From assembly GCF_013377755.1 (NCBI RefSeq), contig NZ_JABXWR010000001.1:631104-695103 (forward strand): DNA of 64,000 nucleotides, given 5' to 3'. Shown here piece by piece: positions 1 to 64,000 of the stretch. The position numbers and the translations under genes were made by a program. The stretch comes from Methanofollis tationis (lineage in GTDB: Archaea; Halobacteriota; Methanomicrobia; Methanomicrobiales; Methanofollaceae). How positions within the stretch are numbered: the stretch's first letter is position 1; every line of letters starts with the position of its first letter. A model generated the notes under the pieces. It ran no database searches, was not told where the DNA came from, and saw nothing but the letters and a program-made list of their open reading frames with translations.

Positions 1-2
1 AG

Positions 3-1178
3 ATTGCAAACCAGGATTTCGCGGGTGCGGCGGCGACGATCAAGCGGGACAACATGCTCCCGGCGATCTGCGGCCGCGTCTGCCCGCAGGAGAACCAGTG
101 CGAGGGCTCGTGTATTCTTGCGAAGAAGGAGAAGCCCGTCGCCATCGGCGCACTCGAGCGCTTTGTTGCCGACTATGAGCGCGAGCACGGCATGACCCTG
201 CCCGAGGTGGCGCCGCCGTCAGGGAAGCGTGTGGCGGTCGTGGGCTCCGGCCCGGCGGGTCTGACCGCCGCCGCCGAGATGGCGCGCCTTGGCCATGCGG
301 TGACGGTCTTTGAGTCCCTCCACGAGGCCGGCGGGGTGCTGACCTACGGGATCCCGAACTTCCGCCTGCCAAAAGAGATCGTGCGGGCGGAGATCGAGCA
401 GGTGAAGCGCCTCGGCGTCGAGATCAGGCTCAACCACCTGGTGGGCCGGAGCCTCTCCACCGAGGAACTCCTCTCGTACGACGCCGTCTTCCTGGGCACC
501 GGCGCCGGCCTCCCCTACTTCATGGGGATAGAGGGCGAGAACCTGAACGGCGTGTACTCGGCGAACGAGTTTCTCACCCGGGTGAACCTGATGCACGCCG
601 ACCGTTTCCCCGAGTTCGATACCCCGGTGAAGCGCGGCTGCAACGTCGTCGTCGTGGGCGGCGGCAACGTGGCGATGGACGCCGCGCGGGTGGCGCGGCG
701 CCTCGGCGGGAAGGTGACCCTGGTCTACCGCCGGCGTGAGGAGGACCTCCCGGCCCGGGCCGTCGAGGTCGAGAACGCCCTGGCCGAGGGGGTGCAGCTT
801 GTCTGCTGCGCCAACCCGGTCCGGGTGATCGGCGAGAAGACGGTGCAGGCGGTCGAGTGCGTGCAGATGTCGATGTGCGATCTCGACGAGAGCGGGAGGC
901 CGAAACCCTCATCTGTTGAGGGGAGCAATTTCCTGATCGAGGCGGACGTCTTTATCGAGGCGATCGGGCAGGGCCCCAACCCCCTGCTGGTCTCGATGCT
1001 CCCTGACCTGAAGCGGGAGCGGCGGGGCAACCTGGTCGTGGACGCCGACGGACTGACGACCCTTGGCCGCGTCTATGCGGGCGGGGACGTCGCCACCGGC
1101 GCGGCCACGGTCATCTGGGCGATGGGCTCTGCGAAGAAGGCGGCGGCCGCCATTGACAGGATGCTGAGGGAAGAATGA
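3..1178 (+). CDS. gltA: NADPH-dependent glutamate synthase small-subunit-type oxidoreductase, 5' partial
   Basis: The reading frame is open from the window edge, so the true start lies upstream. The protein begins in the N-terminal iron-sulfur domain (cysteines in CGRVCPQENQCEGSC), followed by an FAD-binding Rossmann motif (VVGSGPAGLTAA) and a second dinucleotide fold (VVVVGGGNVAMDAAR), ending with the AGGDVATGAATVIWAMG FAD segment. This order is that of GltD-type small subunits, which pass electrons from NADPH to partners such as the glutamate synthase large chain or act as ferredoxin:NADP oxidoreductases. In methanogens a stand-alone form is annotated GltA. The partner gene is outside the window, so the electron acceptor cannot be settled. 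The stop codon overlaps the next start by 4 bases (ATGA), suggesting translational coupling. Confidence 0.85.
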   Translation: MANQDFAGAAATIKRDNMLPAICGRVCPQENQCEGSCILAKKEKPVAIGALERFVADYEREHGMTLPEVAPPSGKRVAVVGSGPAGLTAAAEMARLGHAVTVFESLHEAGGVLTYGIPNFRLPKEIVRAEIEQVKRLGVEIRLNHLVGRSLSTEELLSYDAVFLGTGAGLPYFMGIEGENLNGVYSANEFLTRVNLMHADRFPEFDTPVKRGCNVVVVGGGNVAMDAARVARRLGGKVTLVYRRREEDLPARAVEVENALAEGVQLVCCANPVRVIGEKTVQAVECVQMSMCDLDESGRPKPSSVEGSNFLIEADVFIEAIGQGPNPLLVSMLPDLKRERRGNLVVDADGLTTLGRVYAGGDVATGAATVIWAMGSAKKAAAAIDRMLREE

Positions 1179-1696
1179 ACGAAGTGCGGCATGGTGAGGA
1201 GCGTAAGGCCGTTCTCTCTCTGGCGGACGTGAACGAGAAGGAGGTGCTCGACATCGGGGCGGGCCCTCTTGCGATCATGGCCGTACAGGACTACGACTGC
1301 TTTGTCACGTCGGTCGATCTGGATGCCGATAAACTGGCCGAGTTTGAGGGTCTGGCCGCGGATGCCGGGGTGGCCGAGAAGATCAGTTTCGAGGTGGCCG
1401 ATGCGTCTAACCTCCCGTACTGCGACGACGCCTTTGACATCGGCATCTGTTTCGGCGCTCTTCACCATGTCCCGGCCGAACGACGGGAGCAGGTGATCTC
1501 AGAACTCGCCCGCGTCTCGTACGAGCGCTTCGTGATCGCCGAGTTCACGCCTGCGGGTTTTGCCGAACTGCACGGCGGCGATGCCTTTGCGCCGGTGGAT
1601 CTGGCCGAACTGGAACACCTGCTCAAGGGGATGGGGAACGTTTCCGTCCACCAGGTCGGGAAGATGGCGGTGTACGTCTTCGATAAAACCTGCTGA
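1175..1696 (+). CDS. Class I SAM-dependent methyltransferase
   Basis: A 173-residue protein with the class I methyltransferase glycine loop (LDIGAGPLAIMA, about residues 26-37), the acidic residue after strand 2 (VDLDADK), an ADASNLPYCDDAFD motif IV region and ALHHVP, as in small Methyltransf_11-type enzymes. The substrate is unknown. The start overlaps the stop of the preceding oxidoreductase gene by 4 bases, with a GAGGGAAG ribosome-binding site, so the two are probably co-transcribed. It is shorter than most family members at the N-terminus, but the SAM-binding core is complete. Confidence 0.8.
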   Translation: MNEVRHGEERKAVLSLADVNEKEVLDIGAGPLAIMAVQDYDCFVTSVDLDADKLAEFEGLAADAGVAEKISFEVADASNLPYCDDAFDIGICFGALHHVPAERREQVISELARVSYERFVIAEFTPAGFAELHGGDAFAPVDLAELEHLLKGMGNVSVHQVGKMAVYVFDKTC

Positions 1697-2207
1697 TCCC
1701 TCACATTTTTTTGGTTCGTTGTCCTTTGCAGGCTGATACTATCTTATCCCTCAGGCGAGCCTCTGTCCCTCTCCTGGCAGTTCTCCGCGAGGCTCCTGTC
1801 CTCGGCGCCGGGGGCTCTTACCGCCTGACCCCCGCACGAGGATTGCCCCCGGACATGAAGGATCGGTCGGGTCGGAGAGGCGATCATCCGTCATCCCCTC
1901 AATCGCAGTTTTGTGGGGCAGCAGGTCCCTCCGGCACAGGCACACCTGATTTTCCGTTCCTGCACGCGAAGAGGCGAAGGCCGCGAAGAAACAAGGTCCT
2001 GATCCACTCTCCGGTAATTTAGCGTCTTTTCGCGGCTTCGCGTGAGAATCTCCCCAAAAACCCTGCGACCGTCCAGGAACGCGCCCCGCATCTCCACATC
2101 ATGCCGTGCAGGATCATCTCCATCATCCAGATCCGCCCGGCGAGCAGTTAGACGAAGGTGTCCTCTCCACCCACACAGAGGAGTGAAGCACCCAAAAAAA
2201 GTGACGG
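1697..2207. repeat. Intergenic region with degenerate dispersed repeats
   Basis: No convincing gene is present in these 511 bases. Around 1740-1945 lies a degenerate copy of a GC-rich repeat (CGCCGGGGGCTCTTACC, CCCCCGCACGAGGATTG, CAGTTTTGTGGGGCAGCAGG) that is better preserved near 12.1-12.7, 31.1-31.3 and 55.1-55.5 kb. Around 1968-2055 is a second type containing CCGCGAAGAAACAAGG and TTCGCGGCTTCGCGTGAGA, matched near 31.47-31.55 kb. Around 2145-2190 is a third module (GACGAAGGTGTC and CCCACACAGAGGAGTGAAG) related to sequences near 31.40, 31.62 and 55.60 kb. Confidence 0.6.
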
Positions 2208-3458
2208 TTATTTTTTGGTTTTTCTCAGGAACCCGGCAACGACGAGGGCGGCGCATGCCCCTGCAATGACAAAGCCCGGCGCCCCGGTCGGCGCAGGCGT
2301 CCCGCCATCGGGCAGGAGGGCGAACGAGACCAGCCAGCCTTCGGCGCTCCCGTTCATCCCGGTCCACCCGGAGGCGGCGACCTCTCCTGATGCCGAGATT
2401 GCCACGGAGGTGAGCCTGCCCTTCCAGGCGTCCCGGACCAGCCCGTCGAGCACGTTGCCGTCATAGTCGATGACCTGGACCTGCGGGGCCGAGCCCCAGC
2501 GGCCGGCAAGCGCATAGCCGGTGCCGGGCACTTCGGCCATCGCGTCGATCTCGGCGCCGGGCACCTGCCGCTCCCATGCGAGGCTGCCGTCACCGTCGAT
2601 CGCCGCGGCCCACGCATAGGTGGCGATCATGGTCCCGTTCTCGCCATAGGGCTCGGTCATTGTTCCACCGACCAGGTATCCCCCGCCGCTCACCGGCAGG
2701 GAGGTGAGGATTGTGCGGTTGACCATCTCTTTCGTCCAGAGTTTCGTTCCCGAGGCGTCCGCCTTCATCAGCCACGAGGCGCCGGTCGTCTCGATGACCG
2801 GGCGGTAGGTGCCTGCAACGAGGAACGAACCGTCAGGCGAGGGTGAGAGGGTGTGCGCCGCTCTGCCGCCATAGGTCGCCGTCCAGCGCTCGGCGCCGGT
2901 GGGTTCATAGACGCCCAGGAATGCATCGCTCTCTCCGCCTGCTATCCAGATCCACCCGGCGGCGGCAATCGCCCCGTCAGGGAGGGCGGCGAGATCGGTG
3001 AGGCGCACCCCGTCCAGGGTGGTGCGCCAGAGGGTCTGTCCGGCGGCGTCGAGGCCGACGAGGTCAGACGAACCGGTGGCGTTCTCCCAGTCGGTGACGG
3101 CCAGGAATCCGCCGTCCACGGTGTAGGTCGCAACAACGGCCCCGCCGTCCTCCAGCGCAAGGAGGGCGGCGACGCTGTCCCCGCCGGGTGCGGCGCTCCA
3201 CCCCTCGACGCCGTCTGCATCGGTCTTGATGAGGAGGGCGCTCTCCCCGGCGGTGCCGTAGCCGAACCCGCCGAGCAGGTATCCGCCGTCGGCCGCCTGA
3301 CTGAGGGCGAAGAGATCGGTATATGCTCCTTTGTGGAAGGTGAGGTTCAGTCCAGCAGTCTCGTCGATAGAGACGGCCCCCGCGGATACGATGAGGAGGC
3401 TGATCAGGATGAGGGCGCAGAGCCCCCCTATCATATGGTTGCGTCTTTTTGCTCTCAT
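2208..3458 (-). CDS. Secreted beta-propeller-like surface protein with PGF-CTERM-like anchor
   Basis: A 416-residue protein with an N-terminal membrane signal (LCALILISLLIVSAGAVS), a repetitive middle built from blades of the type GGYLLGG...LIKTDADG...W and GSFLVAG...WLMKADASG, and a C-terminal APGF motif followed by a hydrophobic helix and FLRKTKK. The tail resembles PGF-CTERM anchors processed by archaeosortase A. The protein is therefore predicted to be exported and attached at the cell surface. No enzyme motif is seen. The start is supported by GAGGTG 6 bases upstream. A perfect 16-bp palindrome lies just upstream at 3469-3484. Confidence 0.75.
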   Translation of the reverse strand: MRAKRRNHMIGGLCALILISLLIVSAGAVSIDETAGLNLTFHKGAYTDLFALSQAADGGYLLGGFGYGTAGESALLIKTDADGVEGWSAAPGGDSVAALLALEDGGAVVATYTVDGGFLAVTDWENATGSSDLVGLDAAGQTLWRTTLDGVRLTDLAALPDGAIAAAGWIWIAGGESDAFLGVYEPTGAERWTATYGGRAAHTLSPSPDGSFLVAGTYRPVIETTGASWLMKADASGTKLWTKEMVNRTILTSLPVSGGGYLVGGTMTEPYGENGTMIATYAWAAAIDGDGSLAWERQVPGAEIDAMAEVPGTGYALAGRWGSAPQVQVIDYDGNVLDGLVRDAWKGRLTSVAISASGEVAASGWTGMNGSAEGWLVSFALLPDGGTPAPTGAPGFVIAGACAALVVAGFLRKTKK

Positions 3459-3468
3459 GTGGCACCTC

Positions 3469-3484
3469 GACCCCGGCCGGGGTC
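3469..3484. promoter_or_regulatory. Perfect 16-bp palindrome upstream of surface-protein gene
   Basis: GACCCCGGCCGGGGTC is fully self-complementary and lies 11-26 bases upstream of the surface-protein start at 3458, next to its GAGGTG ribosome-binding site. It could be an operator or an RNA hairpin that affects translation. In a GC-rich genome a chance palindrome is also possible. Confidence 0.35.
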
Positions 3485-3631
3485 AGTGATAAACTCGTTC
3501 TATGGTTGTGCTCCCTCCCCCTTATCCTTCATGGTGCGGTCCAGGCAGGGGGGCGAGCAGGGCGCTGCCGGTGATCGGTGCCTGAATGCAGTTGAAAAGG
3601 TCTAAATACTGCGGCATATATCCGCTCTTCT

Positions 3632-4717
3632 ATGGAGAGAGTGCGGATCCTCGGCGCCGGCCCTGCGGGTCTCTCGGCGGCGATCACGCTGGCCCGCGCG
3701 GGCTGCGATGTCGATATCTTCGAGGCGAGGGGCGATGTCGGGACGCGCTTCCACGGGGACCTCCAGGGGCTTGAGAACTGGTCGAGCGAGACCGACGTCC
3801 TCGAAGAGTTCAGGGGGATGGGGATCGGGACCGGCTTCGAGTACGCCCCCTATCGCGATCTCTCTGTTTCGAACGGGCAGGAGGTGCTGGACTTCTCCTG
3901 CGGGCGACCTGCGTTTTACCTTGTCAGGCGCGGCTCCTCGGGCGGCAGCCTTGACACGGCGCTCAGGGACCGGGCGCTCGACGCCGGGGCAGAGATCCAT
4001 TTTTTCCGGCGGCGCGCCGAAGAGGAGGCCGATATCGTCGCCACCGGGCCGGTGAGGGACGGGCTCGTGGCGATTGCAAAGGGATTCACCTTTTCCACCT
4101 CGATGGAGAACACCGCCGTCGGGATCATCGACCAGACCGCCTCGCGCAAAGGCTATGCCTACCTGCTGGCGATGAACGGCCGCGGCTGCATCGCCACGGT
4201 GCTGATGGACAACTTCCAGGACGCCGGCGCCTGCCTGGAACGGGCGAAGGCGCTCTTCGCCGGGATGACTGACCTCGATATTCGCGACCCTGCACCCTGC
4301 GGCGGGGTGGGGAGCTTCAGGACGGCGACCAGGTACCGCGACGGCGACCGCCTGTACGTCGGGGAGGCGGCCGGCCTCCAGGATCCGATGTGGGGGTTCG
4401 GGATGCGGTTTGCCGTGCGGTCGGGCTATCTTGCGGCGCAGAGCATCATCGAGGGCACCGACTACGAGCGGGCGGCGTCTGAGGCGTTCGGCGACCTGAT
4501 CCGGGCCGGCACCGTGAACCGGTATCTCTGGGACCGGTATGCGGTCAGAAACTATGCCTTCCTCTTCGAGCGGCTGAAGAGCGTCAGGGATCCCCTGAAA
4601 CATCTCAGGTCGTTTCATTCGTTCAACGTCTACCAGCGCCTTCTCTACCCGCGGGCCAGGCGTTACCTGAATGCAGAGTATGAGGAGAAGAAGGAGGGCC
4701 CGTCGCCTGAACTCTGA
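3632..4717 (+). CDS. Geranylgeranyl reductase-family FAD-dependent oxidoreductase
   Basis: A 361-residue flavoprotein starting with the FAD-binding fold ILGAGPAGLSAAITLARAG and the following acidic strand end (VDIFEAR). Later it has the second FAD contact RLYVGEAAGLQDPMWGFGMRFA, characteristic of the geranylgeranyl reductase/digeranylgeranylglycerophospholipid reductase group. Known members reduce isoprenoid double bonds of archaeal lipids or other substrates. Here the substrate is unassigned, and the gene stands alone. A TATA-like TCTAAATAC about 27 bases before the ATG suggests a leaderless transcript, which supports this start. Confidence 0.75.
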   Translation: MERVRILGAGPAGLSAAITLARAGCDVDIFEARGDVGTRFHGDLQGLENWSSETDVLEEFRGMGIGTGFEYAPYRDLSVSNGQEVLDFSCGRPAFYLVRRGSSGGSLDTALRDRALDAGAEIHFFRRRAEEEADIVATGPVRDGLVAIAKGFTFSTSMENTAVGIIDQTASRKGYAYLLAMNGRGCIATVLMDNFQDAGACLERAKALFAGMTDLDIRDPAPCGGVGSFRTATRYRDGDRLYVGEAAGLQDPMWGFGMRFAVRSGYLAAQSIIEGTDYERAASEAFGDLIRAGTVNRYLWDRYAVRNYAFLFERLKSVRDPLKHLRSFHSFNVYQRLLYPRARRYLNAEYEEKKEGPSPEL

Positions 4718-4766
4718 AAGGCGGGATCCGTCCCCCTTATGGTTTCCGGCGTCAAACTGATTGGCA

Positions 4767-5162
4767 ATGGGTGAGTATTTCATCGGCGACGTGGTCCTCG
4801 CCCCGGTTCTCTTCGATGGGTGCGGGAACGTCAAGCGCCGCCCCGCGATCGTCGTCGCCCGGGAGGACGGCGGCCGCCTGCGGGTCTGCCCGGTGACAAG
4901 CCGGGCCTCCCCTGATCTCCTGTCGGTGCCCCTGGACATCGGCGATTTCGCCACCGGCGGGCTCGACCTCTTCGAGGAGAGCTATGTGCTGCCGTCATAT
5001 CTCACCACGATCCGGAGCGCCGATGTCGTCGGAAAAAAAGGGCGGGTCAATGAGGACTACCTGAAGGAACTCTCCTCTACTCTCAGGAGCGCCGGGCATG
5101 GAGGCGGCGGGAGAGGCGATCGCCTGCCAGGTAGATCAGCACGGCGGCGACGATCCCGTTGA
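4767..5162 (+). CDS. PemK/MazF-like toxin, no antitoxin seen
   Basis: The ATG at 4767 gives a protein of about 131 residues. A TTG two codons upstream is possible but less likely. The N-terminal part (GDVVLAPVLFDGCGNVKRRPAIVVA, then CPVTSR and SYVLPSYLTTI) matches the PemK/MazF fold, whose members are mRNA-cleaving toxins of type II toxin-antitoxin pairs. No small antitoxin gene is visible upstream or downstream. The last 80 bases run antisense into the end of the permease gene, giving an arginine- and glycine-rich tail (GGGGRGDRLPGRSARRRRSR) not expected in the family. The original stop may therefore have been lost. Whether it is an active toxin is unknown. Confidence 0.7.
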   Translation: MGEYFIGDVVLAPVLFDGCGNVKRRPAIVVAREDGGRLRVCPVTSRASPDLLSVPLDIGDFATGGLDLFEESYVLPSYLTTIRSADVVGKKGRVNEDYLKELSSTLRSAGHGGGGRGDRLPGRSARRRRSR

Positions 5163-6354
5163 CCGGCGGGATGCCCGGCGTGAAGGCGGCGACCGCCGAA
5201 GCCCCGAGATAGGCGACGATGCCCGGGATGTTGAAGGCGCAGGCGTCCGCCCGTTCGAGCGGCGGATAGGCGCCCCGGTGCTTCAGGAAGAAGTCGGCGG
5301 CGATCACCCCGCCGATCGGCGGCACCAGGGTTCCCAGGATCTCCATATACGGGACGAGCCAGGTGTACATCCCGAGCAGGGCGAGGGAGGTGCCGAGGCC
5401 GGCTCCGGCCAGGGTGATCAGCCGCCGGCGCTCTGTCCTGAAAAGGTCGCAGCCAGCGACCGAGACGTTGTAGATCGTGTTGTCCTGCGTGGTCCAGATG
5501 TTGGCGAAGAGCATCACCACGCCCCATAAGAGCAGGCCCTGCAGGGCAAGGACCTGCACGATGTCGGGCTCTCCGTACACGACAGCGCCGTACGCCCCGA
5601 CAAAGACCATCAGGCCGTTCCCGGCACAAAAAGCGATCATTGTTGCGATGACGGCGTTTTTCGGCGTGTCGGAAAACCGCGTCCAGTTGGTCGCCTGCGT
5701 GCCCCCGGCGATGAACGTCCCGACGACGATGGTCACCGCCTCCCCAAAGCCCATCGTCGCCGCGGGGGCGATGGCCAGGACCCCGCTGATCCCGCCGGCG
5801 TCCCCCGTGGCGATCGCCGCGCTCACCAGGATCAGGGCGCACATCAGGGGGACCGAGACGGTGGAGAGGCGTTCGAGCCCCCGGTATCCGATAAATGCGG
5901 TCCAGCAGAAGGTGAACCCGAAGAGGAGCATGAGCGGGGCCTGCCAGCCCGTGTCGAGGTTTAAAAGGGTGGAAAAGAGGATCGCGATCGTCGCCGTCCC
6001 CCATGCGTACCACCCGACCTGCGTGACGCCCAGGAGGAGGTCCACCCACCTGCCCCCGATTGTTCCGAAGGCGAACCGCCCCATCAGCACCGTGTTGAGC
6101 CCGCTCTTCTGGGAGACGTAGGCGAGCACCGCCACGTACAGGGCGAGCAGGAGGTTTCCGCAGGCGATGACGGCGAAGAGGTCGGGCCAGAGGGGAAAGG
6201 CGACGCCGATCGCAGCGCCGCCCCACATGGTTGCGGAGAAGAAGGTGAACCCCAGAAGAATGATGGTGGTGGGCAGGAGCCCCCGCCGGTCTGAGAGGGG
6301 CACCGCGCTGAGCGGATAGTCCTCGTTCGCACCGTCTCTCCCCTCTCCAGCCAT
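5083..6354 (-). CDS. codB: Cytosine permease-like NCS1 transporter
   Basis: A 423-residue polytopic membrane protein with about 12 hydrophobic segments and the NCS1 signatures around LLGFTFFSATMWGGAAIGVA (helix 1) and FIAGGTQATNWTRFSDTPKNA (middle). These resemble CodB-type cytosine/purine and related nucleobase importers. The substrate is inferred from family only. The gene is monocistronic, divergent from the flavoprotein gene at 6484 and convergent with the MazF-like gene, whose 3' end overlaps it by 80 bases. No riboswitch-like structure was recognised upstream. Confidence 0.75.
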   Translation of the reverse strand: MAGEGRDGANEDYPLSAVPLSDRRGLLPTTIILLGFTFFSATMWGGAAIGVAFPLWPDLFAVIACGNLLLALYVAVLAYVSQKSGLNTVLMGRFAFGTIGGRWVDLLLGVTQVGWYAWGTATIAILFSTLLNLDTGWQAPLMLLFGFTFCWTAFIGYRGLERLSTVSVPLMCALILVSAAIATGDAGGISGVLAIAPAATMGFGEAVTIVVGTFIAGGTQATNWTRFSDTPKNAVIATMIAFCAGNGLMVFVGAYGAVVYGEPDIVQVLALQGLLLWGVVMLFANIWTTQDNTIYNVSVAGCDLFRTERRRLITLAGAGLGTSLALLGMYTWLVPYMEILGTLVPPIGGVIAADFFLKHRGAYPPLERADACAFNIPGIVAYLGASAVAAFTPGIPPVNGIVAAVLIYLAGDRLSRRLHARRS

Positions 6355-6483
6355 CCTGTGCCCCTGTATTCTGATACATCCTTGTTTGTATGATATTTTG
6401 AGGATTGTGATCTGGCAATTGAGAAGTCTCCCCGGCGCCGTCGGTGCACCGCAAGAGAATTATAGGGGGAAAAACCCCGGTTC

Positions 6484-7377
6484 ATGGTAATGGCCGGGAA
6501 CGTCCGCTCCCTCCTCCGCACCGATATCGAGACACCGGACGGTGTCTACACCCTCACCCTCAGGGCCGAGGACCTCTCTTCTCTCTATCCCGGCATGGTC
6601 CGCTATCTCCTCCACCTGGCGAAGGGGGACGAGGTCGTCGGCACCTTCCTGACCAATACCTACGAGTACTCACCCACGGTCCCGCTCGATGCGGAAACGG
6701 TGGCGCTGCAGAAGGCGGCGGCATGGGAGCGCGAACTGCGGACCAACCGGGAGCGGTTCCTCTCCGTCGTCGGAAAAAGAATGCCGAGGCGCCCCTTCAC
6801 CCTCCAGCCCGCAGACGTTGTGGTGGTCCAGGGGAGCCCGCGGGCCGACGGCAACTGCAGCATCATGGCCGGATGGGCGGTGGAGGCGGCAGAGGCGGCT
6901 GGAAAAACCGTCAGGGTGGTGTACCCGGACGACCTCGACATCCATCCCTGCATCGGGTGCTACCGCTGCTACAATACCGGCACCTGCACCTTCGACGACG
7001 ATATGGGCGATGTGATCCACCTCATCGTCCACGCCTCCCTCCTGGTCGTCTGCTCCCCGGTCTACACGAACACGGTGCCCGGCGGGCTGAAGGTCGTCAT
7101 CGACCGCTGCCAGGCGCTTCATGCAGCACGGACGCTCGGCGCCAGGAGGGCGATGCCTGCCGGCCTCCTGCTCGCCGTCTGCGGGAGAGAGGGGAGGTCC
7201 AACTTCGTGTGCCTCACTTCGGTCATGGAGGCGTTCATGGGCAACCTCGGGATCAGGCCGGCCGGTGCGGTGCTGGCGGACGGCATCGATCGGGTGAGGG
7301 ACGTGAGGCTGGTCGAGGGGCTGGAGGAGCGGGTGAAAGAACGCGTCCGCTCATGCCTCCTCCCCTCACGCCCCTGA
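6484..7377 (+). CDS. Iron-sulfur flavoprotein-like NADPH-dependent FMN reductase family protein
   Basis: A 297-residue protein. From about residue 112 it has a flavodoxin-like fold (VVVVQGSPRADGNCS phosphate loop, YTNTVPGGLK) with a compact cysteine cluster CIGCYRCYNTGTC, like the CxxCxxC...C cluster of methanogen iron-sulfur flavoproteins. The first roughly 110 residues form an extension with no recognised domain that does not occur in short flavodoxins. A role in electron transfer or oxygen/peroxide detoxification is known for related archaeal proteins, but the reaction here is not shown. A TATA-like AATTATAG about 25 bases before the ATG fits leaderless transcription. Confidence 0.7.
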   Translation: MVMAGNVRSLLRTDIETPDGVYTLTLRAEDLSSLYPGMVRYLLHLAKGDEVVGTFLTNTYEYSPTVPLDAETVALQKAAAWERELRTNRERFLSVVGKRMPRRPFTLQPADVVVVQGSPRADGNCSIMAGWAVEAAEAAGKTVRVVYPDDLDIHPCIGCYRCYNTGTCTFDDDMGDVIHLIVHASLLVVCSPVYTNTVPGGLKVVIDRCQALHAARTLGARRAMPAGLLLAVCGREGRSNFVCLTSVMEAFMGNLGIRPAGAVLADGIDRVRDVRLVEGLEERVKERVRSCLLPSRP

Positions 7378-7475
7378 AGGTCTCAGGCGCCGGTCTGCCC
7401 CTCAGGGACGCCGGGCGGCGATGCCAATCATTATCTCCTGCGCCCTGCGATCATTCCTTATCTGGAGTGCTGGCA

Positions 7476-7970
7476 ATGTTTCGAAAGGTGCTGTTCCCCA
7501 CGGATTTCTCCGACTGCTCGTATAAGGCCCTCGAGTGCGTCAGGCAGATGCGGGGTGCGGGCGTGGAGGAGGTGGTGATCGTCTCTGTCCTTGACGAGCG
7601 GGATACCGACCTGGTGACGACCGGGATCGGGTGGCTGAGCGGGGACCGCATGGTCGAATACGACGCCGGGATCGAGAGGCGGATGCGCGAGAACATGCAG
7701 GAGCGCCTCGACGGGATGGCGGGCGTGCTGCGGGGGGCGGGCATGAAGGTGAAGACAGCAATTGAAAAGGGTGTCCCTTCCGTCGAGATCCTGGCGATTG
7801 CAAAGCGGGAGAGGGCGTCTCTGATCGTCATGGGCTCTCACGGGAAGAGCAACCTCGCCGGCGTGGTGGTGGGTTCGGTCTCGGAGGAGGTGCTCAGGCG
7901 ATCGAGTGTGCCTGTCCTGATCATCACGCGCGAGATGCAGGGCGGGTGCCGGAGCCAGGGGGAAGAGTAG
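7476..7970 (+). CDS. Universal stress protein (UspA family)
   Basis: A 164-residue single-domain protein with the N-terminal strand KVLFPTDFSD, the middle IEKGVPSVEIL, and the C-terminal nucleotide-binding signature MGSHGKSNLAGVVVGSVSEEVLRRSS (G-2x-G-9x-G-[S/T]). It therefore belongs to the ATP-binding USP group. The ATG at 7476 starts the conserved domain directly. It stands about 100 bases after the flavoprotein gene on the same strand and could be co-transcribed. The cellular role is not evident. Confidence 0.85.
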   Translation: MFRKVLFPTDFSDCSYKALECVRQMRGAGVEEVVIVSVLDERDTDLVTTGIGWLSGDRMVEYDAGIERRMRENMQERLDGMAGVLRGAGMKVKTAIEKGVPSVEILAIAKRERASLIVMGSHGKSNLAGVVVGSVSEEVLRRSSVPVLIITREMQGGCRSQGEE

Positions 7971-8145
7971 TCCGGGAGATGGGACGCCCCGCCGGCATCT
8001 CCCGGTGCGCAGGTCGGTGGTGCTGAAGGTTCGAGAGAGGCGGCGTCCGCGTTTGCATGCCGGCAGACGCATATCTCACATTCTGATCTCTACGGTTATG
8101 GACGATCCCTTCTCCCGGTGCCGCCTCCGGGAAATATATGAGGTA

Positions 8146-8157
8146 TTTTTATATATC
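8146..8157 (+). promoter_or_regulatory. TATA box of the ornithine/proline operon
   Basis: TTTTTATATATC is centred about 25 bases before the ATG at 8177, so transcription should begin at or next to that ATG. This argues against the upstream in-frame ATG at 8138, which lies before the TATA box. Confidence 0.6.
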
Positions 8158-8176
8158 TCGGGCCGGCATTCACATC

Positions 8177-9490
8177 ATGGACCCTCTGATCCAGGTCACG
8201 CCGCCGGGCCCACGCGCCCGTGCCGTCCTTGAGCGCGACGCCGGGGTGGTCTCGCAGTCGATGGTGCGGGCCTACCCGCTGGTCCTCGAGCGTGCGGAGG
8301 GCACGAACCTCTGGGACGTCGACGGGAACCGTTACCTCGACTTCACCGCCGGGATCTCGGTGATGAACGTGGGCTGGAACCACCCGGCGGTCGTCGGGAC
8401 GGTGCGGGAGCAGGTCGGCCGCCTCTCCCATGCCGCCTTTCTGGATTTCTGCTCCGAGGTGCCGGTGCGGTTTGCCGAGGAATTGGTCGGGATGCTTCCG
8501 GGCGGGCTCGACCGCCTCTACTTCTCCAACTCCGGGGCCGAGACGGTGGAGGCCGCCCTCAAACTCGCCCGCCACCATACGAAGCGGAAGTATTTCATCT
8601 CTTTTTACGGCGGTTTCCACGGCCGGACCTACGGGGCGCTTTCCCTGACGGCGGCGAAGGTGATCCAGAGGAAACACTTCGGGCCGTTTCTCCCGGTGGT
8701 GCATGCACCCTATCCCGACCCCTACCGTCCGCTCTGTCCGTGTGCGGGCGACGAGTGCGCCCTCGATGCGATCAGGTACATTAAAGAGGAGATCTTCAGG
8801 ACCGAGGTCTCGCCCGAGGAGGTGGCGGCGATCGTCGTCGAACCGGTGCAGGGGGAGGGGGGCTACATCGTCCCGCCCCGCCCATTCCTGCGGGCCCTGC
8901 GGGACCTCTGCGACGAGCACGGGATCCTCCTGGTCGCCGACGAGGTGCAGAGCGGGTGCTACCGGACCGGGCGGTTTCTCGCCTCCGAGCATTCGGGCGT
9001 GGTGCCCGACATCGTCTGCCTTGCCAAGGCGCTCGGCGGGGGGCTTCCGCTCGGCGTCACCGTGGCCTCCGACGAGGTGATGACGTGGCCGCCGGGCTCG
9101 CACGCGAGCACCTTCGGCGGGAACTGCGCCGCCTGCGCCGCAGGGCTGGCCGTGCTCTCGGTGATGCGCGAGGAGGGGTTTGGCGAGCGGGTGAGAGAGA
9201 CCGGGGAGCACCTCCTCGCCGGGCTGCGGGGGTTGATGGACCGGCACCGGATCGTCGGCGACGTGCGGGGGATCGGGCTGATGGCGGCGATAGAACTGGT
9301 GCGGGACAGGGAGACGAAAGAGCCCGCCCGCGAGGAGCGGAACGCGATCCTCAGGCGGGCGTTCGAGGCCGGGCTCACCCTCCTGCCCGCGGGCGAGTCG
9401 GCGATCCGGTTCTCTCCGCCGCTGACGATCCGGCCGGCCGAGATCGATGCCGGGCTCCGGGTCCTCGACCGGGCGATGGAGGGATACTGA
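8177..9490 (+). CDS. Class III aminotransferase, probable ornithine (or GABA/acetylornithine) aminotransferase
   Basis: A 437-residue PLP enzyme. It has the N-terminal substrate-site stretch LWDVDGNRYLDFTAGISV, the PLP phosphate loop FSNSGAETVEAALKLAR, the aspartate motif LLVADEVQSGCYRTG and the lysine of CLAKALGGGLPLG that forms the internal aldimine, and STFGGNCAA. Length and motifs are typical of omega-aminotransferases. The two following genes convert P5C and proline, so the likely reaction is ornithine plus 2-oxoglutarate to glutamate semialdehyde (in equilibrium with P5C) plus glutamate. GABA or acetylornithine cannot be excluded. The ATG at 8177 is chosen because a TATA box sits about 25 bases upstream. 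Confidence 0.75.
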   Translation: MDPLIQVTPPGPRARAVLERDAGVVSQSMVRAYPLVLERAEGTNLWDVDGNRYLDFTAGISVMNVGWNHPAVVGTVREQVGRLSHAAFLDFCSEVPVRFAEELVGMLPGGLDRLYFSNSGAETVEAALKLARHHTKRKYFISFYGGFHGRTYGALSLTAAKVIQRKHFGPFLPVVHAPYPDPYRPLCPCAGDECALDAIRYIKEEIFRTEVSPEEVAAIVVEPVQGEGGYIVPPRPFLRALRDLCDEHGILLVADEVQSGCYRTGRFLASEHSGVVPDIVCLAKALGGGLPLGVTVASDEVMTWPPGSHASTFGGNCAACAAGLAVLSVMREEGFGERVRETGEHLLAGLRGLMDRHRIVGDVRGIGLMAAIELVRDRETKEPAREERNAILRRAFEAGLTLLPAGESAIRFSPPLTIRPAEIDAGLRVLDRAMEGY

Positions 9491-9506
9491 AAGAGAGGTT
9501 TGGAAA

Positions 9507-11069
9507 ATGAAACAGAAGATCACGTACGTGAGCCTTGAGTCTGATGCGAGCATGCACGTCTCGTACGAGGCGGCGCTTTCCGGGTTTGAACGGAACTTCG
9601 GCCATCGGTATCCGCTCTATATCGGGGGGAAAGGCTTTGAGCCGGCCGGGGATTTCGCGGTGCGCTCGCCGATCGATAGGGACATCGTCATCGGGTATTT
9701 CCAGGAGGCCGGAGAGAACGAGGCGCACGCGGCGATCCGCGTGGCGAAGGAGGCGTTTCCCGCCTGGAGCGGGACCGACCCCGCAGAGCGGATCGGGGCG
9801 CTGCGCAAGGCGGCCGATCTCCTCGAGCGGCAGGTCTTCGATCTTGCCGCCCTGATCACGATCGAGGCCGGGAAGACGAGGGGGGAGGCGGTGGCCGAGG
9901 TCGGCGAGGCGGTGGAGATGATCCGCTACTACGCCGCGCTCTACGAGAAGAGCGATCATTTCACGATCAGGCTGCAGCCCGAGGCGCCGGGCGGGGTGAG
10001 CCGGAGCGTCATGCGCCCGCACGGCGTCTGGGCGGTGATCTCCCCCTTCAACTTCCCGCTCGCCCTCGCCGCGGGGATGGCCTCCGCCGCCCTCCTCACC
10101 GGGAACACGGTGGTGATGAAGCCGGCGAGCGCCACCCCCCTGACCGGGATCCGCCTCTACGAGGCCTTCATCCAGGGCGGCGTGCCTGCCGGGGCGGTAA
10201 ACCTCATCACCGGCCCGGGCGCCCCCTTCGGCGAGGCGGTGACCTCGAGCCCTGACGTCGACGGGATCGCCTTCACCGGATCGCGGGAGGTGGGGATGTG
10301 GCTCCAGCGCGCCTTTGCGGTGAAGCAGCCCTACCCGAAACCGTTCATTGCCGAGATGGGGAGCAAGAACCCCTGCATCGTGACCGACAAGGCCGACCTG
10401 GATAAGGCGGTTGATGGGGTGGTGCGGTCGGCGTTCGGCTACGGCGGGCAGAAGTGCAGCGCCACCTCGCGGGTCTACGTCCACCGGGACGTGGCCGAGG
10501 CGTATGCGAGGGCGCTTGTTGCGCGCACCGAGGAGTTGAAGGTGGGCGACCCCCGCGAGCGTGACGTCTCCGTCGGCCCCCTGATCTCGGAGGCGGCGCA
10601 ACGGACCTATGAGGCGGCGGTGGCGCTCGTCCTGAAGGACGGCGGCCGGGTGATCACCGGCGGGGGGGTCTGCTCTGAGGGCAGCCGCGCGCGGGGCCAT
10701 TACGTGCGCCCGACGATCGTCGCCGGGCTGGCGCAGGACCATCCCCTGATGCGGGACGAACTCTTTGTGCCGCTCCTCTGCCTCAGGACCTTCGCCTCGC
10801 TCCCCGAGGCGGTCGGCCTCGCGAACGAGACTGAGTTCGGGCTGACGGCCGGGATCTTCTCCGAGGACGAAGGGGAGGTCGATTACTTCTTCGATCACAT
10901 CCGTTTCGGCGTCTGCTATGCGAACCGGCAGGGCGGGGCGACGACCGGGGCGTGGCCGGGCAGACAGTCTTTCGGCGGGTGGAAGGCGAGCGGCTCGACA
11001 GGCCGGGGGGCCGACGGGCCGTATTACCTGTTTTCGTATCTCAGGGAGCAGGCGCAGACCAGGCTGTGA
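9507..11069 (+). CDS. 1-pyrroline-5-carboxylate dehydrogenase (aldehyde dehydrogenase family)
   Basis: A 520-residue aldehyde dehydrogenase with ISPFNFPLALAAGM, VVMKPASATPL, the catalytic glutamate in FIAEMGSKNPCIV and the catalytic cysteine in YGGQKCSATSR. The C-terminal NRQGGATTGAWPGRQSFGGW and SGSTGRGADGPYYL are characteristic of P5C dehydrogenases (PruA type), which oxidise glutamate semialdehyde to glutamate with NAD(P)+. Its position between an aminotransferase and proline dehydrogenase supports this. The start ATG at 9507 lies 16 bases after the previous stop, with AGAGAGG upstream. Confidence 0.85.
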   Translation: MKQKITYVSLESDASMHVSYEAALSGFERNFGHRYPLYIGGKGFEPAGDFAVRSPIDRDIVIGYFQEAGENEAHAAIRVAKEAFPAWSGTDPAERIGALRKAADLLERQVFDLAALITIEAGKTRGEAVAEVGEAVEMIRYYAALYEKSDHFTIRLQPEAPGGVSRSVMRPHGVWAVISPFNFPLALAAGMASAALLTGNTVVMKPASATPLTGIRLYEAFIQGGVPAGAVNLITGPGAPFGEAVTSSPDVDGIAFTGSREVGMWLQRAFAVKQPYPKPFIAEMGSKNPCIVTDKADLDKAVDGVVRSAFGYGGQKCSATSRVYVHRDVAEAYARALVARTEELKVGDPRERDVSVGPLISEAAQRTYEAAVALVLKDGGRVITGGGVCSEGSRARGHYVRPTIVAGLAQDHPLMRDELFVPLLCLRTFASLPEAVGLANETEFGLTAGIFSEDEGEVDYFFDHIRFGVCYANRQGGATTGAWPGRQSFGGWKASGSTGRGADGPYYLFSYLREQAQTRL

Positions 11070-11111
11070 TCCCCGCGTCACCTTTTTCCCTTCCGGTGCC
11101 CATCCCCCTGC

Positions 11112-11906
11112 ATGACGCCCCCGGAGAGATGGGCGCTCCCCGACCTCGAGGCCGCCGCGGCGCGGTGCAGGGAGCGCAACGCCGCCGGGATCAGGTGCAT
11201 CCTCTCCCCCCTGGGGGAGTATGCCGGGGACGGGGCCGTGGCCGACCGGGCCGGGGTGGCGTACCGTGCGGCGATAGGGCTGATCGCCGCGGAGGGCCTC
11301 GATGCCGCCGTCGCCGTGAAACTCTCGGCCCTCGGTGCGGGCCTGGAGGATTGGGACGACCGCCTCGGGCGTATCGTGGACGAGGGGCGACGGCGGCATG
11401 TGGGGATCGAGATCGACATGGAAGGGGCCGCCCTGGTGGGCCCGGCGATCGCCTCGGCAGAGGCGGCGGCGGCCTCCGGCGCCCCGCCCGGCCTTGCGGT
11501 GCAGGCCTACCTGGACCGGTCGCCGGAGGATCTCAGCCGCATCCTGCGGGCCGGGATCACCCCGCGGCTGGTGAAGGGCGCCTATCTCGGGGACACCGGC
11601 GATTTTTCTGATATTCAACGGCGGTTTCTCGACCTCGCCGCCATCGCCCTGGAGTCGGGGCGGCCCTTCTCGGTCGGCACCCATGACCCCGATCTCCTGG
11701 GCCGGATCGTCCAGACCGCAGATCGCCGCCTGGTCGAGTTTGGTTTTCTGATGGGGCTTGCAGACGGCGCGAAGGTCCGCATGGCCCGGGAGGGGTGGCG
11801 GGTGGCGGAGTACGTCCCCTTCGGGGAGGAGCGGGCGGCATATGAGGGGCGGCGGCGGAGGTACCTCAGGTCGATCGCCGCTCTCGGGCGGTCTCCGGTG
11901 CTGTAG
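11112..11906 (+). CDS. Proline dehydrogenase
   Basis: A 264-residue protein with the PRODH barrel: SPLGEYAGD near the start, AVKLSALG, GIEIDMEG, AVQAYL, RLVKGAYL, and the diagnostic C-terminal YVPFGEERAAYEGRRRRYLR that contacts proline and FAD. Proline dehydrogenase oxidises proline to P5C, passing electrons from FAD to a quinone or other acceptor. Methanogens of this group lack classical quinones, so the acceptor is an open question. It is shorter at the N-terminus than bacterial monofunctional enzymes (about 300 residues), but the barrel is complete. It is the last gene of the three-gene operon, 42 bases after P5C dehydrogenase. Confidence 0.85.
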   Translation: MTPPERWALPDLEAAAARCRERNAAGIRCILSPLGEYAGDGAVADRAGVAYRAAIGLIAAEGLDAAVAVKLSALGAGLEDWDDRLGRIVDEGRRRHVGIEIDMEGAALVGPAIASAEAAAASGAPPGLAVQAYLDRSPEDLSRILRAGITPRLVKGAYLGDTGDFSDIQRRFLDLAAIALESGRPFSVGTHDPDLLGRIVQTADRRLVEFGFLMGLADGAKVRMAREGWRVAEYVPFGEERAAYEGRRRRYLRSIAALGRSPVL

Positions 11907-12065
11907 GGTTGCGATACGCTCGCGCAATGGGAACGGGTTGTTTTTGTTGTGCTGATGGGAAGACTGGTTGTTCTCAAGATATATCTTCGACAGGAGGTGG
12001 TTTTATGCTGGCAAAACTGTGATCGGGGCAGGTATGGCCGGTTTCCCTTTTCCTGATCTCGCCCA

Positions 12066-12662
12066 GGCCTTCCCGGTCCAATACCCGCGGGGATGCGGGG
12101 CGGGCGGTTGATCTGCATGCTGGTGGCGGGGGGCCTGCCGCCCCCCGGTCCCCCCGCAAAATACGATTGGTGCGGAGATGGCAGACCTCCTCCCCTGGAC
12201 TTCGCCCTTGCCTTCCCGGCCCAATCGCACGCGGGGGTCCGGGGGCAGAGCCCCCGGCGGGCAGCGTGGGGAAGGCAGTCGATCGGTACGCTGTGTTCGG
12301 GAAGAGGATCGGCATGCCGTTGGCGGGGGCCTGCCGCCCCCCGGACCCCCCGCAAAATACGATTGGTGCGGAGATGGCAGACCTCCTCCCCTGGACTTCG
12401 CCCTTGCCTTCCCGGCCCAATCGCACGCGGGGGTCCGGGGGCAGAGCCCCCGGCGGACAGCGTGGGGAAGGCAGTCGATCGGTACGCTGTGTTCGGGAAG
12501 AGGATCGGCATGCCGTTGGCGGGGGGCCTGCCGCCCCCCGGACCCCCCGCCGATTGCGATTGAGGGGATGATGGATGTTCGCCTCTCCGGTCCGACCGTT
12601 CCCTCAGGTCCTGGGCAATCGTGTGCGGGGGTCCGGGGGTAAGAGCCCCCGGCCAAGAATGC
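12066..12662. repeat. GC-rich tandem repeat, unit 196 bp
   Basis: Two nearly identical 196-bp units lie in direct tandem, with partial units at both ends. For example ATACGATTGGTGCGGAGATG begins at 12161 and again at 12357, and GGCATGCCGT at 12311 and 12507. Each unit holds strong hairpins such as CCGGGGGCAGAGCCCCCGG and GGGGGGCCTGCCGCCCCCC. The same sequence modules occur inverted near 31.1-31.3 and 55.1-55.5 kb. Reading frames through it are low-complexity and are not believed. The preceding 160 bases (11907-12065) hold no recognised feature. Confidence 0.9.
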
Positions 12663-12688
12663 GGAAAGGGAAAAAAAAGATTCTATCC

Positions 12689-13354
12689 TCAGGCACCGGT
12701 CACATACCGCTCCGGCACCAGGATCTGGAGGGTATAGGACTTGATCGACCTGGTGTTGATCACGAGCCAGTAGTCGCGGCCACCCTCAAAGAACCGCTCC
12801 TTCCATGCCTCCCTCCGAATCGCCGGATCGAAGTCCTTACCCGTAATAAAGTCAGAGTCTCTCTTCGTGACGATCCTGACGAAGCGGTTCGGGTCGGTCG
12901 CATCCATCACCTGGATGTTCAGAAGGGAAAACTCGGTGTTGTAGGCCTCGGCGTCGTACGCGAGCTCCCAGTAGGGGTACGGGATGGAGATAATGTCGGT
13001 CGTCCCGCTCCCCGACCCCCTGACGACGGCATAGACCGCCATCGCCTTTGAGGGGGCGCCCTCAGACGGCGGCACCGACATCGCCGCCTGCGGCGCCGAA
13101 GCATTGATCCCGTACGAAGCCGGGTCCACGAAACCGACCGTCTTCGCCCGCCCGTCCCAGGCCGGGACGGGTTCGGGTGTCGGGACGGCTGTCGTCCTCG
13201 GAATGGCCGTGGTCGAGAACGTCGTCGCCGCAGCCCCCTCCTCCGGCGCCAGGAACAGGACGGGCCCGTCAGAGAGCGCCGGTTTTACGACGAGCGCCAC
13301 GACGACCACGATCGCCACGGCGGCGATCAGGCTGATCAGGTCTTCCCTCTCCAT
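12689..13354 (-). CDS. Membrane-anchored extracellular protein, paralogue of the gene at 29843
   Basis: A 221-residue protein of unknown function. It has one N-terminal membrane helix (LISLIAAVAIVVVVALVV), a Thr/Pro-rich linker (TTAIPRTTAVPTPEPVP) and a predicted outside domain of about 150 residues. Motifs shared with the protein encoded at 29843-30472 are a G...TD..S..YP.W.L block (TDIISIPYPYWEL here), a middle strand with an M-D/E-x-T turn, and G[RK][DE][YF].LVI near the end (GGRDYWLVINT here). The two paralogues flank the archaellum-chemotaxis island, and this one is divergent from archaellin. A surface or envelope role is inferred from topology alone. Confidence 0.65.
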   Translation of the reverse strand: MEREDLISLIAAVAIVVVVALVVKPALSDGPVLFLAPEEGAAATTFSTTAIPRTTAVPTPEPVPAWDGRAKTVGFVDPASYGINASAPQAAMSVPPSEGAPSKAMAVYAVVRGSGSGTTDIISIPYPYWELAYDAEAYNTEFSLLNIQVMDATDPNRFVRIVTKRDSDFITGKDFDPAIRREAWKERFFEGGRDYWLVINTRSIKSYTLQILVPERYVTGA

Positions 13355-13466
13355 CTTCCAACCAGTATTTCTGCCATGGGGATAAATATGCTTCCATCCT
13401 CGAATATCTGATTATATCTCTCGATATTATGAATAAACATGGCATACCCGTTATCGACAAAATAAG

Positions 13467-13480
13467 TTAATTTATATAGT
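13467..13480 (+). promoter_or_regulatory. Archaellin promoter TATA box
   Basis: TTAATTTATATAGT is a strong TATA-like element in an AT-rich stretch about 80 bases before the archaellin ATG. It predicts a start site near 13500 and a 5' leader of about 50 bases. A GGGTGAAG ribosome-binding site lies just before the ATG, as expected for a leadered, highly expressed archaellin transcript. Confidence 0.6.
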
Positions 13481-13552
13481 ATGACAATAAGTACATTATC
13501 AGGAATGTTGGATGGGTCCAGCGTTCACTGATCTACAATTGGGTGAAGTATT

Positions 13553-14131
13553 ATGAAACAGTACAGAAAGAACGATGAGGCATTCACCGGTCTCGAGGCT
13601 GCGATCGTGTTGATCGCATTCGTCGTGGTGGCCGCTGTGTTCTCATATGTGATGCTCGGCGCCGGGTTCTTCACCTCCCAGAAGAGCCAGGAGGTTGTGC
13701 ACACCAGCGTGGTACAGGCCAGTTCCAGCATGGAAATCCGCGGTGATGTCTATGGTCTGAAGAACTCGACCACTGGTGATATTTCGGCGATTCAGTTCAC
13801 AGTTGCCCTCACTGCAGGCGGATCCCCGGTCGATATCAACAAGACGGTATTGACCTATATGACTGCTGATGTAGTTTCGACCCTTAATCGTACTGCGACA
13901 TCTGTGAGTACTACAGAGGGTAACTGGACAGTGTCCGAGAAACAGAACGCAGACACTGACTGGCTCCTTGATAGTGGCGAGCAGTTTGTGATCAAAGCAT
14001 ACCTCCCGACTAATTATTATCTCCCTGCTAACATGCCATTCAGCATTGAGATCCGCCCCGATGTCGGTGCAGCCCTCGGTCTGAAGAGGACCGTCCCGGC
14101 CCAGATCGACGCGGTGAACCTCCTCTACTAA
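13553..14131 (+). CDS. arlB: Archaellin (archaellum filament protein)
   Basis: A 192-residue filament subunit. The N-terminus is a class III signal: a short charged leader (MKQYRKNDEA), then FTGLEAAIVLIAFVVVAAVF, the hydrophobic helix that packs the filament core after cleavage by the prepilin peptidase ArlK. The outer domain has four N-glycosylation sequons (NST, NKT, NRT, NWT), consistent with N-glycosylated archaellins. Only one archaellin gene is present at this locus. It is followed by an oligo-T stretch and then the rest of the archaellum operon. The gene has relaxed GC compared with its neighbours, consistent with high expression of a surface protein. Confidence 0.95.
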   Translation: MKQYRKNDEAFTGLEAAIVLIAFVVVAAVFSYVMLGAGFFTSQKSQEVVHTSVVQASSSMEIRGDVYGLKNSTTGDISAIQFTVALTAGGSPVDINKTVLTYMTADVVSTLNRTATSVSTTEGNWTVSEKQNADTDWLLDSGEQFVIKAYLPTNYYLPANMPFSIEIRPDVGAALGLKRTVPAQIDAVNLLY

Positions 14132-14144
14132 CCCCCTTTTTTTT
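14132..14144 (+). terminator. Oligo-T terminator after archaellin
   Basis: ACCCCCTTTTTTTT follows the archaellin stop codon directly. Archaeal terminators are typically such T runs. Here it probably ends most transcripts, so archaellin is made in excess, while some read-through continues into arlCE. Confidence 0.55.
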
Positions 14145-14180
14145 GAGGTCAAACTCTGAAACAGGGAATGGTGACGTGGA

Positions 14181-14957
14181 ATGTCGGTGAATCAGTCACA
14201 GGTTGACCAGATCCTCGGGGCGGCGTCGGCCGACGACCCGGAGGCAAAGCTCGAGAACCTTGAGCGGGAGGTGGACGTCCTCAAGGCCTCGGTGAAGAAA
14301 CTCTTGATCGATATCCGGGAGCGGATGAACGAGATGGAGAACCCCTTCACCCTGGGCGTGCAGGGAGGGTTCCGGCCTGCCCCCGTGGAGGAGGCGCCCG
14401 CCTCCCCTGAGGAGGAAAAGATCGAAGAGCCCGCGGCCCTCACCCAACCGGCGGCGAAGACGCCGGCGCCCCTCCCGCAGCCCCAGCAGGGGATCCCGGC
14501 CGATCTCCTCGCGGGCCTCCAGGCCCAGATCGCCGCCGCCGACGCCCTGGTCCCGAAGGCGCCGGCGAAGGCGGAGAAGCTCCGGCTCCAGAAGGTCCAC
14601 AACCTCTTCGAGTGGACCGGGAAGGCGGTCAAAAAATACGGCTTCGACCGCCTGGAGATGATGCTCGACTCCTATGCCACGATGGGCTACTTAGAGCGCG
14701 ACGAGGTGGCGCAGGTCAGGGAGATCGCCCGCCTGATGCCGGCCTCCCTGGGAGAGGCCGACGAGATGAAGGCCGAGGACTTCGTCTCAGAGCTCTATGT
14801 CCTGAACCGGATCCTCGACCCCACCGACACCTCCCTGGACCGCGACATGATCGCCGTCCTGATGGACAACAAACGGGCGAAGGGGACCCCGGCAAAAGAA
14901 GGGCGCAAAGAGAGGGAGCCTGGCGAGGACTGGCTCGAATCCCTGGAAAGGATATGA
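14181..14957 (+). CDS. arlCE: Archaellum accessory protein ArlCE (FlaC/FlaD/E fusion)
   Basis: A 258-residue cytoplasmic protein. The N-terminal part is a coiled coil (residues about 20-55, KLENLEREVDVLKASVKKL), the middle is a Pro/Ala-rich linker, and the C-terminal domain (KAVKKYGFDRLEMMLDSYATMGYLE onward, with LNRILDP and WLESLERI) is the FlaD/E domain. Euryarchaeal ArlC/D/E proteins form a ring around the motor and connect it to CheF, relaying the CheY signal. It sits between archaellin and arlG in the order usual for Methanomicrobiales. Confidence 0.85.
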   Translation: MSVNQSQVDQILGAASADDPEAKLENLEREVDVLKASVKKLLIDIRERMNEMENPFTLGVQGGFRPAPVEEAPASPEEEKIEEPAALTQPAAKTPAPLPQPQQGIPADLLAGLQAQIAAADALVPKAPAKAEKLRLQKVHNLFEWTGKAVKKYGFDRLEMMLDSYATMGYLERDEVAQVREIARLMPASLGEADEMKAEDFVSELYVLNRILDPTDTSLDRDMIAVLMDNKRAKGTPAKEGRKEREPGEDWLESLERI

Positions 14958-14960
14958 TGA

Positions 14961-15437
14961 ATGTCGAGCGAAACCATCACCACCGCCATATTCCTGATCA
15001 CCGCAGTAATAGCGGCGGCGGTGCTGGCGAACGCCATCTTTCCGATCATCTACACCGTCTCTGACACCGCCGGCTCCACCGCCCACGCCGCGGACCAGCG
15101 GATCCGCACCGACATCAAGATCATCAACACCTTCGCCTCGGGCGGTTCGGCCGACATCTGGCTCAAGAACATCGGTTCGGCCAGGATCTCGGCGAACGAG
15201 ATCGCCGGCGCCGACATCTTCATCGGCGCCCCGGGGAATTTTGAACGGGTCTCCTACGGCACCGACTGGACCTACACGATCCTGGACGGCGGGACCGACT
15301 ACTGGACGACCGGCAAGACAGTGCACATCGAGATCGACTCGGCGATCATCCCGACCGGCACCGGCGACACCGTCTACTTCCAGATCGTCCTTCCGGGCGG
15401 GTCGGTGAGATCGACCGAATTCACGGTGGGGGGCTGA
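14961..15437 (+). CDS. arlG: Archaellum stator protein, ArlG-like
   Basis: A 158-residue protein with one N-terminal membrane helix (TAIFLITAVIAAAVLANAIF) and an outside beta-sandwich domain (TDIKIINTF, ADIWLKNIGSARISANEI). ArlF and ArlG form the stator complex that binds the S-layer in the pseudo-periplasm. The FlaG-type TDxxI...xxKNxGS pattern after the helix points to ArlG, but the two families are alike and the F/G assignment could be reversed. The start is 3 bases after arlCE. Confidence 0.7.
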   Translation: MSSETITTAIFLITAVIAAAVLANAIFPIIYTVSDTAGSTAHAADQRIRTDIKIINTFASGGSADIWLKNIGSARISANEIAGADIFIGAPGNFERVSYGTDWTYTILDGGTDYWTTGKTVHIEIDSAIIPTGTGDTVYFQIVLPGGSVRSTEFTVGG

Positions 15438-15441
15438 CGGG

Positions 15442-15915
15442 ATGAGTGCAGGTTCCCTCATCGCCTCCGCCGTCGCGATCATCATGATCGTCGTCGCCGC
15501 CTACGCCGTCATCGGCGGCACCCTGGTCACCGCCGAGGTGGTCGCCGGCGCCCAGTCAGACCAGGTCCGCCAGCAGGAGGCGCGGCTCCACACCGCCGTC
15601 GCCATCGTCGGGCACACCCTCGACGCCGGCGCCTCGACCCTCTACCTCGACGTCGAGAACACCGGCAGCGAGACGATCCTTGCCTTCGACGAGATGGCGG
15701 TCTTCACCCTGGCCGGCGGTTCGGCGCCGGTCTACTACGCCTATGGCGAAGGGAGCGGGACATGGTCGTGGCTCTCCATCGAGCCCGACACCGTCCACCC
15801 CCACGCCCTCGACCCCGGCGAGGTGATGAACATCTCGGTCAGGTACGCAGGCGGGGCGCCCGAATGGGCGCAGGTGACCACGCCGAACGGGGTGTACGAC
15901 TCCGCATATCTCTGA
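15442..15915 (+). CDS. arlF: Archaellum stator protein, ArlF-like
   Basis: A 157-residue protein with an N-terminal membrane helix (AIIMIVVAAYAVIGGTLV), a short polar helix rich in Q and R (AQSDQVRQQEARLHTAV) and a beta domain (STLYLDVENTGSETILAF). This layout is that of ArlF, whose outside domain is thought to bind S-layer protein and hold the stator. It is packed tightly between arlG and arlH, so co-translation is likely. Confidence 0.7.
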   Translation: MSAGSLIASAVAIIMIVVAAYAVIGGTLVTAEVVAGAQSDQVRQQEARLHTAVAIVGHTLDAGASTLYLDVENTGSETILAFDEMAVFTLAGGSAPVYYAYGEGSGTWSWLSIEPDTVHPHALDPGEVMNISVRYAGGAPEWAQVTTPNGVYDSAYL

Positions 15916-15922
15916 GGTGAAC

Positions 15923-16666
15923 ATGAACGAACGAGAGGACAAAGGAGGCGGCGTTACCGGGGACGAGGGCAAGAAGATCCTCTCCACCGGCAACTCAGAG
16001 CTCGACAAAAAGATCGCCGACGGCCTCCCCCTCGAGTCGCTCACCCTCATCGAGGGGGAGAACGACACCGGCAAGAGCGTCCTGACCCAGCAGATCATCT
16101 GGGGGGCCATGCGCCAGGGGCTCAACGCCGACCTCTTCACCACCGAGAACACCAGCAAGAGTTTCCTCACCCAGATGGAATCGATGAGTCTGGATATTTC
16201 CGACTACTTCGCCTGGGGCTACCTCCGGATCTTCCCCCTCCACAGCGTCGGCTTCGAGTGGAAGAAGGACGAGATGCAGGGCGTCCTGCAGGCGCTCATC
16301 ACCCATATGCAGACAAGCGTCGCCGAAGTGATCGTCATCGACTCCCTCACCCTCTTCACCGAGTACGCCTCCACCGACATGATCCTGGCCTTCTTCACCA
16401 ACTGCAAAAACCTCGTCGACCACGGCAAGACGATCCTCGTCACCCTCCACACCTACGCCTTCGAGGCCGAGACCCTGGTGCGGATCCGCTCCATCTGCGA
16501 CGCCCACCTCTTCATGAAAAAGGCCCTCGTCGGGAGCAAATACGTGATGATGCTCGAGGTGGGGAAGGTGCGCGGCGCCCAGAAGACGACGGGCAACATC
16601 ATCAGCTTCGAGGTGCACCCCGGTTATGGCATGAAGATCATCCCGATGACCTTTGCGCGGGTATAA
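15923..16666 (+). CDS. arlH: Archaellum motor regulatory ATPase ArlH
   Basis: A 247-residue RecA/KaiC-like protein with a Walker A variant GENDTGKS, a switch strand TTENTSKSF and a Walker B strand VIVIDSLTLF. ArlH binds ATP and docks on the ArlI hexamer within the motor. It probably regulates assembly and switching rather than powering rotation. A GTG codon two codons upstream (15917) is an alternative start; GAGGTG overlaps that site, so the exact start is uncertain by two residues. The gene lies between arlF and arlI, separated by a few bases. Confidence 0.9.
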   Translation: MNEREDKGGGVTGDEGKKILSTGNSELDKKIADGLPLESLTLIEGENDTGKSVLTQQIIWGAMRQGLNADLFTTENTSKSFLTQMESMSLDISDYFAWGYLRIFPLHSVGFEWKKDEMQGVLQALITHMQTSVAEVIVIDSLTLFTEYASTDMILAFFTNCKNLVDHGKTILVTLHTYAFEAETLVRIRSICDAHLFMKKALVGSKYVMMLEVGKVRGAQKTTGNIISFEVHPGYGMKIIPMTFARV

Positions 16667-16668
16667 TT

Positions 16669-18531
16669 ATGGCCTCCACACTGTCCATCCCGATCATGCT
16701 CCCCTTCAAGCCCGAGCCCAACGAGGACCTGAGCGGATGCCTGGCCGATCTCGAATCTTCCTCCCTCTTTCGGATGCTCCCGAACAACGCCCGGGAATAT
16801 GTCCGCAACAGCCCTCACCTCCTCGAGTACCTCAACATCCTGCCGGTGAACACCTACGGCATCCCGCTCTTCTTCCCGGAACTGACGCGCGAAGCCAAAA
16901 AAATGGAAAACTTAAACCTGATCTACCCGGCCGGCTCCGACACCTTCATCCACATCCTCCAGGACCCAAACGACGTCCGGAACTATTACATCCCGATCGA
17001 GCCCTCCTTTCTCCACAGCGTCACCTCCCTGATGCCGGCCGTCGAGCGCCGCCTCATCGACCTCCTGGACGCCCTCGAAGAAAACCCGGGCACTGAGGAG
17101 GAGCGCATCGTCGTCCTCAAGCGGCTGGTCGGGGAGATCATCTATGTCAAAAAAGAGGGGGAAGATATCGGAAGCCTGCTCGGCGGCGGGGGCGGCCGGT
17201 CCCTGAAGGAGCGGGTCGTCACCTTCTTAAACACCGATTTCACCGCAAAGAAAAAACAGGGCGAAGGGGACGACGACGCCGGGATCACCAGGCTTTCTGA
17301 CGGCCGGATCGTCGTCAGCCAGCAGGAGTACAGCGCCCTCGAGTACATGCTGCTGCGGGACAAGATCGGGATGGGCGTTCTCAAGCCTTTCCTCTCAGAC
17401 CCGTACATCGAAGATATCACCTGCGACGGCGTCGGCCCGATCTTCGTCGAGCACAAGATCTTCAGCGGGCTCAAGTCAGTCGTCGGCTTCACCAACACCC
17501 ACGACCTCGACATCTTCGTCATCAAGATGGCCGAGCGGATAAAACGGCCGATCACCTACCGCAACCCGGTCGTGGACGCCACCCTCCCTGACGGCTCCCG
17601 TATCAACATCGTCTACGGCACCGATATCAGCCGCCACGGCAGCAACTTCACGATCCGTAAGGTAAACGAAGAGCCCCTCTCCGTCCTCCACCTCATCGAG
17701 TCGAACACCTGCGACTACACGGTCGCCGCCTACCTCTGGATCTGCCTGGAGTTCGGCATGTCCCTCTTCGTGAGCGGGGAAACGGCCAGCGGAAAGACGA
17801 CGAGCCTCAACGCCATCACCACCTTCCTCCCGCCGGAGAACAAGATCGTCACCATCGAGGACACCCCCGAGCTGACCGTCCCCCATAAAAACTGGACGCG
17901 GGAGGTCGCAAAGGCGAAGGGAAAGAGCGAGGGCGACGGTTCAGAAGTGACGATGTTCGATCTCTTAAAGGCGGCCCTCAGACAGCGCCCCAACCAGATC
18001 CTGGTCGGTGAGATCCGTGGCGTCGAAGGGAGCGTCGCCTTCTCGGCCATGCAGACCGGCCACCCGGTCATGAGCACCTTCCACGCCGCCTCGGTCGAGA
18101 AACTGATCCAGCGTCTCTGCGGCGACCCGATCAACATCCCGAAAACGCACGTGGACAACCTCAACATCGTCATCATCCAGAGCGCCGTGCGCCGCCCCGG
18201 CGGCGGGACGGTACGACGGATGCTCAGCATCAACGAACTCGTCGGCTACGACCCGCAGACGCAGGGCTTCTCCTTCGTCGAGATGTTCCACTGGGACCCG
18301 GTCACCGACCAGCACGTCTTCACCGGGAACGGGAGCAGTTTCCTCCTGGAAAACAAGATCGCAACCATGCTCGGCATCCCGGAAAGCAAGAGGAACGAGA
18401 TCTACTATGAAGTCGAGAAGCGGGCGAACATCCTCAAACGACTGCATAACGCCGGATACATCAGGTTCTGGGACCTCTTCCACATGATCGCCAAGATCAA
18501 GAAGCAGGGTCTTCTCACTATCGAGGTCTGA
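16669..18531 (+). CDS. arlI: Archaellum motor ATPase ArlI
   Basis: A 620-residue secretion-superfamily ATPase. The N-terminal domain is long and acidic, with a short Gly-rich linker (GGGGG) near residue 170. The catalytic core has Walker A SGETASGKTTS, the Asp box (VTIEDTPEL), Walker B QILVGEIRG and the His box (GHPVMSTFHAAS). ArlI is the hexameric ATPase that powers both archaellum assembly and rotation, with ArlJ as membrane platform. The ATG at 16669 follows the arlH stop by 2 bases. The same frame is open further upstream only because it runs antiphase through arlH. Confidence 0.95.
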   Translation: MASTLSIPIMLPFKPEPNEDLSGCLADLESSSLFRMLPNNAREYVRNSPHLLEYLNILPVNTYGIPLFFPELTREAKKMENLNLIYPAGSDTFIHILQDPNDVRNYYIPIEPSFLHSVTSLMPAVERRLIDLLDALEENPGTEEERIVVLKRLVGEIIYVKKEGEDIGSLLGGGGGRSLKERVVTFLNTDFTAKKKQGEGDDDAGITRLSDGRIVVSQQEYSALEYMLLRDKIGMGVLKPFLSDPYIEDITCDGVGPIFVEHKIFSGLKSVVGFTNTHDLDIFVIKMAERIKRPITYRNPVVDATLPDGSRINIVYGTDISRHGSNFTIRKVNEEPLSVLHLIESNTCDYTVAAYLWICLEFGMSLFVSGETASGKTTSLNAITTFLPPENKIVTIEDTPELTVPHKNWTREVAKAKGKSEGDGSEVTMFDLLKAALRQRPNQILVGEIRGVEGSVAFSAMQTGHPVMSTFHAASVEKLIQRLCGDPINIPKTHVDNLNIVIIQSAVRRPGGGTVRRMLSINELVGYDPQTQGFSFVEMFHWDPVTDQHVFTGNGSSFLLENKIATMLGIPESKRNEIYYEVEKRANILKRLHNAGYIRFWDLFHMIAKIKKQGLLTIEV

Positions 18532-18532
18532 G

Positions 18533-20134
18533 ATGTTCGAATCGCTGAAGGACAGGGTGAGCAAGGCGAACGGGGGCGAAATCCCCTTTGAGGACCAGAT
18601 CGACGGCGTCAGAAAAAAAATCGAGACGCTCTCGGATAACAAAAAGATGGAGGGCGACCTCGTCTTCATGACCACCTATATGGCCTCGGCGATGACCGCC
18701 AACGTCTCGCGGCCTGAACTCTTCGAGTACACCGCCCGCAGGCACGAGTACATCTCGACCAAATATATCCGCCGGGTCGTCGATTTTGTCAACCAGTGGC
18801 ATTACAGTTACTCTGAAGGGCTCACCATGGTGGGCGAGCGGGTCGAAAACCCCATGCTCAGAAACATGTTCAACCGCTTCGCCAATGCGATCGACTCCGG
18901 CGTCCCTGACGGCGAGTTCCTGGCAATGGAGCTGAACACCGCCAGGAGCATGTACCGCAACACCTTCGAGCAGGGCTTTGAGATGCTGAAGAAGTGGGGC
19001 GACGCCTATATCGCCCTGCTCTTCTCCTCCATGCTGGTGGCGATCATCATCATGATCTCGGTCGCCATCTATGCGCCCAGCGGGATCGACTCCGCCCTGA
19101 ACACCTCGTATGCGCTTGTCCTCCTGACGGCCGGCTTCGGCGTCGGCCTGATGTATAAGGCCGTCCCGGTCGACGAGAAGACCCTCGACCGCTCGATGAA
19201 CGGCTGGTGTTCGCGGGAGCAGGCGATGATCCGCCGCCTCCAGACACCGGTGCTTGCGATCACCGCCGTGGCCGCTCTCCTCCTCCTCCTCATGGGCGTG
19301 AACACCGGCATGGTCTTTCTCCTGATCGGCCTCCTCTTCGCTCCCATCGGGATCATCGCCTACGTGGACAACTACAACGTCGTCATGCGGGACGAGGACT
19401 TTCCCGCCTTTATCAGGGGCGTCGGCTCGATCATGGAGGGGAAGGGCACGACGGTGGTCGAGGCGATCCGGGAGATCGACCGCAAATCGCTTGTCACCCT
19501 TGAACCCCTGATCAACTCGGTCTATACGAAGCTGAACCTCGGCCTCGACGAAGCGCTCGTCTGGGAAAAATTCATCGGAGACTGCGGGACAAACCTGATT
19601 GCAAAGTACATGAACATCTTTCGGGACTCGGTCGCCCTTGGCGGCGCTCCCGGCGTCATCGGAAAGATCGTCGGTTCCTCCATGCTCTCGCAGGTGCTCC
19701 TGCGCAGAAAGAGGGACATGGTGGCGACGGGCTTTATCGTCCTCCTGATCCCGATGCACATCGCGATGATCGGCATCTTCCTGACGCTCTACGAGGTGCT
19801 GCACACGATGTCCGAGGCGATCGAGAGCGTGATGTCGACCCTCGGGGAGAGCGGGGCGGCGCTGAGCGGGTCCGGATCGGTTGCGGGATCGATGACCGGG
19901 TCGATGAACCTCTTCGTCAACTTTCCTGAGGACAAGATGGTCCCCTATGTGATGACCATCTCCCTGATGATCACGGTGGCGAACATCTTCGCCGGCAAGA
20001 TCGTGATGGGCGGCGACCGCTACATGTACTTCTTCCTCTCGGCCGTCCTATTTACCCTCACAGGACTGCTGGTGCTGATCGTCCCGCCGCTCATCAGCAG
20101 CTTCTTCCAGATCCCCCAGTTCGGAGCGGTGTAA
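18533..20134 (+). CDS. arlJ: Archaellum membrane platform protein ArlJ
   Basis: A 533-residue polytopic protein with T2SF-type cytoplasmic domains alternating with membrane helices: helices near ALLFSSMLVAIIIMISVAIY, LVLLTAGFGVGLMYKAV, VAALLLLLMGVNTGMVFLLI and a C-terminal group (YMYFFLSAVLFTLTGLLVLI). ArlJ is the inner-membrane platform on which ArlI turns. Its start is 1 base after the arlI stop. A Gly/Ser-rich loop (GSGSVAGSMTGS) sits near residue 445. Confidence 0.93.
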   Translation: MFESLKDRVSKANGGEIPFEDQIDGVRKKIETLSDNKKMEGDLVFMTTYMASAMTANVSRPELFEYTARRHEYISTKYIRRVVDFVNQWHYSYSEGLTMVGERVENPMLRNMFNRFANAIDSGVPDGEFLAMELNTARSMYRNTFEQGFEMLKKWGDAYIALLFSSMLVAIIIMISVAIYAPSGIDSALNTSYALVLLTAGFGVGLMYKAVPVDEKTLDRSMNGWCSREQAMIRRLQTPVLAITAVAALLLLLMGVNTGMVFLLIGLLFAPIGIIAYVDNYNVVMRDEDFPAFIRGVGSIMEGKGTTVVEAIREIDRKSLVTLEPLINSVYTKLNLGLDEALVWEKFIGDCGTNLIAKYMNIFRDSVALGGAPGVIGKIVGSSMLSQVLLRRKRDMVATGFIVLLIPMHIAMIGIFLTLYEVLHTMSEAIESVMSTLGESGAALSGSGSVAGSMTGSMNLFVNFPEDKMVPYVMTISLMITVANIFAGKIVMGGDRYMYFFLSAVLFTLTGLLVLIVPPLISSFFQIPQFGAV

Positions 20135-20136
20135 GC

Positions 20137-21267
20137 ATGAGAAAACCAGAACTTCCATCGATAAGTCCGAAAACCCGGCGAACGCTGATCTTTCTGGTGA
20201 CCGTCGCCGCCGGCTCCCTCCTCATCCTCTACGACCTCCCCACAGAGTACCTGCTGGGAGGGACGATCGCCGCGGGGTGCATCGTCCTCCTCGCCTTCGG
20301 TGCGATCAGACTCTCTGACTTAAGGCCGAAGAACATCAGGGAAGGGCTGAAGGCGTGGGTTGCCGGGAGAAAACAGCGGCCGCAAAAGAAAGACGCCCCG
20401 AAAGAAAAGATCGGCAGCAGAACCACTGCAGCCCCGGAAGAAAAAGGCGGGAGAGTGCGTGCCGCACTGGCCTCACTCTCAGGCGTCGTCCACGGCGGTG
20501 CAGGGCGGTTAAAGGCCTCGTTGTTCCACAAAGACGAGACCTTCAAGAAAATCGATACGATCCTTGACGCAGAGATCGCCGGCGGTGCCGCATCAAACGG
20601 GCCCGATACCTCTGCGGCGGTTCAGGGCGGAGAGAACGCTCCGGCCCCACTTTCAGGTGCGGCCGATCCCTTCTTCGACATCAGCGAGGAAGACCTTGAA
20701 AACCTCACGCTGGACGGCGAGGAAATCGACCAGACTGGATCTCCCGTCGATATAACGCTGGACGATGAGATCCCGTCGCTCGCCTCGAACGATTCGATCG
20801 TCTCCGAGATCTTCCGGGCGAATGCCGCCGAACTTGAAGAATTTTCAGAGCTGGGGGACATCAGCGAACTCGACGAAACGCTCGGGGAGATCGGCGGTGT
20901 CGATCTCGACGCTCTCGATCTTTCTGAGGAAGATCTCTCGGAGATCACGCCTGATACCGGATCCCAAGACGACGCCCCGGAGGATGCCCTGGCCGACAAC
21001 GCCTCGATCCTTCCCGAAATCCCCGAGGAGCCAGAAGAGGAGGAGGCCCCTGAAGAGGAGAACCTGGTGGCGTTTGCATCGGGCGGCGGTTCCGACTCAC
21101 TCATGGACATCCTCAAGAGCGATGTCAAACAGAGGAAAAAAGGAGATTACAACAGTCTTCTGCGGGGCATGAAAGGGATGAAGATCAACGCGGACGATCT
21201 GGTCGACGAACTTGAAGAGACATTGAAAGCGCTTGAGGGCGGATCGACGGTGAAGAAACATGGCTAG
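20137..21267 (+). CDS. Unknown acidic membrane protein linked to archaellum genes
   Basis: A 376-residue protein with no recognised family. Two closely spaced membrane helices (LIFLVTVAAGSLLILYDL and LLGGTIAAGCIVLLAFGAI) lie in the first 60 residues. A basic stretch (KQRPQKKDAPKEK) follows, then a long, very acidic, probably disordered region with repeated short motifs of the type ISEEDLE, LSEEDLSE and ISELDE. It ends in a helical tail (SLMDILKSDVKQRKKGDY to LVDELEETLKALEGG). It starts 2 bases after arlJ and overlaps cheF by 8 bases, so it is made together with the motor and its chemotaxis adaptor. A role in linking motor, CheF or localisation to the membrane is an inference from position. 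Confidence 0.75.
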   Translation: MRKPELPSISPKTRRTLIFLVTVAAGSLLILYDLPTEYLLGGTIAAGCIVLLAFGAIRLSDLRPKNIREGLKAWVAGRKQRPQKKDAPKEKIGSRTTAAPEEKGGRVRAALASLSGVVHGGAGRLKASLFHKDETFKKIDTILDAEIAGGAASNGPDTSAAVQGGENAPAPLSGAADPFFDISEEDLENLTLDGEEIDQTGSPVDITLDDEIPSLASNDSIVSEIFRANAAELEEFSELGDISELDETLGEIGGVDLDALDLSEEDLSEITPDTGSQDDAPEDALADNASILPEIPEEPEEEEAPEEENLVAFASGGGSDSLMDILKSDVKQRKKGDYNSLLRGMKGMKINADDLVDELEETLKALEGGSTVKKHG

Positions 21268-22060
21268 CGTTCCGGTAAAAATTGAAGACGGGGATCGGTG
21301 GGCCGTAGCAAAGGTCTCGATCGAGAAAGACGGGCTGAAGGCATCTGGCGACGTGACGCTGGACATCCCGTACAGGTCCATCATCGATCTGGAAGCAAAA
21401 GGGAATGTCCTCATCATCACCACAAAAGAGCGGGAGAATCAGCCCTACAGGCTTGCATCGGTGGAAAAAGTGCTGAACGTGCTCAAGCGGCAGATCCTCC
21501 TCTCCTGCAGCGCGTACCGTCTCAGCACCTTCTTTATGTCCCCGGCGATCAGGGGCGGCGTGCTCGTCCAGAACGCCGTATGGGAAAAAGGAGGGATCGC
21601 CGTACTAAAATCCGGGATCTGGTTCTTCTCGCAGGATCACCAGATCTGTGTCCCTCTCTCCGACGTCGCCTCGATCGAACTGACAACGCGTGAGGTCCAG
21701 GGCAAAGACCTCGATGTCGTGAAGATCGACCATATTGAGGATACCGACGTCGTCACCAGTTTTGTGCTCTGTCCGCTCACGACACTCCAGGTGCTCTATA
21801 ATTTCCTCAAGGAATCCACGAAAAGCATGGACATGGACGGTGCCGAACTCGACCCGAAATCTGCGCAGGTCGCCATGCTCGTCTACAGCGGGATGGACAC
21901 CGCGGCGATCGAGAACATGCTCGCCATCTCGCATAAAGAGGTCGACCGCGTCTACGATGCCCTGATCGGTCTTGGCCTCGCAGAGGTCGTGGTAATACGC
22001 AGGGAGATTAAACTGACCACGAAAGGAGTCAGATATATCACAGATGCGACAAAAGTATAA
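21260..22060 (+). CDS. cheF: Archaeal chemotaxis adaptor CheF
   Basis: A 266-residue protein of the archaea-only CheF family (DUF439). An N-terminal PH-like strand region (VPVKIEDGDRWAVAKVSI, DIPYRSIIDLE) is repeated in the middle, and a C-terminal winged-helix-like part follows (AMLVYSGMDTAAIENML, VDRVYDALIGLGLAEVV). CheF binds phospho-CheY and the archaellum proteins ArlCE, bridging the bacterial-type signalling pathway to the motor. Its stop codon touches the 8-bp target duplication of the IS element that follows, so the coding region is intact. Confidence 0.9.
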   Translation: MASVPVKIEDGDRWAVAKVSIEKDGLKASGDVTLDIPYRSIIDLEAKGNVLIITTKERENQPYRLASVEKVLNVLKRQILLSCSAYRLSTFFMSPAIRGGVLVQNAVWEKGGIAVLKSGIWFFSQDHQICVPLSDVASIELTTREVQGKDLDVVKIDHIEDTDVVTSFVLCPLTTLQVLYNFLKESTKSMDMDGAELDPKSAQVAMLVYSGMDTAAIENMLAISHKEVDRVYDALIGLGLAEVVVIRREIKLTTKGVRYITDATKV

Positions 22061-22067
22061 AATTTAT

Positions 22068-23074
22068 GGCTTCGTTGAAACCCTCCAGTAGTCCGGTTCC
22101 GCGCTAAAGCAAAGATCTATAAGAATCGTTGCTCCTTGAGTTAATGACCAAACCAACACCAAGGAGCAGAGATAGTGTCAACGAACCGGTATATCAACCT
22201 TATCGAAAGCATCTGTTCAGTACTCCGATCTTCCCATCTGCCTCTTTATTCCTGCAAATACTCCCGGAAAACGTATACTCAGCATCAACTCATGGCTATT
22301 CTTCTCTTTCGTGAAGCTCTTCGCACTGACTATCGCTCGACCGTTGAGCTCATCGATCTAATGGACGGAGTCAAAGAGATCCTTCAGCTTGATCAGGTCC
22401 CCCACTACTCAACCATCCATAAGTTCATGGCCCGTATTCCTTCTGTTTTCTTCTCGATACTCCTGAATAAAACTCTGAAACTCTTCTATTCCTGGGGTGA
22501 AATCATTCCAATAACCGCCATCGATTCTTCAGGTTTCACCAGTTCGTACGCCAGCCATTATTATTCCTGGCGGACTGGAAAGATGCGGAAAAACTTCGTG
22601 AAAACCACGATAGCGATAGATACGCTCAAGCAAGTGATCATCTCCTTCAAGATCTCGCTCAAACCGGTACATGATGTAAAACATGCAGAGCCACTTCTCA
22701 GGCAGTGCCGGAGGACGAGAAAGACCGGGTGCTATGTGATGGATAAAGGATACGATTCAGAGGAACTTCATCGCCAGATCCGGGAAGAGATTGGGGCTGA
22801 TTCAGTGATACCAGTCAGAACATGGAACGGAAAGATCTATTCGGGCAAATATAGGCAAGAGATGTATGCTTCCTTTGACGCTGAACGGTATGCTGAGAGA
22901 AACAAGGTCGAAACAGCGTTCTCGGTCATGAAAAGAAAGTTTGGAGAGGGGCTGAAAGCACGAATATTTTGGTACCAGATCAAGGAGATCAAGATCAAAC
23001 TGATACTCCATAACCTCACGAAGGCGATTCAGGCGATCGTGGTTCTTGTAGTGGTCGAGGAATTCAACAAAGCC
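22068..23074 (+). mobile_element. IS5-type insertion sequence (ISH1-like) with 8-bp target duplication
   Basis: A complete insertion sequence of about 1.0 kb. The left end reads GGCTTCGTTGAA (22068-22079) and the right end, inverted, GGCTTTGTTGAA (23063-23074), matching at 11 of 12 bases. It is flanked by the perfect direct repeat AAATTTAT at 22060-22067 and 23075-23082. An 8-bp duplication is known for the ISH1 subgroup of IS5. It lies directly after the cheF stop codon, in operon orientation, and separates cheF from cheY. Its base composition is more AT-rich than that of its neighbours. Confidence 0.9.
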
Positions 23075-23095
23075 AAATTTATAAAATTTCGATGA
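22175..23095 (+). CDS. IS5-family transposase
   Basis: A 306-residue DDE transposase. The first catalytic Asp is in ITAIDSSGF, the second in [12 protein letters not shown], and the Glu is in the Y-(2)-R-(3)-E-(6)-K-type signature [14 protein letters not shown]. The N-terminal helix-turn-helix region ([14 protein letters not shown]) is present. No frameshift is seen, so the element may still be mobile. The stop codon (23093-23095) lies beyond the right inverted repeat: the last codons come from the repeat, the target duplication and host DNA. Confidence 0.9.
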
Positions 23096-23150
23096 TGTGA
23101 AAATAATAATCTATTTATTCTAAACTGATCAATTATTTTTAGAGCGCATT

Positions 23151-23513
23151 ATGGGTAGAATTCTTGTCGTCGACGACACACTGTTCATGCGGACCCTCCT
23201 GAAAAATATCCTCTTCTCGGGGGGCCATACGATCGTGGGAGAGGCTGAGAACGGCGATGACGCCATCGCAAAATATCAGGAATTGAATCCCGACCTTGTC
23301 ACCATGGACATTGTGATGCCGAAGAAGAACGGCATCGACGCCTTAAAGGGCATCAAAACGATCGACCCGAACGCAAAGGTGATCATGTGCACCGCGGTCG
23401 GCCAGGAACAGATGGTAAAACTCGCCGTCAAGACCGGCGCCAGAGGGTATATCGTCAAACCGTTCCAGGCTCCAAAGGTGCTCGAGGAGGTGAAAAACGT
23501 CCTTGGGGCTTGA
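23151..23513 (+). CDS. cheY: Chemotaxis response regulator CheY
   Basis: A 120-residue single receiver domain: acidic pair D8-D9, phosphoacceptor D53 in LVTMDIVMPKKNG, the Thr of CTAV and the Lys of VKPFQAP. Phospho-CheY signals to the archaellum through CheF. A TATA-like CTATTTATTC about 35 bases upstream, located after the IS element, suggests that cheY starts its own transcript. The separation from cheF by the IS may then be tolerated. Confidence 0.93.
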   Translation: MGRILVVDDTLFMRTLLKNILFSGGHTIVGEAENGDDAIAKYQELNPDLVTMDIVMPKKNGIDALKGIKTIDPNAKVIMCTAVGQEQMVKLAVKTGARGYIVKPFQAPKVLEEVKNVLGA

Positions 23514-23515
23514 TC

Positions 23516-24541
23516 ATGATCAGGGTACTCATCGTCGATGATTCAATATTTATTCGCACAATACTGAAAGATTTCCTCAGCAAATCTCCTGACATCGAGG
23601 TCGTGGGGACGGTGTCCGACGGTGTCGAGGCACTCTCCCTGATCGACGATCTCAAACCCGACGTGATGACGCTCGACATCGAGATGCCCAGGATGACCGG
23701 GATCGATCTGCTCAGGAAGATGCCGGACCTGAGCCACCGCCCGAAAGTGCTGATGCTCAGTTCGCTCACCTCGAAAGACGCCAGCCATACGAGAACGGCC
23801 CTGGCCCTCGGGGCAGACGACTTCATGCTCAAACCGCAGGAGATCTTCAGGGTGCGCGGGATCCAGGAAGAACTCGTCGCAAAGATCCTGCATCTCATCC
23901 ATATCGGCCCGGCGGTCAAACAGGACGTCTCCTCGCGCGGTCTTGCCCGCAGGCTGCTGATCTTCGGCTCCTCGGCCGGGGGGCTCCAGCAGCTCGACCT
24001 CATCCTCTCGACAATCTCCCCTGACCTGGACGCCGCCGTCGTCATCACCCAGCATATGCCCGAGGGGTTCACCGCGGCCCTCGCCGATCGGTTCAACCGG
24101 ATCTGTCCGCTCCCGGTAAAGGAGTCTGAGAGCGGGTGCATCCTGAATGCCGGTGAGGTCGTGATCTCCAGGTCCGGCGTCCACTCGATCGTCTCGACAT
24201 TCCTCACGCGGGACGGTCACTCCGGAGGAAAAATCGTCCATTCCACCGCCCCTCCGGTCCACGCCGTCAGGCCGGCGATCGACGTGACCTTCTCGACCGC
24301 GGCAAAGATCTTCGGCGGGCGGACACTTGCGGTCATCCTGAGCGGCATGGGCAACGACTGCGGCGACGGCGCCGCAGCCGTCAAAGCGGCAGGAGGCCAG
24401 GTGTTTGCATGCAGCGAGGAGGACTGTCTGGTCTACGGGATGGCGCGCTCCGCAATGAAAAAAAATAGTGTCGACAGGGTCGTTCCTCTCCGGAGGATTC
24501 CCGACGAGGTGCAACGGGCGATCACTGCAATGGAGGGGTAA
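23516..24541 (+). CDS. cheB: Chemotaxis methylesterase CheB
   Basis: A 341-residue protein with a receiver domain (D8-D9, phosphoacceptor D54 in MTLDIEMPRMTG) and a C-terminal methylesterase domain carrying the catalytic Ser (FGSSAGGLQ), His (TQHMPEGF) and Asp (GMGNDCGDG). It removes methyl groups, and deamidates, MCP glutamates/glutamines for adaptation, opposing CheR (encoded at 31684). The ATG at 23516 is 2 bases after cheY. Confidence 0.95.
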   Translation: MIRVLIVDDSIFIRTILKDFLSKSPDIEVVGTVSDGVEALSLIDDLKPDVMTLDIEMPRMTGIDLLRKMPDLSHRPKVLMLSSLTSKDASHTRTALALGADDFMLKPQEIFRVRGIQEELVAKILHLIHIGPAVKQDVSSRGLARRLLIFGSSAGGLQQLDLILSTISPDLDAAVVITQHMPEGFTAALADRFNRICPLPVKESESGCILNAGEVVISRSGVHSIVSTFLTRDGHSGGKIVHSTAPPVHAVRPAIDVTFSTAAKIFGGRTLAVILSGMGNDCGDGAAAVKAAGGQVFACSEEDCLVYGMARSAMKKNSVDRVVPLRRIPDEVQRAITAMEG

Positions 24542-24545
24542 CATC

Positions 24546-26447
24546 GTGTCAGATATGGAGGAATACAGGGGTCTGTTTGCCGTCGAGTCGCGGGAGAACA
24601 ACGAGGCGATTGCCCGGGCTCTTCTCACCCTCGAAGGGGGCGAAGACCGTGAAATTGTTGACGAGATCTTCAGGGCCGCTCATACGATAAAAGGCGCCTC
24701 GGCCTCGATGGGGTTCATGAGGCTCGAGCAGCTCTGCCATTCGATGGAAGACGTCTTCGACCTGATCAGGAACGGTGAACTGCGGGCGAACGCCGCTCTC
24801 ACCGATCTGCTGCTGGCCTGCACCGACCAGATCGATGCGATCCTCGATGCCATTGAGGCGGGCAGAAGCGACGACGGGGGGACCATCGAGGAACTCGTCT
24901 CGGCACTGGAAGTCTGGGTCAACGAGACGTCGTCTGAAGACCTGCCGGTCTCGGGCGACCTGCCCTCATCTGAGGACGATGCTCAGGCTCCTGCCGGGGG
25001 CCCCTGCTACCAGGTCCTTGTCACGCTCGTCCCCGACTCATCGATGAAAGATGTCAGGGCGATGATCTCACTCTCGAACCTCGAAGAGATCGGCCGCATC
25101 CTCTCGACAAACCCGGACAAAGACGGGATCGAGAACGGAAAATTCGACCGCACCTTCGAGGTGGTCCTCGAAAGCGCCGCCGGGGCCGATGCGGTCAGGA
25201 TGGCGGCATCAGGCACCGACATCCAGGAGGTCGCCGTCAGGCCCTGGACCGGCGCGGCAGAGAACCGGAAGGCCGAGGGCGCGGTGCCGAAGGTCGAACA
25301 CCATGAAAAGAGCCGGGAGATCAAAAACATCAGGGTCGACATTCACCTCCTCGACCAGATGATGAACCTGGTGGAGGACCTCGTCATCAACCGCGGCCGC
25401 CTGAAGCAGATTGCACAGAAAAATCAGATCAAGGAACTCGATGAAGCCCTCAATATGGTCGGGAGATCGGTCTCGGATCTCCAGAACCTGATGATGCATA
25501 TCAGGATGATCCCCCTCAACCACATCTTCAACAGGTTCCCCCGCGTCGTCAGGGACGTCTCCCAGCACGACAACAAAGAGGTGGAGTTCATCATCGAGGG
25601 GGGCGAGACCGAACTCGACCGGAGCGTCATGGACGGCCTCAACGACCCGCTCCTCCACCTGATCAGGAACGCCGTCGACCACGGGATCGAGCTCCCTGCC
25701 GAGCGAAAAGCGGCGGGAAAACCCGAGAAAGGTGTGCTCCGTCTCTCGGCACGGCGCGACCGGGACAACGTCCTCATCAGGATCGAGGACGACGGCGCCG
25801 GGATCGATTACGGGAAGGTCAGGAAAAAAGCCGTTTCTCGGGGTCTGTACACCGCGGAGGACGCCGACGCCCTCAGCGAGGACGACCTCATCGAGGTGCT
25901 CTTCAACCCGGGCTTCTCGACCGCCGACGCCATCACCGACATCAGCGGCCGCGGCGTCGGGCTGGACGTCGTCAGGTCGGCGATCGAATCCCTGAAAGGC
26001 TCGATCAAGGTCTCGTCGACGCCGGGAAAGGGCACCTGTTTTGAACTCGTCCTGCCCCCCACCATGGCGATCGTCGACGTGATGATGGTCAGGATCAACG
26101 GCAAACGGTGTGCGATCCCGATCAACAACGTGGTCGAGGTCGCCATGATCAGAAGGGACGCCATCCACCGGGTGGGGGCCACCCGGGTGATCCTCCTGAG
26201 GGACGAGGTGCTGCCCCTTTTTACGCTGGACGATATGTTCGGCGGTTCGAACGGTGGCGACGTCCTTGTCGTGCTCCAGAACGGGCATAAGAAGTGCGGT
26301 ATCGTCTCTGATGTGGTCGAGGGCCAGCAGGAGGTTGTGGTCAAACCGCTCAGTTCTCTCATCGGGATCTGTCCGGGTGTGAGCGGCGTCACCATTCCCG
26401 GCGACGGCGAAGTGGTCCCGGTTCTTGATGTAAACACGATGATCTAA
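24546..26447 (+). CDS. cheA: Chemotaxis histidine kinase CheA
   Basis: A 633-residue kinase: HPt domain with phosphorylated H46 (FRAAHTIKGASASMGF), a CheY/CheB-binding region, dimerisation helices (LLDQMMNLVEDLVINRGRL), an HATPase domain (N box HLIRNAVDHGIELP, G1 DDGAGID, G2 SGRGVGLDVV) and a C-terminal CheW-like domain (AIVDVMMVRINGKRCAIPI). GTG at 24546 is taken as the start because GGAGGGG lies 7 bases upstream. An ATG three codons later is the alternative. No separate cheW is in the window. Confidence 0.93.
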   Translation: MSDMEEYRGLFAVESRENNEAIARALLTLEGGEDREIVDEIFRAAHTIKGASASMGFMRLEQLCHSMEDVFDLIRNGELRANAALTDLLLACTDQIDAILDAIEAGRSDDGGTIEELVSALEVWVNETSSEDLPVSGDLPSSEDDAQAPAGGPCYQVLVTLVPDSSMKDVRAMISLSNLEEIGRILSTNPDKDGIENGKFDRTFEVVLESAAGADAVRMAASGTDIQEVAVRPWTGAAENRKAEGAVPKVEHHEKSREIKNIRVDIHLLDQMMNLVEDLVINRGRLKQIAQKNQIKELDEALNMVGRSVSDLQNLMMHIRMIPLNHIFNRFPRVVRDVSQHDNKEVEFIIEGGETELDRSVMDGLNDPLLHLIRNAVDHGIELPAERKAAGKPEKGVLRLSARRDRDNVLIRIEDDGAGIDYGKVRKKAVSRGLYTAEDADALSEDDLIEVLFNPGFSTADAITDISGRGVGLDVVRSAIESLKGSIKVSSTPGKGTCFELVLPPTMAIVDVMMVRINGKRCAIPINNVVEVAMIRRDAIHRVGATRVILLRDEVLPLFTLDDMFGGSNGGDVLVVLQNGHKKCGIVSDVVEGQQEVVVKPLSSLIGICPGVSGVTIPGDGEVVPVLDVNTMI

Positions 26448-26456
26448 GGAGTTCTC

Positions 26457-27074
26457 ATGAAATTAACAGATATCCAGTCGGACGCACTTGGCGAACTCGG
26501 CAATATTGGTGCAGCGCACGCAGCAACGACACTTTCGCAGATGTTGATGACCCAGATCGATATGGACGTCCCGAAAATTTCCATCATCGATATCGCCGAA
26601 TGCTACCGCTGTATCGGGGAAGAGCGTGCTGCGCTTGTCGCTTTCGGCATCAAGGGTGAAGTAAAGGGCGAGGGTTTTATCGTCCTGTATATGCCGCAGA
26701 CCTCGGCGATACGCCTCACCAACACGATGCTCGGCATGACCGAGATGGACCGCGAGATGAACGAGATGGACCAGAGCGCCATCATCGAGATCGGCAACAT
26801 CATGGTCTCCGCCTTCCTCGACGCCACCGCGGAACTCCTCGGTATCGTGATGCTCCCCTCCCCGCCATCCCTCTGCATGGACATGGCCCATGCCGGGATC
26901 GAGGCCGTCATTGCCGAAGTGGCGGTCAAGACCAACGATGTCGTCATCTTTAAAACGAACCTGACCAGCGACCAGTACTCGATCGACGGGGCGCTCCTGA
27001 TGTTCCCTGACCCTGACCTGATCTCTGAAATCCTCGGCCTCCTTGACGCACTCACGGCACAGACCCCGGTTTGA
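26457..27074 (+). CDS. cheC: CheY-P phosphatase CheC
   Basis: A 205-residue protein with the two CheC phosphatase motifs: an N-terminal LGELGNIGAAHAATTLSQ and a middle IIEIGNIMVSAFLDAT, both keeping the E-(2)-N signature that hydrolyses phospho-CheY. CheC binds CheD, and in archaea both also contact CheF. It begins 9 bases after cheA. Confidence 0.93.
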   Translation: MKLTDIQSDALGELGNIGAAHAATTLSQMLMTQIDMDVPKISIIDIAECYRCIGEERAALVAFGIKGEVKGEGFIVLYMPQTSAIRLTNTMLGMTEMDREMNEMDQSAIIEIGNIMVSAFLDATAELLGIVMLPSPPSLCMDMAHAGIEAVIAEVAVKTNDVVIFKTNLTSDQYSIDGALLMFPDPDLISEILGLLDALTAQTPV

Positions 27075-27092
27075 TAAGAGGGAGAAGGAATA

Positions 27093-27584
27093 ATGGTGGA
27101 GTTTCGACCGCTTGGCATGAATGCACGCTTTATCGGGATCGGCGACTACTATGTGGGCCGCGACCCGATGACGACGATCGGGCTTGGATCGTGTGTGGCG
27201 CTGGTCCTCCACAACGAGCGCTTCGCCGTCGGAGCGATGGCCCATATCATGCTCCCTGAGAGCAAAGGCCAGGTCGAATGCCCGGGAAAATTCGCCGATA
27301 CCGCCGTGACCGCGCTTCTTCACGAGATCGGAAACTACGGATCGCGCAACGGCAGTCTCTGTGCGGTACTGATCGGCGGTGCGAATATGTTCTGGTTCAA
27401 CGACAACCACTTAAACATCGGCGACCGGAACATCGATGCGGTCCGCCGGAGACTGAGAGAAGAGCGGGTCTCGATACGGGCGGAGGACGTCGGCGGGAGA
27501 ATCGGGCGCTCGGTCGTGTACGACCCGCAGAACCACGGCAAGATTACGATACGGCGGGCTGACGGGTCATGCACCGATCTCTGA
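27093..27584 (+). CDS. cheD: Receptor glutamine deamidase CheD
   Basis: A 163-residue CheD protein with the catalytic Cys in GLGSCVALVLH, the His in GAMAHIMLPES and the downstream IGGANMFWF and NIGDRN blocks. CheD deamidates MCP glutamines and is regulated by CheC. It follows cheC by 18 bases and overlaps the next gene by 16. Confidence 0.93.
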   Translation: MVEFRPLGMNARFIGIGDYYVGRDPMTTIGLGSCVALVLHNERFAVGAMAHIMLPESKGQVECPGKFADTAVTALLHEIGNYGSRNGSLCAVLIGGANMFWFNDNHLNIGDRNIDAVRRRLREERVSIRAEDVGGRIGRSVVYDPQNHGKITIRRADGSCTDL

Positions 27585-28576
27585 TCGCCATCGTTCTCCT
27601 TCTGGCGGCGCTCTCGCCGGCATCTGCATCGATCGTCCTGTTTCAACCGGGAACAGGCGGGATCGCCACCACATCTTTTAACGACTGCGCGAGCGGCCCT
27701 GAAGGCGAGGTATTTTTCGCCACGTCTGCCGGGCTGATGCTCTATAACGGCACCTGGACGGTCTACCAGGCCCCTCTCAAAGACGTTCCCGGAACCCTCC
27801 TCTCGAACACCGTCCTTTCCGTGGAGTTCGGGCCGGACGGTCTGCTCCGGGTGGGCACCTCGATGGGCCTCCAGCGTTTTACCGGGTCGGGGTTTGAGAC
27901 GGTCGGGACGCAGGCTGCATTGAAAAACCCCTCGGTGATCGCACTGCAGCGCTGGGACGATGCGATCTGGGCCGCAACGCCGAACGGGAATGTGCACCGG
28001 ATCGAGGGAGACGCCTGGCAGTGGTACAGGCCGTTTTGCGATGGGCCAGGGTGCTATGCCGTTGACGACATGGTGCTGGACCCTGAATCCTCGGTCCTCT
28101 ACTGCGTTTCCGATAAGGACGGTGTATGGGCGATCGATGCAAACCAGACCGCCGGTTTCTGCATGGTCGCCGACAACGGTCTGCCGCTGAAGGGATATAG
28201 TGAGGCAGAAACCGATCCGCTCGGCGGGATCTACCTCTTTAACCGGGAGTCGGTGATGCACTACCGGGTGCCCGATGGTCTTGAACACATCCTTTCTGCC
28301 GGGGATCTCGGCCTCCATGTCGGATGGATCAACGACGTCAGCGCCGCCCCTGACGGTTCCCTCTGGATCGCCACCGATTACGGGATCTTCTGCTGGGCCG
28401 ACGGGGCAGTGAAGGATCACATCTACCGTGCGCATGGCATCTGGTCGAACGTGATCAAAAGCGTATATCTGGACGCCACAGGGCGCTGCTGGTTTTCAAC
28501 CCAGTCTGCGATCGGGTATTACCGGCCTGAGAACCAGACGATGGTGCGGATCCCCATCGCCGCCCCGGGCGCCTGA
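27569..28576 (+). CDS. Secreted beta-propeller (sensor-type repeat) protein
   Basis: A 335-residue protein with a clear signal peptide (LIAIVLLLAALSPASAS). Repeated blades of the kind seen in two-component-regulator propellers follow: FATSAGLMLYNGTWTVY, VGTSMGLQRFTGSGFE, WAATPNGNVHRIEGDAWQWY and WIATDYGIFCWADGAVKD. No membrane helix or enzyme domain follows, so it is probably secreted or periplasm-like. It overlaps cheD by 16 bases, indicating co-expression with the chemotaxis operon. Its role could be ligand binding or surface function; this is inference. Confidence 0.75.
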   Translation: MHRSLIAIVLLLAALSPASASIVLFQPGTGGIATTSFNDCASGPEGEVFFATSAGLMLYNGTWTVYQAPLKDVPGTLLSNTVLSVEFGPDGLLRVGTSMGLQRFTGSGFETVGTQAALKNPSVIALQRWDDAIWAATPNGNVHRIEGDAWQWYRPFCDGPGCYAVDDMVLDPESSVLYCVSDKDGVWAIDANQTAGFCMVADNGLPLKGYSEAETDPLGGIYLFNRESVMHYRVPDGLEHILSAGDLGLHVGWINDVSAAPDGSLWIATDYGIFCWADGAVKDHIYRAHGIWSNVIKSVYLDATGRCWFSTQSAIGYYRPENQTMVRIPIAAPGA

Positions 28577-28593
28577 TCCTGAAGCGTCACGCC

Positions 28594-29769
28594 CTACTCG
28601 CATTTCATGATCTGCCTGACGTAATCGTCGACAGAATCGAGGAGGGCTTTTTTTGCTTTGTTTGCCCGGGTTTTCTCCCCAGAATAGATGTCGTGGGCGA
28701 GATACCTGAGAAGGTCCAGGTAGTATGCACTTGAGGGATATTTTCGTTTCATGTCCTCAAGCCTCGCGAACGATTCGCTTTCGAGCCCTGAGAAGAGGGA
28801 GAACGAGAGATCAAGGAGACCGAGAACATAGGGCGGCATCCCGTTCTCCGCCGCCTGCTTTCTGAAGGTGTGATAGCCGGATTTTGTCACCGTTCTAAAG
28901 GAGAGGAGCATCCCATAGTAGAACGGTTCGACGCTCTGGGGGTACTGCTGGATCATCAGTTTCACAACCCCGGCCGCGTCGGTTCCGTTCCCTTCCTCAA
29001 GGGCGAAAAGAAACGCCTCCCTGAGAAAGACCATCTCATTGTAGAAGCGGTTCTGGGCCACGTCCAGGATCTGCCGTCTCATCTCGCGATTTTTGTCGGC
29101 CTTCGCCTTCATCAACCCGATGCGTATGAATGCAGGCTGGCTTGGAAACCACTCGATGGCGCACGAGATCATCAGCCAGAATGTCCGGTCCAGCCAGGGT
29201 TCTGCCTTGAAGGGGAGGTTCTGCGCAACGCCGGCGTGGATGCGGGCGAGTTCGATCATCTGCTCTCGCGCCCGCAGCTCCATATCGCTTGGCGCCTTCA
29301 TGTCCCTGAACTTTGCAACCTCATTGAGCGAGAGGGCATAATAGCAATAGGCAAGACCTGTATGGAGCAGGATATCCTCAGAGCGATATTTTTTCAGATA
29401 GGGGATCGCATGGACGAAGTCGCCCGACTTCATCATTTTCAGCCCCACGCTGATCTCAAGGCCCCTCTGCGGATTCTTCCCTTTTTTCAGTCGCAACGCG
29501 CTCTCGATTACTTTTTCCGTGTATCCTGACTCTCTGGTTCTCGTCGCGGCGTCGAGGAGTTTGAAGGTGATGGCGTCGATAAAGGCATCATAGGACTCCA
29601 CATCGAGATCAGGAAACGAAGAATCGAGCGCCGAGATGACATGGCCGTAAAAAACAGGTAATTTATCCTCTATTTTGGAGATATTGCTCTCGATGTACCC
29701 GGAGAAATCCAGCCTCATTTGATCGAGCTTCTCGTACTGGATCGCATCGGTCAGCATCTCGCCGCGCAT
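28594..29769 (-). CDS. Unknown helical-repeat (TPR-like) cytoplasmic protein
   Basis: A 391-residue, all-helical protein without signal or membrane segments. TPR-like stretches are visible (LHTGLAYCYYALSLNEVAKF, IRIGLMKAKADKN, YYGMLLSFRTVTKSGYHTF, YLDLLRYLAHDIYSGEKTRA), but no strict repeat could be aligned by eye. It is convergent with the propeller gene, 17 bases apart, and divergent from nothing close. A TATA-like ATTATTAAAAT precedes the start by about 35 bases. An internal Met four codons later is an alternative start. Function unknown; a scaffolding role next to chemotaxis genes is only suggested by place. Confidence 0.65.
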   Translation of the reverse strand: MRGEMLTDAIQYEKLDQMRLDFSGYIESNISKIEDKLPVFYGHVISALDSSFPDLDVESYDAFIDAITFKLLDAATRTRESGYTEKVIESALRLKKGKNPQRGLEISVGLKMMKSGDFVHAIPYLKKYRSEDILLHTGLAYCYYALSLNEVAKFRDMKAPSDMELRAREQMIELARIHAGVAQNLPFKAEPWLDRTFWLMISCAIEWFPSQPAFIRIGLMKAKADKNREMRRQILDVAQNRFYNEMVFLREAFLFALEEGNGTDAAGVVKLMIQQYPQSVEPFYYGMLLSFRTVTKSGYHTFRKQAAENGMPPYVLGLLDLSFSLFSGLESESFARLEDMKRKYPSSAYYLDLLRYLAHDIYSGEKTRANKAKKALLDSVDDYVRQIMKCE

Positions 29770-29842
29770 TATATCAAGATCGTGATGCGGATGCTATTTT
29801 AATAATGCGTTTTCTCTCTGATCTCCAGGTTCTCTCTCAGAT

Positions 29843-30472
29843 CTACGCCTTTTTCACGACCACGCCGGGATAGGAGTCCAGATACTCGTCTCTGGTTTCA
29901 AGGTCGACCCTGAACGCCGCGTAACTGCTCTGAATGACCAGGTAAAATTCTTTTCCCGAGATTTCCTGATTTTTAATGACCTTTCCCGGCCCTTTCAGTT
30001 CGGCACCGTCAATGATGATGCCGGTCTCTTTTTCGATGAGCATCATTTTGAATCGTGCATTCTCGGGCTGCTCCCCCTTGCTGACGCTACAGTTGAGCCT
30101 CCAGACCGGATAGGAGACCGAGAAGGGATCGGTCACACCGCCGTATGATCCTTCAAGATAGGCAAAAGAGGTAATGTTCGCTCCTCTCCACGGCGGATCC
30201 GACATCCCGAATGTGGTGAGGTTGTCCGGGATGATATAGGTCTGATATTTTATGACCGGCTGGTGTGCATATTCGATCCTGACGGGTACGAACGTTTTGA
30301 TCGGTGCCGGCGCTGCAGGGGTGGTCACGGGCAGCGTCGTCATCGGCGTCGGCGCTGTCTCGCCCGCGGCGGCGTCGGGAGCGGCCCATGGCGGATGCAC
30401 GATGCAGACCATGATCACGACGATCCCGATCGCCGCCGCAAAGCTCAGGATATCGCCTGAGTTCATGATCAC
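29843..30472 (-). CDS. Membrane-anchored extracellular protein, paralogue of the gene at 12689
   Basis: A 209-residue protein: N-terminal helix (ILSFAAAIGIVVIMVCIV), Thr/Pro/Ala linker (TPMTTLPVTTPAAPAPIK) and an outside domain with VTDPFSVSYPVWRL, MMLIEKETGIII and GKEFYLVIQS, matching the gene at 12689-13354 in order and spacing. A TATA-like GAGTATATC lies about 20-25 bases upstream of the start, fitting leaderless transcription. The pair brackets the archaellum and chemotaxis genes. Confidence 0.65.
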   Translation of the reverse strand: MIMNSGDILSFAAAIGIVVIMVCIVHPPWAAPDAAAGETAPTPMTTLPVTTPAAPAPIKTFVPVRIEYAHQPVIKYQTYIIPDNLTTFGMSDPPWRGANITSFAYLEGSYGGVTDPFSVSYPVWRLNCSVSKGEQPENARFKMMLIEKETGIIIDGAELKGPGKVIKNQEISGKEFYLVIQSSYAAFRVDLETRDEYLDSYPGVVVKKA

Positions 30473-30707
30473 TCTATGGCGATGTTGATAGATATACTCT
30501 CAGTTATTGTCCTGTTCTGAAAGATTTATCACGCCCTTTTCCGGGTGTCGTTCTGTCAAAATCTTATTCTCTCGACCTCCGGAGGGGGGGCCGCCTGTCC
30601 GGAATGGTGCCACCGCACTCTGAAATGTCATATTGGGGCTAATATGCTGCATATTCTTGCCATAATATCATTTATCCTGAAAAGATTAGTATTTAAATTT
30701 TGAATAT

Positions 30708-30992
30708 ATGAAAATCTATTTATTAAATGATGTAACTTTAATGAATATGGATCTCCCCGAATTCAGGACCTGGGTATTTTTCTACCTGATCTCATCAGTC
30801 GCTCTTCTCTGGGCAGCATTTCTCTCTGCACAGGGTTTGATGCTCTGGGTGAGTGTTCTTCTGGTCCTTCTGGTGATCGGGACGAACTGCGTCTGTGTTC
30901 TTGCAGAGATCCATAAATATGCCAAAAAAAGGGAGATCATGAAGCGCCTTTCAGAGATCGAACCTCCGGCATCCGCGATCGGTCAGAAGTGA
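30708..30992 (+). CDS. Small two-helix membrane protein
   Basis: A 94-residue protein of unknown function with two membrane helices (TWVFFYLISSVALLWAAFL and LMLWVSVLLVLLVIGTNCV) and a charged tail. The TATA-like TATTTAAAT at 30690 lies too close to the first ATG, so translation may begin at one of the Met codons at 30741 or 30747 (MNMDLPEF). The intergenic region before it (30473-30707) is AT-rich and holds promoter-like sequence only. Confidence 0.5.
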   Translation: MKIYLLNDVTLMNMDLPEFRTWVFFYLISSVALLWAAFLSAQGLMLWVSVLLVLLVIGTNCVCVLAEIHKYAKKREIMKRLSEIEPPASAIGQK

Positions 30993-31683
30993 CGCCGGGC
31001 ATGCAAACGCCCGGAGCGCGGTTTTACTCATCATTTTTCAGGGGAAAAATATGGCCCTTCCTCCTTTTATGTGGGTTGGCCCCCTCCTGATCCCCTCCCT
31101 GCGGTCAGTCCCCGTCATGCTATGTTCAGGTTCTCTCCACATCCGGGTGTACCGGTCCACCGCCTTCCCCACGCAGCCCGCCGGGGGTTTCACCCCATTG
31201 GAGCGGATTGGCCCGGGAAGGCACCCACGCGATCCCGAAGTGAGTGGTCCTTCTCTCTCCCTATCGCAGGTCCGCGGGGCAGCTGGCCCCCCGGCATCGG
31301 CACGCCGATCAACCCGTCGACATGTTCGTCCTGAGATACTCCCCGCCTCTAAAATCTCGGTCTTTCGTGTATGATTCCCCGGGTCGCCTGAGGGGAGTCA
31401 GATGAAGGTGTCGTGGCTACCCACACAAAGGAGCGAAGAGCCGAAACTCCTGAAACATTCCCTTTAAATTCGCAGCTTCGCGTGAGACTCTCCTGGAAAA
31501 TCACGCAAAGCCGCGAAGAAAAAGAAGCCCTGATCCGATTCCTATACCTTCGCAGCCTACCCGGTGAGACCATCCCCTTCATCCCGATCCGCCGAGCGGA
31601 GATCAGACGACGTTGTCAAGAGACACCCGCACAGAAGAGCGAAGAGCCAAAAATAGTTTGTGCGAGGTGCGCCGGCACCGGGA
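30993..31683. repeat. Dispersed repeat region, two modules
   Basis: No gene is recognised here. From about 31060 to 31345 runs a copy of the GC-rich repeat that also occupies 55.08-55.53 kb (shared CCCTCCCTGC, GGTCAGTCCCCG, GCCTTCCCCACGC, CACGCCGATCAACCCGTCGA). It is followed at 31347-31445 by AAATCTCGGTCTTTCGTGTA and GTGGCTACCCACACAAAGGA, again as at 55.55-55.65 kb. A second module (31469-31550; CTTCGCGTGAGACTCTCC, AAGCCGCGAAGAAAAAGAAG) resembles 1968-2055, and a short echo of the first tail (GACACCCGCACAGAAGAGC) lies at 31620-31645. Confidence 0.75.
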
Positions 31684-32481
31684 TTATTGCGCCGGGCTTT
31701 TCCCGTAGATCTTCTGCATCGAATCTACCGGGGTGAACAGCCCCTCGCTCTCCCGCAGGAGGTACTCCGTCTTCCCCATCACATAATAGCCCCCCTGCGA
31801 AAGAGCCTGATAAAACAGAGTTGCAAGATCTTTCTTCTGTTTTTCATTGAAATATATGGTCACGTTCCGACACGAGACCAGATCCAGAAAACGCGCTGCA
31901 GGAACGCCCGACATCAGGTCATGGTGGGAAAAGCGGACGATCTCCTTCAGGGTCGGCTTCACCTCGTACTTCCCGTCCTCCCTGAGCGTAAAGTACCTGC
32001 GGATCTGCTGCTCGGTGAGATTTTTAAGGGCTTTTATATCGTAGACCCCCTCCCGTGCCCTGTCCAGGACGACCCTGTCGATATCGGTGGCATAGATCGT
32101 GGCGTCGACAGGGTTCATGCGCATATATTCCCTGACCAGGATCGCATAGGAATAGGCCTCCTCGCCGGTGGCGCACCCTGCACACCAGATCCGTATCTTC
32201 TTCCTCGTCCCCAGAACGTCCGGGAGGACCTTCTGGCCGACGGCCCTGAAGACGTCGGGGTCCCGGAAAAACTCCGTCACGTTGATCGTGAGTGCGTTTT
32301 TGAGGCTCTCTTTCTCCCCATTATCCAGAATGAGGAAGCGGTGGTAGTCCTCAAACGTCTCCTTGCCCGAGATACGCATGCGGGAGAGGACGCGGCGCTT
32401 GATGTAGTCCTCCTTATACTGGGACGTCCTGATCCCGACAACCCGTTCGATCGTCCTGTTCAACGAGGTGAAATCGTCCAT
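31684..32481 (-). CDS. cheR: Chemotaxis methyltransferase CheR
   Basis: A 265-residue protein with the N-terminal helical CheR domain (SQYKEDYIKRRVLSRM) and the SAM-binding core IWCAGCATGEEAYSYAIL, ATDID, and VSCRNVTIYFNEKQK. It methylates MCP glutamates using SAM. It follows the MCP gene by 1 base and is the last gene of the parA-MCP-cheR operon on the minus strand. Confidence 0.95.
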   Translation of the reverse strand: MDDFTSLNRTIERVVGIRTSQYKEDYIKRRVLSRMRISGKETFEDYHRFLILDNGEKESLKNALTINVTEFFRDPDVFRAVGQKVLPDVLGTRKKIRIWCAGCATGEEAYSYAILVREYMRMNPVDATIYATDIDRVVLDRAREGVYDIKALKNLTEQQIRRYFTLREDGKYEVKPTLKEIVRFSHHDLMSGVPAARFLDLVSCRNVTIYFNEKQKKDLATLFYQALSQGGYYVMGKTEYLLRESEGLFTPVDSMQKIYGKSPAQ

Positions 32482-32482
32482 A

Positions 32483-34981
32483 TCAGTTTAGTTTAAACAT
32501 GTCCATCTTGCGCTTCAGATCGGCGGAAAGGCTGGCGAGTTCGTGTGCGGCACTCCCGACCTCCTGCGTCGAGGCGCTGACCTCCTCGGCGAGGGCGGCC
32601 ATGTCTTCGACCCGCGCAAGGTTCTCCTTCGTCCTGGAGGCTGCCTGTTCCATCATATCCATCACATTATTGGTCGCATGTGCCTGGTCCTCGGTGGCCC
32701 GCGTGATCTCGGTGATCGCGTTTGCGGCGTCGTTGATATCGGCGCTGATCTTGGTCAGGGCATTGATCGCCTGTTTGACGCTGTCGATCCCCTCCCGGAT
32801 CTCCTTGTGGGAGGAACGCATCGAATCGGCGGTCTTCTCGCTCTCTTTCTGGATCGCCGCGATCAGTTCTTCGATATGCTGGCTTGCCTTCCGTGAATCT
32901 CCTGCAAGGTTCCTGATCTCGCCGGCGACGACGGCGAAGCCCCGCCCGTGTTCGCCCGCACGCGCCGCCTCGATGGCCGCATTCAGGGCGAGCAGATTGG
33001 TCTGGTTCGAGATCTCGTTGATGAGTTTGACGATCTTGGTGATCTCGTGCATCTGGGCGTTCAGGTGCACAATATCCGCCACCGTCTGCTCTGAGATGGT
33101 GCCGACCGACTCCATCTTATTATAGGCAACCTTCCCGATCTCAGCACCTGCAGCACCCTCCTGCGATGAATTGACCGCTTTCTTCATCACTTCCTGTGTC
33201 GTGCTGGCGATCTCCTCGATCGACGCCGAAAGGTCGGAGATCCCTCGTGTCACCGATTCGATGTTGCTGAGAAGGTTGCGGGTCGCCTCGGAGGACTGCT
33301 GGGTTGCAAGAGCGACCTGCTCTGTTGCCTTTCCGATATCGGCGGCTCCTCTGCTGGTCTCCCGCGCATTTTTCTCGACGATTGAGGCCACGCTGTTTAC
33401 CTCCTCGATCGTCTCCTTAAACCTCTGGATAGAACTGTTATAGTCCCTCTTCACCGTTGCAAGCAGGTCGTCTTTTCCGATCCTGGCCTCCTGCGAAAGA
33501 TCGCCCTGCGCCACAATCTCCATCACGGCTCCCAGTTCGGCGGCGTTTTCTTCGAGTTTTTTCCCTCTCGCCTCAACTTCCGCCAGGATACGCTTGATCT
33601 CGTCCTCCTTTTCCCGCCTCTTTGTGATATCGTTATAGACGACAAGGAGGCTCTCCAGATTTCCGTCTTCGGAGATGAACGGGATGCCGTACTGTTCGAG
33701 GATATGGATCCCCGAAGGGAGCTCGACGGTCACCTCTCCGTAGCAGCGTTTTTTCAGCTGGACCGCCTGTTTGAGCCCCTCACCTTTCTGCTCGACGATC
33801 GTGAAGGAGCGTGCGTTCATGCCCACCAGGCGTTCGAGCCTGATCCCTGACATCGAGGTATAGGCCTCGTTTGCAGAGGTGACCGTGAAAGAGGGATCGA
33901 GAAGGAGGATGGGCATCGGGTTCTGTTCCACGATGACCTGGGAGCGGCGCTGGAGCTGCTGGACTGTGTCCATCTCCTCTTTGAGTTCCTCCTCCTTCTT
34001 CCGCTCCTCGGTGATGTCGTTATAGACGACAAGGAGGCTCTCCAGGTTTCCGTCTTCGGAGACGAAGGGGATGCCGTACTGCTCGAGGATGTGGACCCCT
34101 GACGGGAGATCGACGGTCACCTCGCCATAGCAGCGCTTCTTGAGCTGGACCGCCTGCTTGAGCCCCTCACCCCGCTGTTCGAGGATCCTGAAGGACCGAG
34201 CGCTCATGCCCTTCAGACGTTCGAGGGCGATCCCCGACATCGTGGCATAGGCCTCGTTTGAAGAGGTGATGGTGAAATCGGCGTCGAGGAGGAGGATGGG
34301 CATCGGGTTCTGGTCCACGATGGTCTGGGAGCGGCTCTGCAGTTCGCCGATCCTGGCCTGTTCCTCTTTTAACTCCTGCTCTTTTTCCCGCACCTCGGTG
34401 ATGTCGTTGAAGACGAACAGTGCCCGGGTGACTTCCCCGGTCTCGTCAGGCATCGGAATGCCGTACTGCTCGAGGATCTTCTTCGCATTGCCGACGACGA
34501 TCTGGAGCACGCTCCGGGTTTTTCTGCCTTTTGAGAATAAAACCTCTGTTTTGTCCCCTGAGAGCAGTTTGATCTCTGCCTTTCTCCCGGTCCCGGCGAG
34601 GAGGCGTTCACGGGAGTCTCCGATCAGGTCGCAATACGCCTGGTTGAGATCGAGGGTGTTCAGGTCGCTGTCCACCATCACCATCGCCATCGGGTTCTCG
34701 GCAAAGACGATCTGCTGCCCGGCCTGCGCTGCCCGGTGTTCGTGGATCGCCCTCGCGGCACGGTTGACCGCTTCGGCCAGGTCCCTGAGGCCGGCCGGAT
34801 AGATCTCGGGATCGATCCCGGCCGGACTGCCGCCTGCAATGGCGTCCTGCAAAACTGCCGCAATTTCTGCGATCTCCAACTCTCTTCCCGGCACCTCTGC
34901 AGCCTTCTCAAAACCATTCCCGTTCAGTGCCGCAGGGGCGGCGAACAATGCCTTTCTGCCCAGTTTCTCTGTCATCATCAT
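32483..34981 (-). CDS. Cytoplasmic methyl-accepting chemotaxis protein with three PAS domains
   Basis: About 832 residues. No membrane helix is visible. After an N-terminal helical part come three PAS units (each with NPM.ILLLD/MVDSD.....N.AY), of which the second and third are nearly identical and arise from a 387-bp duplication. A HAMP-like connector ([19 protein letters not shown]) and a complete MCP signalling hairpin follow, with the conserved tip region ([35 protein letters not shown]). The protein is thus a soluble receptor sensing an intracellular cue through PAS domains. Three tandem ATG codons (34981, 34978, 34975) follow GAGGGG, so the start is uncertain by up to two residues. parA ends 4 bases upstream. 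Confidence 0.9.
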
Positions 34982-34985
34982 CCCC

Positions 34986-35813
34986 TCATTTCTTCCAGTG
35001 CCCGACGGTCGATGCAATCTTCCTGTAGGCCTGACCGGCCGGACAGTCGGGTGCATAATGAGATATCGGGAGACCCTTGCGCTGTGCTGCCGGAACCTCT
35101 GCAGAGAAGGGCACTGTTTCAACCATCATAAATGACGCCGAGAGGCGCTCATCGATCGCCTCCGGCTCTATCCTCTTTTCCCGCTGAGATAGGAGCCCGA
35201 GAATTGCGTCGATAAGCCCCGCTCTCTGCCCCTGCACAGGGCTTTCCTGGCTCATGATTGCAATCTCTGCCCTGACATCCCCGCCGACGTTCTCGCGGAT
35301 GTCCTGGAAGATGGCGTTCATCGTCTCGATCCCTTCGAGGGCGAAGATGCCCTGGTCAAGGTTTACTATCGTGTGATCCGCCGCCACGAGACCGTTGATC
35401 ACAAACTGACCCATGCTCGGGGGAGTATCTATCAGGACCACATCATACTCAGGAGAGATTTCATCGAGCGCATCTCTCAGAACAGTTGCCCGGCCTTCAG
35501 ACTGGTAGAGATAGGGTTCGGCACCGACAAGGTCCAGGGTGGAGGGCACAAGGTCGATCCCGGATGCCGTCCTGACGACCAGATCCCTGATGGATACTTC
35601 TGGAAACCCTTCGAACCTGCTCATAAAGAGGTCATAGATGCTGGTCTCCAGGCCGGTCGGGCTGACGCCAAGACCCGAGGTTGCATTTGCCTGGGGATCG
35701 CAGTCCACGACCAGGACGCGTTCTCCGGACTTTTGAAGATAGCCTGCAATATTAAGACAGGACGATGTCTTTCCTGTTCCCCCCTTGTGATGGGCAAATG
35801 CAATACGCGTTAT
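34986..35813 (-). CDS. ParA/Soj-like ATPase, apparent ATA start
   Basis: Reading upstream of the first ATG (35708) the frame continues with [15 protein letters not shown], the deviant Walker A motif that ParA proteins need, then [12 protein letters not shown] and [14 protein letters not shown]. The family's usual start, [12 protein letters not shown], aligns with codon ATA at 35813-35811, preceded by AGGGTGAG. No ATG, GTG or TTG is in frame at that place. The 275-residue protein has the switch motif [11 protein letters not shown]. ParA ATPases position DNA or protein clusters. Here it is joined to an MCP and cheR, so receptor-cluster placement rather than chromosome segregation is suggested. 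No parB is nearby. Confidence 0.8.
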
Positions 35814-35967
35814 GGTCTCACCCTGATATGTGAATTTTACATGAAAGATTATAAAGATTTATATTTTTGTTGTTTCCAGAATATCTTTATTTTATTATTG
35901 TGGCTGCATATTAATTGTTCTACAGATATTGCCGGGTGATACTTCTCACTTGAAGATTTCAGTTGGT

Positions 35968-38900
35968 CTACGCCGTCCTGAATACGGTCACGCGGCCTGC
36001 CTGATCGAGGGTGAAGGTCTTCGCTTCACCATCTCTTCGGCAGAAGGCAATGAGATCGAGCATGTGCCTGAGCCCCTCTGCCGCCCTATCGTTCTGGAGC
36101 AGGTCGAAGGAGGGTTCGAGGAGGGGGCGGGGGAGAAATACGATGCACTTTGCACGGGCCCGCGTCACCGAGACATTGAGGCGGTTCCTGCTGTAGATGA
36201 ACGCCGCCTCCCGCAACGCCGTCTCATGATCGCTCACGCCGTAGGAGACGATCACCGCCTCGCACTGCTGCCCCTGCATCTTCTCGACCGTCTCCACGAA
36301 GGGGTCGGCCTCCCAGGCCCGTCGCCCTGCCAGTTCGTCTCTGATCGCCCTGATCTGGGCGTGGTGGGGGCTGACGATGAAGAGCCCCCGCCGCCAGAAC
36401 GCCTCGTCGCCGGCCCGGCCCCCCGGGTAGGGGCCGTCTCCACCGGGTTCGAGCATCCGCTCGCGCAGGGCCGATGCGACCCCTGCGACAAGGGCCGCCT
36501 CGGCGCTGTTTTTCACGCTCGCCCTCACCTCTTCGAGCACCACCACGGTGAGGGGATGGTCCGGGTCGAGCACCGCCTCGATGAACGGGTCAGGGGAGGG
36601 CTGTGGGGCGAGCCTGATACGCTGCTCGGCCACCGAAGGGTTCGCCGGCCGGTAGCCCGGGCCGTACAGCGTTTCGGCCGAGAAAGCTGAGAGTGTGGCG
36701 TTCATCCGCCAGTTCTCCAGGAGCTGGCAGGTGTAGGGCGCCGGCCCCAGGTCGCGTCTTCGCAGCCACCCGAAGACCGAGTCTAAGACGTCGTCAGCAC
36801 CTTCGGCGCCCTCACCCGCGCCCTCCCCCCATATGGGCGGGAGCTGGAGGTCGTCCCCGGCGAAGACGAGTTTCCCGCCGGGCTTCAGGAGGGGCAGGAG
36901 AAGGGCGAGTTCCCCGAAGGTGACCTGCGAGGCCTCGTCGAGGACGAGGACGTCGAAGGAGGGGAGGTATGTCCGGTGTTTATGGAATGCCTTCGCCGTC
37001 CCGCCCAGGACGAAGCGGTCGGGGAGGCGGGTCGCCGCCGTCAGGACGTCGCGGGAGAGCACGTGCAGGTTCCGCCCTCTCGGCGTCGTCGTCCGGTCCA
37101 GTTTGCCGACGGTGAGGCGGAGGGCCATCGAGAACCCGGCGGCGTCCTGGAGTTCGAAGAGGAGGTTCTCGATCGCCGCATGGGTGAGAGCGCTGACGGC
37201 GATCCTGACCGGCCCGTCGGCCGACGAGACCAGCCCGAGCATCGCATGGGCGAGGAAGTGGGTCTTGCCCGTTCCCGGCGGACCCCATACGAGGGTCAAC
37301 CTGTTCGCCAGGATGTGGCGGTACGCCTCCTGCTGGCTCGGGGTGAACCCTGCATGAGCCTCGCCGTCCGGCACCGCCGCCGCCCCCTGCCCGGCGAAGC
37401 CCTGCGGCTCCCTCATCAGGGCCAGGAGGTCGCCGTCTGGCCGCCGGTCCCATTCGAGGACCTGCTCGACGATCGTCGCCGTCGTGAAATCGATGGCCCG
37501 CGGGAAGAGAAAGGCCTGATCCCCGGGCGAGAAGGCGTCCTGGTCGCCGGTCGCGCGCGTGGCGAGACGGAGGCGGGTGACCTTTCCGCGGGACTCCGTG
37601 GTTCCGGCGATCCCGGCAAACCTGATCTCCCCGCCCGGCGGTGCGGTCTTCGAAGCGTAGAGCCCGTCGTCGAAGGCCTGCGCCGCGGCGACCCCCTCAG
37701 GGGTGTCAGGGACGAGAAGGAAGTTTAACAGGCCGTTTGGCTGGCCGAGCGCTGCGGGATCGGTGCGGGAGAGGACGTTCCACTCGTCCCCGCCCAGGCA
37801 CCTGATGCAGATCCTGCCGCCGATATCCTCGGCCTCCTTTGCCGGGAGGCACCTGAGGCGTTGCGCCTCTGCCGCCGCCGCGGCCGCCGACCGCCGCAGG
37901 GCGGCGATGAGGGCTGCATACTCCGGGTGCTCGATCGCTTCAGGCGAGGTGAGGCGGAAGCGGTCAGGCCAGCGCCGCGGGGTCATCCTCTCGCGCAGAG
38001 CGGTGAGGAGGTCGCTGCCCATGCGCAGGCGCCTCTGGATCTCGTCCTGGACCCACTGCACCGCATTGGCATGGCCGCTGTACCAGGCGCGGTAGACGGC
38101 GTCGGCCTTCATCCCGTTGCCCAGGGCGGGCCAGAAGAGATCAGAAGGGGGGTGGCCTGGCCCTTTGAGGGCAGCGAGGGCGTCGGGCATCCTGCAGAAT
38201 ATCGGGTCGGGGAAGGCGGCATACTCGTGTGCGGTCTCAGAGAGGACGACGACCGGGACCTTCGTCCGCCCCCCTTCCCTGCCCTCGCCGGTATAGTGCC
38301 TGAGCAGCGCCGCCGCCTCCCCGCTCCCCCCGGCGCACTCCTCCAGGATCTCGAGGAAGAGGCGGTGCTCCCGCCGGTCGGCGACATAGGTCTGGAGCGA
38401 CCGCTGTTCGGCAAACGCCTTCCCTTCGTTATAGGCAGAGAGGACGGCGAGTTCGTCGTAGAGCGCCTGCACGAACCCTCCGGTGACCGCCCCGCACTCC
38501 TCCTCCCCGGCGGCGACGCCGATCCACTCCCTGGACGGAGCGTCGTAGACGTCCTTTCCCTTGAATCGCCTGAACCCGGCGGCGCAGACCCTGCCCCCGA
38601 CCGGTTCGCGCTGGAGGGTGATCATCACCCCGACCGACTCGTTGACCGGGAGCGAGGGCGAGGCGCCGTCGAGCGGCACGACCTTCCCCTCGCGGACGGC
38701 GCGGACCTGTCTGCGGAGGACCTCGCCCTTCCCCCTCAGGGACCCGCACGTCTCCAGGGCCTCGTCGGCGCCCGGCGAGGAGAGAAAGCGGTCGAGGTCC
38801 TGGAGGGTGTCCACGCCCGCACCCTCCCGGAGGAACTGCCTCCCTCCCGCGGTGAGGCCCGGGATGAGGGAGACCGACCCGGTCTCTTCGGCCTCTCTCC

Positions 38901-39648
38901 TGCAGGATAGATAAAACGGGCACTGTTCGCATTTCGGCTGGAGATGCCAGGGCAGCGACGCCGGGGGCGCCGCCATGATCGCCCCGAGGTCGTCGGCGAG
39001 AAAGTGTTCGAGCACCTGCAGGTCGGTGCCGATCTTGAGGATCTCGGGGGTGTCGGCGTCCTGGAGCCAGATCCCGGCAGAATTCCGGTCTGCAACGGCC
39101 GGGATCCCTTCGTCGGCGATGGTGGCGTCCAGGATCAGGGCGTAGAGCCCCACCTGGATCCGGTGGGACGTTTTTAAACTGTCGGTCGCCTTCAGGTCGA
39201 TGACCCTGAGGAGGCGCTCCTCCCTGTCAGGGAGGCACCAGATCAGGTCGGGCCGGCACTCGTGGAAAGAGCAGACCTCAGGGTCCAGGCCGTAGCGCCG
39301 GTAAAACGACGGCGGGACGATCAGGGTGACCTGGTACGCCCCCGATCCCGCCTCCATCGACGAGAGCACTCCAAGGCTCTCCTCCGCGGAGAAACGCCGG
39401 TCGTGATAGGCACCGACGCCCGGCGCCATATGGACGAGGCCCGGTATCTTTCTCCCGACCACCTCGTCCTCCCATGCAAGCCCCTTTGCGGTGAGGAGTT
39501 CTGAGACCTGCGTGTGCTCCTCGACGGCGTCCGGGATGCCGAGCGCCCGCCGGTCCGCCACGGGGACCGCCGAATACCGGAGAAAACGCTGGCATTCATG
39601 ATGGAAGAATCGGGCGATGAGGGAGGGGCTCAGGTTGTGCCGGGGCAT
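35968..39648 (-). CDS. RecB-family nuclease/superfamily I helicase fusion (TM0106-like)
   Basis: A 1226-residue protein. The N-terminal third is a TM0106-type RecB nuclease (DLIWCLPDREERLLRVIDLK active-site region) with a cysteine cluster (CEQCPFYLSC plus an early CQRF) expected to hold an iron-sulfur cluster as in Cas4/AddB-like nucleases. The C-terminal half is a Dna2/Upf1-like helicase: Walker A VWGPPGTGKTHF, DEASQVTFGE, GDDLQLPPIW and the final VSVTRARAKCIVFLPR. Its family is linked to DNA or RNA processing, but the substrate is not known. It stands alone, with no cas genes nearby. The 154 bases between it and parA hold AT-rich promoter sequence. Confidence 0.85.
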   Translation of the reverse strand: MPRHNLSPSLIARFFHHECQRFLRYSAVPVADRRALGIPDAVEEHTQVSELLTAKGLAWEDEVVGRKIPGLVHMAPGVGAYHDRRFSAEESLGVLSSMEAGSGAYQVTLIVPPSFYRRYGLDPEVCSFHECRPDLIWCLPDREERLLRVIDLKATDSLKTSHRIQVGLYALILDATIADEGIPAVADRNSAGIWLQDADTPEILKIGTDLQVLEHFLADDLGAIMAAPPASLPWHLQPKCEQCPFYLSCRREAEETGSVSLIPGLTAGGRQFLREGAGVDTLQDLDRFLSSPGADEALETCGSLRGKGEVLRRQVRAVREGKVVPLDGASPSLPVNESVGVMITLQREPVGGRVCAAGFRRFKGKDVYDAPSREWIGVAAGEEECGAVTGGFVQALYDELAVLSAYNEGKAFAEQRSLQTYVADRREHRLFLEILEECAGGSGEAAALLRHYTGEGREGGRTKVPVVVLSETAHEYAAFPDPIFCRMPDALAALKGPGHPPSDLFWPALGNGMKADAVYRAWYSGHANAVQWVQDEIQRRLRMGSDLLTALRERMTPRRWPDRFRLTSPEAIEHPEYAALIAALRRSAAAAAAEAQRLRCLPAKEAEDIGGRICIRCLGGDEWNVLSRTDPAALGQPNGLLNFLLVPDTPEGVAAAQAFDDGLYASKTAPPGGEIRFAGIAGTTESRGKVTRLRLATRATGDQDAFSPGDQAFLFPRAIDFTTATIVEQVLEWDRRPDGDLLALMREPQGFAGQGAAAVPDGEAHAGFTPSQQEAYRHILANRLTLVWGPPGTGKTHFLAHAMLGLVSSADGPVRIAVSALTHAAIENLLFELQDAAGFSMALRLTVGKLDRTTTPRGRNLHVLSRDVLTAATRLPDRFVLGGTAKAFHKHRTYLPSFDVLVLDEASQVTFGELALLLPLLKPGGKLVFAGDDLQLPPIWGEGAGEGAEGADDVLDSVFGWLRRRDLGPAPYTCQLLENWRMNATLSAFSAETLYGPGYRPANPSVAEQRIRLAPQPSPDPFIEAVLDPDHPLTVVVLEEVRASVKNSAEAALVAGVASALRERMLEPGGDGPYPGGRAGDEAFWRRGLFIVSPHHAQIRAIRDELAGRRAWEADPFVETVEKMQGQQCEAVIVSYGVSDHETALREAAFIYSRNRLNVSVTRARAKCIVFLPRPLLEPSFDLLQNDRAAEGLRHMLDLIAFCRRDGEAKTFTLDQAGRVTVFRTA

Positions 39649-39704
39649 GCGCGCTATTGATCTTCGGTCTGGATCCTAAAATAAGTGGGTGGACGGGGGG
39701 CCCC

Positions 39705-40271
39705 TCAGGCCGGTCCGGCGTGCTCTTCCAGGAACCGGGTCACAACCCACTCGTTCCTCACCTCGGGGTGGAAGAGCACCCCGTAGACCGGCCTGGATAC
39801 GTGGCGGATCGCCTGCACGCCCCCTTCCGAGACGGCGAGGACCTCAAAACACGCCGGCGGGGCGACGGCGAAGGCGTGGAGTTCATACGCCTGGAACAGT
39901 TCCTTCCCCGCGAAGATCCCGTCCGGCCTGAGGACGCTGACGTCTGTCATCCCGATCCTGAGGTCGGGCTCGATCCGCCCGCCGAAGACGGCGGCGACCG
40001 CCTGCATCCCGGCGCAGATCCCGAGCACCGGGACCGGGCAGGTGCGGAGCCACGCAAACCGCTCGACCTCTCCGGCGAAGCGGTTGTCCTGCAGGGCGGT
40101 CCCGCAGAGGATGACGGCCGAGACGCCGTCGAGATCGCCCTCCTCGATCCCGGCAAAGTGCCGCGTGACCGAGGGGAATCCCGCCCCCCTGACAATCCCC
40201 TCGATCGGCGAGACAAACTCGTACCGGCTCAGGGACTCCTCTTTCCAGCAGAGGTCGACGATCAGGATCAT
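39705..40271 (-). CDS. Class I glutamine amidotransferase (GuaA N-domain-like)
   Basis: A 188-residue protein with the amidotransferase triad: nucleophile Cys in GICAGMQ, and His/Glu in GVLFHPEV. Archaeal GMP synthase uses a separate small amidotransferase of about this size, but the N-terminus (ILIVDLCWKEESLSRYEF) differs from typical GuaAA, so a different acceptor enzyme is possible. Its start overlaps the end of the PP-loop gene by 4 bases, suggesting a shared operon and perhaps function. Confidence 0.75.
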   Translation of the reverse strand: MILIVDLCWKEESLSRYEFVSPIEGIVRGAGFPSVTRHFAGIEEGDLDGVSAVILCGTALQDNRFAGEVERFAWLRTCPVPVLGICAGMQAVAAVFGGRIEPDLRIGMTDVSVLRPDGIFAGKELFQAYELHAFAVAPPACFEVLAVSEGGVQAIRHVSRPVYGVLFHPEVRNEWVVTRFLEEHAGPA

Positions 40272-40948
40272 TTCGGCACCAGCACGGCTTTTTCTATTCT
40301 ATAGGTGCCGTTATAGTTCCGGTATTCGCTCGACGCCTCCCTGACCTCGATCAGCCGTTTGAAAAACGGTGCGTCGGTGACGAAGGTCTCGATCTCCCCG
40401 CCCTCCCCGGTGAGGGTGATCCGGTACTTCGCCGCCATCGCCTTCAACTCCGCGACGGCGGCGGCGTCGATCCGGCGCCCGAGCCATCGCTCGTCGAAGG
40501 GCGCCGAGTACACCCCGGCGACGATCACCGCAAAGCCCTCTTCTATCAGGCTCTGCATGTACGCCTCCTGATCGGCGTGCCAGAGCGGGTTGAAGCACCA
40601 GAGCCCGAGGTCATGGCAGATCCGCTGCACCCGCGTCGCCTGGTACACCGAGAGGATCGCCCCGGTGACGATCCCCTCGATCCCGTGGCGCTCTCTGGCA
40701 ATCTCGATCGCCCGCCTGAGGTCGTCGAGTTCCTTCTCCTCCACGCCGCCGCTCTCCACCTCGACGAGGGGGAGTGCTGCCGCTTCGGCCTGCAGGGCGG
40801 CGAGGCGGACATTTGGCGTGTGGAACATGTAACTCTCCGGGTTCGCCGGGACGACCGTGATCAGGCAGACGACCTCCTCCTTCTGCATCGCCCGCCAGCA
40901 CGCAAAGAGCGAGTCCTTCCCGCCTGAACAGAGTACGCCGAGTTTCAT
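40268..40948 (-). CDS. Diphthine-ammonia ligase-like PP-loop ATPase (DPH6 family)
   Basis: A 226-residue PP-loop protein starting MKLGVLCSGGKDSLFACWRA, with the DPH6-family blocks GAILSVYQATRVQRIC, LWHADQEAYMQSLIEEGF and TGEGGEIETFVTDAPFF. Family members amidate diphthine on elongation factor 2 in archaea and eukaryotes. It is translationally coupled to the amidotransferase gene downstream, which might supply ammonia; this is inference. The ATG at 40948 is chosen because the conserved domain starts there. Confidence 0.8.
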   Translation of the reverse strand: MKLGVLCSGGKDSLFACWRAMQKEEVVCLITVVPANPESYMFHTPNVRLAALQAEAAALPLVEVESGGVEEKELDDLRRAIEIARERHGIEGIVTGAILSVYQATRVQRICHDLGLWCFNPLWHADQEAYMQSLIEEGFAVIVAGVYSAPFDERWLGRRIDAAAVAELKAMAAKYRITLTGEGGEIETFVTDAPFFKRLIEVREASSEYRNYNGTYRIEKAVLVPK

Positions 40949-41082
40949 TGAATCCTTCTGGTTTTTGTGGGCGGTGGGAGAAATACGTTCTCCTGGATCA
41001 GGGTATGTGATATGCACCAGAGCGACTGCTGTGACAATCACACGAACAAAAGTGAGAGGGAACAGAATTGTTCCCTTTTGAT

Positions 41083-41154
41083 ACGCCCCGGCCGGGATTC
41101 GAACCCGGGTCGAAAGCTCCGGAGGCTTTCAGGATATCCACTACCCTACCGGGA
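41083..41154 (-). tRNA. tRNA-Arg (CCG)
   Basis: On the minus strand a 72-base cloverleaf can be drawn: acceptor GTCCCGG with CCGGGGC, D arm GGGTAGTGGATATCC, anticodon stem AAAGC/GCTTT with loop CTCCGGA (anticodon CCG), and T arm CCCGGGTTCGAATCCCGG. The CCA end is not encoded, as in many archaea. Confidence 0.92.
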
Positions 41155-41200
41155 CCTGCCTATACCCATTAACCTGAGAGGTTAAAAAGGATTGTGCCTC

Positions 41201-42229
41201 TCAGGGGCGGCGGAGGTGATAGAGGCTCCAGATCTTGCATGCGCCCTCGTGGCCGACCATGCATGGCCCGACCGGCGTCCTGGGCGTGCAGACTTTCCCA
41301 TAAAGGCGGCAATCGGTCGGCTGCGCGATCCCCCGCAGCACCCGGTCGCAGATGCACCCGGTCGTCTTCTCGACGTGTTTGATCTCGATCCCGAACTTCT
41401 CCTTCGCGTCATAGCGCGCGAACTCCTGCTTCAGCCGCAGCCCCGACGCCGGGATCACCGGAAAGCCGCGCCACTCGACGTCGGCCGGTTCGAAGACCTC
41501 GTACATCAGTTTCTTCGCCTTCTGGTTTCCCGTGCGGTTCACGGCGCGCGGATAGGCGTTCTCGACCTCGTGGCGCCCCTCGTTCACCTGCCGCACCAGC
41601 ATCAGCAGGCCGAGCAGGATATCCTCGGCTTCAAATCCGGCGACCACTTGCGGGACCGGGAACTGCTCGTAGTCCTCATAGCCGGCGACCACGCAGACGT
41701 GCCCCGGCAGCATGAAGCCGTCGAGCGAGGCCTCTCCCTGCTCGAGGAGCCATTTCATCGCCGGCGGGACCAGGCGGTGGCAGGAGAGGATGGAAAAGTT
41801 CTCAGGTGGTTCGGTCAGCAGGGTGGCGGCTACCGTCGGCACCGTCGTCTCGAAACCGACCGAGATAAAGACCACCTCTTTATCGGTCTTCTCCGCGATC
41901 TCCACCGCCTTGTGGACCCCCTGCACCACGCGCACATCGCCGCCGCTCGACTCGAGCGAGCCCCTCGTGCCAGGCACCCTGAGCAGGTCGCCGTAGGTGG
42001 CGACGATGCAGCCCTTATCCACGAACTCGATCGCCGCGTCGATCTCGCCCTGCGGGGTGATGCAGACCGGACACCCCGGCCCCATCACGATCTTCAGCCC
42101 TTCAGGCAGCACGCTCCTCAGGCCGGTCCGCGCAATCGCCGCTTCGTGCGTCCCGCAGATATGCATGAAAGTGTAATCGCGGTCCACAGAGTCGCGGAGC
42201 GCCTCCTTCAGTTCGTCTCCTGTCGCCAT
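41201..42229 (-). CDS. hypD: Hydrogenase maturation protein HypD
   Basis: A 342-residue protein with the HypD signatures: FMHICGTHEAAIARTGLRS (CGTHE redox motif), GPGCPVCITP, FISVGFETTVPTVAATLL and the C-terminal iron-sulfur cysteines TTGCICDRVL...DCRLYGKVC. HypD works with HypC to build the Fe(CN)2CO centre of [NiFe] hydrogenases, which methanogens need. The ATG at 42229 begins directly at the conserved MATGDELKEAL. It is divergent from mscS, with a shared 45-bp promoter region. Confidence 0.95.
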   Translation of the reverse strand: MATGDELKEALRDSVDRDYTFMHICGTHEAAIARTGLRSVLPEGLKIVMGPGCPVCITPQGEIDAAIEFVDKGCIVATYGDLLRVPGTRGSLESSGGDVRVVQGVHKAVEIAEKTDKEVVFISVGFETTVPTVAATLLTEPPENFSILSCHRLVPPAMKWLLEQGEASLDGFMLPGHVCVVAGYEDYEQFPVPQVVAGFEAEDILLGLLMLVRQVNEGRHEVENAYPRAVNRTGNQKAKKLMYEVFEPADVEWRGFPVIPASGLRLKQEFARYDAKEKFGIEIKHVEKTTGCICDRVLRGIAQPTDCRLYGKVCTPRTPVGPCMVGHEGACKIWSLYHLRRP

Positions 42230-42274
42230 GCAATCCTTATAGTTAATATAAGTTCCATGGCATAAGTATACCCC
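42230..42274. promoter_or_regulatory. Divergent promoter hypD/mscS
   Basis: The 45 bases between the two divergent starts hold TATA-like sequences for both directions (TATAGTTAATATAAG and ATAAGTATACC). Both transcripts must be leaderless or nearly so, and the two promoters overlap, so binding to one may affect the other. Confidence 0.45.
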
Positions 42275-43306
42275 ATGGGAAACATCCCCTACTCCCTTCT
42301 CCTCCTGTTTGCCGGAGTTTTTGGATCGGTCGCTCTCTACTGGCTCTATCACTGGCTGCTGAAGCGGGCGGCATCCACCGAATCGAAGATCGACGACATC
42401 CTCATTGCGGCGACCGGAAAGCCCCTCATCATCGCCGTCCTCGTCGTAACGGTCTATTTCTCCATCGTCTATTCCGGACTCATCCCTGACCGTTATGCAT
42501 ACGTCCTCGATTCAAAATACCTCACGGCGTTCTATATCCTCCTCGGCACATGGATCGTATCGAGTTTCACGTACAATTTCATCCATCTCTATGGCCGCTG
42601 GATGGCGGTGCGGACCGAGAGCGAGGTGGACGACCGGATCATCGACGTGCTCGAGATTGCCGTGAAATACGTCGTCTGGTTCATCGCTTTCCTCCTCATC
42701 CTCAGCACCCTTGAGATCGATATCACGCCGCTCCTTGCCGGCGCCGGCATCGCAGGCGTCGCCGTCGCCCTCGCCGCCCAGGACCTCCTCTCCAATTTCT
42801 TCGGCGGGGCGCTCATCGTGATGGACAAACCCTTCAAGGTGAACGACCGGATCAAGATCGACGACTATCTCGGCGACGTCGTCAGCGTGGGGCCGCGGTC
42901 CACCCGGCTCCAGACCCTCGACTACCAGCTCGTGACCATCCCGAACTCCAAGATCGCAAGCTCGGTGATCATCAACTACGCCCTCCCTGAGGTGCGCCTG
43001 AAGATCAAGATCCCGGTCTCGGTCGCCTATGGCTCAGACGTGAAACGGGTCAAGGAGATCCTCCTCGAAATTGCCCGTGAGGCGGTGGACAGTTCGATCT
43101 ATGTGCTCAACGACCCGGCCCCGAGTGTCTACTTCCTCGAATTTGCCGATTCGAGCCTTAACTTCACCCTCGTGGTCTGGGCCAGGGCATTCAATATGGC
43201 CTGGGACGTGCAGGACTTCATCAATACCCGGATCGACGAGCGTTTCAAGGAAGAGGGGATCGAGATCCCGTTCAACCAGATGGACATCCACATCAGAAAA
43301 GATTAG
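42275..43306 (+). CDS. Small-conductance mechanosensitive channel (MscS family)
   Basis: A 343-residue membrane protein with four to five helices. The last is the MscS pore helix with the glycine/alanine pattern LLAGAGIAGVAVALAAQDLL and the following NFFGGALIVMDKPFKVNDRI, then the cytoplasmic vestibule (SVGPRSTRLQTLDYQLVTIP). MscS channels release solutes on osmotic downshift. The 3' end overlaps the radical SAM gene on the other strand by 4 bases. Confidence 0.9.
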   Translation: MGNIPYSLLLLFAGVFGSVALYWLYHWLLKRAASTESKIDDILIAATGKPLIIAVLVVTVYFSIVYSGLIPDRYAYVLDSKYLTAFYILLGTWIVSSFTYNFIHLYGRWMAVRTESEVDDRIIDVLEIAVKYVVWFIAFLLILSTLEIDITPLLAGAGIAGVAVALAAQDLLSNFFGGALIVMDKPFKVNDRIKIDDYLGDVVSVGPRSTRLQTLDYQLVTIPNSKIASSVIINYALPEVRLKIKIPVSVAYGSDVKRVKEILLEIAREAVDSSIYVLNDPAPSVYFLEFADSSLNFTLVVWARAFNMAWDVQDFINTRIDERFKEEGIEIPFNQMDIHIRKD

Positions 43307-44244
43307 TCATGTTTCGGGAGGAAAAATACCCCCCGTTCCCCGGTTTTTCTGGTGATCTCTCCCGACTCCAGCAGAAACTGGATGTACTTGTTCACCTCGT
43401 TTTTGTGCAGTCCGGTAGCGCGGGCGATATCGTCTGCCGTGGCCGGACGGCGCCTGACCATCGCCATGATAAAGTCGGCGACCTCCTCGTGGAAGCTCGC
43501 CACCGTGTCGCGCGACGGGAGCGCCGCCACAATCTCCACCGGGGCGCCGGTGATAAGGGCGGCGATCCGTTTCAGGGTGGCCTCGTCGGCCGGTTCCACC
43601 CACGCCACCGCACCCGGGCGGTCGAGGGTGTTCAACTGGACCTTGTCCGGCCCGATGGCCGTGATCGCCGCATTGATCAACCCTATCTCCTCGTCGCTGT
43701 CATTGATGCCGGGCACGATGAAGACCTCCAGCCAGATGGCGCCCTGAAACTCTCTGGCAAATGCTGTGATCCCTTCGATGACTGCCTTCTGGGTGATATC
43801 CCGGTGCGGCCGGTTGATCTTCCTGAACGCAGGTTCTGAAACGGCGTTCATGGTCGGGATCACGAGGTCCGCCTCCATCAGGTCGGCCCTGACCCCTGGA
43901 TCGGAGAGGAGGCTCCCGTTGGTGAGGACGGCGACGCGGTACGCCGGGAACTCGGCCTTGAGGAACCCGATGATCTCCCCGATCCCGGAGTGGAGCGTCG
44001 GCTCCCCCGAACCGGCCAGGGTGATATAGTCGAGTTCGGGCGAGGCGCCGAGGTACTCCCGCAACTCTTCGATGACCTCAACTGTATTCACGTATTCCCG
44101 CCGGTCGGTGGTGAGGTCCGTCGTCTTCCCGCACTCGCAGTAGATGCAGTTGTACGAGCAGGTCTTGTGGGGCACCAGGTCGATGCCGAGGGAGATGCCA
44201 AGCCGGCGCGAGGGCACCGGGCCGAAGAGATGATGGTATGCCAT
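43303..44244 (-). CDS. Radical SAM protein with C-terminal winged helix
   Basis: A 313-residue protein with an early GPVPSRRLG and the radical SAM cluster motif CSYNCIYCECG (CxxxCxxC), the GGE-equivalent TLAGSGEPTL and a barrel ending about residue 220. The last 70 residues form a helix-turn-helix (PATADDIARATGLHKNEVNKYI and a wing EITRKTGERG). This matches archaeal Fe-S oxidoreductases of COG0731. The substrate is unknown. The winged helix suggests binding of nucleic acid or another macromolecule. Confidence 0.8.
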   Translation of the reverse strand: MAYHHLFGPVPSRRLGISLGIDLVPHKTCSYNCIYCECGKTTDLTTDRREYVNTVEVIEELREYLGASPELDYITLAGSGEPTLHSGIGEIIGFLKAEFPAYRVAVLTNGSLLSDPGVRADLMEADLVIPTMNAVSEPAFRKINRPHRDITQKAVIEGITAFAREFQGAIWLEVFIVPGINDSDEEIGLINAAITAIGPDKVQLNTLDRPGAVAWVEPADEATLKRIAALITGAPVEIVAALPSRDTVASFHEEVADFIMAMVRRRPATADDIARATGLHKNEVNKYIQFLLESGEITRKTGERGVFFLPKHD

Positions 44245-44372
44245 AGATTCCAGTCCTGCAAATTTTTTTTATCTCCGGTGATCTGCCGCGGCGAACCGGA
44301 AGCCGTGATCGATCTGATCTGTCACTGCCAAAAGAATAATCTGCGCATATGAGTAATAACCCTGTAGATATC

Positions 44373-44708
44373 ATGAAAATCTGTGTAACTGCAAAAGAAA
44401 GCGGCATCGATGCCCAGGTTGAAGAGCGGTTCGGTCGTGCACCCTATTTCGTCTTCATCGACGAAGAGACCGGGGACGCCGCGACAGTCCTGAACACCGG
44501 CGCCGGTGGCGCGGGCGGTGTCGGGATCAAGTCTGCCCAGATAATGGTCGACAACGGGGCAAAGGTCGTGATCACCGGGCAGGTCGGCGGGAACGCGAAC
44601 AGCGCCCTCTCAGCCGCCGGTATCGCGGTCTACACGTACCGCGCCGGCGGGTCGGTGAAGGACGCCGTTGCGGCATACCAGGCCGGAACACTCCAGCGAA
44701 TCCTCTAA
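44373..44708 (+). CDS. NifX/NifB-type FeMo-cofactor-binding domain protein
   Basis: A 111-residue single-domain protein with MKICVTAKESG, VEERFGRAPYFVF and the Gly-rich VVITGQVGGNANSALSAAGI, typical of the dinitrogenase iron-molybdenum cofactor family. Members outside nitrogenase loci (as here) bind metal clusters of unknown purpose. The ATG at 44373 starts the domain; an ATG 8 codons earlier is possible. It heads a tight cluster with two ferredoxin-MinD ATPases and a DUF134 gene, a grouping common in anaerobic archaea. Confidence 0.85.
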   Translation: MKICVTAKESGIDAQVEERFGRAPYFVFIDEETGDAATVLNTGAGGAGGVGIKSAQIMVDNGAKVVITGQVGGNANSALSAAGIAVYTYRAGGSVKDAVAAYQAGTLQRIL

Positions 44709-44721
44709 AGGGACGCATCCC

Positions 44722-45573
44722 ATGCAGATCGTGATTGCAAGCGGCAAAGGCGGGACCGGGAAGAGCACGGTTGCGGCCAATCTTGCCTGGAGCCGCGCTC
44801 AGGAGGCGCCGGTCACGCTGGTGGACTGCGACGTGGAAGAGCCCAACCTCCACCTCTTCTTCCCGGGCGGCCACACCGACACCCCGGTGACCAGGCTGGT
44901 GCCGGCGTTCGACAGCGAACGCTGCACCCGGTGCGGCGACTGCGGGCGGTTCTGCCGGTTTGGCGCCATCGCCGTCCTCAAAGACCGCGTGCTCTTCTTC
45001 CCTGAGATCTGCCATTCGTGCGGCGGCTGTGCGCTCGTCTGCCCGAATGCGGCGATCACCGAGCGGCCGATCTCTCTCGGGCGGATCGAGGAGCGCCACC
45101 CCCTGCCCGAACTCAGGCTGATCTCGGGCGTGATGAACGAGGGGGAGGCGGTCGGTATCCCGGTGATCCAGGCCGCAAAAGAGGCGGCCGCCGGCGATGC
45201 CGCGATCATCCTGGACTCCTCGCCCGGCACGGCCTGTCCGGTGATCGAGACGGTGAAGGGATCCGACGTATGCGTCCTGGTCACCGAGGCGACCCCCTTC
45301 GGGCTGCACGACCTGAAGCTGGCGGCCGAGGTCGTCTCCTCTCTCGGGGTGCCGGCCTGCGTCGTCATCAACCGGAGCTGCGGGGACGAGGATGAGACCG
45401 AGGCCTTCTGCAGGGAGCAGGGGCTCCCGGTCTTTCTGCGCATCCCGTTTTCGAGGGAGATTGCCGCCGTCCAGAACAGGGGCGGGCTGATCAGCCGGGA
45501 CCTCCCGGACTGGCAGGCGGCCTTTGCCGGGCTGTACGAACAGGTGATCGCGCTCGCGGAGGTGCAGCGATGA
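44722..45573 (+). CDS. MinD/Mrp-like ATPase with inserted 2[4Fe-4S] ferredoxin domain (copy 1)
   Basis: A 283-residue ATPase with the deviant Walker A ASGKGGTGKSTVAANLA, the switch strand LVDCDVEEPNLHLFF, an inserted ferredoxin domain (CTRCGDCGRFCRFGAI and CHSCGGCALVCPNAAI) and IILDSSPGTACPV. Family relatives carry or transfer iron-sulfur clusters. It overlaps the next copy by 4 bases. The two proteins share layout, so they may form a heterodimer. Confidence 0.88.
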   Translation: MQIVIASGKGGTGKSTVAANLAWSRAQEAPVTLVDCDVEEPNLHLFFPGGHTDTPVTRLVPAFDSERCTRCGDCGRFCRFGAIAVLKDRVLFFPEICHSCGGCALVCPNAAITERPISLGRIEERHPLPELRLISGVMNEGEAVGIPVIQAAKEAAAGDAAIILDSSPGTACPVIETVKGSDVCVLVTEATPFGLHDLKLAAEVVSSLGVPACVVINRSCGDEDETEAFCREQGLPVFLRIPFSREIAAVQNRGGLISRDLPDWQAAFAGLYEQVIALAEVQR

Positions 45574-46445
45574 AGCGGCTTGCGGTGGTGAGCGGAAAGG
45601 GCGGCACCGGAAAGACGACGGTGACGGCGGCGATCGCCGACCTCGCCCACCGGGACCTTGACCTGGTCATGGCCGACTGCGACGTGGACGCCGCCAACTT
45701 AGAACTCCTCTTCAGCCCGAATGTGCAGGAGACCATCCCGTACTACGGGATGAAGTGCGCACAGATCGATCCCGACATCTGCATCTCGTGCGGCGCCTGT
45801 GCCGAGCACTGCCGGTTCGGTGCGATCCGGGAAGAAAAAGCGATCTATCGCGTTGAACAGGCCGACTGCGAGGGCTGCGGTGTCTGCGAGCATGTCTGTC
45901 CGGCCGGGGCGGTGACGTTTGTCGAACGGAAAAACGGCGAGATATATTGTTCTACGACCGAACTCGGCCCCCTCTTCCACGCCCGCCTGATCCCGGGCTC
46001 AGGCACGAGCGGCCTCCTGGTCACCGAGGTGAAGGAGCGTGCGCTGGAGGCGGCGGCCGACCGCGACCTCCTCCTCATCGACGGCCCGCCCGGCATCGGC
46101 TGCCCGCTCATCGCCACGGTGACCGGGTGCGACGCCGTCCTGATCGTCACCGAACCGAGCATGTCAGGTCGGTCTGATCTCGAACGGCTGGTCAGGGTCT
46201 GCGAGGGGTTCCGCGTCCGCATGTTCCTTGCGGTGAACCGTTCAGACCTCGAAGAGGGGATCACTGCCGATATCCTGGCCTTCTGCGCCGAGAAGGGGAT
46301 CACCGTCGCCGGGCTCATACCCTTCGACGATGCGGTCCAGCGTGCGGTCTGCTCGCATCAGCCGCTCACCCGGACGCCCTCTCCGGCGTCTGATGCGGTC
46401 GCCGCGATCTGGGCCGTGATCAGAGACGGGATGGGCCTGCCATGA
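45570..46445 (+). CDS. MinD/Mrp-like ATPase with inserted 2[4Fe-4S] ferredoxin domain (copy 2)
   Basis: A 291-residue homologue of the preceding gene: VSGKGGTGKTTVTAAIA, MADCDVDAANLELLF, ferredoxin motifs CISCGACAEHCRFGAI and CEGCGVCEHVCPAGAV, and LLIDGPPGIGCPLIA. It starts inside the end of copy 1 (ATGA overlap), which shows translational coupling. Function as for copy 1 is unknown but probably linked to iron-sulfur or metal-cofactor handling. Confidence 0.88.
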   Translation: MKRLAVVSGKGGTGKTTVTAAIADLAHRDLDLVMADCDVDAANLELLFSPNVQETIPYYGMKCAQIDPDICISCGACAEHCRFGAIREEKAIYRVEQADCEGCGVCEHVCPAGAVTFVERKNGEIYCSTTELGPLFHARLIPGSGTSGLLVTEVKERALEAAADRDLLLIDGPPGIGCPLIATVTGCDAVLIVTEPSMSGRSDLERLVRVCEGFRVRMFLAVNRSDLEEGITADILAFCAEKGITVAGLIPFDDAVQRAVCSHQPLTRTPSPASDAVAAIWAVIRDGMGLP

Positions 46446-46810
46446 CCGGGGACGGGGTCTGCCGGCGGGGGCGGAGACGGGCCGAGCGGATCATCCGCGG
46501 CCCGCCGGGGTGCTCCTGCTTTTTCCCCCAGTGCGCCCCTGATGCTGCAGAGCAGGTGATCCTGAGGCCCGAGGAGATCGAGGTGCTCAGGCTCGTCGAC
46601 CTGCTCGGCATGCAGCAGGAGGCGGCGGCGGAGGCGATGGGGGTCTCAAGGAAAACCCTCTGGCGTGACCTCCACGAAGCACGCCAGAAGGTGGCCGGGG
46701 CGATTGTCCACGGCAGGGCCATCATCATCGAGGGATGCGGCAGGAGGGGCGGCGGAGGGTGCCGTTTCGGGGCAGGCGGCCCGCCCGACCGGGGTGCCGG
46801 ACCGGAGTGA
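46442..46810 (+). CDS. DUF134 family putative DNA-binding protein
   Basis: A 122-residue protein. The N-terminal RRRAERIIRGPP and CSCFFP are DUF134 signatures. The helix-turn-helix LRLVDLLGMQQEAAAEAMGVSRKTLWRDL resembles sigma-factor region 4, and a Cys/Gly-rich tail (CGRRGGGGC) could bind metal. It overlaps the second ATPase by 4 bases, so a regulatory role for this cluster is suggested by context. Confidence 0.85.
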   Translation: MTGDGVCRRGRRRAERIIRGPPGCSCFFPQCAPDAAEQVILRPEEIEVLRLVDLLGMQQEAAAEAMGVSRKTLWRDLHEARQKVAGAIVHGRAIIIEGCGRRGGGGCRFGAGGPPDRGAGPE

Positions 46811-46854
46811 GCAGGGCCACACCTTTTTTTGATCTCCTGCACTATCCCTCTCCC

Positions 46855-47565
46855 ATGTACGGCATCTCCACCTATGCGCTCCAGACCCGCCCTCTCACCG
46901 AGGCCCTCGAGATGATCTCCGGGCTGACCGGATATGCGGAGGTCATGGACGAAGGCTGCCATTTTCTCGAGAGTTCCGAACCCCTCCAGTCATACAGCCT
47001 GCGCTATTCCATCCACGCCCCTTCGCGCAGCGTCAATATCGCAAGCACGCTCGAACCGATCAGGAAGGCGAGCGTTGAGGTGATCGACGACTGTTTTGCC
47101 ATCGCCGCAGAGGTCGGCGCTGATGTGGTCATCCACCCGGGGTATTTTGCATGGGAGGCCGACATAGAGCGGGCGCGGCGCCAGTTTCACCGCTCCATCG
47201 AGGAGCTCTCCGGGATGGCGCAGGAGCGCTCGATCCGGTACTATGTCGAGAATATGGCCTGGGAATACTTCCTGCTCAGGACGCCCGACGAACTCCCCCT
47301 GCCCGAGGGCCCGGGGTTTGCTCTCGATGTCGGCCATGCGCATATCATGGGCTGCCTCCCCCTATTCCTGAAGGAGCGGATCGATCATTTCCACCTCCAT
47401 GACAACGACGGCCGGTCTGATACCCATCAGGCAGTGGGGGCGGGCACGATCGATTTCGCCGCGGTGATGGAGGCGGTCGGCATGAGCGGCATCGACCCGG
47501 TGATCGAGGTGGGGAGCATCGAAGGGGCGATTGAGAGCCTTATCGTCCTTGGCCAGATCTGCTGA
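46855..47565 (+). CDS. Sugar phosphate isomerase/epimerase-like TIM barrel protein
   Basis: A 236-residue xylose-isomerase-like TIM barrel: MYGISTYALQTRPL, SIHAPSRSVNIAS, VVIHPGYFAWE, YYVENMAW, FALDVGHAHIMGC, FHLHDNDGRSDTHQAVGAG and VIEVGS. The His/Glu/Asp metal ligands expected for AP endonuclease 2-type barrels (H, E, D, H, E) are present. The substrate is unknown. The ATG at 46855 begins the first strand; it is 44 bases after the DUF134 gene and may share its transcript. Confidence 0.8.
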   Translation: MYGISTYALQTRPLTEALEMISGLTGYAEVMDEGCHFLESSEPLQSYSLRYSIHAPSRSVNIASTLEPIRKASVEVIDDCFAIAAEVGADVVIHPGYFAWEADIERARRQFHRSIEELSGMAQERSIRYYVENMAWEYFLLRTPDELPLPEGPGFALDVGHAHIMGCLPLFLKERIDHFHLHDNDGRSDTHQAVGAGTIDFAAVMEAVGMSGIDPVIEVGSIEGAIESLIVLGQIC

Positions 47566-47735
47566 GAGATATTTGACAAATATACTTTTGAGATTATTTC
47601 TGGCCGTTCCGGCACGAACAACATCTTTTTTATAGAGGATTCACTCACTATTGTAATGCATCTGTGGTTCCGTCGGCAGAACCCGGCCTTGAAATGGGCA
47701 GGGAGTTTTCCGGACGCAGCCCGGTGTGTATGAAC

Positions 47736-47807
47736 GCCTCGGTGGCATAGCGGTATCGCGCTTCCTTGGTAAGGAAGAGGTCGCGGGTTCGATTCCCGCC
47801 CGAGGCT
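47736..47807 (+). tRNA. tRNA-Thr (GGT)
   Basis: A 72-base cloverleaf: acceptor GCCTCGG with CCGAGGC, D arm GGCATAGCGGTATCGC, anticodon stem CTTCC/GGAAG with loop TTGGTAA (anticodon GGT), T arm GCGGGTTCGATTCCCGC. The 3' 13 bases form part of the attachment site of the integrated element that follows. The tRNA stays intact after integration. Confidence 0.93.
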
Positions 47808-47810
47808 TAA
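47795..47810 (+). repeat. Left attachment site of the integrated element
   Basis: CCCGCCCGAGGCTTAA covers the end of the T stem, the acceptor strand and the three bases after the tRNA-Thr gene. It is repeated exactly at 54426-54441; the bases before each copy differ (ATT against GCG), which sets the core boundary. Confidence 0.9.
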
Positions 47811-48022
47811 TCTCACCTTTATTTGAGTCCTCATGCCCTTAGTGCTTTTATTCGACCGCGAAAATGATTAACATTTCGGTCTATCATCGCCACAATTTAC
47901 CGCCGCAGGGTCAGGCGTTGCGCCCCCGGGGAAAAGAAGCGATTTCTAAGCGATATAGACGGCCCACAATGCGACCATAGCGGCGGCCTGTAGATTCGGT
48001 CAGGCGGCGGAAAAAAAGAGCG
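47811..48022. other. Left end of element, no gene seen
   Basis: About 210 bases between the attachment core and the first gene. No reading frame, repeat or clear promoter was recognised; it may hold recombinase arm sites. Confidence 0.4.
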
Positions 48023-48298
48023 TTAAAGGTTGCTGACAATCCACCCACGTGGCTCAGGGGCGCCCTTCGCGAATTTGATAGCGTTCAGACAGATCACCCG
48101 ATCTCCGGGCACCGGGCGGCCCGCTTTCCTGAGAACCGCCGCGGCCCTCGCCTCCGCGGGCGTGCTGAAGATCGTTTCGGTGGGCGGCACGGCGGAATCG
48201 GGATACACGGCGCTGATCGCCACGCACACAACCCCGGTACCGTTGCGCCCTTCTTCAACCGCCGCAATGCGTCGCTTTATGGCTTCACTGACGGCCAT
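48023..48298 (-). CDS. Small unknown element protein A
   Basis: A 91-residue protein starting MAVSEAIKRRIAAVEEG, with KRRR residues upstream only in an unlikely longer form. No family is recognised. It overlaps the preceding gene (48285-48536) by 14 bases and is the last gene of the minus-strand operon of the element. Confidence 0.55.
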   Translation of the reverse strand: MAVSEAIKRRIAAVEEGRNGTGVVCVAISAVYPDSAVPPTETIFSTPAEARAAAVLRKAGRPVPGDRVICLNAIKFAKGAPEPRGWIVSNL

Positions 48299-48536
48299 GT
48301 TTCGCCTCCGCTTCAAGTGCTTCGAGACGTTCGAGGATCTCCGCAAGGTCGGCATCCCTGAGGATCGCGTTTGACGCGGTCGCAAGGTGCGTGAATGCGC
48401 GACAATACGAGAGAAATTCTGAATCGACCATCGAAGGCTGGAATCTCTCAGCGCTCAAACGAAGCCCCATTTTTCTGAGAATCTCGCCCACCGCGGCGAG
48501 TAGTTCGCCCCGGGTTAATAAATCTGGTTTCGTCAT
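48285..48536 (-). CDS. Small unknown element protein B
   Basis: An 83-residue, mostly helical protein (LLAAVGEILRKMGLRLSAE, ending in a charged coiled-coil-like ILERLEALEAEAK). No family is recognised. It begins 3 bases after the stop of the 161-residue gene and is probably co-translated. Confidence 0.55.
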   Translation of the reverse strand: MTKPDLLTRGELLAAVGEILRKMGLRLSAERFQPSMVDSEFLSYCRAFTHLATASNAILRDADLAEILERLEALEAEAKHGRQ

Positions 48537-48539
48537 GAT

Positions 48540-49025
48540 TTAAGCCCCCTGCATTTTCGATTGGTATTTTCGCCGCATTAGGTTTTTCAACATCCGCTCT
48601 TTCTTCGCTAAGCGGCAAAACGCATCAAAGCGATCACACATCAGGGTATATCGCATCTGTACCCATTCGGCGCATACGTCCGCTTCGGGTCGGTAAATGA
48701 CCGTTGCGCCTGGTATGGGCGGGGCGTCGTCCCGCAATTGGCTTATCACCAAAAACGACCACACGCCGGTATCTTTGCTCTTGAACGCCGCCATTGTGTG
48801 TGGTTCTACTCCGGGCGGTCGGGCAAGCGTAAACGCAAATTTACGCGTATGTCGCCGCGCGGCATCGAAGGTTTTGTATGACATCCGTCCCGCCACAATC
48901 TGGAATCGGTCGGTCGGTTCCGGCGCAAGATAGTAATCATGCACCATAGTCGAACACCACATATCATCTATCGCTTCGCCGCCATCGAGCGGGTTGTATC
49001 CCGGGATAATTTCAATCCGTTTCAT
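48540..49025 (-). CDS. Unknown element protein C
   Basis: A 161-residue soluble protein without recognised motifs. It ends in a basic helix (KERMLKNLMRRKYQSK) that could bind nucleic acid. Its start overlaps the end of the upstream gene by 4 bases (ATGA), typical of a packed operon. Confidence 0.6.
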   Translation of the reverse strand: MKRIEIIPGYNPLDGGEAIDDMWCSTMVHDYYLAPEPTDRFQIVAGRMSYKTFDAARRHTRKFAFTLARPPGVEPHTMAAFKSKDTGVWSFLVISQLRDDAPPIPGATVIYRPEADVCAEWVQMRYTLMCDRFDAFCRLAKKERMLKNLMRRKYQSKMQGA

Positions 49026-49468
49026 TTTCTTACCTCATCTCTGTGTTCTCCCGGCCACCCTTCGCGAATCAGACGGTCCATGAACGCATCCGCGCCCCGG
49101 GCAACCGCCGCAAATTCATCAGCAGTCACCGGGACCGCCCCGGGAAGAAGATCCTCTCGCCGCGGCTTTCGCACGATAATATCAAACGTCCATTCCTCGG
49201 CGTTTTTCTTCCGATACATGCGAACGCATCCGGCGACGCCGTACCAGGTCCAGAACGCACGCTTAACCGCCGCAAGTGCCTTCTGGTAATCTGTGTGTGT
49301 CGTCGTTCCTGCAAGGCGCTGATAGTCGTAATACGGCTTAACGTCGCTTATTTCGCTCCAGATGGACGAGCATCCGAACGCTTCAATTTTCCCGTTGCCG
49401 GACGGATCGAAGTTCAGGACAATGGTAATACCAGAGTCCATTTTATCAGTTTTTTTCAGTTTAGACAT
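49022..49468 (-). CDS. Unknown element protein D
   Basis: A 148-residue protein with no recognised family. AAAGGAG lies upstream of the ATG, and TCTAAATAAA may serve as TATA box. A perfect palindrome (49491-49506) sits just upstream, so this operon of four genes may be regulated there. Confidence 0.6.
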   Translation of the reverse strand: MSKLKKTDKMDSGITIVLNFDPSGNGKIEAFGCSSIWSEISDVKPYYDYQRLAGTTTHTDYQKALAAVKRAFWTWYGVAGCVRMYRKKNAEEWTFDIIVRKPRREDLLPGAVPVTADEFAAVARGADAFMDRLIREGWPGEHRDEVRK

Positions 49469-49490
49469 TTATTTTCTCCTTTATTTAGAT

Positions 49491-49506
49491 TCTGAGAATT
49501 CTCAGA
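49491..49506. promoter_or_regulatory. 16-bp palindrome, candidate operator
   Basis: TCTGAGAATTCTCAGA is a perfect palindrome about 25-40 bases upstream of the start at 49468, overlapping the likely promoter. It could bind the element's ribbon-helix-helix protein or another dimeric regulator. Confidence 0.45.
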
Positions 49507-49643
49507 GGATATAGAGGATTTAGCCCATATCAAAATGGGCTCCTGTGGTACACATAGTATCAAAATTTTTTGAAATGGTATTCAAGAGAGAAGTAACGGA
49601 GGGGAGCCCATTTCCATGTGGCAAATATCCTCTGTATCCTCTG
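49502..49643. repeat. Long inverted repeat with iteron-like AGAGGAT copies, candidate origin
   Basis: Arms at 49502-49542 and 49603-49643 match as inverted repeats at 33 of 41 positions without gaps, with a perfect 11-base end (AAATGGGCTCC/GGAGCCCATTT) next to a 60-base AT-rich loop. Each arm carries AGAGGAT twice, giving two inverted pairs. It lies in the noncoding gap between the replication gene (stop at 49696) and the next operon. It could be a replication origin bound by the initiator, or a transcript hairpin. Confidence 0.6.
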
Positions 49644-49695
49644 GTTTCTTCCATTTTCAAAAAATATTTGATTTTTTGATGCATTTTCCTATTTC

Positions 49696-52131
49696 CTACC
49701 TTAAACGGAGTCCGTGATACACCATGCACCCATCGGCGCCCATTTCCTTGATGTATCCTGCGGCGGCTAAATCACGGCCGAATTTCTGAATTGTGACCGG
49801 GTGAAGCCCCCTGAAACGACTCCACAGCGTGTATGCCTCGTAGAGCACCGATGCCCCCGCGGAAGATTGCCGCGACTCGATGCAACATTCGTCGATGAAA
49901 TCCCGCATCTGGTCCATCGATCGCCGGTATGTTTCGGCGGCGACCTGCACGCACGGCGGATCTTGAAGCCCCCCGCGCTGATATTCAAGGCAACCCGCGA
50001 CAAGCCAGGCAAGGATGCCCTCGGCTTCTGCGAGAAGCGCGTCAGACAGCCCTTTCTCCTCTTTGCGTTCATTGTCGAACGTCGGTTCTGGGACAAAGGA
50101 TAGAGGAAATTCGATGCACCTGACGCGATACCAAAACGCCTTATCCGCCGCATCCGCGACCGGCGGTGTGTTCGTTTCGAGAACAATCATATGTGAAGCC
50201 GCAAATTGCACCTCGAAGCGGCCATACGGCGCACGCCCCGTCAGATCGGCCCCGCCGGAAAGATCCTTGATGCGTGCAACGTCAAACGCGTGTCCGTCGC
50301 CGTTTTCCGCCGCATAGACAAGCCGTTTTCCTCGAAGGCCCATGATTTCGGGACTTGGCGCGCCGGCGGACCGCATGAATCCACAATCAAGTAAAAGCCC
50401 AGCCCCCACCTTGCCGCACAAATCGCCGCCTAAAACCCGGTTAAGGACTTTCAAGAGCGTATCTTTGCCATTGCGCCCTTTACCTACAAGCAAAACGAGA
50501 TATTGCTTGTGTGCGGCGTCTCCTATGAGCGTCATACCGAATAGGCGCTTCAGGTATGCGACCTTCTCGGCGTCACCGTCGAAGATTTCGAGTAAGAACC
50601 GTTCCCACCGCGGCGCTTTTGCTTCAGGGTTGAACGGGACCGGGCAGACGGCCTGTAAGTAGTCAGTCGGCGCCCCGGGCCGAAGCGTGCCGGTCCGAAG
50701 ATCGAGAACGCCATTGGCGCATCCAAGAACCCACGGATCGCGATCCCATTCGTTTCCGGTGATCGCGAGCCACTCGCCACTTGTAGCGGCGAATTCAACA
50801 CAGGACTTACGAAAGCCGAGGTTCGATAGATTTCTATCCATTGCATACAACGCCTTAGAATCAGCATTGAGGCGTTTTTTGCGCTCTTTGAACGCTTCTA
50901 TTTCCTTCTCGCTCTGTCCAGTCGGATCCCATGCCTCGGTGATCTCTGCAATCTCCCTATCAACGGCGATAGCGGCGTTTTTGATCTCTTTCTGGATCGG
51001 GTCAAGCGCCTTGATCTGCTCGGCGATCGTCTGTTTGACCCACCCGACACCACCGAAGCGATACCATTGCTGTTCCGAGGCGTCGAATATATAAGTCCCG
51101 CGATACAACCCTGTATAGAGTTCGGCAATCCCGCGCTGACCTCCATATGCCGCCTTCGTGAGCCTTTTGAGAACCCGGCGGGCCTGTGCGACGTTGTCGG
51201 GTTCTTCGTCCGTTTCGCCGGGCTCCTCTTCCCCGGCCAGAAGCACTGAAGCGATTTCTTCACCATAGATGCGCCTGCGCCCCTCCTTTTCGAGTTGGGT
51301 TAATATTTCGCTCATTATCCGGTCGTTATTTAACACGCCGGGCCGCCCCTCCTCACATCGAACAATTCCCCGGGTCACGGCGAAGGCGAGAAGTGCATCC
51401 CCGCCGCTATTACACCGGAAACAATGCCATGTCCCGGCGGATGGGTTTATATAGAGGTTATGGCCGGTGCGGGAGCCGTGTATCGGATGAACGCCGAAGA
51501 TTTCATTTCCTGACCGTTTCGGGTTCTCTGGCATCAGGAATTCTTCAACGGTAAGCCCGCATTCGTCAGAAAGCCGTTTCCCGGTCGCAATTGCTTTTTG
51601 AGTCCCGGCATCGTTGCGCGGCCGCTGGATTTCGGCTTCGCCCTCCTGTGCGGCGATCCACGCGTGAAGGTCGTCCCATGACACATCAACGATTTCGCCC
51701 GGGTCATTGAGAACCTCATAGCGGCGGTTCGTTGCTTCGTGGATCGAGCCCGGCCCCACGACGAAGAAGTGCGAATCCGGCCCGCGCATATCGCCCCGGC
51801 TCCCGAAAACGAATTTCGCGGCGGGCGCGTCAGGACACCGGACGTAAACATGGAACCCCCCGGGACCGTCGCGGCCGCTCTTGACGACAAGCGATCTTTT
51901 CCACGCTTCCGGGATTGCATCCCACAACTCTTCAGAGTCACAATCGATAACACAGACGCCGTTTTTCGCCATGACGCCGTAATTCCCGCCGTTCTCAATC
52001 CAATTCAAGAGTTTCGGGTCGTCGATAGCGTAATTCGCGACATCCGGCCAATCTTTTTCAATCGCCCGTTTGCTGGCCTTCCCGACAAGATTGAACCGAC
52101 AACCGGCGAGCGTTTGCGGAATTACCGACAT
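49696..52131 (-). CDS. Replication protein: primase-polymerase with D5-type SF3 helicase
   Basis: An 811-residue protein. The N-terminal archaeo-eukaryotic primase-polymerase domain has the metal-binding VCVIDCDSEE and the SGRDGPGGFHVYV motif. A short zinc-binding segment follows (WHCFRCNSGGDALLAF, CHC2-like; with an upstream His). Then come a D5-N-like helical region (WVLGCANGVLDLRTGTL) and an SF3 helicase with Walker A LLVGKGRNGKDTLL and sensor MIVLETNTPP. This layout is typical of replication proteins of archaeal plasmids and viruses. It should make primers and unwind the element's DNA when it is excised. Confidence 0.9.
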   Translation of the reverse strand: MSVIPQTLAGCRFNLVGKASKRAIEKDWPDVANYAIDDPKLLNWIENGGNYGVMAKNGVCVIDCDSEELWDAIPEAWKRSLVVKSGRDGPGGFHVYVRCPDAPAAKFVFGSRGDMRGPDSHFFVVGPGSIHEATNRRYEVLNDPGEIVDVSWDDLHAWIAAQEGEAEIQRPRNDAGTQKAIATGKRLSDECGLTVEEFLMPENPKRSGNEIFGVHPIHGSRTGHNLYINPSAGTWHCFRCNSGGDALLAFAVTRGIVRCEEGRPGVLNNDRIMSEILTQLEKEGRRRIYGEEIASVLLAGEEEPGETDEEPDNVAQARRVLKRLTKAAYGGQRGIAELYTGLYRGTYIFDASEQQWYRFGGVGWVKQTIAEQIKALDPIQKEIKNAAIAVDREIAEITEAWDPTGQSEKEIEAFKERKKRLNADSKALYAMDRNLSNLGFRKSCVEFAATSGEWLAITGNEWDRDPWVLGCANGVLDLRTGTLRPGAPTDYLQAVCPVPFNPEAKAPRWERFLLEIFDGDAEKVAYLKRLFGMTLIGDAAHKQYLVLLVGKGRNGKDTLLKVLNRVLGGDLCGKVGAGLLLDCGFMRSAGAPSPEIMGLRGKRLVYAAENGDGHAFDVARIKDLSGGADLTGRAPYGRFEVQFAASHMIVLETNTPPVADAADKAFWYRVRCIEFPLSFVPEPTFDNERKEEKGLSDALLAEAEGILAWLVAGCLEYQRGGLQDPPCVQVAAETYRRSMDQMRDFIDECCIESRQSSAGASVLYEAYTLWSRFRGLHPVTIQKFGRDLAAAGYIKEMGADGCMVYHGLRLR

Positions 52132-52262
52132 TTGGACCCCTGCGCTTCCGCGTCACCCTGAAGCGTCCAGCGGCCTTCAGCGATGAAGCACTGAGCGACG
52201 ATCCTTTCAACCGGATCGAGCGCCGCAATCATTTCTGGTTTAACGATTCGCCGGTGCGCCAT
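52122..52262 (-). CDS. Small element protein, 46 residues
   Basis: The frame from ATG at 52262 to TAA at 52122 gives a 46-residue protein beginning MAHRRIVKPEMIAALD. It overlaps the end of the ribbon-helix-helix gene by 23 bases and the primase start by 10 bases, which suggests a chain of coupled genes. No family is recognised; it is too short for a firm call. Confidence 0.4.
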   Translation of the reverse strand: MAHRRIVKPEMIAALDPVERIVAQCFIAEGRWTLQGDAEAQGSKCR

Positions 52263-52398
52263 TCTCGAATCCCGTTTTAATGAGTTCTTCTACATACCGT
52301 GAGCGTGGGATAAGTCCGCGCTCGTTATCGATGCGCGCCACAAGTGCGCGGTCGATGCTCAGGCCGATGATCGGCCTGTTCGGATGATTGCCACCCAT
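52240..52398 (-). CDS. Ribbon-helix-helix (CopG-like) regulator, 52 residues
   Basis: The ATG at 52398 gives a 52-residue protein with RPIIGLSIDRALVARID (strand plus helix 1) and GLIPRSRYVEELIKTG (turn and helix 2), the fold pattern of ribbon-helix-helix repressors. It precedes the replication gene on the same strand and is divergent from the zinc-finger gene, so it probably represses its own operon and copy control. A TATA-like sequence lies between the two genes (AAATATTAACA). Confidence 0.65.
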   Translation of the reverse strand: MGGNHPNRPIIGLSIDRALVARIDNERGLIPRSRYVEELIKTGFENGAPANR

Positions 52399-52452
52399 AC
52401 AAACACATCGAAGCGTGGAAATATTAACATAGCAATCCGATCAAAATAGTGT

Positions 52453-53085
52453 ATGCGCCGTGTAAATGCTGAAGAGGCGTTTTTGGCCCGGGTCCGGGAT
52501 GAAACATTCTGGATTTACGAAAAGTGCCCTATCGGCGTTTCTCCTGAAGTGTGGGAGCGCGAGAGATCGCGGCAATACCTGATTATCGAGTATCCGTTTT
52601 TCGCGGCCCTACAGGACGGCAAAATAACCGTTAGCCGGTTTAAAAACCCACAACACCTTGAACTTGTGAAACTGAGACTTGCCCGCGCCCGGGTCATCAA
52701 CCTTTCCAGAGACGGCGATCTCGGCGTGCCGTTGTCCAGCGGCGAGATTCAAGAAACGATCTGCGAATGGTGCGGCGGTCCGTTTGCGGACGGCCTCGGC
52801 CCCCGGGAAACGGGGAAGCGTGTTTTCTGTTCTGACACCTGCAAGCAACGATTTAGAAGTTTCGAGCGGCATTACTCAAAATTGGCCGAATCGGGCGATT
52901 TAACGGAAAACCTACAACTCCTGCATGACCTCGGCGTGCCGGGCATTGAGTTGATGAAGATCCTCCGCCCGCGGTGCGCACATTGCGGCGGTGTCATCGG
53001 TGAGGACCGGCCTATCACGGCGCGCTTCTGTTCGGACAAGTGCCGCTATGACTTCCACAACGAAAAGAAAAAATCAGGAAAGTGA
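52453..53085 (+). CDS. Double zinc-finger element protein
   Basis: A 210-residue protein with two similar zinc motifs of the CxxC...FCSxxC type: CEWCGGPF with VFCSDTCKQRF (about residues 104-135) and CAHCGGVI with RFCSDKCRYDFHN (about 176-205). The N-terminal 100 residues are unrecognised. It is the only plus-strand gene in the element, divergent from the ribbon-helix-helix gene, and its end overlaps the recombinase stop on the other strand by 12 bases. DNA binding is likely from the fingers. Confidence 0.65.
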   Translation: MRRVNAEEAFLARVRDETFWIYEKCPIGVSPEVWERERSRQYLIIEYPFFAALQDGKITVSRFKNPQHLELVKLRLARARVINLSRDGDLGVPLSSGEIQETICEWCGGPFADGLGPRETGKRVFCSDTCKQRFRSFERHYSKLAESGDLTENLQLLHDLGVPGIELMKILRPRCAHCGGVIGEDRPITARFCSDKCRYDFHNEKKKSGK

Positions 53086-54324
53086 TTGTAGCGCCTCAAT
53101 CTTCCGTTCGAGGTCCGCAATCATTTTCATGAACCGTTCGTCGGCGCGAATCTCCGCTTTCATCTCATCAAGTTCGAGGACCGTTTCTTTTGTCAGAGGA
53201 TGACCGCACACGCCGCAAAAGTTGCGGTCCGGTTGGTTTACGGCATGACACCGCGCGCATATCCGGTTTGCGAGCGGTTCCGCGGCGGTTTGCGTTTCGG
53301 TAAGGTCTATTCCGGCGTGCCGGGCATACTCGGCGTCGATATCTGCGTTTACCAGGTGCGTGTATCGTGCAAGTTGTTCTGAGGTCAGGCTTCCCCACGC
53401 AACCATTTTAACGGTGCTTTCCCCGAACCCTTGCCGGATCATGTTTGTGATGCGAGAATGCCGGAACAGATGCGGCGTGATGTGCTTCTGTATGCCTGCG
53501 CGCTCTGCGATCCGCTGGAGAAGGTTTTTCGTGTAGTTGTAAGTCAGCGGTTTTTCCCGGGCGGTGATGAATACAAAATTCGCCCCCGATGCCTCGCCGG
53601 GATACGCGCTTCGCCACTCGGCAAGATAGCCGCGGGACGCGGTGAGCGGGATATATCGCGGCGTGCCGGTTTTTCCGGCCGTGTTTATCTTCACGAAATG
53701 CGTATCGAATTGAACGTCTGACCATTTCAGCGCCGCCACTTCGTGAATCCGCATTGCGGATTCATAAAGCACGCTGATAAGCGCCCGGTCCCGCGCCGCC
53801 GTGCTACTTGTGCATGAATGGATCATCGCCCGGATTTCGTCTTCGGTAAGCATCTGTTCGGCGGTCTTTGTCATTCGTTTTGCCGCTGGAGGCTTTATTT
53901 TGGCGATTTTGTCGGCGGGGAGGGTTACATATCCTTCTTCAATCAACCAGAGGTAGAAACGCTTCAGGAACGTGATATAATCCCGCTGTGTGTCCGGCGA
54001 TAGCATCCCGCCGCCGTTGTTCCCGTTTTTTGCCGCAATCTTCTTGCCGCGTTTTATGGCGGTAACGGCAAGGTAAATATCCCCGATGCGGTTTTCTACC
54101 AGCGGCGTTTTGCAGAACCTGGTGATGTTGCTCAATGAGTTGGTGGTTTTGTATGCCCGCGCATCGCCTATATTGCCGTTCGCCCTCTGGTGTGCGACAA
54201 ATTGCCGGATCAAGTCGGCATCTTCCGGCGTCATATCTCCCGCGTCAATCCGGCGCTGTATGCCGCGTTCGGCATATATCTCAAGTTCCTCGGCGGTCTT
54301 TCCGAAACTGACTATTTTTGCCAT
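53074..54324 (-). CDS. Tyrosine recombinase (integrase) with C-terminal zinc ribbon
   Basis: A 416-residue integrase. The N-terminal SAM-like DNA-binding domain runs to about residue 130. The catalytic domain has the first Arg in YESAMRIHEVAAL, HLFRHSRITNMI (H-x-x-R) and the tyrosine in LARYTHL. After the catalytic domain is a zinc ribbon (CARCHAVNQPDRNFCGVCG) and a coiled-coil tail. Start ATG at 54324 is preceded by AAGGAGGATGG. The gene is whole: the attachment site lies outside it, unlike SSV-type integrases. It should catalyse insertion and excision at tRNA-Thr. Confidence 0.93.
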   Translation of the reverse strand: MAKIVSFGKTAEELEIYAERGIQRRIDAGDMTPEDADLIRQFVAHQRANGNIGDARAYKTTNSLSNITRFCKTPLVENRIGDIYLAVTAIKRGKKIAAKNGNNGGGMLSPDTQRDYITFLKRFYLWLIEEGYVTLPADKIAKIKPPAAKRMTKTAEQMLTEDEIRAMIHSCTSSTAARDRALISVLYESAMRIHEVAALKWSDVQFDTHFVKINTAGKTGTPRYIPLTASRGYLAEWRSAYPGEASGANFVFITAREKPLTYNYTKNLLQRIAERAGIQKHITPHLFRHSRITNMIRQGFGESTVKMVAWGSLTSEQLARYTHLVNADIDAEYARHAGIDLTETQTAAEPLANRICARCHAVNQPDRNFCGVCGHPLTKETVLELDEMKAEIRADERFMKMIADLERKIEALQSLS

Positions 54325-54425
54325 CGTTGTTCTCCATCCTCCTTGAACGGGAGGCGCAATAAACGGGGCAAGCGGCAAAAAATCGTGTTTTTGCCGTGTA
54401 GGACTCAAACAAAAGTGATTTTGCG

Positions 54426-54441
54426 CCCGCCCGAGGCTTAA
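54426..54441 (+). repeat. Right attachment site of the integrated element
   Basis: CCCGCCCGAGGCTTAA repeats the tRNA-Thr 3' end exactly. It lies about 100 bases upstream of the recombinase start, the usual place for an element's own attachment site. Confidence 0.9.
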
Positions 54442-54504
54442 AGGATCTAAGTTATCATTCCCGCATAAAAAATAAGTCCAGATTAGTCCTCTTTTGTGAA
54501 CCAA

Positions 54505-54840
54505 TTATTTTGCAAAGTTTTCGTGGTGTTTGTGCCCTGCGTCTTTATCTGTTCCGTAAACCGCCAGCGATTCTTCGGCGGCCCGGGGTCGTGTGATCAT
54601 TCCGCTGTTGCCGGGGATATCTGAACATGGGGTGATACCTGCCAAGAAAAATAAGCGTTTTGCTTCGTTTCTCCCTGCCCGCAGAGCCTGGGCGCACCGG
54701 CTGCGGGTCGGGTTCCACTTCGGCTTCTTCGCATAGGTGAGATTTCGGATGCGCCGGCGGCCGATGGTGTCAAGTTTCTTCGCGTCGGCCGGGAGCGGCT
54801 CGCCGGCGGGGATGAGTATCCCTGTGTGGGGGAGACACAT
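54505..54840 (-). CDS. Unknown protein, 111 residues
   Basis: No family is recognised. The frame is supported by GC-rich third codon positions and by a TATA-like AAAATATATTAG about 65 bases upstream. The protein is basic (RRRIRNLTYAKKPKW, RAGRNEAKR). It lies just outside the right attachment site, so it may be host DNA or a remnant of an earlier element in the same tRNA site. Two other frames overlap it with poorer codon use. Confidence 0.4.
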   Translation of the reverse strand: MCLPHTGILIPAGEPLPADAKKLDTIGRRRIRNLTYAKKPKWNPTRSRCAQALRAGRNEAKRLFFLAGITPCSDIPGNSGMITRPRAAEESLAVYGTDKDAGHKHHENFAK

Positions 54841-54971
54841 CGCATCTTTGTGGTGTGTGGACGGTGCGATCTGCTGGAAAAGACCGCACCTTTCTCTTTT
54901 GGTCTAATATATTTTGAGTGCGTAGGGAGATTGCCTTTTGCAAACGCGGTGCTGAAGTATCCGCCCACCAC

Positions 54972-55667
54972 AAGTGATATTTTAAAAATGTATCTCTAAA
55001 TGCCTCGATCGCCCTACGGCCCGCACAATGGGTGCGCAGTAGTTAGGCAAAAGATTATAGAGGCTCTTCGCTGTTTCATGTGGGTGATTCCGACATGATC
55101 CCCTCCCTGCAGTCAGTCCCCGGCATGCCGTGTTCAGGTTCTCTCTCCATCCTGGCGTACCGGTCCCCCGCCTTCCCCACGCTGCCCGCCGGGGGCTTTT
55201 GCCCCCGGACCCCCGCGCACGATTGGACCGGGAAGGCGGGAGGCGATGTCCAGAAGAGGAGGTCTGCCGTCCTGCATCAATCGTATTTTGCGGGGGGACC
55301 GGGGGGCAGCAGGCCCCCCGACACCGGCATGCCGATCCTCCTTCCCGAACACAGCGAACCGATCGACCGCCTTCCTGCATCCCGCGCCGGGGGCTCTGCC
55401 CAGCTGAGCGGATTGGACCGGGAAGGCAGCACAAGGAGTCCGAATGGATCACCGCTATCTCTCCCGATCGCAGTTCTGCGGGGCAGCTGGCCCCCCGAAA
55501 CCGGCACGCCGATCAACCCGTCGACATGTTCCTCTTGAGATGCTTCCCGCCTCTAAAAATCGCGGTCTTTCGCGTATGATTTCCCCGGTCATCTGAGGGA
55601 GTCGGATGAAGGTATCATGGCTACCCACACAAAGGAGCGAAGAGCCATTATAGATCCCTGATGTCCT
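54972..55667. repeat. Dispersed repeat region, inverted copies of the 12-kb unit
   Basis: No gene is recognised. From about 55080 to 55530 lies a GC-rich repeat related to the 196-bp unit at 12.1-12.7 kb but in the opposite orientation (GCCCGCCGGGGGCTTTTGCC, ATCGTATTTTGCGGGGGG, GGCATGCCGATCCTCCTTCC) and, at its right end, to 31.1-31.35 kb. It ends with AAATCGCGGTCTTTCGCGTA and TGGCTACCCACACAAAGGAG (55545-55648), shared with 31.35-31.44 kb. CCGGGGGCTTTTGCCCCCGG is a strong hairpin. Confidence 0.85.
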
Positions 55668-56244
55668 TCAGCGCTCTTTGCTTTCATTGAAGGCGGACAG
55701 GGGCGGGCTCATGCCCCTCTCGGCCTCCTGGTAGGACCGGTAAAAGTCACGATAGAGCGGGATCGTATCCTTTTTCTTTTTCAGCAGGGCACTCTGAAAA
55801 CCGTATTTCAGATAGAACCTCTCGGAGTCCGGCTTGGAATCGACCGTGATCATCCGGCACCCCACATAGCAGGAGAGCCTCATGGCGATCGCCACTGTCT
55901 TCAGCAACATCGCTCGCCCGATGCCCCGGCCCTCGTACTCCTGATGTGTTGCCAGGCGTGCGATCTTCAGCGCCGGATAATGCGGATAGGGATACCACTC
56001 TTTCACCGTCATCTTCGCTGATGCCTTTCCTGATGATGCAGTCATTGGTGAGCGTGAAAAACCCGGCGATGCGTCCCTCGTATGAGACGATCCGCGTGAC
56101 AGATAACCGGGTGGCCTGGTTATCGAGTGCGTCCTCGATCAGGAACTCGGTCAGGTCCGGCTCTCTGCACTGGAACGATGAAACGTCGGTGTCTTCGTTG
56201 AGAAGAGAAAAAGATAGATTATCGAAGGGTATTTTCGTGTTCAA
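55668..56244 (-). pseudogene. GNAT acetyltransferase, frameshifted
   Basis: The N-terminal half (MNTKIPFDNLSFSLL, IEDALDNQATRLSVTRI, GRIAGFFTLTNDCI) reads from ATG 56244. The C-terminal half (YPHYPALKIARLATHQEYEG, GRGIGRAMLLKTVAIA, AYVGC-like CYVGCRMITVDSKP, FYLKYGFQ) continues in another frame from about 56030 to 55668. Together they make a typical GNAT of the kind found as toxin-like partner of small antitoxins. A single frameshift near 56010-56045 splits it. It could be a real mutation or a sequencing error. Its start overlaps the antitoxin-like gene by 4 bases. Confidence 0.7.
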
Positions 56245-56387
56245 AGTCGCATCTCGCGGGCGAGGATGGCGGCTTCGCGGATCAGTTCGCGGCCGTCATC
56301 GGTGTCGGTGGGGTGGTCCAGATAGCGCTGGAACCGCCGGGCGTCTTCCCCCTCCAGGACAAGCCCAAGTTCGATCGGTTTTGCCAT
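56241..56387 (-). CDS. Antitoxin-like small protein paired with GNAT
   Basis: A 48-residue protein starting MAKPIELGLVLEGEDARRF and ending in a helical TDDGRELIREAAILAREM. The ATG at 56387 begins the conserved part; AGGGAGGAAG precedes it. The small size and 4-base overlap with the following GNAT gene are typical of toxin-antitoxin pairs, but neither activity is shown. Confidence 0.6.
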   Translation of the reverse strand: MAKPIELGLVLEGEDARRFQRYLDHPTDTDDGRELIREAAILAREMRL

Positions 56388-56496
56388 CTTCCTTCCCTCC
56401 TGATCGTATAATATCCCGGGGCACATAAAAATAGGTTTCTCTTGGACCACCCATATCCCGGCCCGGGCGATCACCGCGTCCCCCGGCTACATCTTT

Positions 56497-56799
56497 TCAC
56501 CGCCGGGCCTTCTGTAAGGTCTCCAGGGCAAGGGCCGGGTTCTCGGCGGGAATGACCCGCAGTTCTGCAAGGATCCCCTGCGCCGAGTCCTGGGCATCGG
56601 CGGTGAGACCGATCCCGCACTTGCCGCAGAAGCGGGTACCGGGCGGGTTGACAAAGTGGCACTGTTCGCACTGCACCGGCTCGGTATCCTCGTTCTCCCG
56701 GGTCCGGCCGAGGTCCACGCCGGCGAGTTCCGCGAAGGCATCGTCCACGTCTTCACCGACCAGGTGCGAAGAGCCTTCTATATTCCTTTCATGGGTCAT
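56497..56799 (-). CDS. Zinc-ribbon protein
   Basis: A 100-residue protein with one zinc ribbon CEQCHFVNPPGTRFCGKCG near its centre. The ribbon and what follows resemble the C-terminal tail of the tyrosine recombinase encoded at 53074-54324 (CARCHAVNQPDRNFCGVCG). It may be a stand-alone regulator or the remains of an integrase. The ATG at 56799 is chosen for its position just before an acidic N-terminus. Confidence 0.5.
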   Translation of the reverse strand: MTHERNIEGSSHLVGEDVDDAFAELAGVDLGRTRENEDTEPVQCEQCHFVNPPGTRFCGKCGIGLTADAQDSAQGILAELRVIPAENPALALETLQKARR

Positions 56800-56987
56800 T
56801 TTTCGGTTTTTTTGAAAAAAAATCCCATATAGTGCCCCCTTTACCCCTTTCATCTGTACAAGATTTTTATGTCACATGGGTCGGCCCCGGCATACCCCGC
56901 GAGAGGATGGATCTACCGGGCTCATCTCCGGCGGTGAAATCCGGAGCGGGCGAAAAATTATATTACTTCAGGTATAATCCTCTGCAA

Positions 56988-57578
56988 ATGAGCGGGTCTG
57001 ACCATTCTGACGGGGCGGTTTCCTCATTGCAGGCAAACCTGCTTCTCGTCGCCCTTGCGATGATCCTTGCGGTCCTTGTTCTTCTCATGTTTCATCTCCC
57101 GTCCCTCGATCTCGACATGATAGGAGCGCCCTGCATCTTCGAGATCGTCGCGATCAACCATATCGATGATGGCACACATACGCTCAACTACGATAGCCGC
57201 GTCACCCTCAGGTACAACAGCACACCGGCCTCCATGGACATCAGCGATCCCATCGATCTGATGCGGTGGTACCTCGGAACCCCCGAGGACAACGCCGACC
57301 GGACCAGAGAGTACGACAAGAGCGACCTCTCAGCGCATTTTTTCAGGAACGGCGAGCCGATATCCGCCAGCATTCCGACGATGTATGCGCATGAGTTTAT
57401 ATCGACGCACCACTACGGCGTCCAGACCATGAACGGCGAGAGCAGCCGCTGGTATCCGGGCCGACCTATCACCATCGACTTCACCGACGGCACCTTCAGA
57501 CCCGGCGATGTCGTGCGCGTCGAAATCTATTCGAACACCGACGGCCGGCTCATCTCGGCCGACACGTATACCGCATGA
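56988..57578 (+). CDS. Type IV pilin-like secreted protein
   Basis: A 196-residue protein starting MSGSDHSDGAVSSLQANLLL, where a short polar leader precedes a long hydrophobic helix (LLLVALAMILAVLVLLMF) as in archaeal type IV pilins cleaved by prepilin peptidase. The outside domain has FEIVAINHIDDGTHTLNYDS and a C-terminal DFTDGTFRPGDVVRVEIYS beta segment seen in pilin-like proteins. TATA-like AAATTATATT lies about 30 bases upstream. The 3' end overlaps the DUF99 gene on the other strand by 29 bases. Confidence 0.65.
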   Translation: MSGSDHSDGAVSSLQANLLLVALAMILAVLVLLMFHLPSLDLDMIGAPCIFEIVAINHIDDGTHTLNYDSRVTLRYNSTPASMDISDPIDLMRWYLGTPEDNADRTREYDKSDLSAHFFRNGEPISASIPTMYAHEFISTHHYGVQTMNGESSRWYPGRPITIDFTDGTFRPGDVVRVEIYSNTDGRLISADTYTA

Positions 57579-58119
57579 CGGCACGGGCGGCCAGGCGCGC
57601 CACCCGCAGGGGCTCGGGCACTCTTCCCTCCAGGGTGAACGCATCGACAACTCTTCCTGCCGTATCGTCGTCGATCCCGGCCGGTCTGATATACGCGGTA
57701 TACCCGTTTGAAAGGTGAAGAGGCAGCCTCCCCCCGAGGCGGCGGTATGCCGCCACTCTCTCTTCATCGCCTGGAAAATGGGCGGCGATCTCCTCCTCCA
57801 GCCCCTCCGAATCCTCGTAGGTCACCACCACGACCGGCACCCCGGTGGCCGCATGCACCGCTGCCGGGTCGATGATATTGTACCAGGCGATGATGCAGCC
57901 CGAGAGCATGATCAGGTTGACGTCCTCCCGCTCGAAGGCGAAAAAAAGGGCGATCACCGCTGCCGTTGCATCCATGCCGCCGACCGTCACCTCCCCGATC
58001 TCGACGCCATCGATCACACGATCCCTGCGCATCACCACGCCGGCCAGCACCGATCGGTCCCGTCCCCTGAAACTCTCCGCGATCCCGAGCACGCGCAGCC
58101 CTTTCTTTGCGACATGCAT
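57550..58119 (-). CDS. DUF99 family protein (endonuclease V-like fold)
   Basis: A 189-residue protein with KKGLRVLGIAESFRGRD, VLAGVVMRRDRVIDG, the GGMDAT motif, LIMLSGCIIAWYNIID and VVVVTYEDSEGL, all typical of the archaeal DUF99 family. The family has an endonuclease V-like core but no proven activity. It is convergent with the pilin-like gene and divergent from the glycosyltransferase. Confidence 0.85.
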   Translation of the reverse strand: MHVAKKGLRVLGIAESFRGRDRSVLAGVVMRRDRVIDGVEIGEVTVGGMDATAAVIALFFAFEREDVNLIMLSGCIIAWYNIIDPAAVHAATGVPVVVVTYEDSEGLEEEIAAHFPGDEERVAAYRRLGGRLPLHLSNGYTAYIRPAGIDDDTAGRVVDAFTLEGRVPEPLRVARLAARAVMRYTCRPR

Positions 58120-58158
58120 GGAAGCACTTATGATTATGGATTTTTTAATAATACCTCA

Positions 58159-59082
58159 ATGGAGATCGAAAAAGATCAGGTGTGCATCCTCATCCCCACC
58201 CTCAACGAGGCGCCGACGATCAGGGACCTTGTCCGGGCCTTTCGCGACCGGGGCTACCGCCGCATCCTGGTGATGGACGGCAACAGCACCGACGGCACGG
58301 CCGCGCGTGCCGAAGAAGCCGGGGCAGAAGTCCGGCTCCAGAGCGGGAAGGGAAAGGGCAACGCCGTCATTGAAGCCGCCGGGATCATCGATCTCCCCTA
58401 TGTGCTCATGCTCGACGGCGACGGCACCTATCTTCCCGAAGATGCCGAAAAGATGCTCCTCCCTCTCTTCTCAGGTTACGACCATGTCATCGGCAACCGC
58501 CTGGCCTTCCCGGATTCGCGCGCCTTCACTCGCCTGAACCTGACCGGAAACCACCTCATCAACCACTTCTTCAGACTCGCCCACGGGCGCGATCTCAGCG
58601 ACATCCTCTCAGGCTACCGGGCCTTCACCCTCGGGTCACTCAGGCAGATGAACCTGCGGGAAGCCGGATTCGAGATCGAGACCGAAATGGCGGTACAGGC
58701 CGTGAACCTCAACCAGCAGATCGCCGTCGTCCCGGTGAGATACCAGGAGCGGCCGGGCACGCCGACCAAACTCCATCCCCTCCAGGACGGCATGCGGATC
58801 CTCTCGGCGATCTACCGGTTCGCAAAGACGAACAACCCGCTCTTTTATTTCGGCCTGATCGGCGCCTGCCTCACCCTTGCCGGCGGGGTGCTGGCGATCT
58901 ACGTGCTCGTCGAGTGGCTCAACCACATCGAGCACATCCCCCTCACCATCCTCACCGTCCTCTTAATCATGGTCGGGATCGAGATCTTCATGTTCGGGGT
59001 GATCGGCGACATGCTCCTCGCCTTTCACCGCGAGGTGGTCAGGGAGATTCAGCGGATGCAGCCGCCGAAAAAACCTGAATAG
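58159..59082 (+). CDS. Family 2 glycosyltransferase with C-terminal membrane helices
   Basis: A 307-residue GT2: ILIPTLNEAPTIRDLV, VMDGNSTDGTA, the DxD motif LMLDGDGTYLPED, DILSGYRAF, and two C-terminal membrane helices (LFYFGLIGACLTLAGGVLAI and LTILTVLLIMVGIEIFMF). It resembles dolichol-phosphate sugar transferases such as AglJ/AglK that start N-glycans on archaeal S-layer and archaellin proteins. That role here is inferred. The 3' end overlaps the aldolase gene on the other strand by 34 bases. Confidence 0.85.
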   Translation: MEIEKDQVCILIPTLNEAPTIRDLVRAFRDRGYRRILVMDGNSTDGTAARAEEAGAEVRLQSGKGKGNAVIEAAGIIDLPYVLMLDGDGTYLPEDAEKMLLPLFSGYDHVIGNRLAFPDSRAFTRLNLTGNHLINHFFRLAHGRDLSDILSGYRAFTLGSLRQMNLREAGFEIETEMAVQAVNLNQQIAVVPVRYQERPGTPTKLHPLQDGMRILSAIYRFAKTNNPLFYFGLIGACLTLAGGVLAIYVLVEWLNHIEHIPLTILTVLLIMVGIEIFMFGVIGDMLLAFHREVVREIQRMQPPKKPE

Positions 59083-59597
59083 GCGATCACGCGGCAGGCG
59101 TGCTCGGCAAGGGAGGTATAGAGATACGCCTCTTCCACACTCTTTCCTGTAGCAAACGTGCCGTGACCGCGCGCGATCACGAGACGGCCGTCCCTGCCGA
59201 GCGCCGCCGCCACGTTGTCGGCCAGCTCCTGCGTGCCGGGCGCACCGCCGACCACCGGGATCACCGGACAGAGCATCTGCCCCTCGGAGTCACGCGGGAC
59301 CACCCGGTCAAGGGCAAGGGAAGCCGCCACCGCATAGGGTGGGTGGGCATGCACGATCGCCCGGTGCTGTGAACAACGGTAGATCGCCTGGTGCACGCGG
59401 TACTCGCTCGATGCTCCGGCCGGTGCCGGCCCCTCAAGGGGTGCAAGAACCAGGTCGCCCGGATCGTCGAGGTAGGTCCCGGTCCCGGTGATCACAAACC
59501 CGTCCTCTTCTCTCCTGCTCATATTCCCGAAATTTCCACCGACAAGCCCTTCGGTAAAGAGCCTCACGCCAATTCTTACAAAATCTTTATCCTGCAT
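59049..59597 (-). CDS. Class II aldolase (fuculose-1-phosphate aldolase-like)
   Basis: A 182-residue zinc aldolase: GGNFGNMSRR, FVITGTGTYLDD, EYRVHQAIYR, the zinc ligands HAHPPYAVA and ARGHGTFATG. In methanogens a protein of this family makes lactaldehyde for coenzyme F420 synthesis; whether this copy does so is not shown. The start at 59597 overlaps the end of the DNA glycosylase gene by 22 bases, so the two are co-transcribed. Confidence 0.82.
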   Translation of the reverse strand: MQDKDFVRIGVRLFTEGLVGGNFGNMSRREEDGFVITGTGTYLDDPGDLVLAPLEGPAPAGASSEYRVHQAIYRCSQHRAIVHAHPPYAVAASLALDRVVPRDSEGQMLCPVIPVVGGAPGTQELADNVAAALGRDGRLVIARGHGTFATGKSVEEAYLYTSLAEHACRVIAYSGFFGGCIR

Positions 59598-60196
59598 TCT
59601 TCGCACCTCTTTTTTCCGCAGAACTCTTTTGCATACTCGACGATCCAGCCGTGCGCCTGTGCGTGGGCAGTCGCCTCTGCCGGCAGCACCCGCTCGAACA
59701 GATCTTTAAGATCCCGGTACGATCCTGAAATCCCCATGCACCCGCAGATGCGTCTGGTATATGCATCGATCACAAACGACGCCCGGCCAAACCCATAGCA
59801 GAGGATGCTGTCCGCCGTCTCCTCGCCGACACCGTGCACCGCAAGAAGCGCCTCCCGCAGGTCTGCCGTCGGCATCTCTCCAAGCGTCCGGATGCCGCCC
59901 GATTCCTGCACCATCAAAGAGACTGCCTTGAGACGCCGCGTTTTCACCCGGTAAAACCCTGCCGGGCGGATCTGCTCCTCGATCACGGCAGTATCGGCGG
60001 CGGTAATCCCCTCTGTCGAGCAGATACCCACCTTCCCGAGGTTCTCAAGCGCCTGCTCCACATTCTCCCAGCGGGTCTGCTGGGTGAGCACCGCACCGAT
60101 GATCACCTCTTCAGGAGAGGCGTCCCACCAGACGATCCTGCCGTAGCGCCGTCTAAGAAGATCCAGAAGCACCGATACGCGCTCTTCCGGGCTCAT
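59576..60196 (-). CDS. Endonuclease III-family DNA glycosylase, MagIII-like
   Basis: A 206-residue HhH-GPD glycosylase: IIGAVLTQQTRWENV, the helix-hairpin-helix LLAVHGVGEETADSILCY, the catalytic Asp in FVIDAYTRR, and an FCGKKRCEEC iron-sulfur tail. The Lys of bifunctional endonuclease III (GVGxKTA) is Glu here (GVGEETA), as expected of a monofunctional glycosylase such as the 3-methyladenine enzyme MagIII. It lies upstream of and overlaps the aldolase gene. Confidence 0.85.
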   Translation of the reverse strand: MSPEERVSVLLDLLRRRYGRIVWWDASPEEVIIGAVLTQQTRWENVEQALENLGKVGICSTEGITAADTAVIEEQIRPAGFYRVKTRRLKAVSLMVQESGGIRTLGEMPTADLREALLAVHGVGEETADSILCYGFGRASFVIDAYTRRICGCMGISGSYRDLKDLFERVLPAEATAHAQAHGWIVEYAKEFCGKKRCEECRIKIL

Positions 60197-60238
60197 ATAA
60201 AAAATAAACAGGTTTTTCCGGCCGTCGCGGTCCGGTCC

Positions 60239-60514
60239 TTACTCTTCGATCAGGGGTTTGAGGATCTGCTCGAGGGTGTCGGCGCGGGTAACTCCTTCGA
60301 GTTTATGCATGACAATGCCGTCTTTCTCGATGATCAGCGTGGGGACCACCCTGATACCGTACTTCGTCGCCGCCTCCATGTTCTGGTCCACGTCCACCTT
60401 CCTGATCTCGACGCTCTCACCGAGTTTCTGTCCGAGTTCCTCGAGGATCGGCGTCTGCATCTTGCACGGCCCACACCAGGTCGCAAAAAAGTCCGTCAGT
60501 ACTGGTTTGCTCAT
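60239..60514 (-). CDS. Thioredoxin
   Basis: A 91-residue thioredoxin fold protein with the active site FFATWCGPCKMQTPIL, the cis-Pro region RVVPTLIIEKDG and the G in LEGVTRA. The ATG at 60514 begins MSKPVLTDFF; an upstream in-frame Met is less likely. A second thioredoxin-like gene lies 13 bases upstream on the same strand. Confidence 0.92.
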   Translation of the reverse strand: MSKPVLTDFFATWCGPCKMQTPILEELGQKLGESVEIRKVDVDQNMEAATKYGIRVVPTLIIEKDGIVMHKLEGVTRADTLEQILKPLIEE

Positions 60515-60527
60515 TATTCTCCCTCGG

Positions 60528-60809
60528 TTATGCATGATCATCGATCAGAGAAGTTAAAATTGTTTCGAGGGTCCCGGCGTCGGTGAGGCGTTCAAAGCGT
60601 TTCACGACCTGTCCGTCTTTTTCGATCACGATCGTCGGGACGGTCACCAGCTGGTATTTCGCAATCAGGTCCCGCCTCTCGCCGACGTCGATCTTCCTGA
60701 ATTCAACTGCATCCCCGATGCGAGCCGCCAGTTCGTCGACGATCGCCGTCTGCCTTGTGCAGGGCTCGCACCATGCCGAGAAGAAATCGATGAGCACCGG
60801 CCTTCCCAT
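60528..60809 (-). CDS. Thioredoxin-like protein with WCEPC site
   Basis: A 93-residue thioredoxin fold protein sharing layout with the next gene (LIDFFSAWCEPCTRQTAIV, VTVPTIVIEKDGQVV). The active site is WCEPC instead of WCGPC, which should change the redox potential or partner. It is in tandem with thioredoxin at 60239, so the pair may have split roles. Confidence 0.88.
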   Translation of the reverse strand: MGRPVLIDFFSAWCEPCTRQTAIVDELAARIGDAVEFRKIDVGERRDLIAKYQLVTVPTIVIEKDGQVVKRFERLTDAGTLETILTSLIDDHA

Positions 60810-60851
60810 GATCTGCCGGGTGGGAAAAAAGAGAAGATAAAGGTATCAGAT

Positions 60852-62306
60852 CTATTTCGAGAGGATCGCCATGATGATCTTTCCGTATGCAGGCCTTGTT
60901 ACCAGCACGCCGATGAGCACGCCCAGGATCGTGATGATCGCAAAGCCCCGCAGGGTCGAGAGGTCCATCAGAGCAAGCGGGAGCATGGCGATGAAGGTGG
61001 TCGACGCGGCCACGACGATGATCCCGAGGGCCCGCGCCAGCCTCTTCAGATAGACGCTCGGCGAGGGCACCCGTCCCTCGTAGAGCACCTCATCGGTGAT
61101 GACGACGAGCTGGTCGATGCCCGTGCCCATCACGGCGATGATACCGGCAATCGAGGCGAGGTCCAGCTGCTGGATATAGCGGGCAATCCCGAGGAGGATC
61201 ACGATCTCGGCGAGGTTGATCGCGATCATCGGTAACACAATGCTCGGCTCGCGGTACCTGAAGTAGACCACAACACCGACGACGATCAGCGCAAGGGCCG
61301 CCGCGGCAAAGGCGACGATCTTGAAGTAGTCCCCGAGCGTGGCCGAGACCGAGCCCGAGCCCGCCACGGTCACATCCACCGGCAGGGCGCCGGCACGCAG
61401 GTGGATCTCGAGGTTCAGGGCGTCCTGCATACCCGCATCCCCGGTGCCGGTGGAGGCGCGGAGTTCGCGGATCGGTTCCGCTTTCAGTTTTGCGGCAAGG
61501 TTCGGGGAGAGCGGCGCCGAGTAGACCGTGGTGTTGTCCAGGAGCATGATCAACTCGTGGTTCTCCGGGTCGTTGACGGCGTTAGAGGAGATCGCCGCCT
61601 CTCTGAAGGCTTTTGCTCCTGCTTCGCTGAGAGTGAACCCGACGCCCCACATATCCGATCCCGGCGGGTAGACGGTCGGGACCGACACACTGGTGACGGC
61701 GTCGCCGAAGAGCACATGCTGGCTCTCGCTGCCTGTGGTCTGGACCCTGATCTCGAACTTGCCCTGCTGGCCGACGACTTCGTTCGCCGTCGCCATGTCG
61801 ACGCCTGCAAGTTCGACGCGCACATAGCGTGTGACCCCGTTGAGGCCGGTCAGGATGTTCACCCGGGCGTCCTTGGTGCCGAGACTGTTGACCTTGTTTT
61901 CAAGGATGCGTTTCACATCCTCAGCAGTCTCCTTTGAGACGCCGGGGTTGTAGGTGACGATCGTCGCACCCTCTGCCAGGAGGATTGGCTGGAGTTCTTC
62001 CTGAGAGAATTTCTTTCTGATCTCAATCTGATCGTCTGCGGCGACGATCACCTCGGTGTCCAGGGTCCGGCTGAGGTTCTCTGCCAGACGGTCGATGGAC
62101 CGGTCGGTCTGGACGGTGAGCACCTCTGCCTGGAACTCCATCTGGAGCCAGGAGCCTTCCTGGAGGTCGAGGCCGTACTGGAGGTTGGTCGTGAATTTCC
62201 CGTCCTCAAAGTGGGGTCCGATGGCGACGATGGAAGCGGCGACCAGGATGACGACGAGGATGACACGCCAGTCACTCATCAGTTTTCTGAGGGTATCGTT
62301 GCTCAT
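60852..62306 (-). CDS. secD: Protein export protein SecD
   Basis: A 484-residue RND-superfamily membrane protein. It has an N-terminal helix (WRVILVVILVAASIVAIGPHF), a large outside domain (LQYGLDLQEGSWLQME, the SecD D1 signature; later FALPVD-like LPVDV) and five C-terminal helices with IIAVMGTGIDQLVVITDEVLYEGR. It works with SecF to help release exported proteins. It overlaps secF by 4 bases. Confidence 0.93.
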   Translation of the reverse strand: MSNDTLRKLMSDWRVILVVILVAASIVAIGPHFEDGKFTTNLQYGLDLQEGSWLQMEFQAEVLTVQTDRSIDRLAENLSRTLDTEVIVAADDQIEIRKKFSQEELQPILLAEGATIVTYNPGVSKETAEDVKRILENKVNSLGTKDARVNILTGLNGVTRYVRVELAGVDMATANEVVGQQGKFEIRVQTTGSESQHVLFGDAVTSVSVPTVYPPGSDMWGVGFTLSEAGAKAFREAAISSNAVNDPENHELIMLLDNTTVYSAPLSPNLAAKLKAEPIRELRASTGTGDAGMQDALNLEIHLRAGALPVDVTVAGSGSVSATLGDYFKIVAFAAAALALIVVGVVVYFRYREPSIVLPMIAINLAEIVILLGIARYIQQLDLASIAGIIAVMGTGIDQLVVITDEVLYEGRVPSPSVYLKRLARALGIIVVAASTTFIAMLPLALMDLSTLRGFAIITILGVLIGVLVTRPAYGKIIMAILSK

Positions 62307-63160
62307 GTGCGTCTCCCCTGTTTCATTGCGTAATCCTTGAGGATGCCTGCGTTGAGCACCCAGGTGTTCATCAGGTCAACAAAGAGTCCGATCAGCAGGA
62401 CCGCCGCGATCTGGAAGATCACCTCGACCTGACCGATGGCGGTGACGACCAGCATCGCAATGACGGCGGCGATGGTCGTGGTCGTCATGATGATCCCGGT
62501 CCTGTAGGCGCCTGAAAGTTTCTCTTCGATCTTTCCCTGTCGCTTTAACAGGCGAGTTGTAAGGAGGACGTCGCTGTCGACAGAATACCCGATGAGCATC
62601 AGGAGCGCAGCGGTCGTTGAGAGGGTCAGCGGAATGCCGACGACGTTCATGATCGCTGCCGTGATGGCGATATCGGAAAAGGCCGAGAGCACAATGGCGA
62701 CCGATGGGACGAAACTCCTGAAGGCGATGAAGACGACCAGTGCCATTCCGATGAACGAGAAAACGAGCGCAATGAGCGCCTGCTGCTGGAGCGCGGCGCC
62801 GAAGGCCTCGCCGATCTGGTCGATCTTCGCCTCGGGGTAGCGGTCGCTCACCATCTGGCTGAGAGCTCTGTACTGGTCATCGGACATCGGGCCGAATTTG
62901 AGGTATTTGCCGCCGCCCAGTCCTTCACCGACACTTTCCAGAGGGAACCCGGAAAAATAGCTCTCGATCTCTGCGACACCGTCGTCCGTTATGATCGTCA
63001 CCGCTGTGCCGCCGGCGAAATCTATGCCCGGCGTAATCGGCATCCCGGTGATCGCCCAGTTTACGGCGAGCAGGCCGAGGGCCAGCAGAAGCACGATGAG
63101 AGGAACCGCCACCATCTGCTTCGGGGGATATTTATTGACATCATAGGTAGCAAAACCCAT
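62303..63160 (-). CDS. secF: Protein export protein SecF
   Basis: A 285-residue membrane protein with the SecF signature PGIDFAGGTAVTI after the first helix, and five C-terminal helices with TLSTTAALLMLIGYSVDSDVLLTTR. Together with SecD it forms the accessory translocase complex. A TATA-like AAATATTTAA lies about 35 bases upstream of its start. Confidence 0.93.
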   Translation of the reverse strand: MGFATYDVNKYPPKQMVAVPLIVLLLALGLLAVNWAITGMPITPGIDFAGGTAVTIITDDGVAEIESYFSGFPLESVGEGLGGGKYLKFGPMSDDQYRALSQMVSDRYPEAKIDQIGEAFGAALQQQALIALVFSFIGMALVVFIAFRSFVPSVAIVLSAFSDIAITAAIMNVVGIPLTLSTTAALLMLIGYSVDSDVLLTTRLLKRQGKIEEKLSGAYRTGIIMTTTTIAAVIAMLVVTAIGQVEVIFQIAAVLLIGLFVDLMNTWVLNAGILKDYAMKQGRRT

Positions 63161-63343
63161 ATCTACGTACTCTGCCGTATAGGGGATTAAATATTTGGAT
63201 AACCTCTGTTGAACCGTTATTATCAGGAATTCCAGAAGATCAGATCGGCATTATTCAGGTTTTGGGTTGTTTTACGTTCCGGGGCCCGGAAGGATTGAGA
63301 CGAAATAAAAACCTATTTATACTGTACTATTCTACACTCCGTC

Positions 63344-63481
63344 ATGCGGTCCCCGGCCGATTTCAAGAAGGAGATTGAGGCCCGCCTGAAGAAATATCTC
63401 TCCCGGGACAGCACGGGTATTCGCCACGAGGTGCTTGCCTTCTTTGTCAGGATAAAGTCAGCGACGATACCTGAACGGTAG
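63344..63481 (+). CDS. Small unknown protein, possibly truncated
   Basis: A 45-residue protein beginning MRSPADFKKEIEARLKKY. A TATA-like CTATTTATAC about 28 bases upstream gives a leaderless start, which supports a real gene. The last residues lie next to the end of the IS256-type element, so the gene may have lost its 3' part by that insertion. No family is recognised. Confidence 0.45.
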   Translation: MRSPADFKKEIEARLKKYLSRDSTGIRHEVLAFFVRIKSATIPER

Positions 63482-64000
63482 TGTTTCAGATCTTCTGTAA
63501 TTCGTCTGAGCCCTGTCTCCTTGTTTGATCATTCCCCCTCCATCGTCAAATATCTTCTGCCGGTCACCCACTCCTCATTGATGTCCATCAGGATGGATCC
63601 TGCCAGCCTGAGGAGTGACTCTTCATTGGGAAAGGCCCCTACAACTTTGGTTCTCCGTTTCAGTTCCTTGTTGACTCTTTCCATCATGTTCGTCGTTCGG
63701 ATCCGCTTTGCGTGCTCTTTCGGGAACGCCGTGTAACTCATAAGTCCCGGGATGAATCTCTCGATCGTATTGGCCGCTTTCCGATATCCTCGTTCGTTCA
63801 GATCATCTGCAAGCTGCTGAAGTCTTTCCTCGTCCCCATATGCCTCCTTCAAGGACTCAGCAACTTCTTTCTGATGTTTCCGTGGAATATTCTTTAAAAC
63901 CGCCCGGGTGCAATGGACCGAGCACATCTGCCACGATGCGCCGAGGAAGGCGGCTTCCGCCGCCTTCTGGATCCCGGCATGACCATCTGAGACAACCATC
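63482..64000 (-). mobile_element. IS256-type insertion sequence, partial
   Basis: The end of an IS256-family element, with a transposase reading out of the window. The terminal inverted repeat is not certain; GTGTTTCAGATCTTCTGTAA just before the transposase stop is a candidate. The rest lies beyond 64000. Confidence 0.6.
63529..63999 (-). CDS. IS256-family (mutator-type) transposase, partial
   Basis: The C-terminal 156 residues of a transposase. They hold MVVSDGHAGIQKAAEAAFLG (second catalytic Asp), WQMCSVHCTRAVLKNIP and the Glu region RTTNMMERVNKELKRRTKVV, all typical of the IS256/mutator family. The N-terminus lies past the window end. The frame is open without a stop in this part. Confidence 0.9.
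   Translation of the reverse strand: MVVSDGHAGIQKAAEAAFLGASWQMCSVHCTRAVLKNIPRKHQKEVAESLKEAYGDEERLQQLADDLNERGYRKAANTIERFIPGLMSYTAFPKEHAKRIRTTNMMERVNKELKRRTKVVGAFPNEESLLRLAGSILMDINEEWVTGRRYLTMEGE

Follow-up and report, generated by a model that had tools for sequence, protein, structure and literature searches.

A Soj-type ParA encoded with soluble chemoreceptors as a candidate system for positioning chemosensory arrays in archaea

Why would an archaeon encode a ParA-type ATPase together with a cytoplasmic chemoreceptor and a chemotaxis methyltransferase? We addressed this question in a 64,000-nt stretch of Methanofollis tationis DNA (the window), in which a minus-strand operon carries a Soj-type parA, a soluble chemoreceptor gene encoding three PAS domains, and cheR. 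The original prediction had proposed this operon, with gaps of four and one bases, and had read it as a system that partitions cytoplasmic chemosensory arrays. Coordinates and Pfam domains bore out the gene arrangement, with four bases between parA and the receptor gene (34982-34985) and one between the receptor gene and cheR (32482). The operon and the other chemotaxis genes comprise the following features.

34986..35813, minus strand: parA, Soj-type deviant-Walker ATPase of 275 aa with a predicted ATA start (Pfam AAA_31, 2e-45)
32483..34981, minus strand: methyl-accepting chemoreceptor (MCP), 832 aa from the first ATG, with an N-terminal box, three PAS domains and an MCP signalling domain (Pfam PAS_4 in three stretches and MCPsignal, 9e-44)
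34937..34975, minus strand: N-terminal box of the MCP, proposed from sequence comparison as a ParA-binding and ParA-activating peptide
33594..34280, minus strand: two PAS units from a recent tandem duplication (300 bases, 84% identical, spacing 387)
31684..32481, minus strand: cheR methyltransferase, 265 aa (Pfam CheR, 2e-53)
23516..24541, plus strand: cheB (Pfam)
24558..26447, plus strand: cheA, with Hpt, P2, dimerisation, ATPase and CheW-like domains; no other CheA was found in the genome
26457..27074, plus strand: cheC (Pfam)
27093..27584, plus strand: cheD (Pfam)

The synteny expected across Methanomicrobiales held. Four families of the order share a parA gene with a chemosensory gene after it, and cheR also lies downstream on the same strand in 33 of the 39 fetched loci of 3-18 kb. 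At the cut-off used, this parA was not found in 72 of 150 Methanomicrobiales genomes. Among the 48 genomes examined and the MCP matches listed, all 33 parA-positive genomes have MCPs, and so do some genomes without parA. PMC2829493 counts 77 species with PpfA in a che operon, and its text names Methanoregula boonei; our literature search on Methanomicrobiales, ParA and chemotaxis returned nothing on point.

The receptor starts with a short box whose consensus is [K/R]-P-G-R-K-A-L-F. A box protein is encoded within 5 kb downstream of parA in 81 of 84 distinct loci and in none of 168 control windows, a contrast that ignores shared descent; chance adjacency was rejected on these counts. The 84 loci come from Methanomicrobiales, ANME-1 and one more lineage, with identical 120-residue ParA cores counted once. 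The three loci without a scored box are L039, which has the box and no ATG within 30 residues, L063, whose contig stops 2 kb downstream of parA, and L083, from a bacterium, which reads AAKKALF. Across 72 Methanomicrobiales boxes the G and R are invariant (72/72) and the L and F are kept in 71 and 70, while the linker that follows diverges. The box was found in none of the 22 other intact MCPs of Methanofollis (one cut fragment among 23 entries was left out), and the pattern used detected none in the cyanobacterial relatives L082 and L085.

Carriers of the box could be typed in 44 of 54 entries, as 29 MCPs and 15 CheW proteins, with two changes on the ParA tree. Soluble MCPs carry it in Methanoculleus, Methanoregula, Methanofollis and ANME-1; CheW proteins, usually including PAS domains, carry it in Methanolinea, Methanospirillum and others. 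In Methanoregula (g12) and locus L054, the first MCP after parA lacks the box and a later gene has it. In most lineages the carriers of the box are soluble receptors and elsewhere they are CheW proteins, so the box tracks ParA and not the fold of the receptor. In sequence it is similar to the ParA-activating ParB N-terminus (LGRGLDALI), but is two residues shorter, with ALF two residues nearer the Arg; bacterial ParB genes adjoining soj in the fetched loci encode a comparable LGRGLDALI N-terminus. A PDB sequence search with the box peptide gave no match, as did one with a real ParB N-terminus. According to PMC7993993, ParA/MinD ATPases are activated by short N-termini of positive charge that are grafted on to diverse proteins, among them TlpT.

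Synteny, the box and the lack of ParB described below lend comparative support to the predicted reading of a partitioning system for cytoplasmic arrays. We consider it likely that the operon encodes an archaeal system for positioning chemosensory arrays, in which a nucleoid-type ParA undergoes box-triggered release. In such a system, ParA-ATP dimers would coat the nucleoid, and cytoplasmic arrays built from receptors, CheW and CheA would display the N-terminal box in many copies. Docking of the box at the edge of the ParA dimer, as with the ParB N-terminus, would trigger ATP hydrolysis and release. Cycles of capture and release would then move, space and partition the arrays, each daughter inheriting one, and CheW-type box carriers would join the baseplate as ParP does.

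By analogy, this is an archaeal variant of the PpfA/TlpT-ParP kind, and the comparison suggests that archaea position sensing clusters much like some bacteria. In the PpfA-TlpT system of Rhodobacter sphaeroides, as presented in PMC3964821 and PMC7993993, the gene for a ParA-like ATPase adjoins that of a cytoplasmic receptor in a che operon without parB, and the TlpT N-terminus is the proposed ParA activator. The Methanofollis che operon likewise contains parA, lacks parB and encodes a cytoplasmic receptor that has a positively charged N-terminal extension. It differs in being archaeal, in its conserved GRKALF box, in the occurrence of the box on CheW proteins as well and in its non-AUG parA start, the two systems being likened through published descriptions of TlpT and PpfA. 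Several Methanomicrobiales partners have the layout given for Vibrio ParP, of the ParC-ParP system, in PMC5706961, namely a presumed ParA-interacting N-terminus and a C-terminal CheW-like domain, but PAS domains usually lie between the two and no polar determinant is known. The partner in the window is the MCP itself; those with a C-terminal CheW-like domain occur in loci L052-L056, L061 and L062. Cytoplasmic arrays have been observed in Methanoregula formicica (PMC7534058, citing Briegel 2015), and this genus also has the ParA-box system; our literature search found no named factor that places these arrays.

The ATPase itself belongs with Soj. The motifs KGGTGKT and D-x-DPQAN are invariant in all 24 aligned ParA sequences, and the structure model (pLDDT 89) has a Soj fold that lacks an N-terminal HTH extension, the ATPase domain beginning at the first residues. 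Soj and ParA head the PDB matches (E about 1e-21), ahead of McdA, FleN and MinD. No helix lies beyond the last Soj-type helix (258-271) in the model, in which the chain ends four residues later, and the ParA alignment has no long C-terminal extension; neither model nor alignment contains a MinD-type C-terminal amphipathic membrane-targeting helix. The Walker-B loop reads SMGQF, against SLGLL in Soj. As modelled, the Soj-like fold and the missing extra helix favour the nucleoid over the pole. In the alignment of the archaeal family, the C-terminal segment that reads PRNVRLSEAP in Soj has not kept its basic residues, so DNA binding must rely on different residues or may be absent.

The receptors fit a cytoplasmic location. 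The MCP had been predicted to lack membrane helices, and a 19-residue Kyte-Doolittle scan agreed: hydropathy peaks of the box-bearing MCPs scanned were at most 1.69, compared with 2.73, 2.42 and 2.70 in three membrane-protein controls. Both receptors found in the M. tationis genome are soluble, and one CheA and one CheW were found, which would leave an array in this organism without its own membrane anchor. These data bear on an alternative that we regard as unlikely, in which the ATPase anchors arrays at a pole or through a link to the membrane, like Vibrio ParC or Haloferax MinD4, and is not a nucleoid-based partitioner. MinD4 of Haloferax volcanii, a ParA/MinD-family ATPase, is described in PMC11588486 as positioning archaeal chemosensory arrays and archaella at the poles; the CheW-type carriers in relatives look ParP-like, and that the Soj DNA-contact segment is not conserved would also suit an anchor. 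However, MinD4 is MinD-type and polar, whereas the Methanofollis enzyme is of the Soj type and linked to receptors that are soluble. Fold and profile searches place Soj/ParA far above MinD; that the receptors are soluble and that the model shows no further helix likewise argue against anchoring.

It is quite unlikely, in our judgement, that ParA chiefly controls array assembly or number, as FleN/FlhG does for flagella, with positioning secondary. The dispersal of clusters upon loss of the ParC/PpfA homologue in Halothiobacillus, described in PMC10241942, is consistent with such a role, as is the operon layout common to parA, the receptor gene and cheR, but the N-terminal box is the type of element that drives ParA release cycles and the fold match to FleN is weaker than that to Soj.

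The original prediction that no parB lies near this operon extends to the whole genome: a ParB_N (PF02195) profile search of the 99% complete assembly gave no matches, whereas 10 of 14 control genomes matched. Without ParB there is no parS system, and ParABS partition was rejected; the likeness to ParABS (Soj-Spo0J; PMC12462528, PMC11229316) lies in the Soj fold and the ParB-like box. That this is a chromosome or plasmid partition ParA merely adjoining chemotaxis genes is extremely improbable, since its ParA/Soj-like sequence is set against a genome without ParB_N, linkage to chemosensory genes and a conserved box at 81 of the 84 loci, and MCPs in every parA-positive genome among those examined. 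The box makes array placement directly testable: a few point changes in the seven-residue tag should uncouple arrays from ParA. With its occurrence in ANME-1 and on two carriers unrelated to each other, the tag illustrates how a ParA ATPase may be given its cargo.

A second question concerns how parA is translated. Three features lie at its 5' end.

35811..35813, minus strand: predicted non-canonical parA start, ATA; two close relatives have ATA at the same position
35818..35822, minus strand: Shine-Dalgarno-like GGTGA, 4 bases ahead of the ATA
35849..35863, minus strand: A+T-rich stretch tataaatctttataa, a candidate archaeal TATA box picked by eye from sequence only

The window's parA has no ATG, GTG or TTG start before Walker A, and in-frame codons of these kinds are likewise missing ahead of that motif in 31 of 73 Methanomicrobiales parA genes. 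The predicted start is ATT, ATC or ATA in 65 of the 73, mostly with a Shine-Dalgarno site ahead. In these counts, ParAs with an identical 120-residue core were counted once, ANME-1, L178, L082 and L083 were left out, and a broken second ParA in L070 was excluded. Shine-Dalgarno energy differs between ATT/ATC/ATA and ATG genes (p 0.0014, a statistic that ignores shared descent). Sequencing error was rejected as the source of the ATA, which recurs in the assemblies of two relatives and has homologous ATT/ATC/ATA codons elsewhere. A general shortage of ATG starts in these loci was also rejected, as cheR has an ATG near its aligned start in 32 of 33 cases and box proteins begin with ATG in 69 of 72.

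Use of a canonical upstream codon instead of ATT/ATC/ATA, such as the in-frame GTG three codons earlier in Methanoculleus, is very unlikely. An in-frame GTG is present there in 26 genes, with one further gene having both GTG and TTG and another TTG, and an exact-word scan found GAGG 10 bases ahead of the ATT/ATC in many of these genes. Against this stand the 31 genes that offer no such codon, and loci L024 and L067, in which GGGGTG is out of frame and its distance to the ATT is nearly unchanged; in these two loci it must therefore belong to a Shine-Dalgarno site.

We tentatively propose, at a little under an even chance of being right, that Methanomicrobiales parA is translated from a conserved AUU, AUC or AUA behind a Shine-Dalgarno site, that the weak codon is a dosage device yielding little ParA and much receptor from one mRNA and holding the ATPase below the number of activating boxes, and that the box acts as a mobile docking tag for ParA, having passed between receptors and CheW proteins in archaea. 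The unusual start codon may thus set ParA dosage, and would hold ParA at a low level compared with the receptor translated from the shared mRNA. A search of titles and abstracts for AUU or AUA starts in archaea found no such case. If true, a start codon outside the set AUG, GUG and UUG that has persisted across an archaeal order would offer a natural system in which to examine start-codon control by aIF1. Position 35813, the end coordinate in the original prediction, falls in the ATA codon, and a standard ORF finder shortens parA to 35708.

The three genes of the original prediction lie at the positions it gave, separated by 4 bases and 1 base, and Pfam assigns their products as follows:

34986-35813, minus strand: parA, AAA_31
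32483-34981, minus strand: chemoreceptor (MCP), three PAS domains and MCPsignal
31684-32481, minus strand: cheR, CheR

Genome search found two MCPs, one CheA (confirmed separately) and one CheW in the Methanofollis tationis genome (2.25 Mb, 99% complete). The claim that no parB is near could be extended, as no ParB_N was found across this 99% complete genome. No second close ParA was found there either, the next match being only 25% identical. Hydropathy upheld the absence of membrane helices from the receptor and, checked with controls, indicated that both MCPs of the genome are soluble; an array here would therefore have no membrane receptor as an anchor. Two of the receptor's PAS domains (33594-34280) are a recent in-frame duplication (DNA 84% identical). 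This operon is best read as an archaeal form of array partitioning of the PpfA/TlpT and ParP type, in which ParA would bind the nucleoid, dock its partner and move the array. Directly visible in the sequences are the operon, a box on the partner protein, the co-occurrence, the switch of carrier and the start-codon pattern.

At E 1e-30 this ParA turned up in 78 of the 150 Methanomicrobiales genomes (the order), and a profile search at 1e-40 found it in 113 of the 232 genomes in the class. Strong matches outside the order in a phylum scan of 392 genomes were nine genomes of family f10 (~1e-90), which includes Methanophagales (ANME-1), and one of family f32 (1e-60). Named loci include Methanoculleus, Methanoregula, Methanolinea and Methanospirillum. 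On the ParA tree, which was rooted by midpoint and is unsure in its placement of two long rows (L178 and L083), Methanomicrobiales and ANME-1 each form one clade, the two adjoining and separate from 17 bacterial ParAs. Synteny also held across the order: among 39 loci (L033-L071, 3-18 kb of context each), nearly all had a same-strand chemosensory gene downstream of parA, and 33 had cheR further downstream, the exceptions being L042, L047, L062-L064 (short contigs) and L070. The gene after parA in L056 encodes a CheW protein. The f32 locus forms a single run of parA, box receptor, cheB, cheA and cheC, in that order, with the last three assigned by eye from translation. A cyanobacterial MAG (L082, 6745-8576) has a ParA relative (40%) followed directly by a cheR-like gene; the pattern used found no box at this locus.

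This box is the motif [K/R]-P-G-R-K-A-L-F, found among the first residues of the ParA-linked partner. A box protein lies within 5 kb downstream of parA in 81 of 84 distinct loci; none of the 168 control windows, taken upstream on the same strand and downstream on the opposite strand, contains one. Many of the 84 loci are close relatives, so this count overstates independence. Across the 72 boxes from Methanomicrobiales, G and R never vary, L occurs in 71, F in 70 and A in 66, and K/R stands three positions before the Arg in 65. The box was absent from each of 22 other intact MCPs taken from six genomes of the window's genus, as was any membrane helix. Matching genome-wide DNA pattern hits to listed MCP places by eye in ten parA-free genomes, we found a same-strand hit within 5 kb upstream for 0 of the 20 MCPs listed.

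The box occurs on two kinds of protein. Its carrier is a soluble MCP in the window's family, Methanoculleus, family f2 and Methanoregula, and a protein ending in a CheW domain in seven fetched loci of family f5; five of these carriers also have PAS domains. Typed carriers (n = 44) comprise 29 MCP and 15 CheW proteins, which requires two carrier changes on the ParA tree (bootstrap 2-3), or just one if only well-supported branches are counted. The same tag on two unrelated array components, with one ATPase alongside, is what a ParA-docking tag would predict. The CheW-type carrier shares its layout with ParP, as that protein is outlined in PMC5706961.

A ParB-like gene, recognized by our own pattern, lies nearby in 61 of 69 bacterial loci from the same scan, mostly with an N-terminus of the type MAVQKKYALGRGLDALIS. 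Leu-11, Leu-15, Leu-18 and Ile-19 of the Myxococcus ParB motif are reported to bind the ParA dimer edge, with Arg-13 required for full activation (PMC12462528), and H. pylori ParB is described as using LGRG with Arg-9 (PMC11229316). Compared with the ParB N-terminus, the archaeal box is two residues shorter and likewise has a hydrophobic residue or Pro, Gly, Arg and a closing Ala-Leu-Phe. The loop after Walker B, equated with the ParB pocket (Leu-150/152/155) by residue spacing, has the sequence SLGLLT in bacterial Soj; in the window's ParA it is SMGQFV. Tag and pocket thus each diverge from Soj in a manner specific to the lineage. An Omnitrophica genome encodes a 39% identical ParA and then a long chemoreceptor opening MAKPIRQAAKKALFGES, possibly a bacterial relative.

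The AlphaFold model of ParA (pLDDT 89) best matches Soj and ParA (TM to query 0.72-0.78, E ~1e-21), followed by McdA, FleN and MinD, and sequence profiles concur with this ranking. ParA lacks an extra C-terminal helix of the MinD kind. The basic C-terminal segment of Soj is not conserved in the archaeal family, so it is the modelled fold that suggests DNA binding.

In bacterial and archaeal genomes, PpfA homologues are reported in che operons without ParB in 77 of 206 species (PMC2829493), a set that may therefore already count the methanogen co-occurrence. The TlpT N-terminus is described as the route of PpfA action (PMC3964821), and MinD4 as influencing array placement in Haloferax (PMC11588486). 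In open-licence literature we found nothing on this archaeal ParA-receptor pair, on the box or on the parA start codon.

The predicted parA start, at 35813, is an ATA codon with GGTGA 4 bases upstream, and no ATG, GTG or TTG lies in frame upstream of Walker A. The aligned start in 73 distinct Methanomicrobiales parA genes was ATT in 40, ATC in 16, ATA in 9, ATG in 7 and ACG in 1, and 31 of the 73 have no canonical codon before Walker A; in same-locus controls, ATG starts 32 of 33 cheR genes and 69 of 72 box proteins. In Methanoculleus parA genes with a GTG in frame, that codon overlaps GGGGTG; in two relatives, L024 and L067, this stretch is out of frame and its spacing to ATT is nearly unchanged. 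An exact-word Shine-Dalgarno scan gave no match for Methanospirillum (L081, L184 and L185) and a few others. The start state (AUU/AUC/AUA or ATG) changes about five times on the ParA tree, and ANME-1 parA starts with ATG. Predicted Shine-Dalgarno pairing is weaker for ATG-start genes (mean -6.5 versus -9.1 kcal/mol; 7 versus 65 genes, ignoring shared descent), as would be expected if selection keeps ParA output low. The archaeal factor aIF1 is reported to act against non-AUG codons (PMC6237735). The start codon may serve ParA dosage control. The L039 box receptor has no ATG within 30 residues upstream of its box, so a non-canonical start may occur there too.

Other features of the window are:

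12101-12588, 31254-31354 and 55458-55558: G+C-rich intergenic repeats
12689-13354, minus strand: exported or membrane-anchored protein, related to the 29843-30472 product
22175-23095, plus strand: DDE transposase (Pfam DDE_Tnp_1) between archaellum genes and cheB
28594-29769, minus strand: 391-residue protein between cheD and cheR, no Pfam match
29843-30472, minus strand: exported or membrane-anchored protein, no Pfam match

The two exported or membrane-anchored proteins are 26% identical over 116 residues (E 1e-6); the 29843-30472 type lies beside cheR in 27 of 39 parA loci and may therefore belong to the motility system. The 391-residue protein is conserved within the genus and also in L063, a single contig of Methanoregula type. 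The tandem repeat near 12.1-12.6 kb has a 196-base unit, and a separate 101-base element occurs in two copies (90%), one adjoining cheR.

Follow-up and report, generated by a model that had tools for sequence, protein, structure and literature searches.

Makarova et al. 2014 described small capsid-less elements with a prim-pol gene that are integrated in archaeal genomes, including that of Methanosphaerula palustris, which belongs to the same order as the methanogen studied here, and they also put forward a satellite-virus hypothesis for them (PMC4158269). Further AEP families, both bacterial and archaeal, also reside on integrated mobile elements that often occupy tRNA genes (PMC5862659), and cryptic integrated elements of Thaumarchaeota possess an integrase, a replication gene and direct repeats at tRNA genes, without virion genes (PMC6563490). 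The archaeal satellites cited in a 2024 review are those of fuselloviruses only (PMC11389934). Unrelated 4.6-kb marine elements, Charybdis, have been suggested as possible satellites of archaeal tailed viruses (PMC12324425). Apart from that suggestion, no satellites of archaeal tailed viruses were found in the open-access literature, subscription journals lying mostly outside the scope of the search.

We analysed a stretch of 64,000 nucleotides from Methanofollis tationis, termed the window, which contains an integrated element at positions 47795-54441. Like the arCOG07809 elements (for example Mpal_2033) as they appear in the relevant part of the published account, the element is small, bears an integrase and an AEP primase, has no capsid genes and comes from the same order (PMC4158269). 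The replication proteins are set apart by description: the Mpal_2033-like protein is portrayed there as primase, SF1 helicase, HTH and zinc finger, whereas the window protein consists of AEP, zinc domain and D5/SF3 helicase. In addition, that account links arCOG07809 elements to fuselloviruses, whereas the window family is linked to tailed viruses, and it does not describe for them p2, p46 or the tail and terminase genes, which are features of the window family (PMC4158269). The preliminary description had called the element undescribed. This holds for the family, of which we found no description, but not for the general type, as small capsid-less archaeal prim-pol elements feature in the same account (PMC4158269).

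The element also resembles the P4-like phage satellites of bacteria, which have a tyrosine integrase at a tRNA gene, an AEP primase fused to a helicase, short iterons, no capsid genes and a size of about 7-12 kb. As far as Pfam and PHROGs show, the match to P4 is limited to the primase and the integrase type, and neither database pointed to a sid, psu or delta-type gene among p1-p4; the host here is archaeal and the helper putative. With the fusellovirus satellites pSSVx and pSSVi, which are helper-packaged, the element has in common an archaeal host, a plasmid-like build and a prim-pol replication protein. Their helper, however, is a spindle-shaped virus, whereas the virus links of the window family are to Caudoviricetes. 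In the pSSVx type the SSV-type integrase is split on integration; the window integrase (53074-54324) is intact and the core lies outside the gene. The Thaumarchaeota elements differ in their hosts and in having no discernible signature gene, whereas p2 and p46 serve as signature genes of the window family (PMC6563490). Finally, the tailed Methanoculleus virus Blf4 (MZ171369) and a provirus in genome G114 encode related primases and represent the type of source from which the tape-measure, TerS and TerL genes of relatives come. Unlike the element, both (Blf4 at 37 kb) are virus genomes with virion genes. Two further classes were ruled out: a casposon, since the integrase is PF00589 and not Cas1, and an integrative-conjugative element, since no product of the element matches a conjugation family in Pfam or PHROGs.

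Insertion at tRNA-Thr

The target gene, tRNA-Thr(GGT), was located with ARAGORN at 47736..47807 on the plus strand and is uninterrupted despite the insertion. At its 3' end, two exact plus-strand copies of the 16-bp core CCCGCCCGAGGCTTAA, attL (47795..47810) and attR (54426..54441), enclose 6,631 bp. The repeat search and the tRNA prediction thus bear out, to the base, the initial proposal of an integrated element with exact 16-bp repeats at tRNA-Thr. No third copy of the core occurs elsewhere in the window with up to three mismatches allowed, and the element is present as one copy in its genome (2.25 Mb, two contigs). The GC content is approximately 0.64-0.68 on the left side of the tRNA and drops to 0.50-0.58 within the element; part of the right flank is equally low. 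In Markov shuffles (n=300) comparing the tRNA region with the next 16 kb, the longest match had a mean of 10.5 and a maximum of 16. Because the second copy of the core lies immediately outside the integrase gene, a chance origin of the repeat is far less likely.

The insertion is better proven by comparison with congeners than by the rarity of a 16-bp match. In the sister species (G003, approximately 95% identical DNA), homology reaches the end of the tRNA and picks up again at window position 56949. In two other congeners (G057 and G039), DNA homologous to window 54426/54433-54673/54685 directly follows the tRNA. When the left flank up to 47810 was joined to the sequence from 54442 onward and aligned across the junction, the alignments extended over 549 nt at 74% in G057, 333 nt at 94% in G003 and 322 nt at 69% in G039; in G018 they covered 105 nt, mostly tRNA. 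We also considered that the same genes might be fixed in related genomes with no empty site. The three congeners G003, G057 and G039 are without the element at the same tRNA, and the claim of an insertion stands.

Joining the inner ends in silico gives the attP of the excised circle, with the layout AGGACTCAAA-(16 nt)-core-(11 nt)-TTTGAGTCCT. The P arm, AGGACTCAAA, lies at 54400..54409 and the P' arm, TTTGAGTCCT, an inverted copy of it, at 47822..47831, both given on the plus strand (shuffle p < 0.005). Such a repeat, inverted around the core, is what the sequence of a tyrosine-integrase attP is expected to look like, and the two arms are probably the integrase arm sites. The same geometry is seen in the reconstructed attP of five relatives, G057 (15 nt), G018 (18), G022 (13), G010 (14) and G175 (13). 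With the window included, 6 of 17 reconstructed sites reach a shuffle p <= 0.005, the remaining sites being weak or absent. The inverted arms provide independent support for the boundaries of the element.

Gene content

From right to left on the minus strand, the genes encode the integrase, an RHH protein, p46 and the primase-helicase, followed by a stretch of repeats and by p4, p3, p2 and p1; a zinc-finger gene on the plus strand is placed divergently between the integrase and RHH genes. The tyrosine integrase (53074..54324, minus strand, 416 aa) combines PF00589 with a C-terminal zinc ribbon and retains R192, HxxR at 285 and Y321. The zinc-finger protein (52453..53085, plus strand, 210 aa), whose gene is divergent from RHH and overlaps the 3' end of the integrase gene, has relatives in five other elements. 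The RHH-like transcriptional regulator (52240..52398, minus strand, 52 aa) matches phrog_4738 weakly. Between it and the replication gene lies p46 (52122..52262, minus strand), a small conserved protein. The primase-helicase (49696..52131, minus strand, 811 aa) contains an AEP Prim-Pol domain, a CHC2-like zinc domain and a D5_N / Pox_D5 helicase, with both the DxD motif at 63 and the Walker A motif at 550 intact. The earlier judgement that the element is complete is upheld by the exact cores, the presence of both attP arms and the intact motifs of the integrase and the primase-helicase.

The four genes to the left, which overlap or nearly touch, lie on the minus strand and encode p4 (49022..49468, 148 aa), p3 (48540..49025, 161 aa), p2 (48285..48536, 83 aa) and p1 (48023..48298, 91 aa). 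None of the four matched Pfam or PHROGs. The hallmark of the family is p2, for which a helical hairpin is predicted (pLDDT 89.7); this model had no fold match in BFVD or the PDB, and p2 had no sequence match among phage records. Relatives of p1, a protein of no assigned function, occur in three other elements (L096, L171 and L176). The orphans p3 and p4, for which nothing convincing was found in 232 genomes or among phage records, align with each other at 20% over 111 aa (E 0.004), and from this similarity they may be diverged paralogues. An AlphaFold model of p4 (pLDDT 43) was discarded. Domain searches agree with the gene list first drawn up (intact integrase, primase-helicase, regulators and four-gene operon). 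Likewise, scans with Pfam and PHROGs matched no virion family among the products of the element, as had been stated, and no transfer gene was recognised in it.

An AT-rich intergenic stretch at 49489..49680, directly after the replication gene, is a candidate iteron origin. It contains three copies of CAGAGGATA, two of them as the tandem TATCCTCTG, and a 41-nt inverted repeat. In two relatives (G065 and G031), other short iterons follow the replication gene directly, in the same position as CAGAGGATA in the window. As the repeats in the window copy are few, we infer its role as an origin from the repeats and leave the assignment as putative.

A family in Methanomicrobiales

Relatives were surveyed in one genome per species with an ad hoc, crude gene caller, our own profiles and tRNA predictions; several of them sit on short contigs. 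With a p2 profile, hits came from 23 of the 232 Methanomicrobiales genomes and were spread over 13 of the 40 genera. Among element loci, the connected clusters comprise 23 for the integrase, 23 for p2, 22 for the replication gene, about 20 for p46 (19 in this clustering), 10-11 for RHH (10 in this clustering), six for the zinc-finger protein and four for p1. The search for related elements in other tRNA-Thr genes, proposed at the outset, found them at Thr(GGT), Thr(CGT) and Thr(TGT). Closed elements, in which a repeat of the tRNA end lies just outside the integrase, are present at Thr(GGT) in G018, G039, G057 and G175, at Thr(CGT) in G155 and at Thr(TGT) in G010, G022 and G170; outside the Thr tRNAs they are present at His (G065), Arg (G031) and Ser (G017). 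The repeats in G039, G022, G010 and G170 measure 11 bp, borderline by length alone, and lie within approximately 70 bp of the integrase. In three further genomes the integrase is instead at the tRNA end (G193 and G059 at Gly, G023 at Thr CGT). In two more, G001 (Val) and G130 (Ala), p2 elements lie between repeats of the tRNA end, and no integrase of this cluster was recognised in them. Over all these elements, sizes range from 5.3 to 13.4 kb.

Gene order is common to the elements at Thr, His, Arg, Gly and Ser tRNA genes. The replication gene is freely swapped and may be of the AEP/D5 type, the DUF3987 type, UvrD with DnaG, or DNA polymerase A. Three of the closed elements (G057, G010 and G170) have p46 and no p2. 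Judged by these sequence comparisons, the results suggest that the element belongs to a widespread family in Methanomicrobiales. Searches of IMG/VR, which reach close relatives only, returned none for the window primase and integrase or for three proteins of related elements; the window integrase also had no relatives in the named genome collection. One viral contig in IMG/VR carries a tape-measure relative (59%). A comparison of CRISPR spacers with the element gave short matches in G001, G087 and G128, all of which lie outside CRISPR arrays, and a candidate match in G132, which falls in the integrase.

Links to tailed viruses

Two p2 elements from different host families, G130 and G039, carry a tail tape-measure gene, placed in both behind small genes that follow p2. 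The G130 protein matches phrog_1533 (1e-112) and is 47% identical to that of Blf4; its contig carries a tRNA-Phe and ends at the integrase, so this element has no closing repeat. The G039 element (13.4 kb) is from the same genus and occupies the same tRNA gene as that of the window. Two of its small genes and its tape-measure gene match Blf4 genes with their order kept (phmmer 8e-10, 1e-8 and 9e-130), and its other genes, scanned one by one against PHROGs and Pfam, include none of a head, portal or terminase family. The elements of G022 and G103 have a large protein in common, which tape-measure profiles match weakly in G022 and not in G103. A 927-aa protein of G021 (L119) was rejected as tape-measure-like; it is of replication type and has 72 related loci, most of which lack the core genes looked for. 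The nearest named relatives of a replication protein from G021, a congener, belong to Methanofollis MAGs.

Terminase-related genes are present in five loci that have the p46 core and no p2 (G010, G170, G183, G142 and G180). TerL is ATPase-only in G010, G170 and G142 and full length in G180. A TerS-like protein is encoded in G010, G170, G142 and G180, and a homologue of this protein lies directly beside TerL in the G114 provirus. No p2 and TerS module were found together in the loci examined, no p2 gene was next to a Blf4-like portal or TerL in the loci retrieved, and no capsid genes were found in elements of the family. Most p2 elements have no recognisable virion gene. When 123 accessory proteins from p2 elements, with the two strong tape-measure genes deliberately set aside, were tallied by PHROGs family, the named entries were mainly DNA-metabolism, integration and regulatory families (among the 25 of 40 families listed). 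The window primase is related to the primase/helicase of Blf4 (2e-37). Blf4-like portal genes are absent from the host genome and occur in 7 of 232 genomes of the order.

Discussion

We put at roughly one in two the probability that the element is a complete, probably functional, capsid-less integrative replicon whose life is most likely satellite-like, in the manner of P4. In such a life cycle, the tyrosine integrase would carry out recombination between attP and the 3' end of tRNA-Thr(GGT) in such a way that the tRNA is restored, and excision would be the reverse of this reaction. The freed circle would be replicated by its own AEP/D5 primase-helicase, starting within the iteron-rich DNA that follows the replication gene, and replication may be controlled by the RHH protein and p46. 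Cell-to-cell transfer would most likely occur through packaging in particles of a Blf4-related tailed archaeal virus, and p1-p4 may have a role in redirecting this helper. Because no gene that exploits the packaging or morphogenesis of a helper was recognisable in the window copy (Pfam, PHROGs and homologue searches), we describe the element as working like a satellite and do not file it as one. Tentatively, the family might be the first recognised satellite family of archaeal tailed viruses (Blf4-like), with helper modules swapped at one position: a tape-measure cassette, TerS with an ATPase-only terminase, or, in the window, the compact p1-p4 operon, which would serve the same purpose with proteins of no assigned function. 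Against the satellite reading stand the orphan status of p3 and p4, the lack of a fold match for p2 and the rarity of Blf4-like portals.

A competing explanation, which we regard as possible and favour less, is that the element is an autonomous plasmid, capable of its own integration and replication, which moves between cells unpackaged, through uptake, vesicles or another route; the tail and terminase genes of relatives would then be acquired cargo, for example for interference with viruses. The complete replication module with its candidate iteron origin, the window copy without a virion gene and the listed accessory families, mainly of DNA metabolism, integration and regulation, are consistent with such a plasmid. 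However, no transfer gene was recognised, and a plasmid leaves unexplained why, in two elements whose hosts belong to different families, p2 is followed by small genes and then a tape-measure gene, and why TerS-like and terminase genes recur in four loci. The preliminary description had named the element an integrative plasmid. Integration and its own replication genes agree with that name, but the tail and terminase genes of relatives fit a virus satellite at least as well; the name is only partly supported, because similarly built relatives carry tape-measure or terminase genes without capsid genes. A satellite-like life, that is, self-replication combined with packaging by a tailed virus, would be at least as likely as that of a plasmid.

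It is improbable that the element is the remnant of a Blf4-like head-tailed provirus that has lost its structural arm. The G114 provirus (L112) does have a similar arm of integrase, regulator and AEP primase, followed by TerS, TerL and portal, and the relationship of the window primase to that of Blf4 would fit such a descent. In the window, however, the reading frames are undamaged, as are the two attachment arms, and the capsid-less layout recurs in many genera together with element-specific genes (p2 in 23 genomes), so independent deletions are hardly its source. A domesticated genomic island that is no longer mobile would fit the single genomic copy and is very improbable, given the intact integrase and primase motifs, the exact att cores and arms, and the absence of the element from a sister species at approximately 95% DNA identity.

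If the satellite reading is true, tailed viruses that infect methanogens carry hitchhikers of the sort known from bacterial phages. Even as plasmids, the elements would offer a methanogen group ready-made small replicons that target tRNA genes and possess attP, an intact integrase and a candidate origin. With elements that have a tape-measure gene and lack head genes, the control of tail length or interference can be put directly to the test.

An older element beside attR

The DNA to the right of attR is a decayed element and not plain chromosome, an observation that adds to the preliminary description. The stretch at 54442..56948 is what remains of another element of this kind, older than the first, and retains its left-end arm. 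It matches the left end of an intact 9.2-kb element in G057, is missing from G003 and contains at its end a C-terminal piece of a second integrase (56497-56853). The window thus carries one intact element that entered an older, decayed one at its tRNA-proximal site.

Tape-measure genes, terminases and a candidate helper

At tRNA-Thr(GGT) in genome G039, a 13.4-kb element (locus L104, 2773–16160) carries p2, the hallmark protein of the family (83 aa in the window copy), and a cassette, similar to one in the tailed Methanoculleus virus Blf4, of two small genes and a tape-measure gene. No head, portal or terminase genes are recognisable in this element. A tape-measure gene sharing 47% identity with that of Blf4 is also found in genome G130 (locus L167, 7110–9731), within an integrase/p2 element adjoining tRNA-Phe.

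Terminase proteins comprising the ATPase part only are encoded at loci L117 (6226–7044), L120 (13079–13888) and L124 (15990–16748). In each case, a TerS-like HTH gene adjoins the terminase gene and a conserved protein of 213–261 aa is encoded nearby, the L117 copy being phrog_27743. A Blf4-like provirus at tRNA-Gly in genome G114 (locus L112) contains portal, TerL, TerS and AEP primase genes, and its integrase is of the kind found in the element family. Such a provirus is plausible as a type of helper for these elements.

Other loci

The 927-aa replication-type protein of locus L119 (13259–16042) has 72 related loci (L215–L286), nearly all in Methanomicrobiales; the genomes of Methanogenium marinum, Methanogenium cariaci and Methanoculleus sp. 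FWC-SCC1 each contain several of them. These loci apparently form another group of elements.

The window's own genome encodes a second related integrase (43%; locus L133, G000:C1:738000–756000, 7601–8863), with no tRNA gene in the 18 kb of that locus. Adjoining attR on the right is a second, decayed element (window 54442–56948), which retains its left-end arm and the C-terminus of an integrase; the reading frame of its GNAT-type acetyltransferase gene (55668–56244) appears broken. At the window edge, an ORF (63529–63999) resembles the C-terminus of a transposase.
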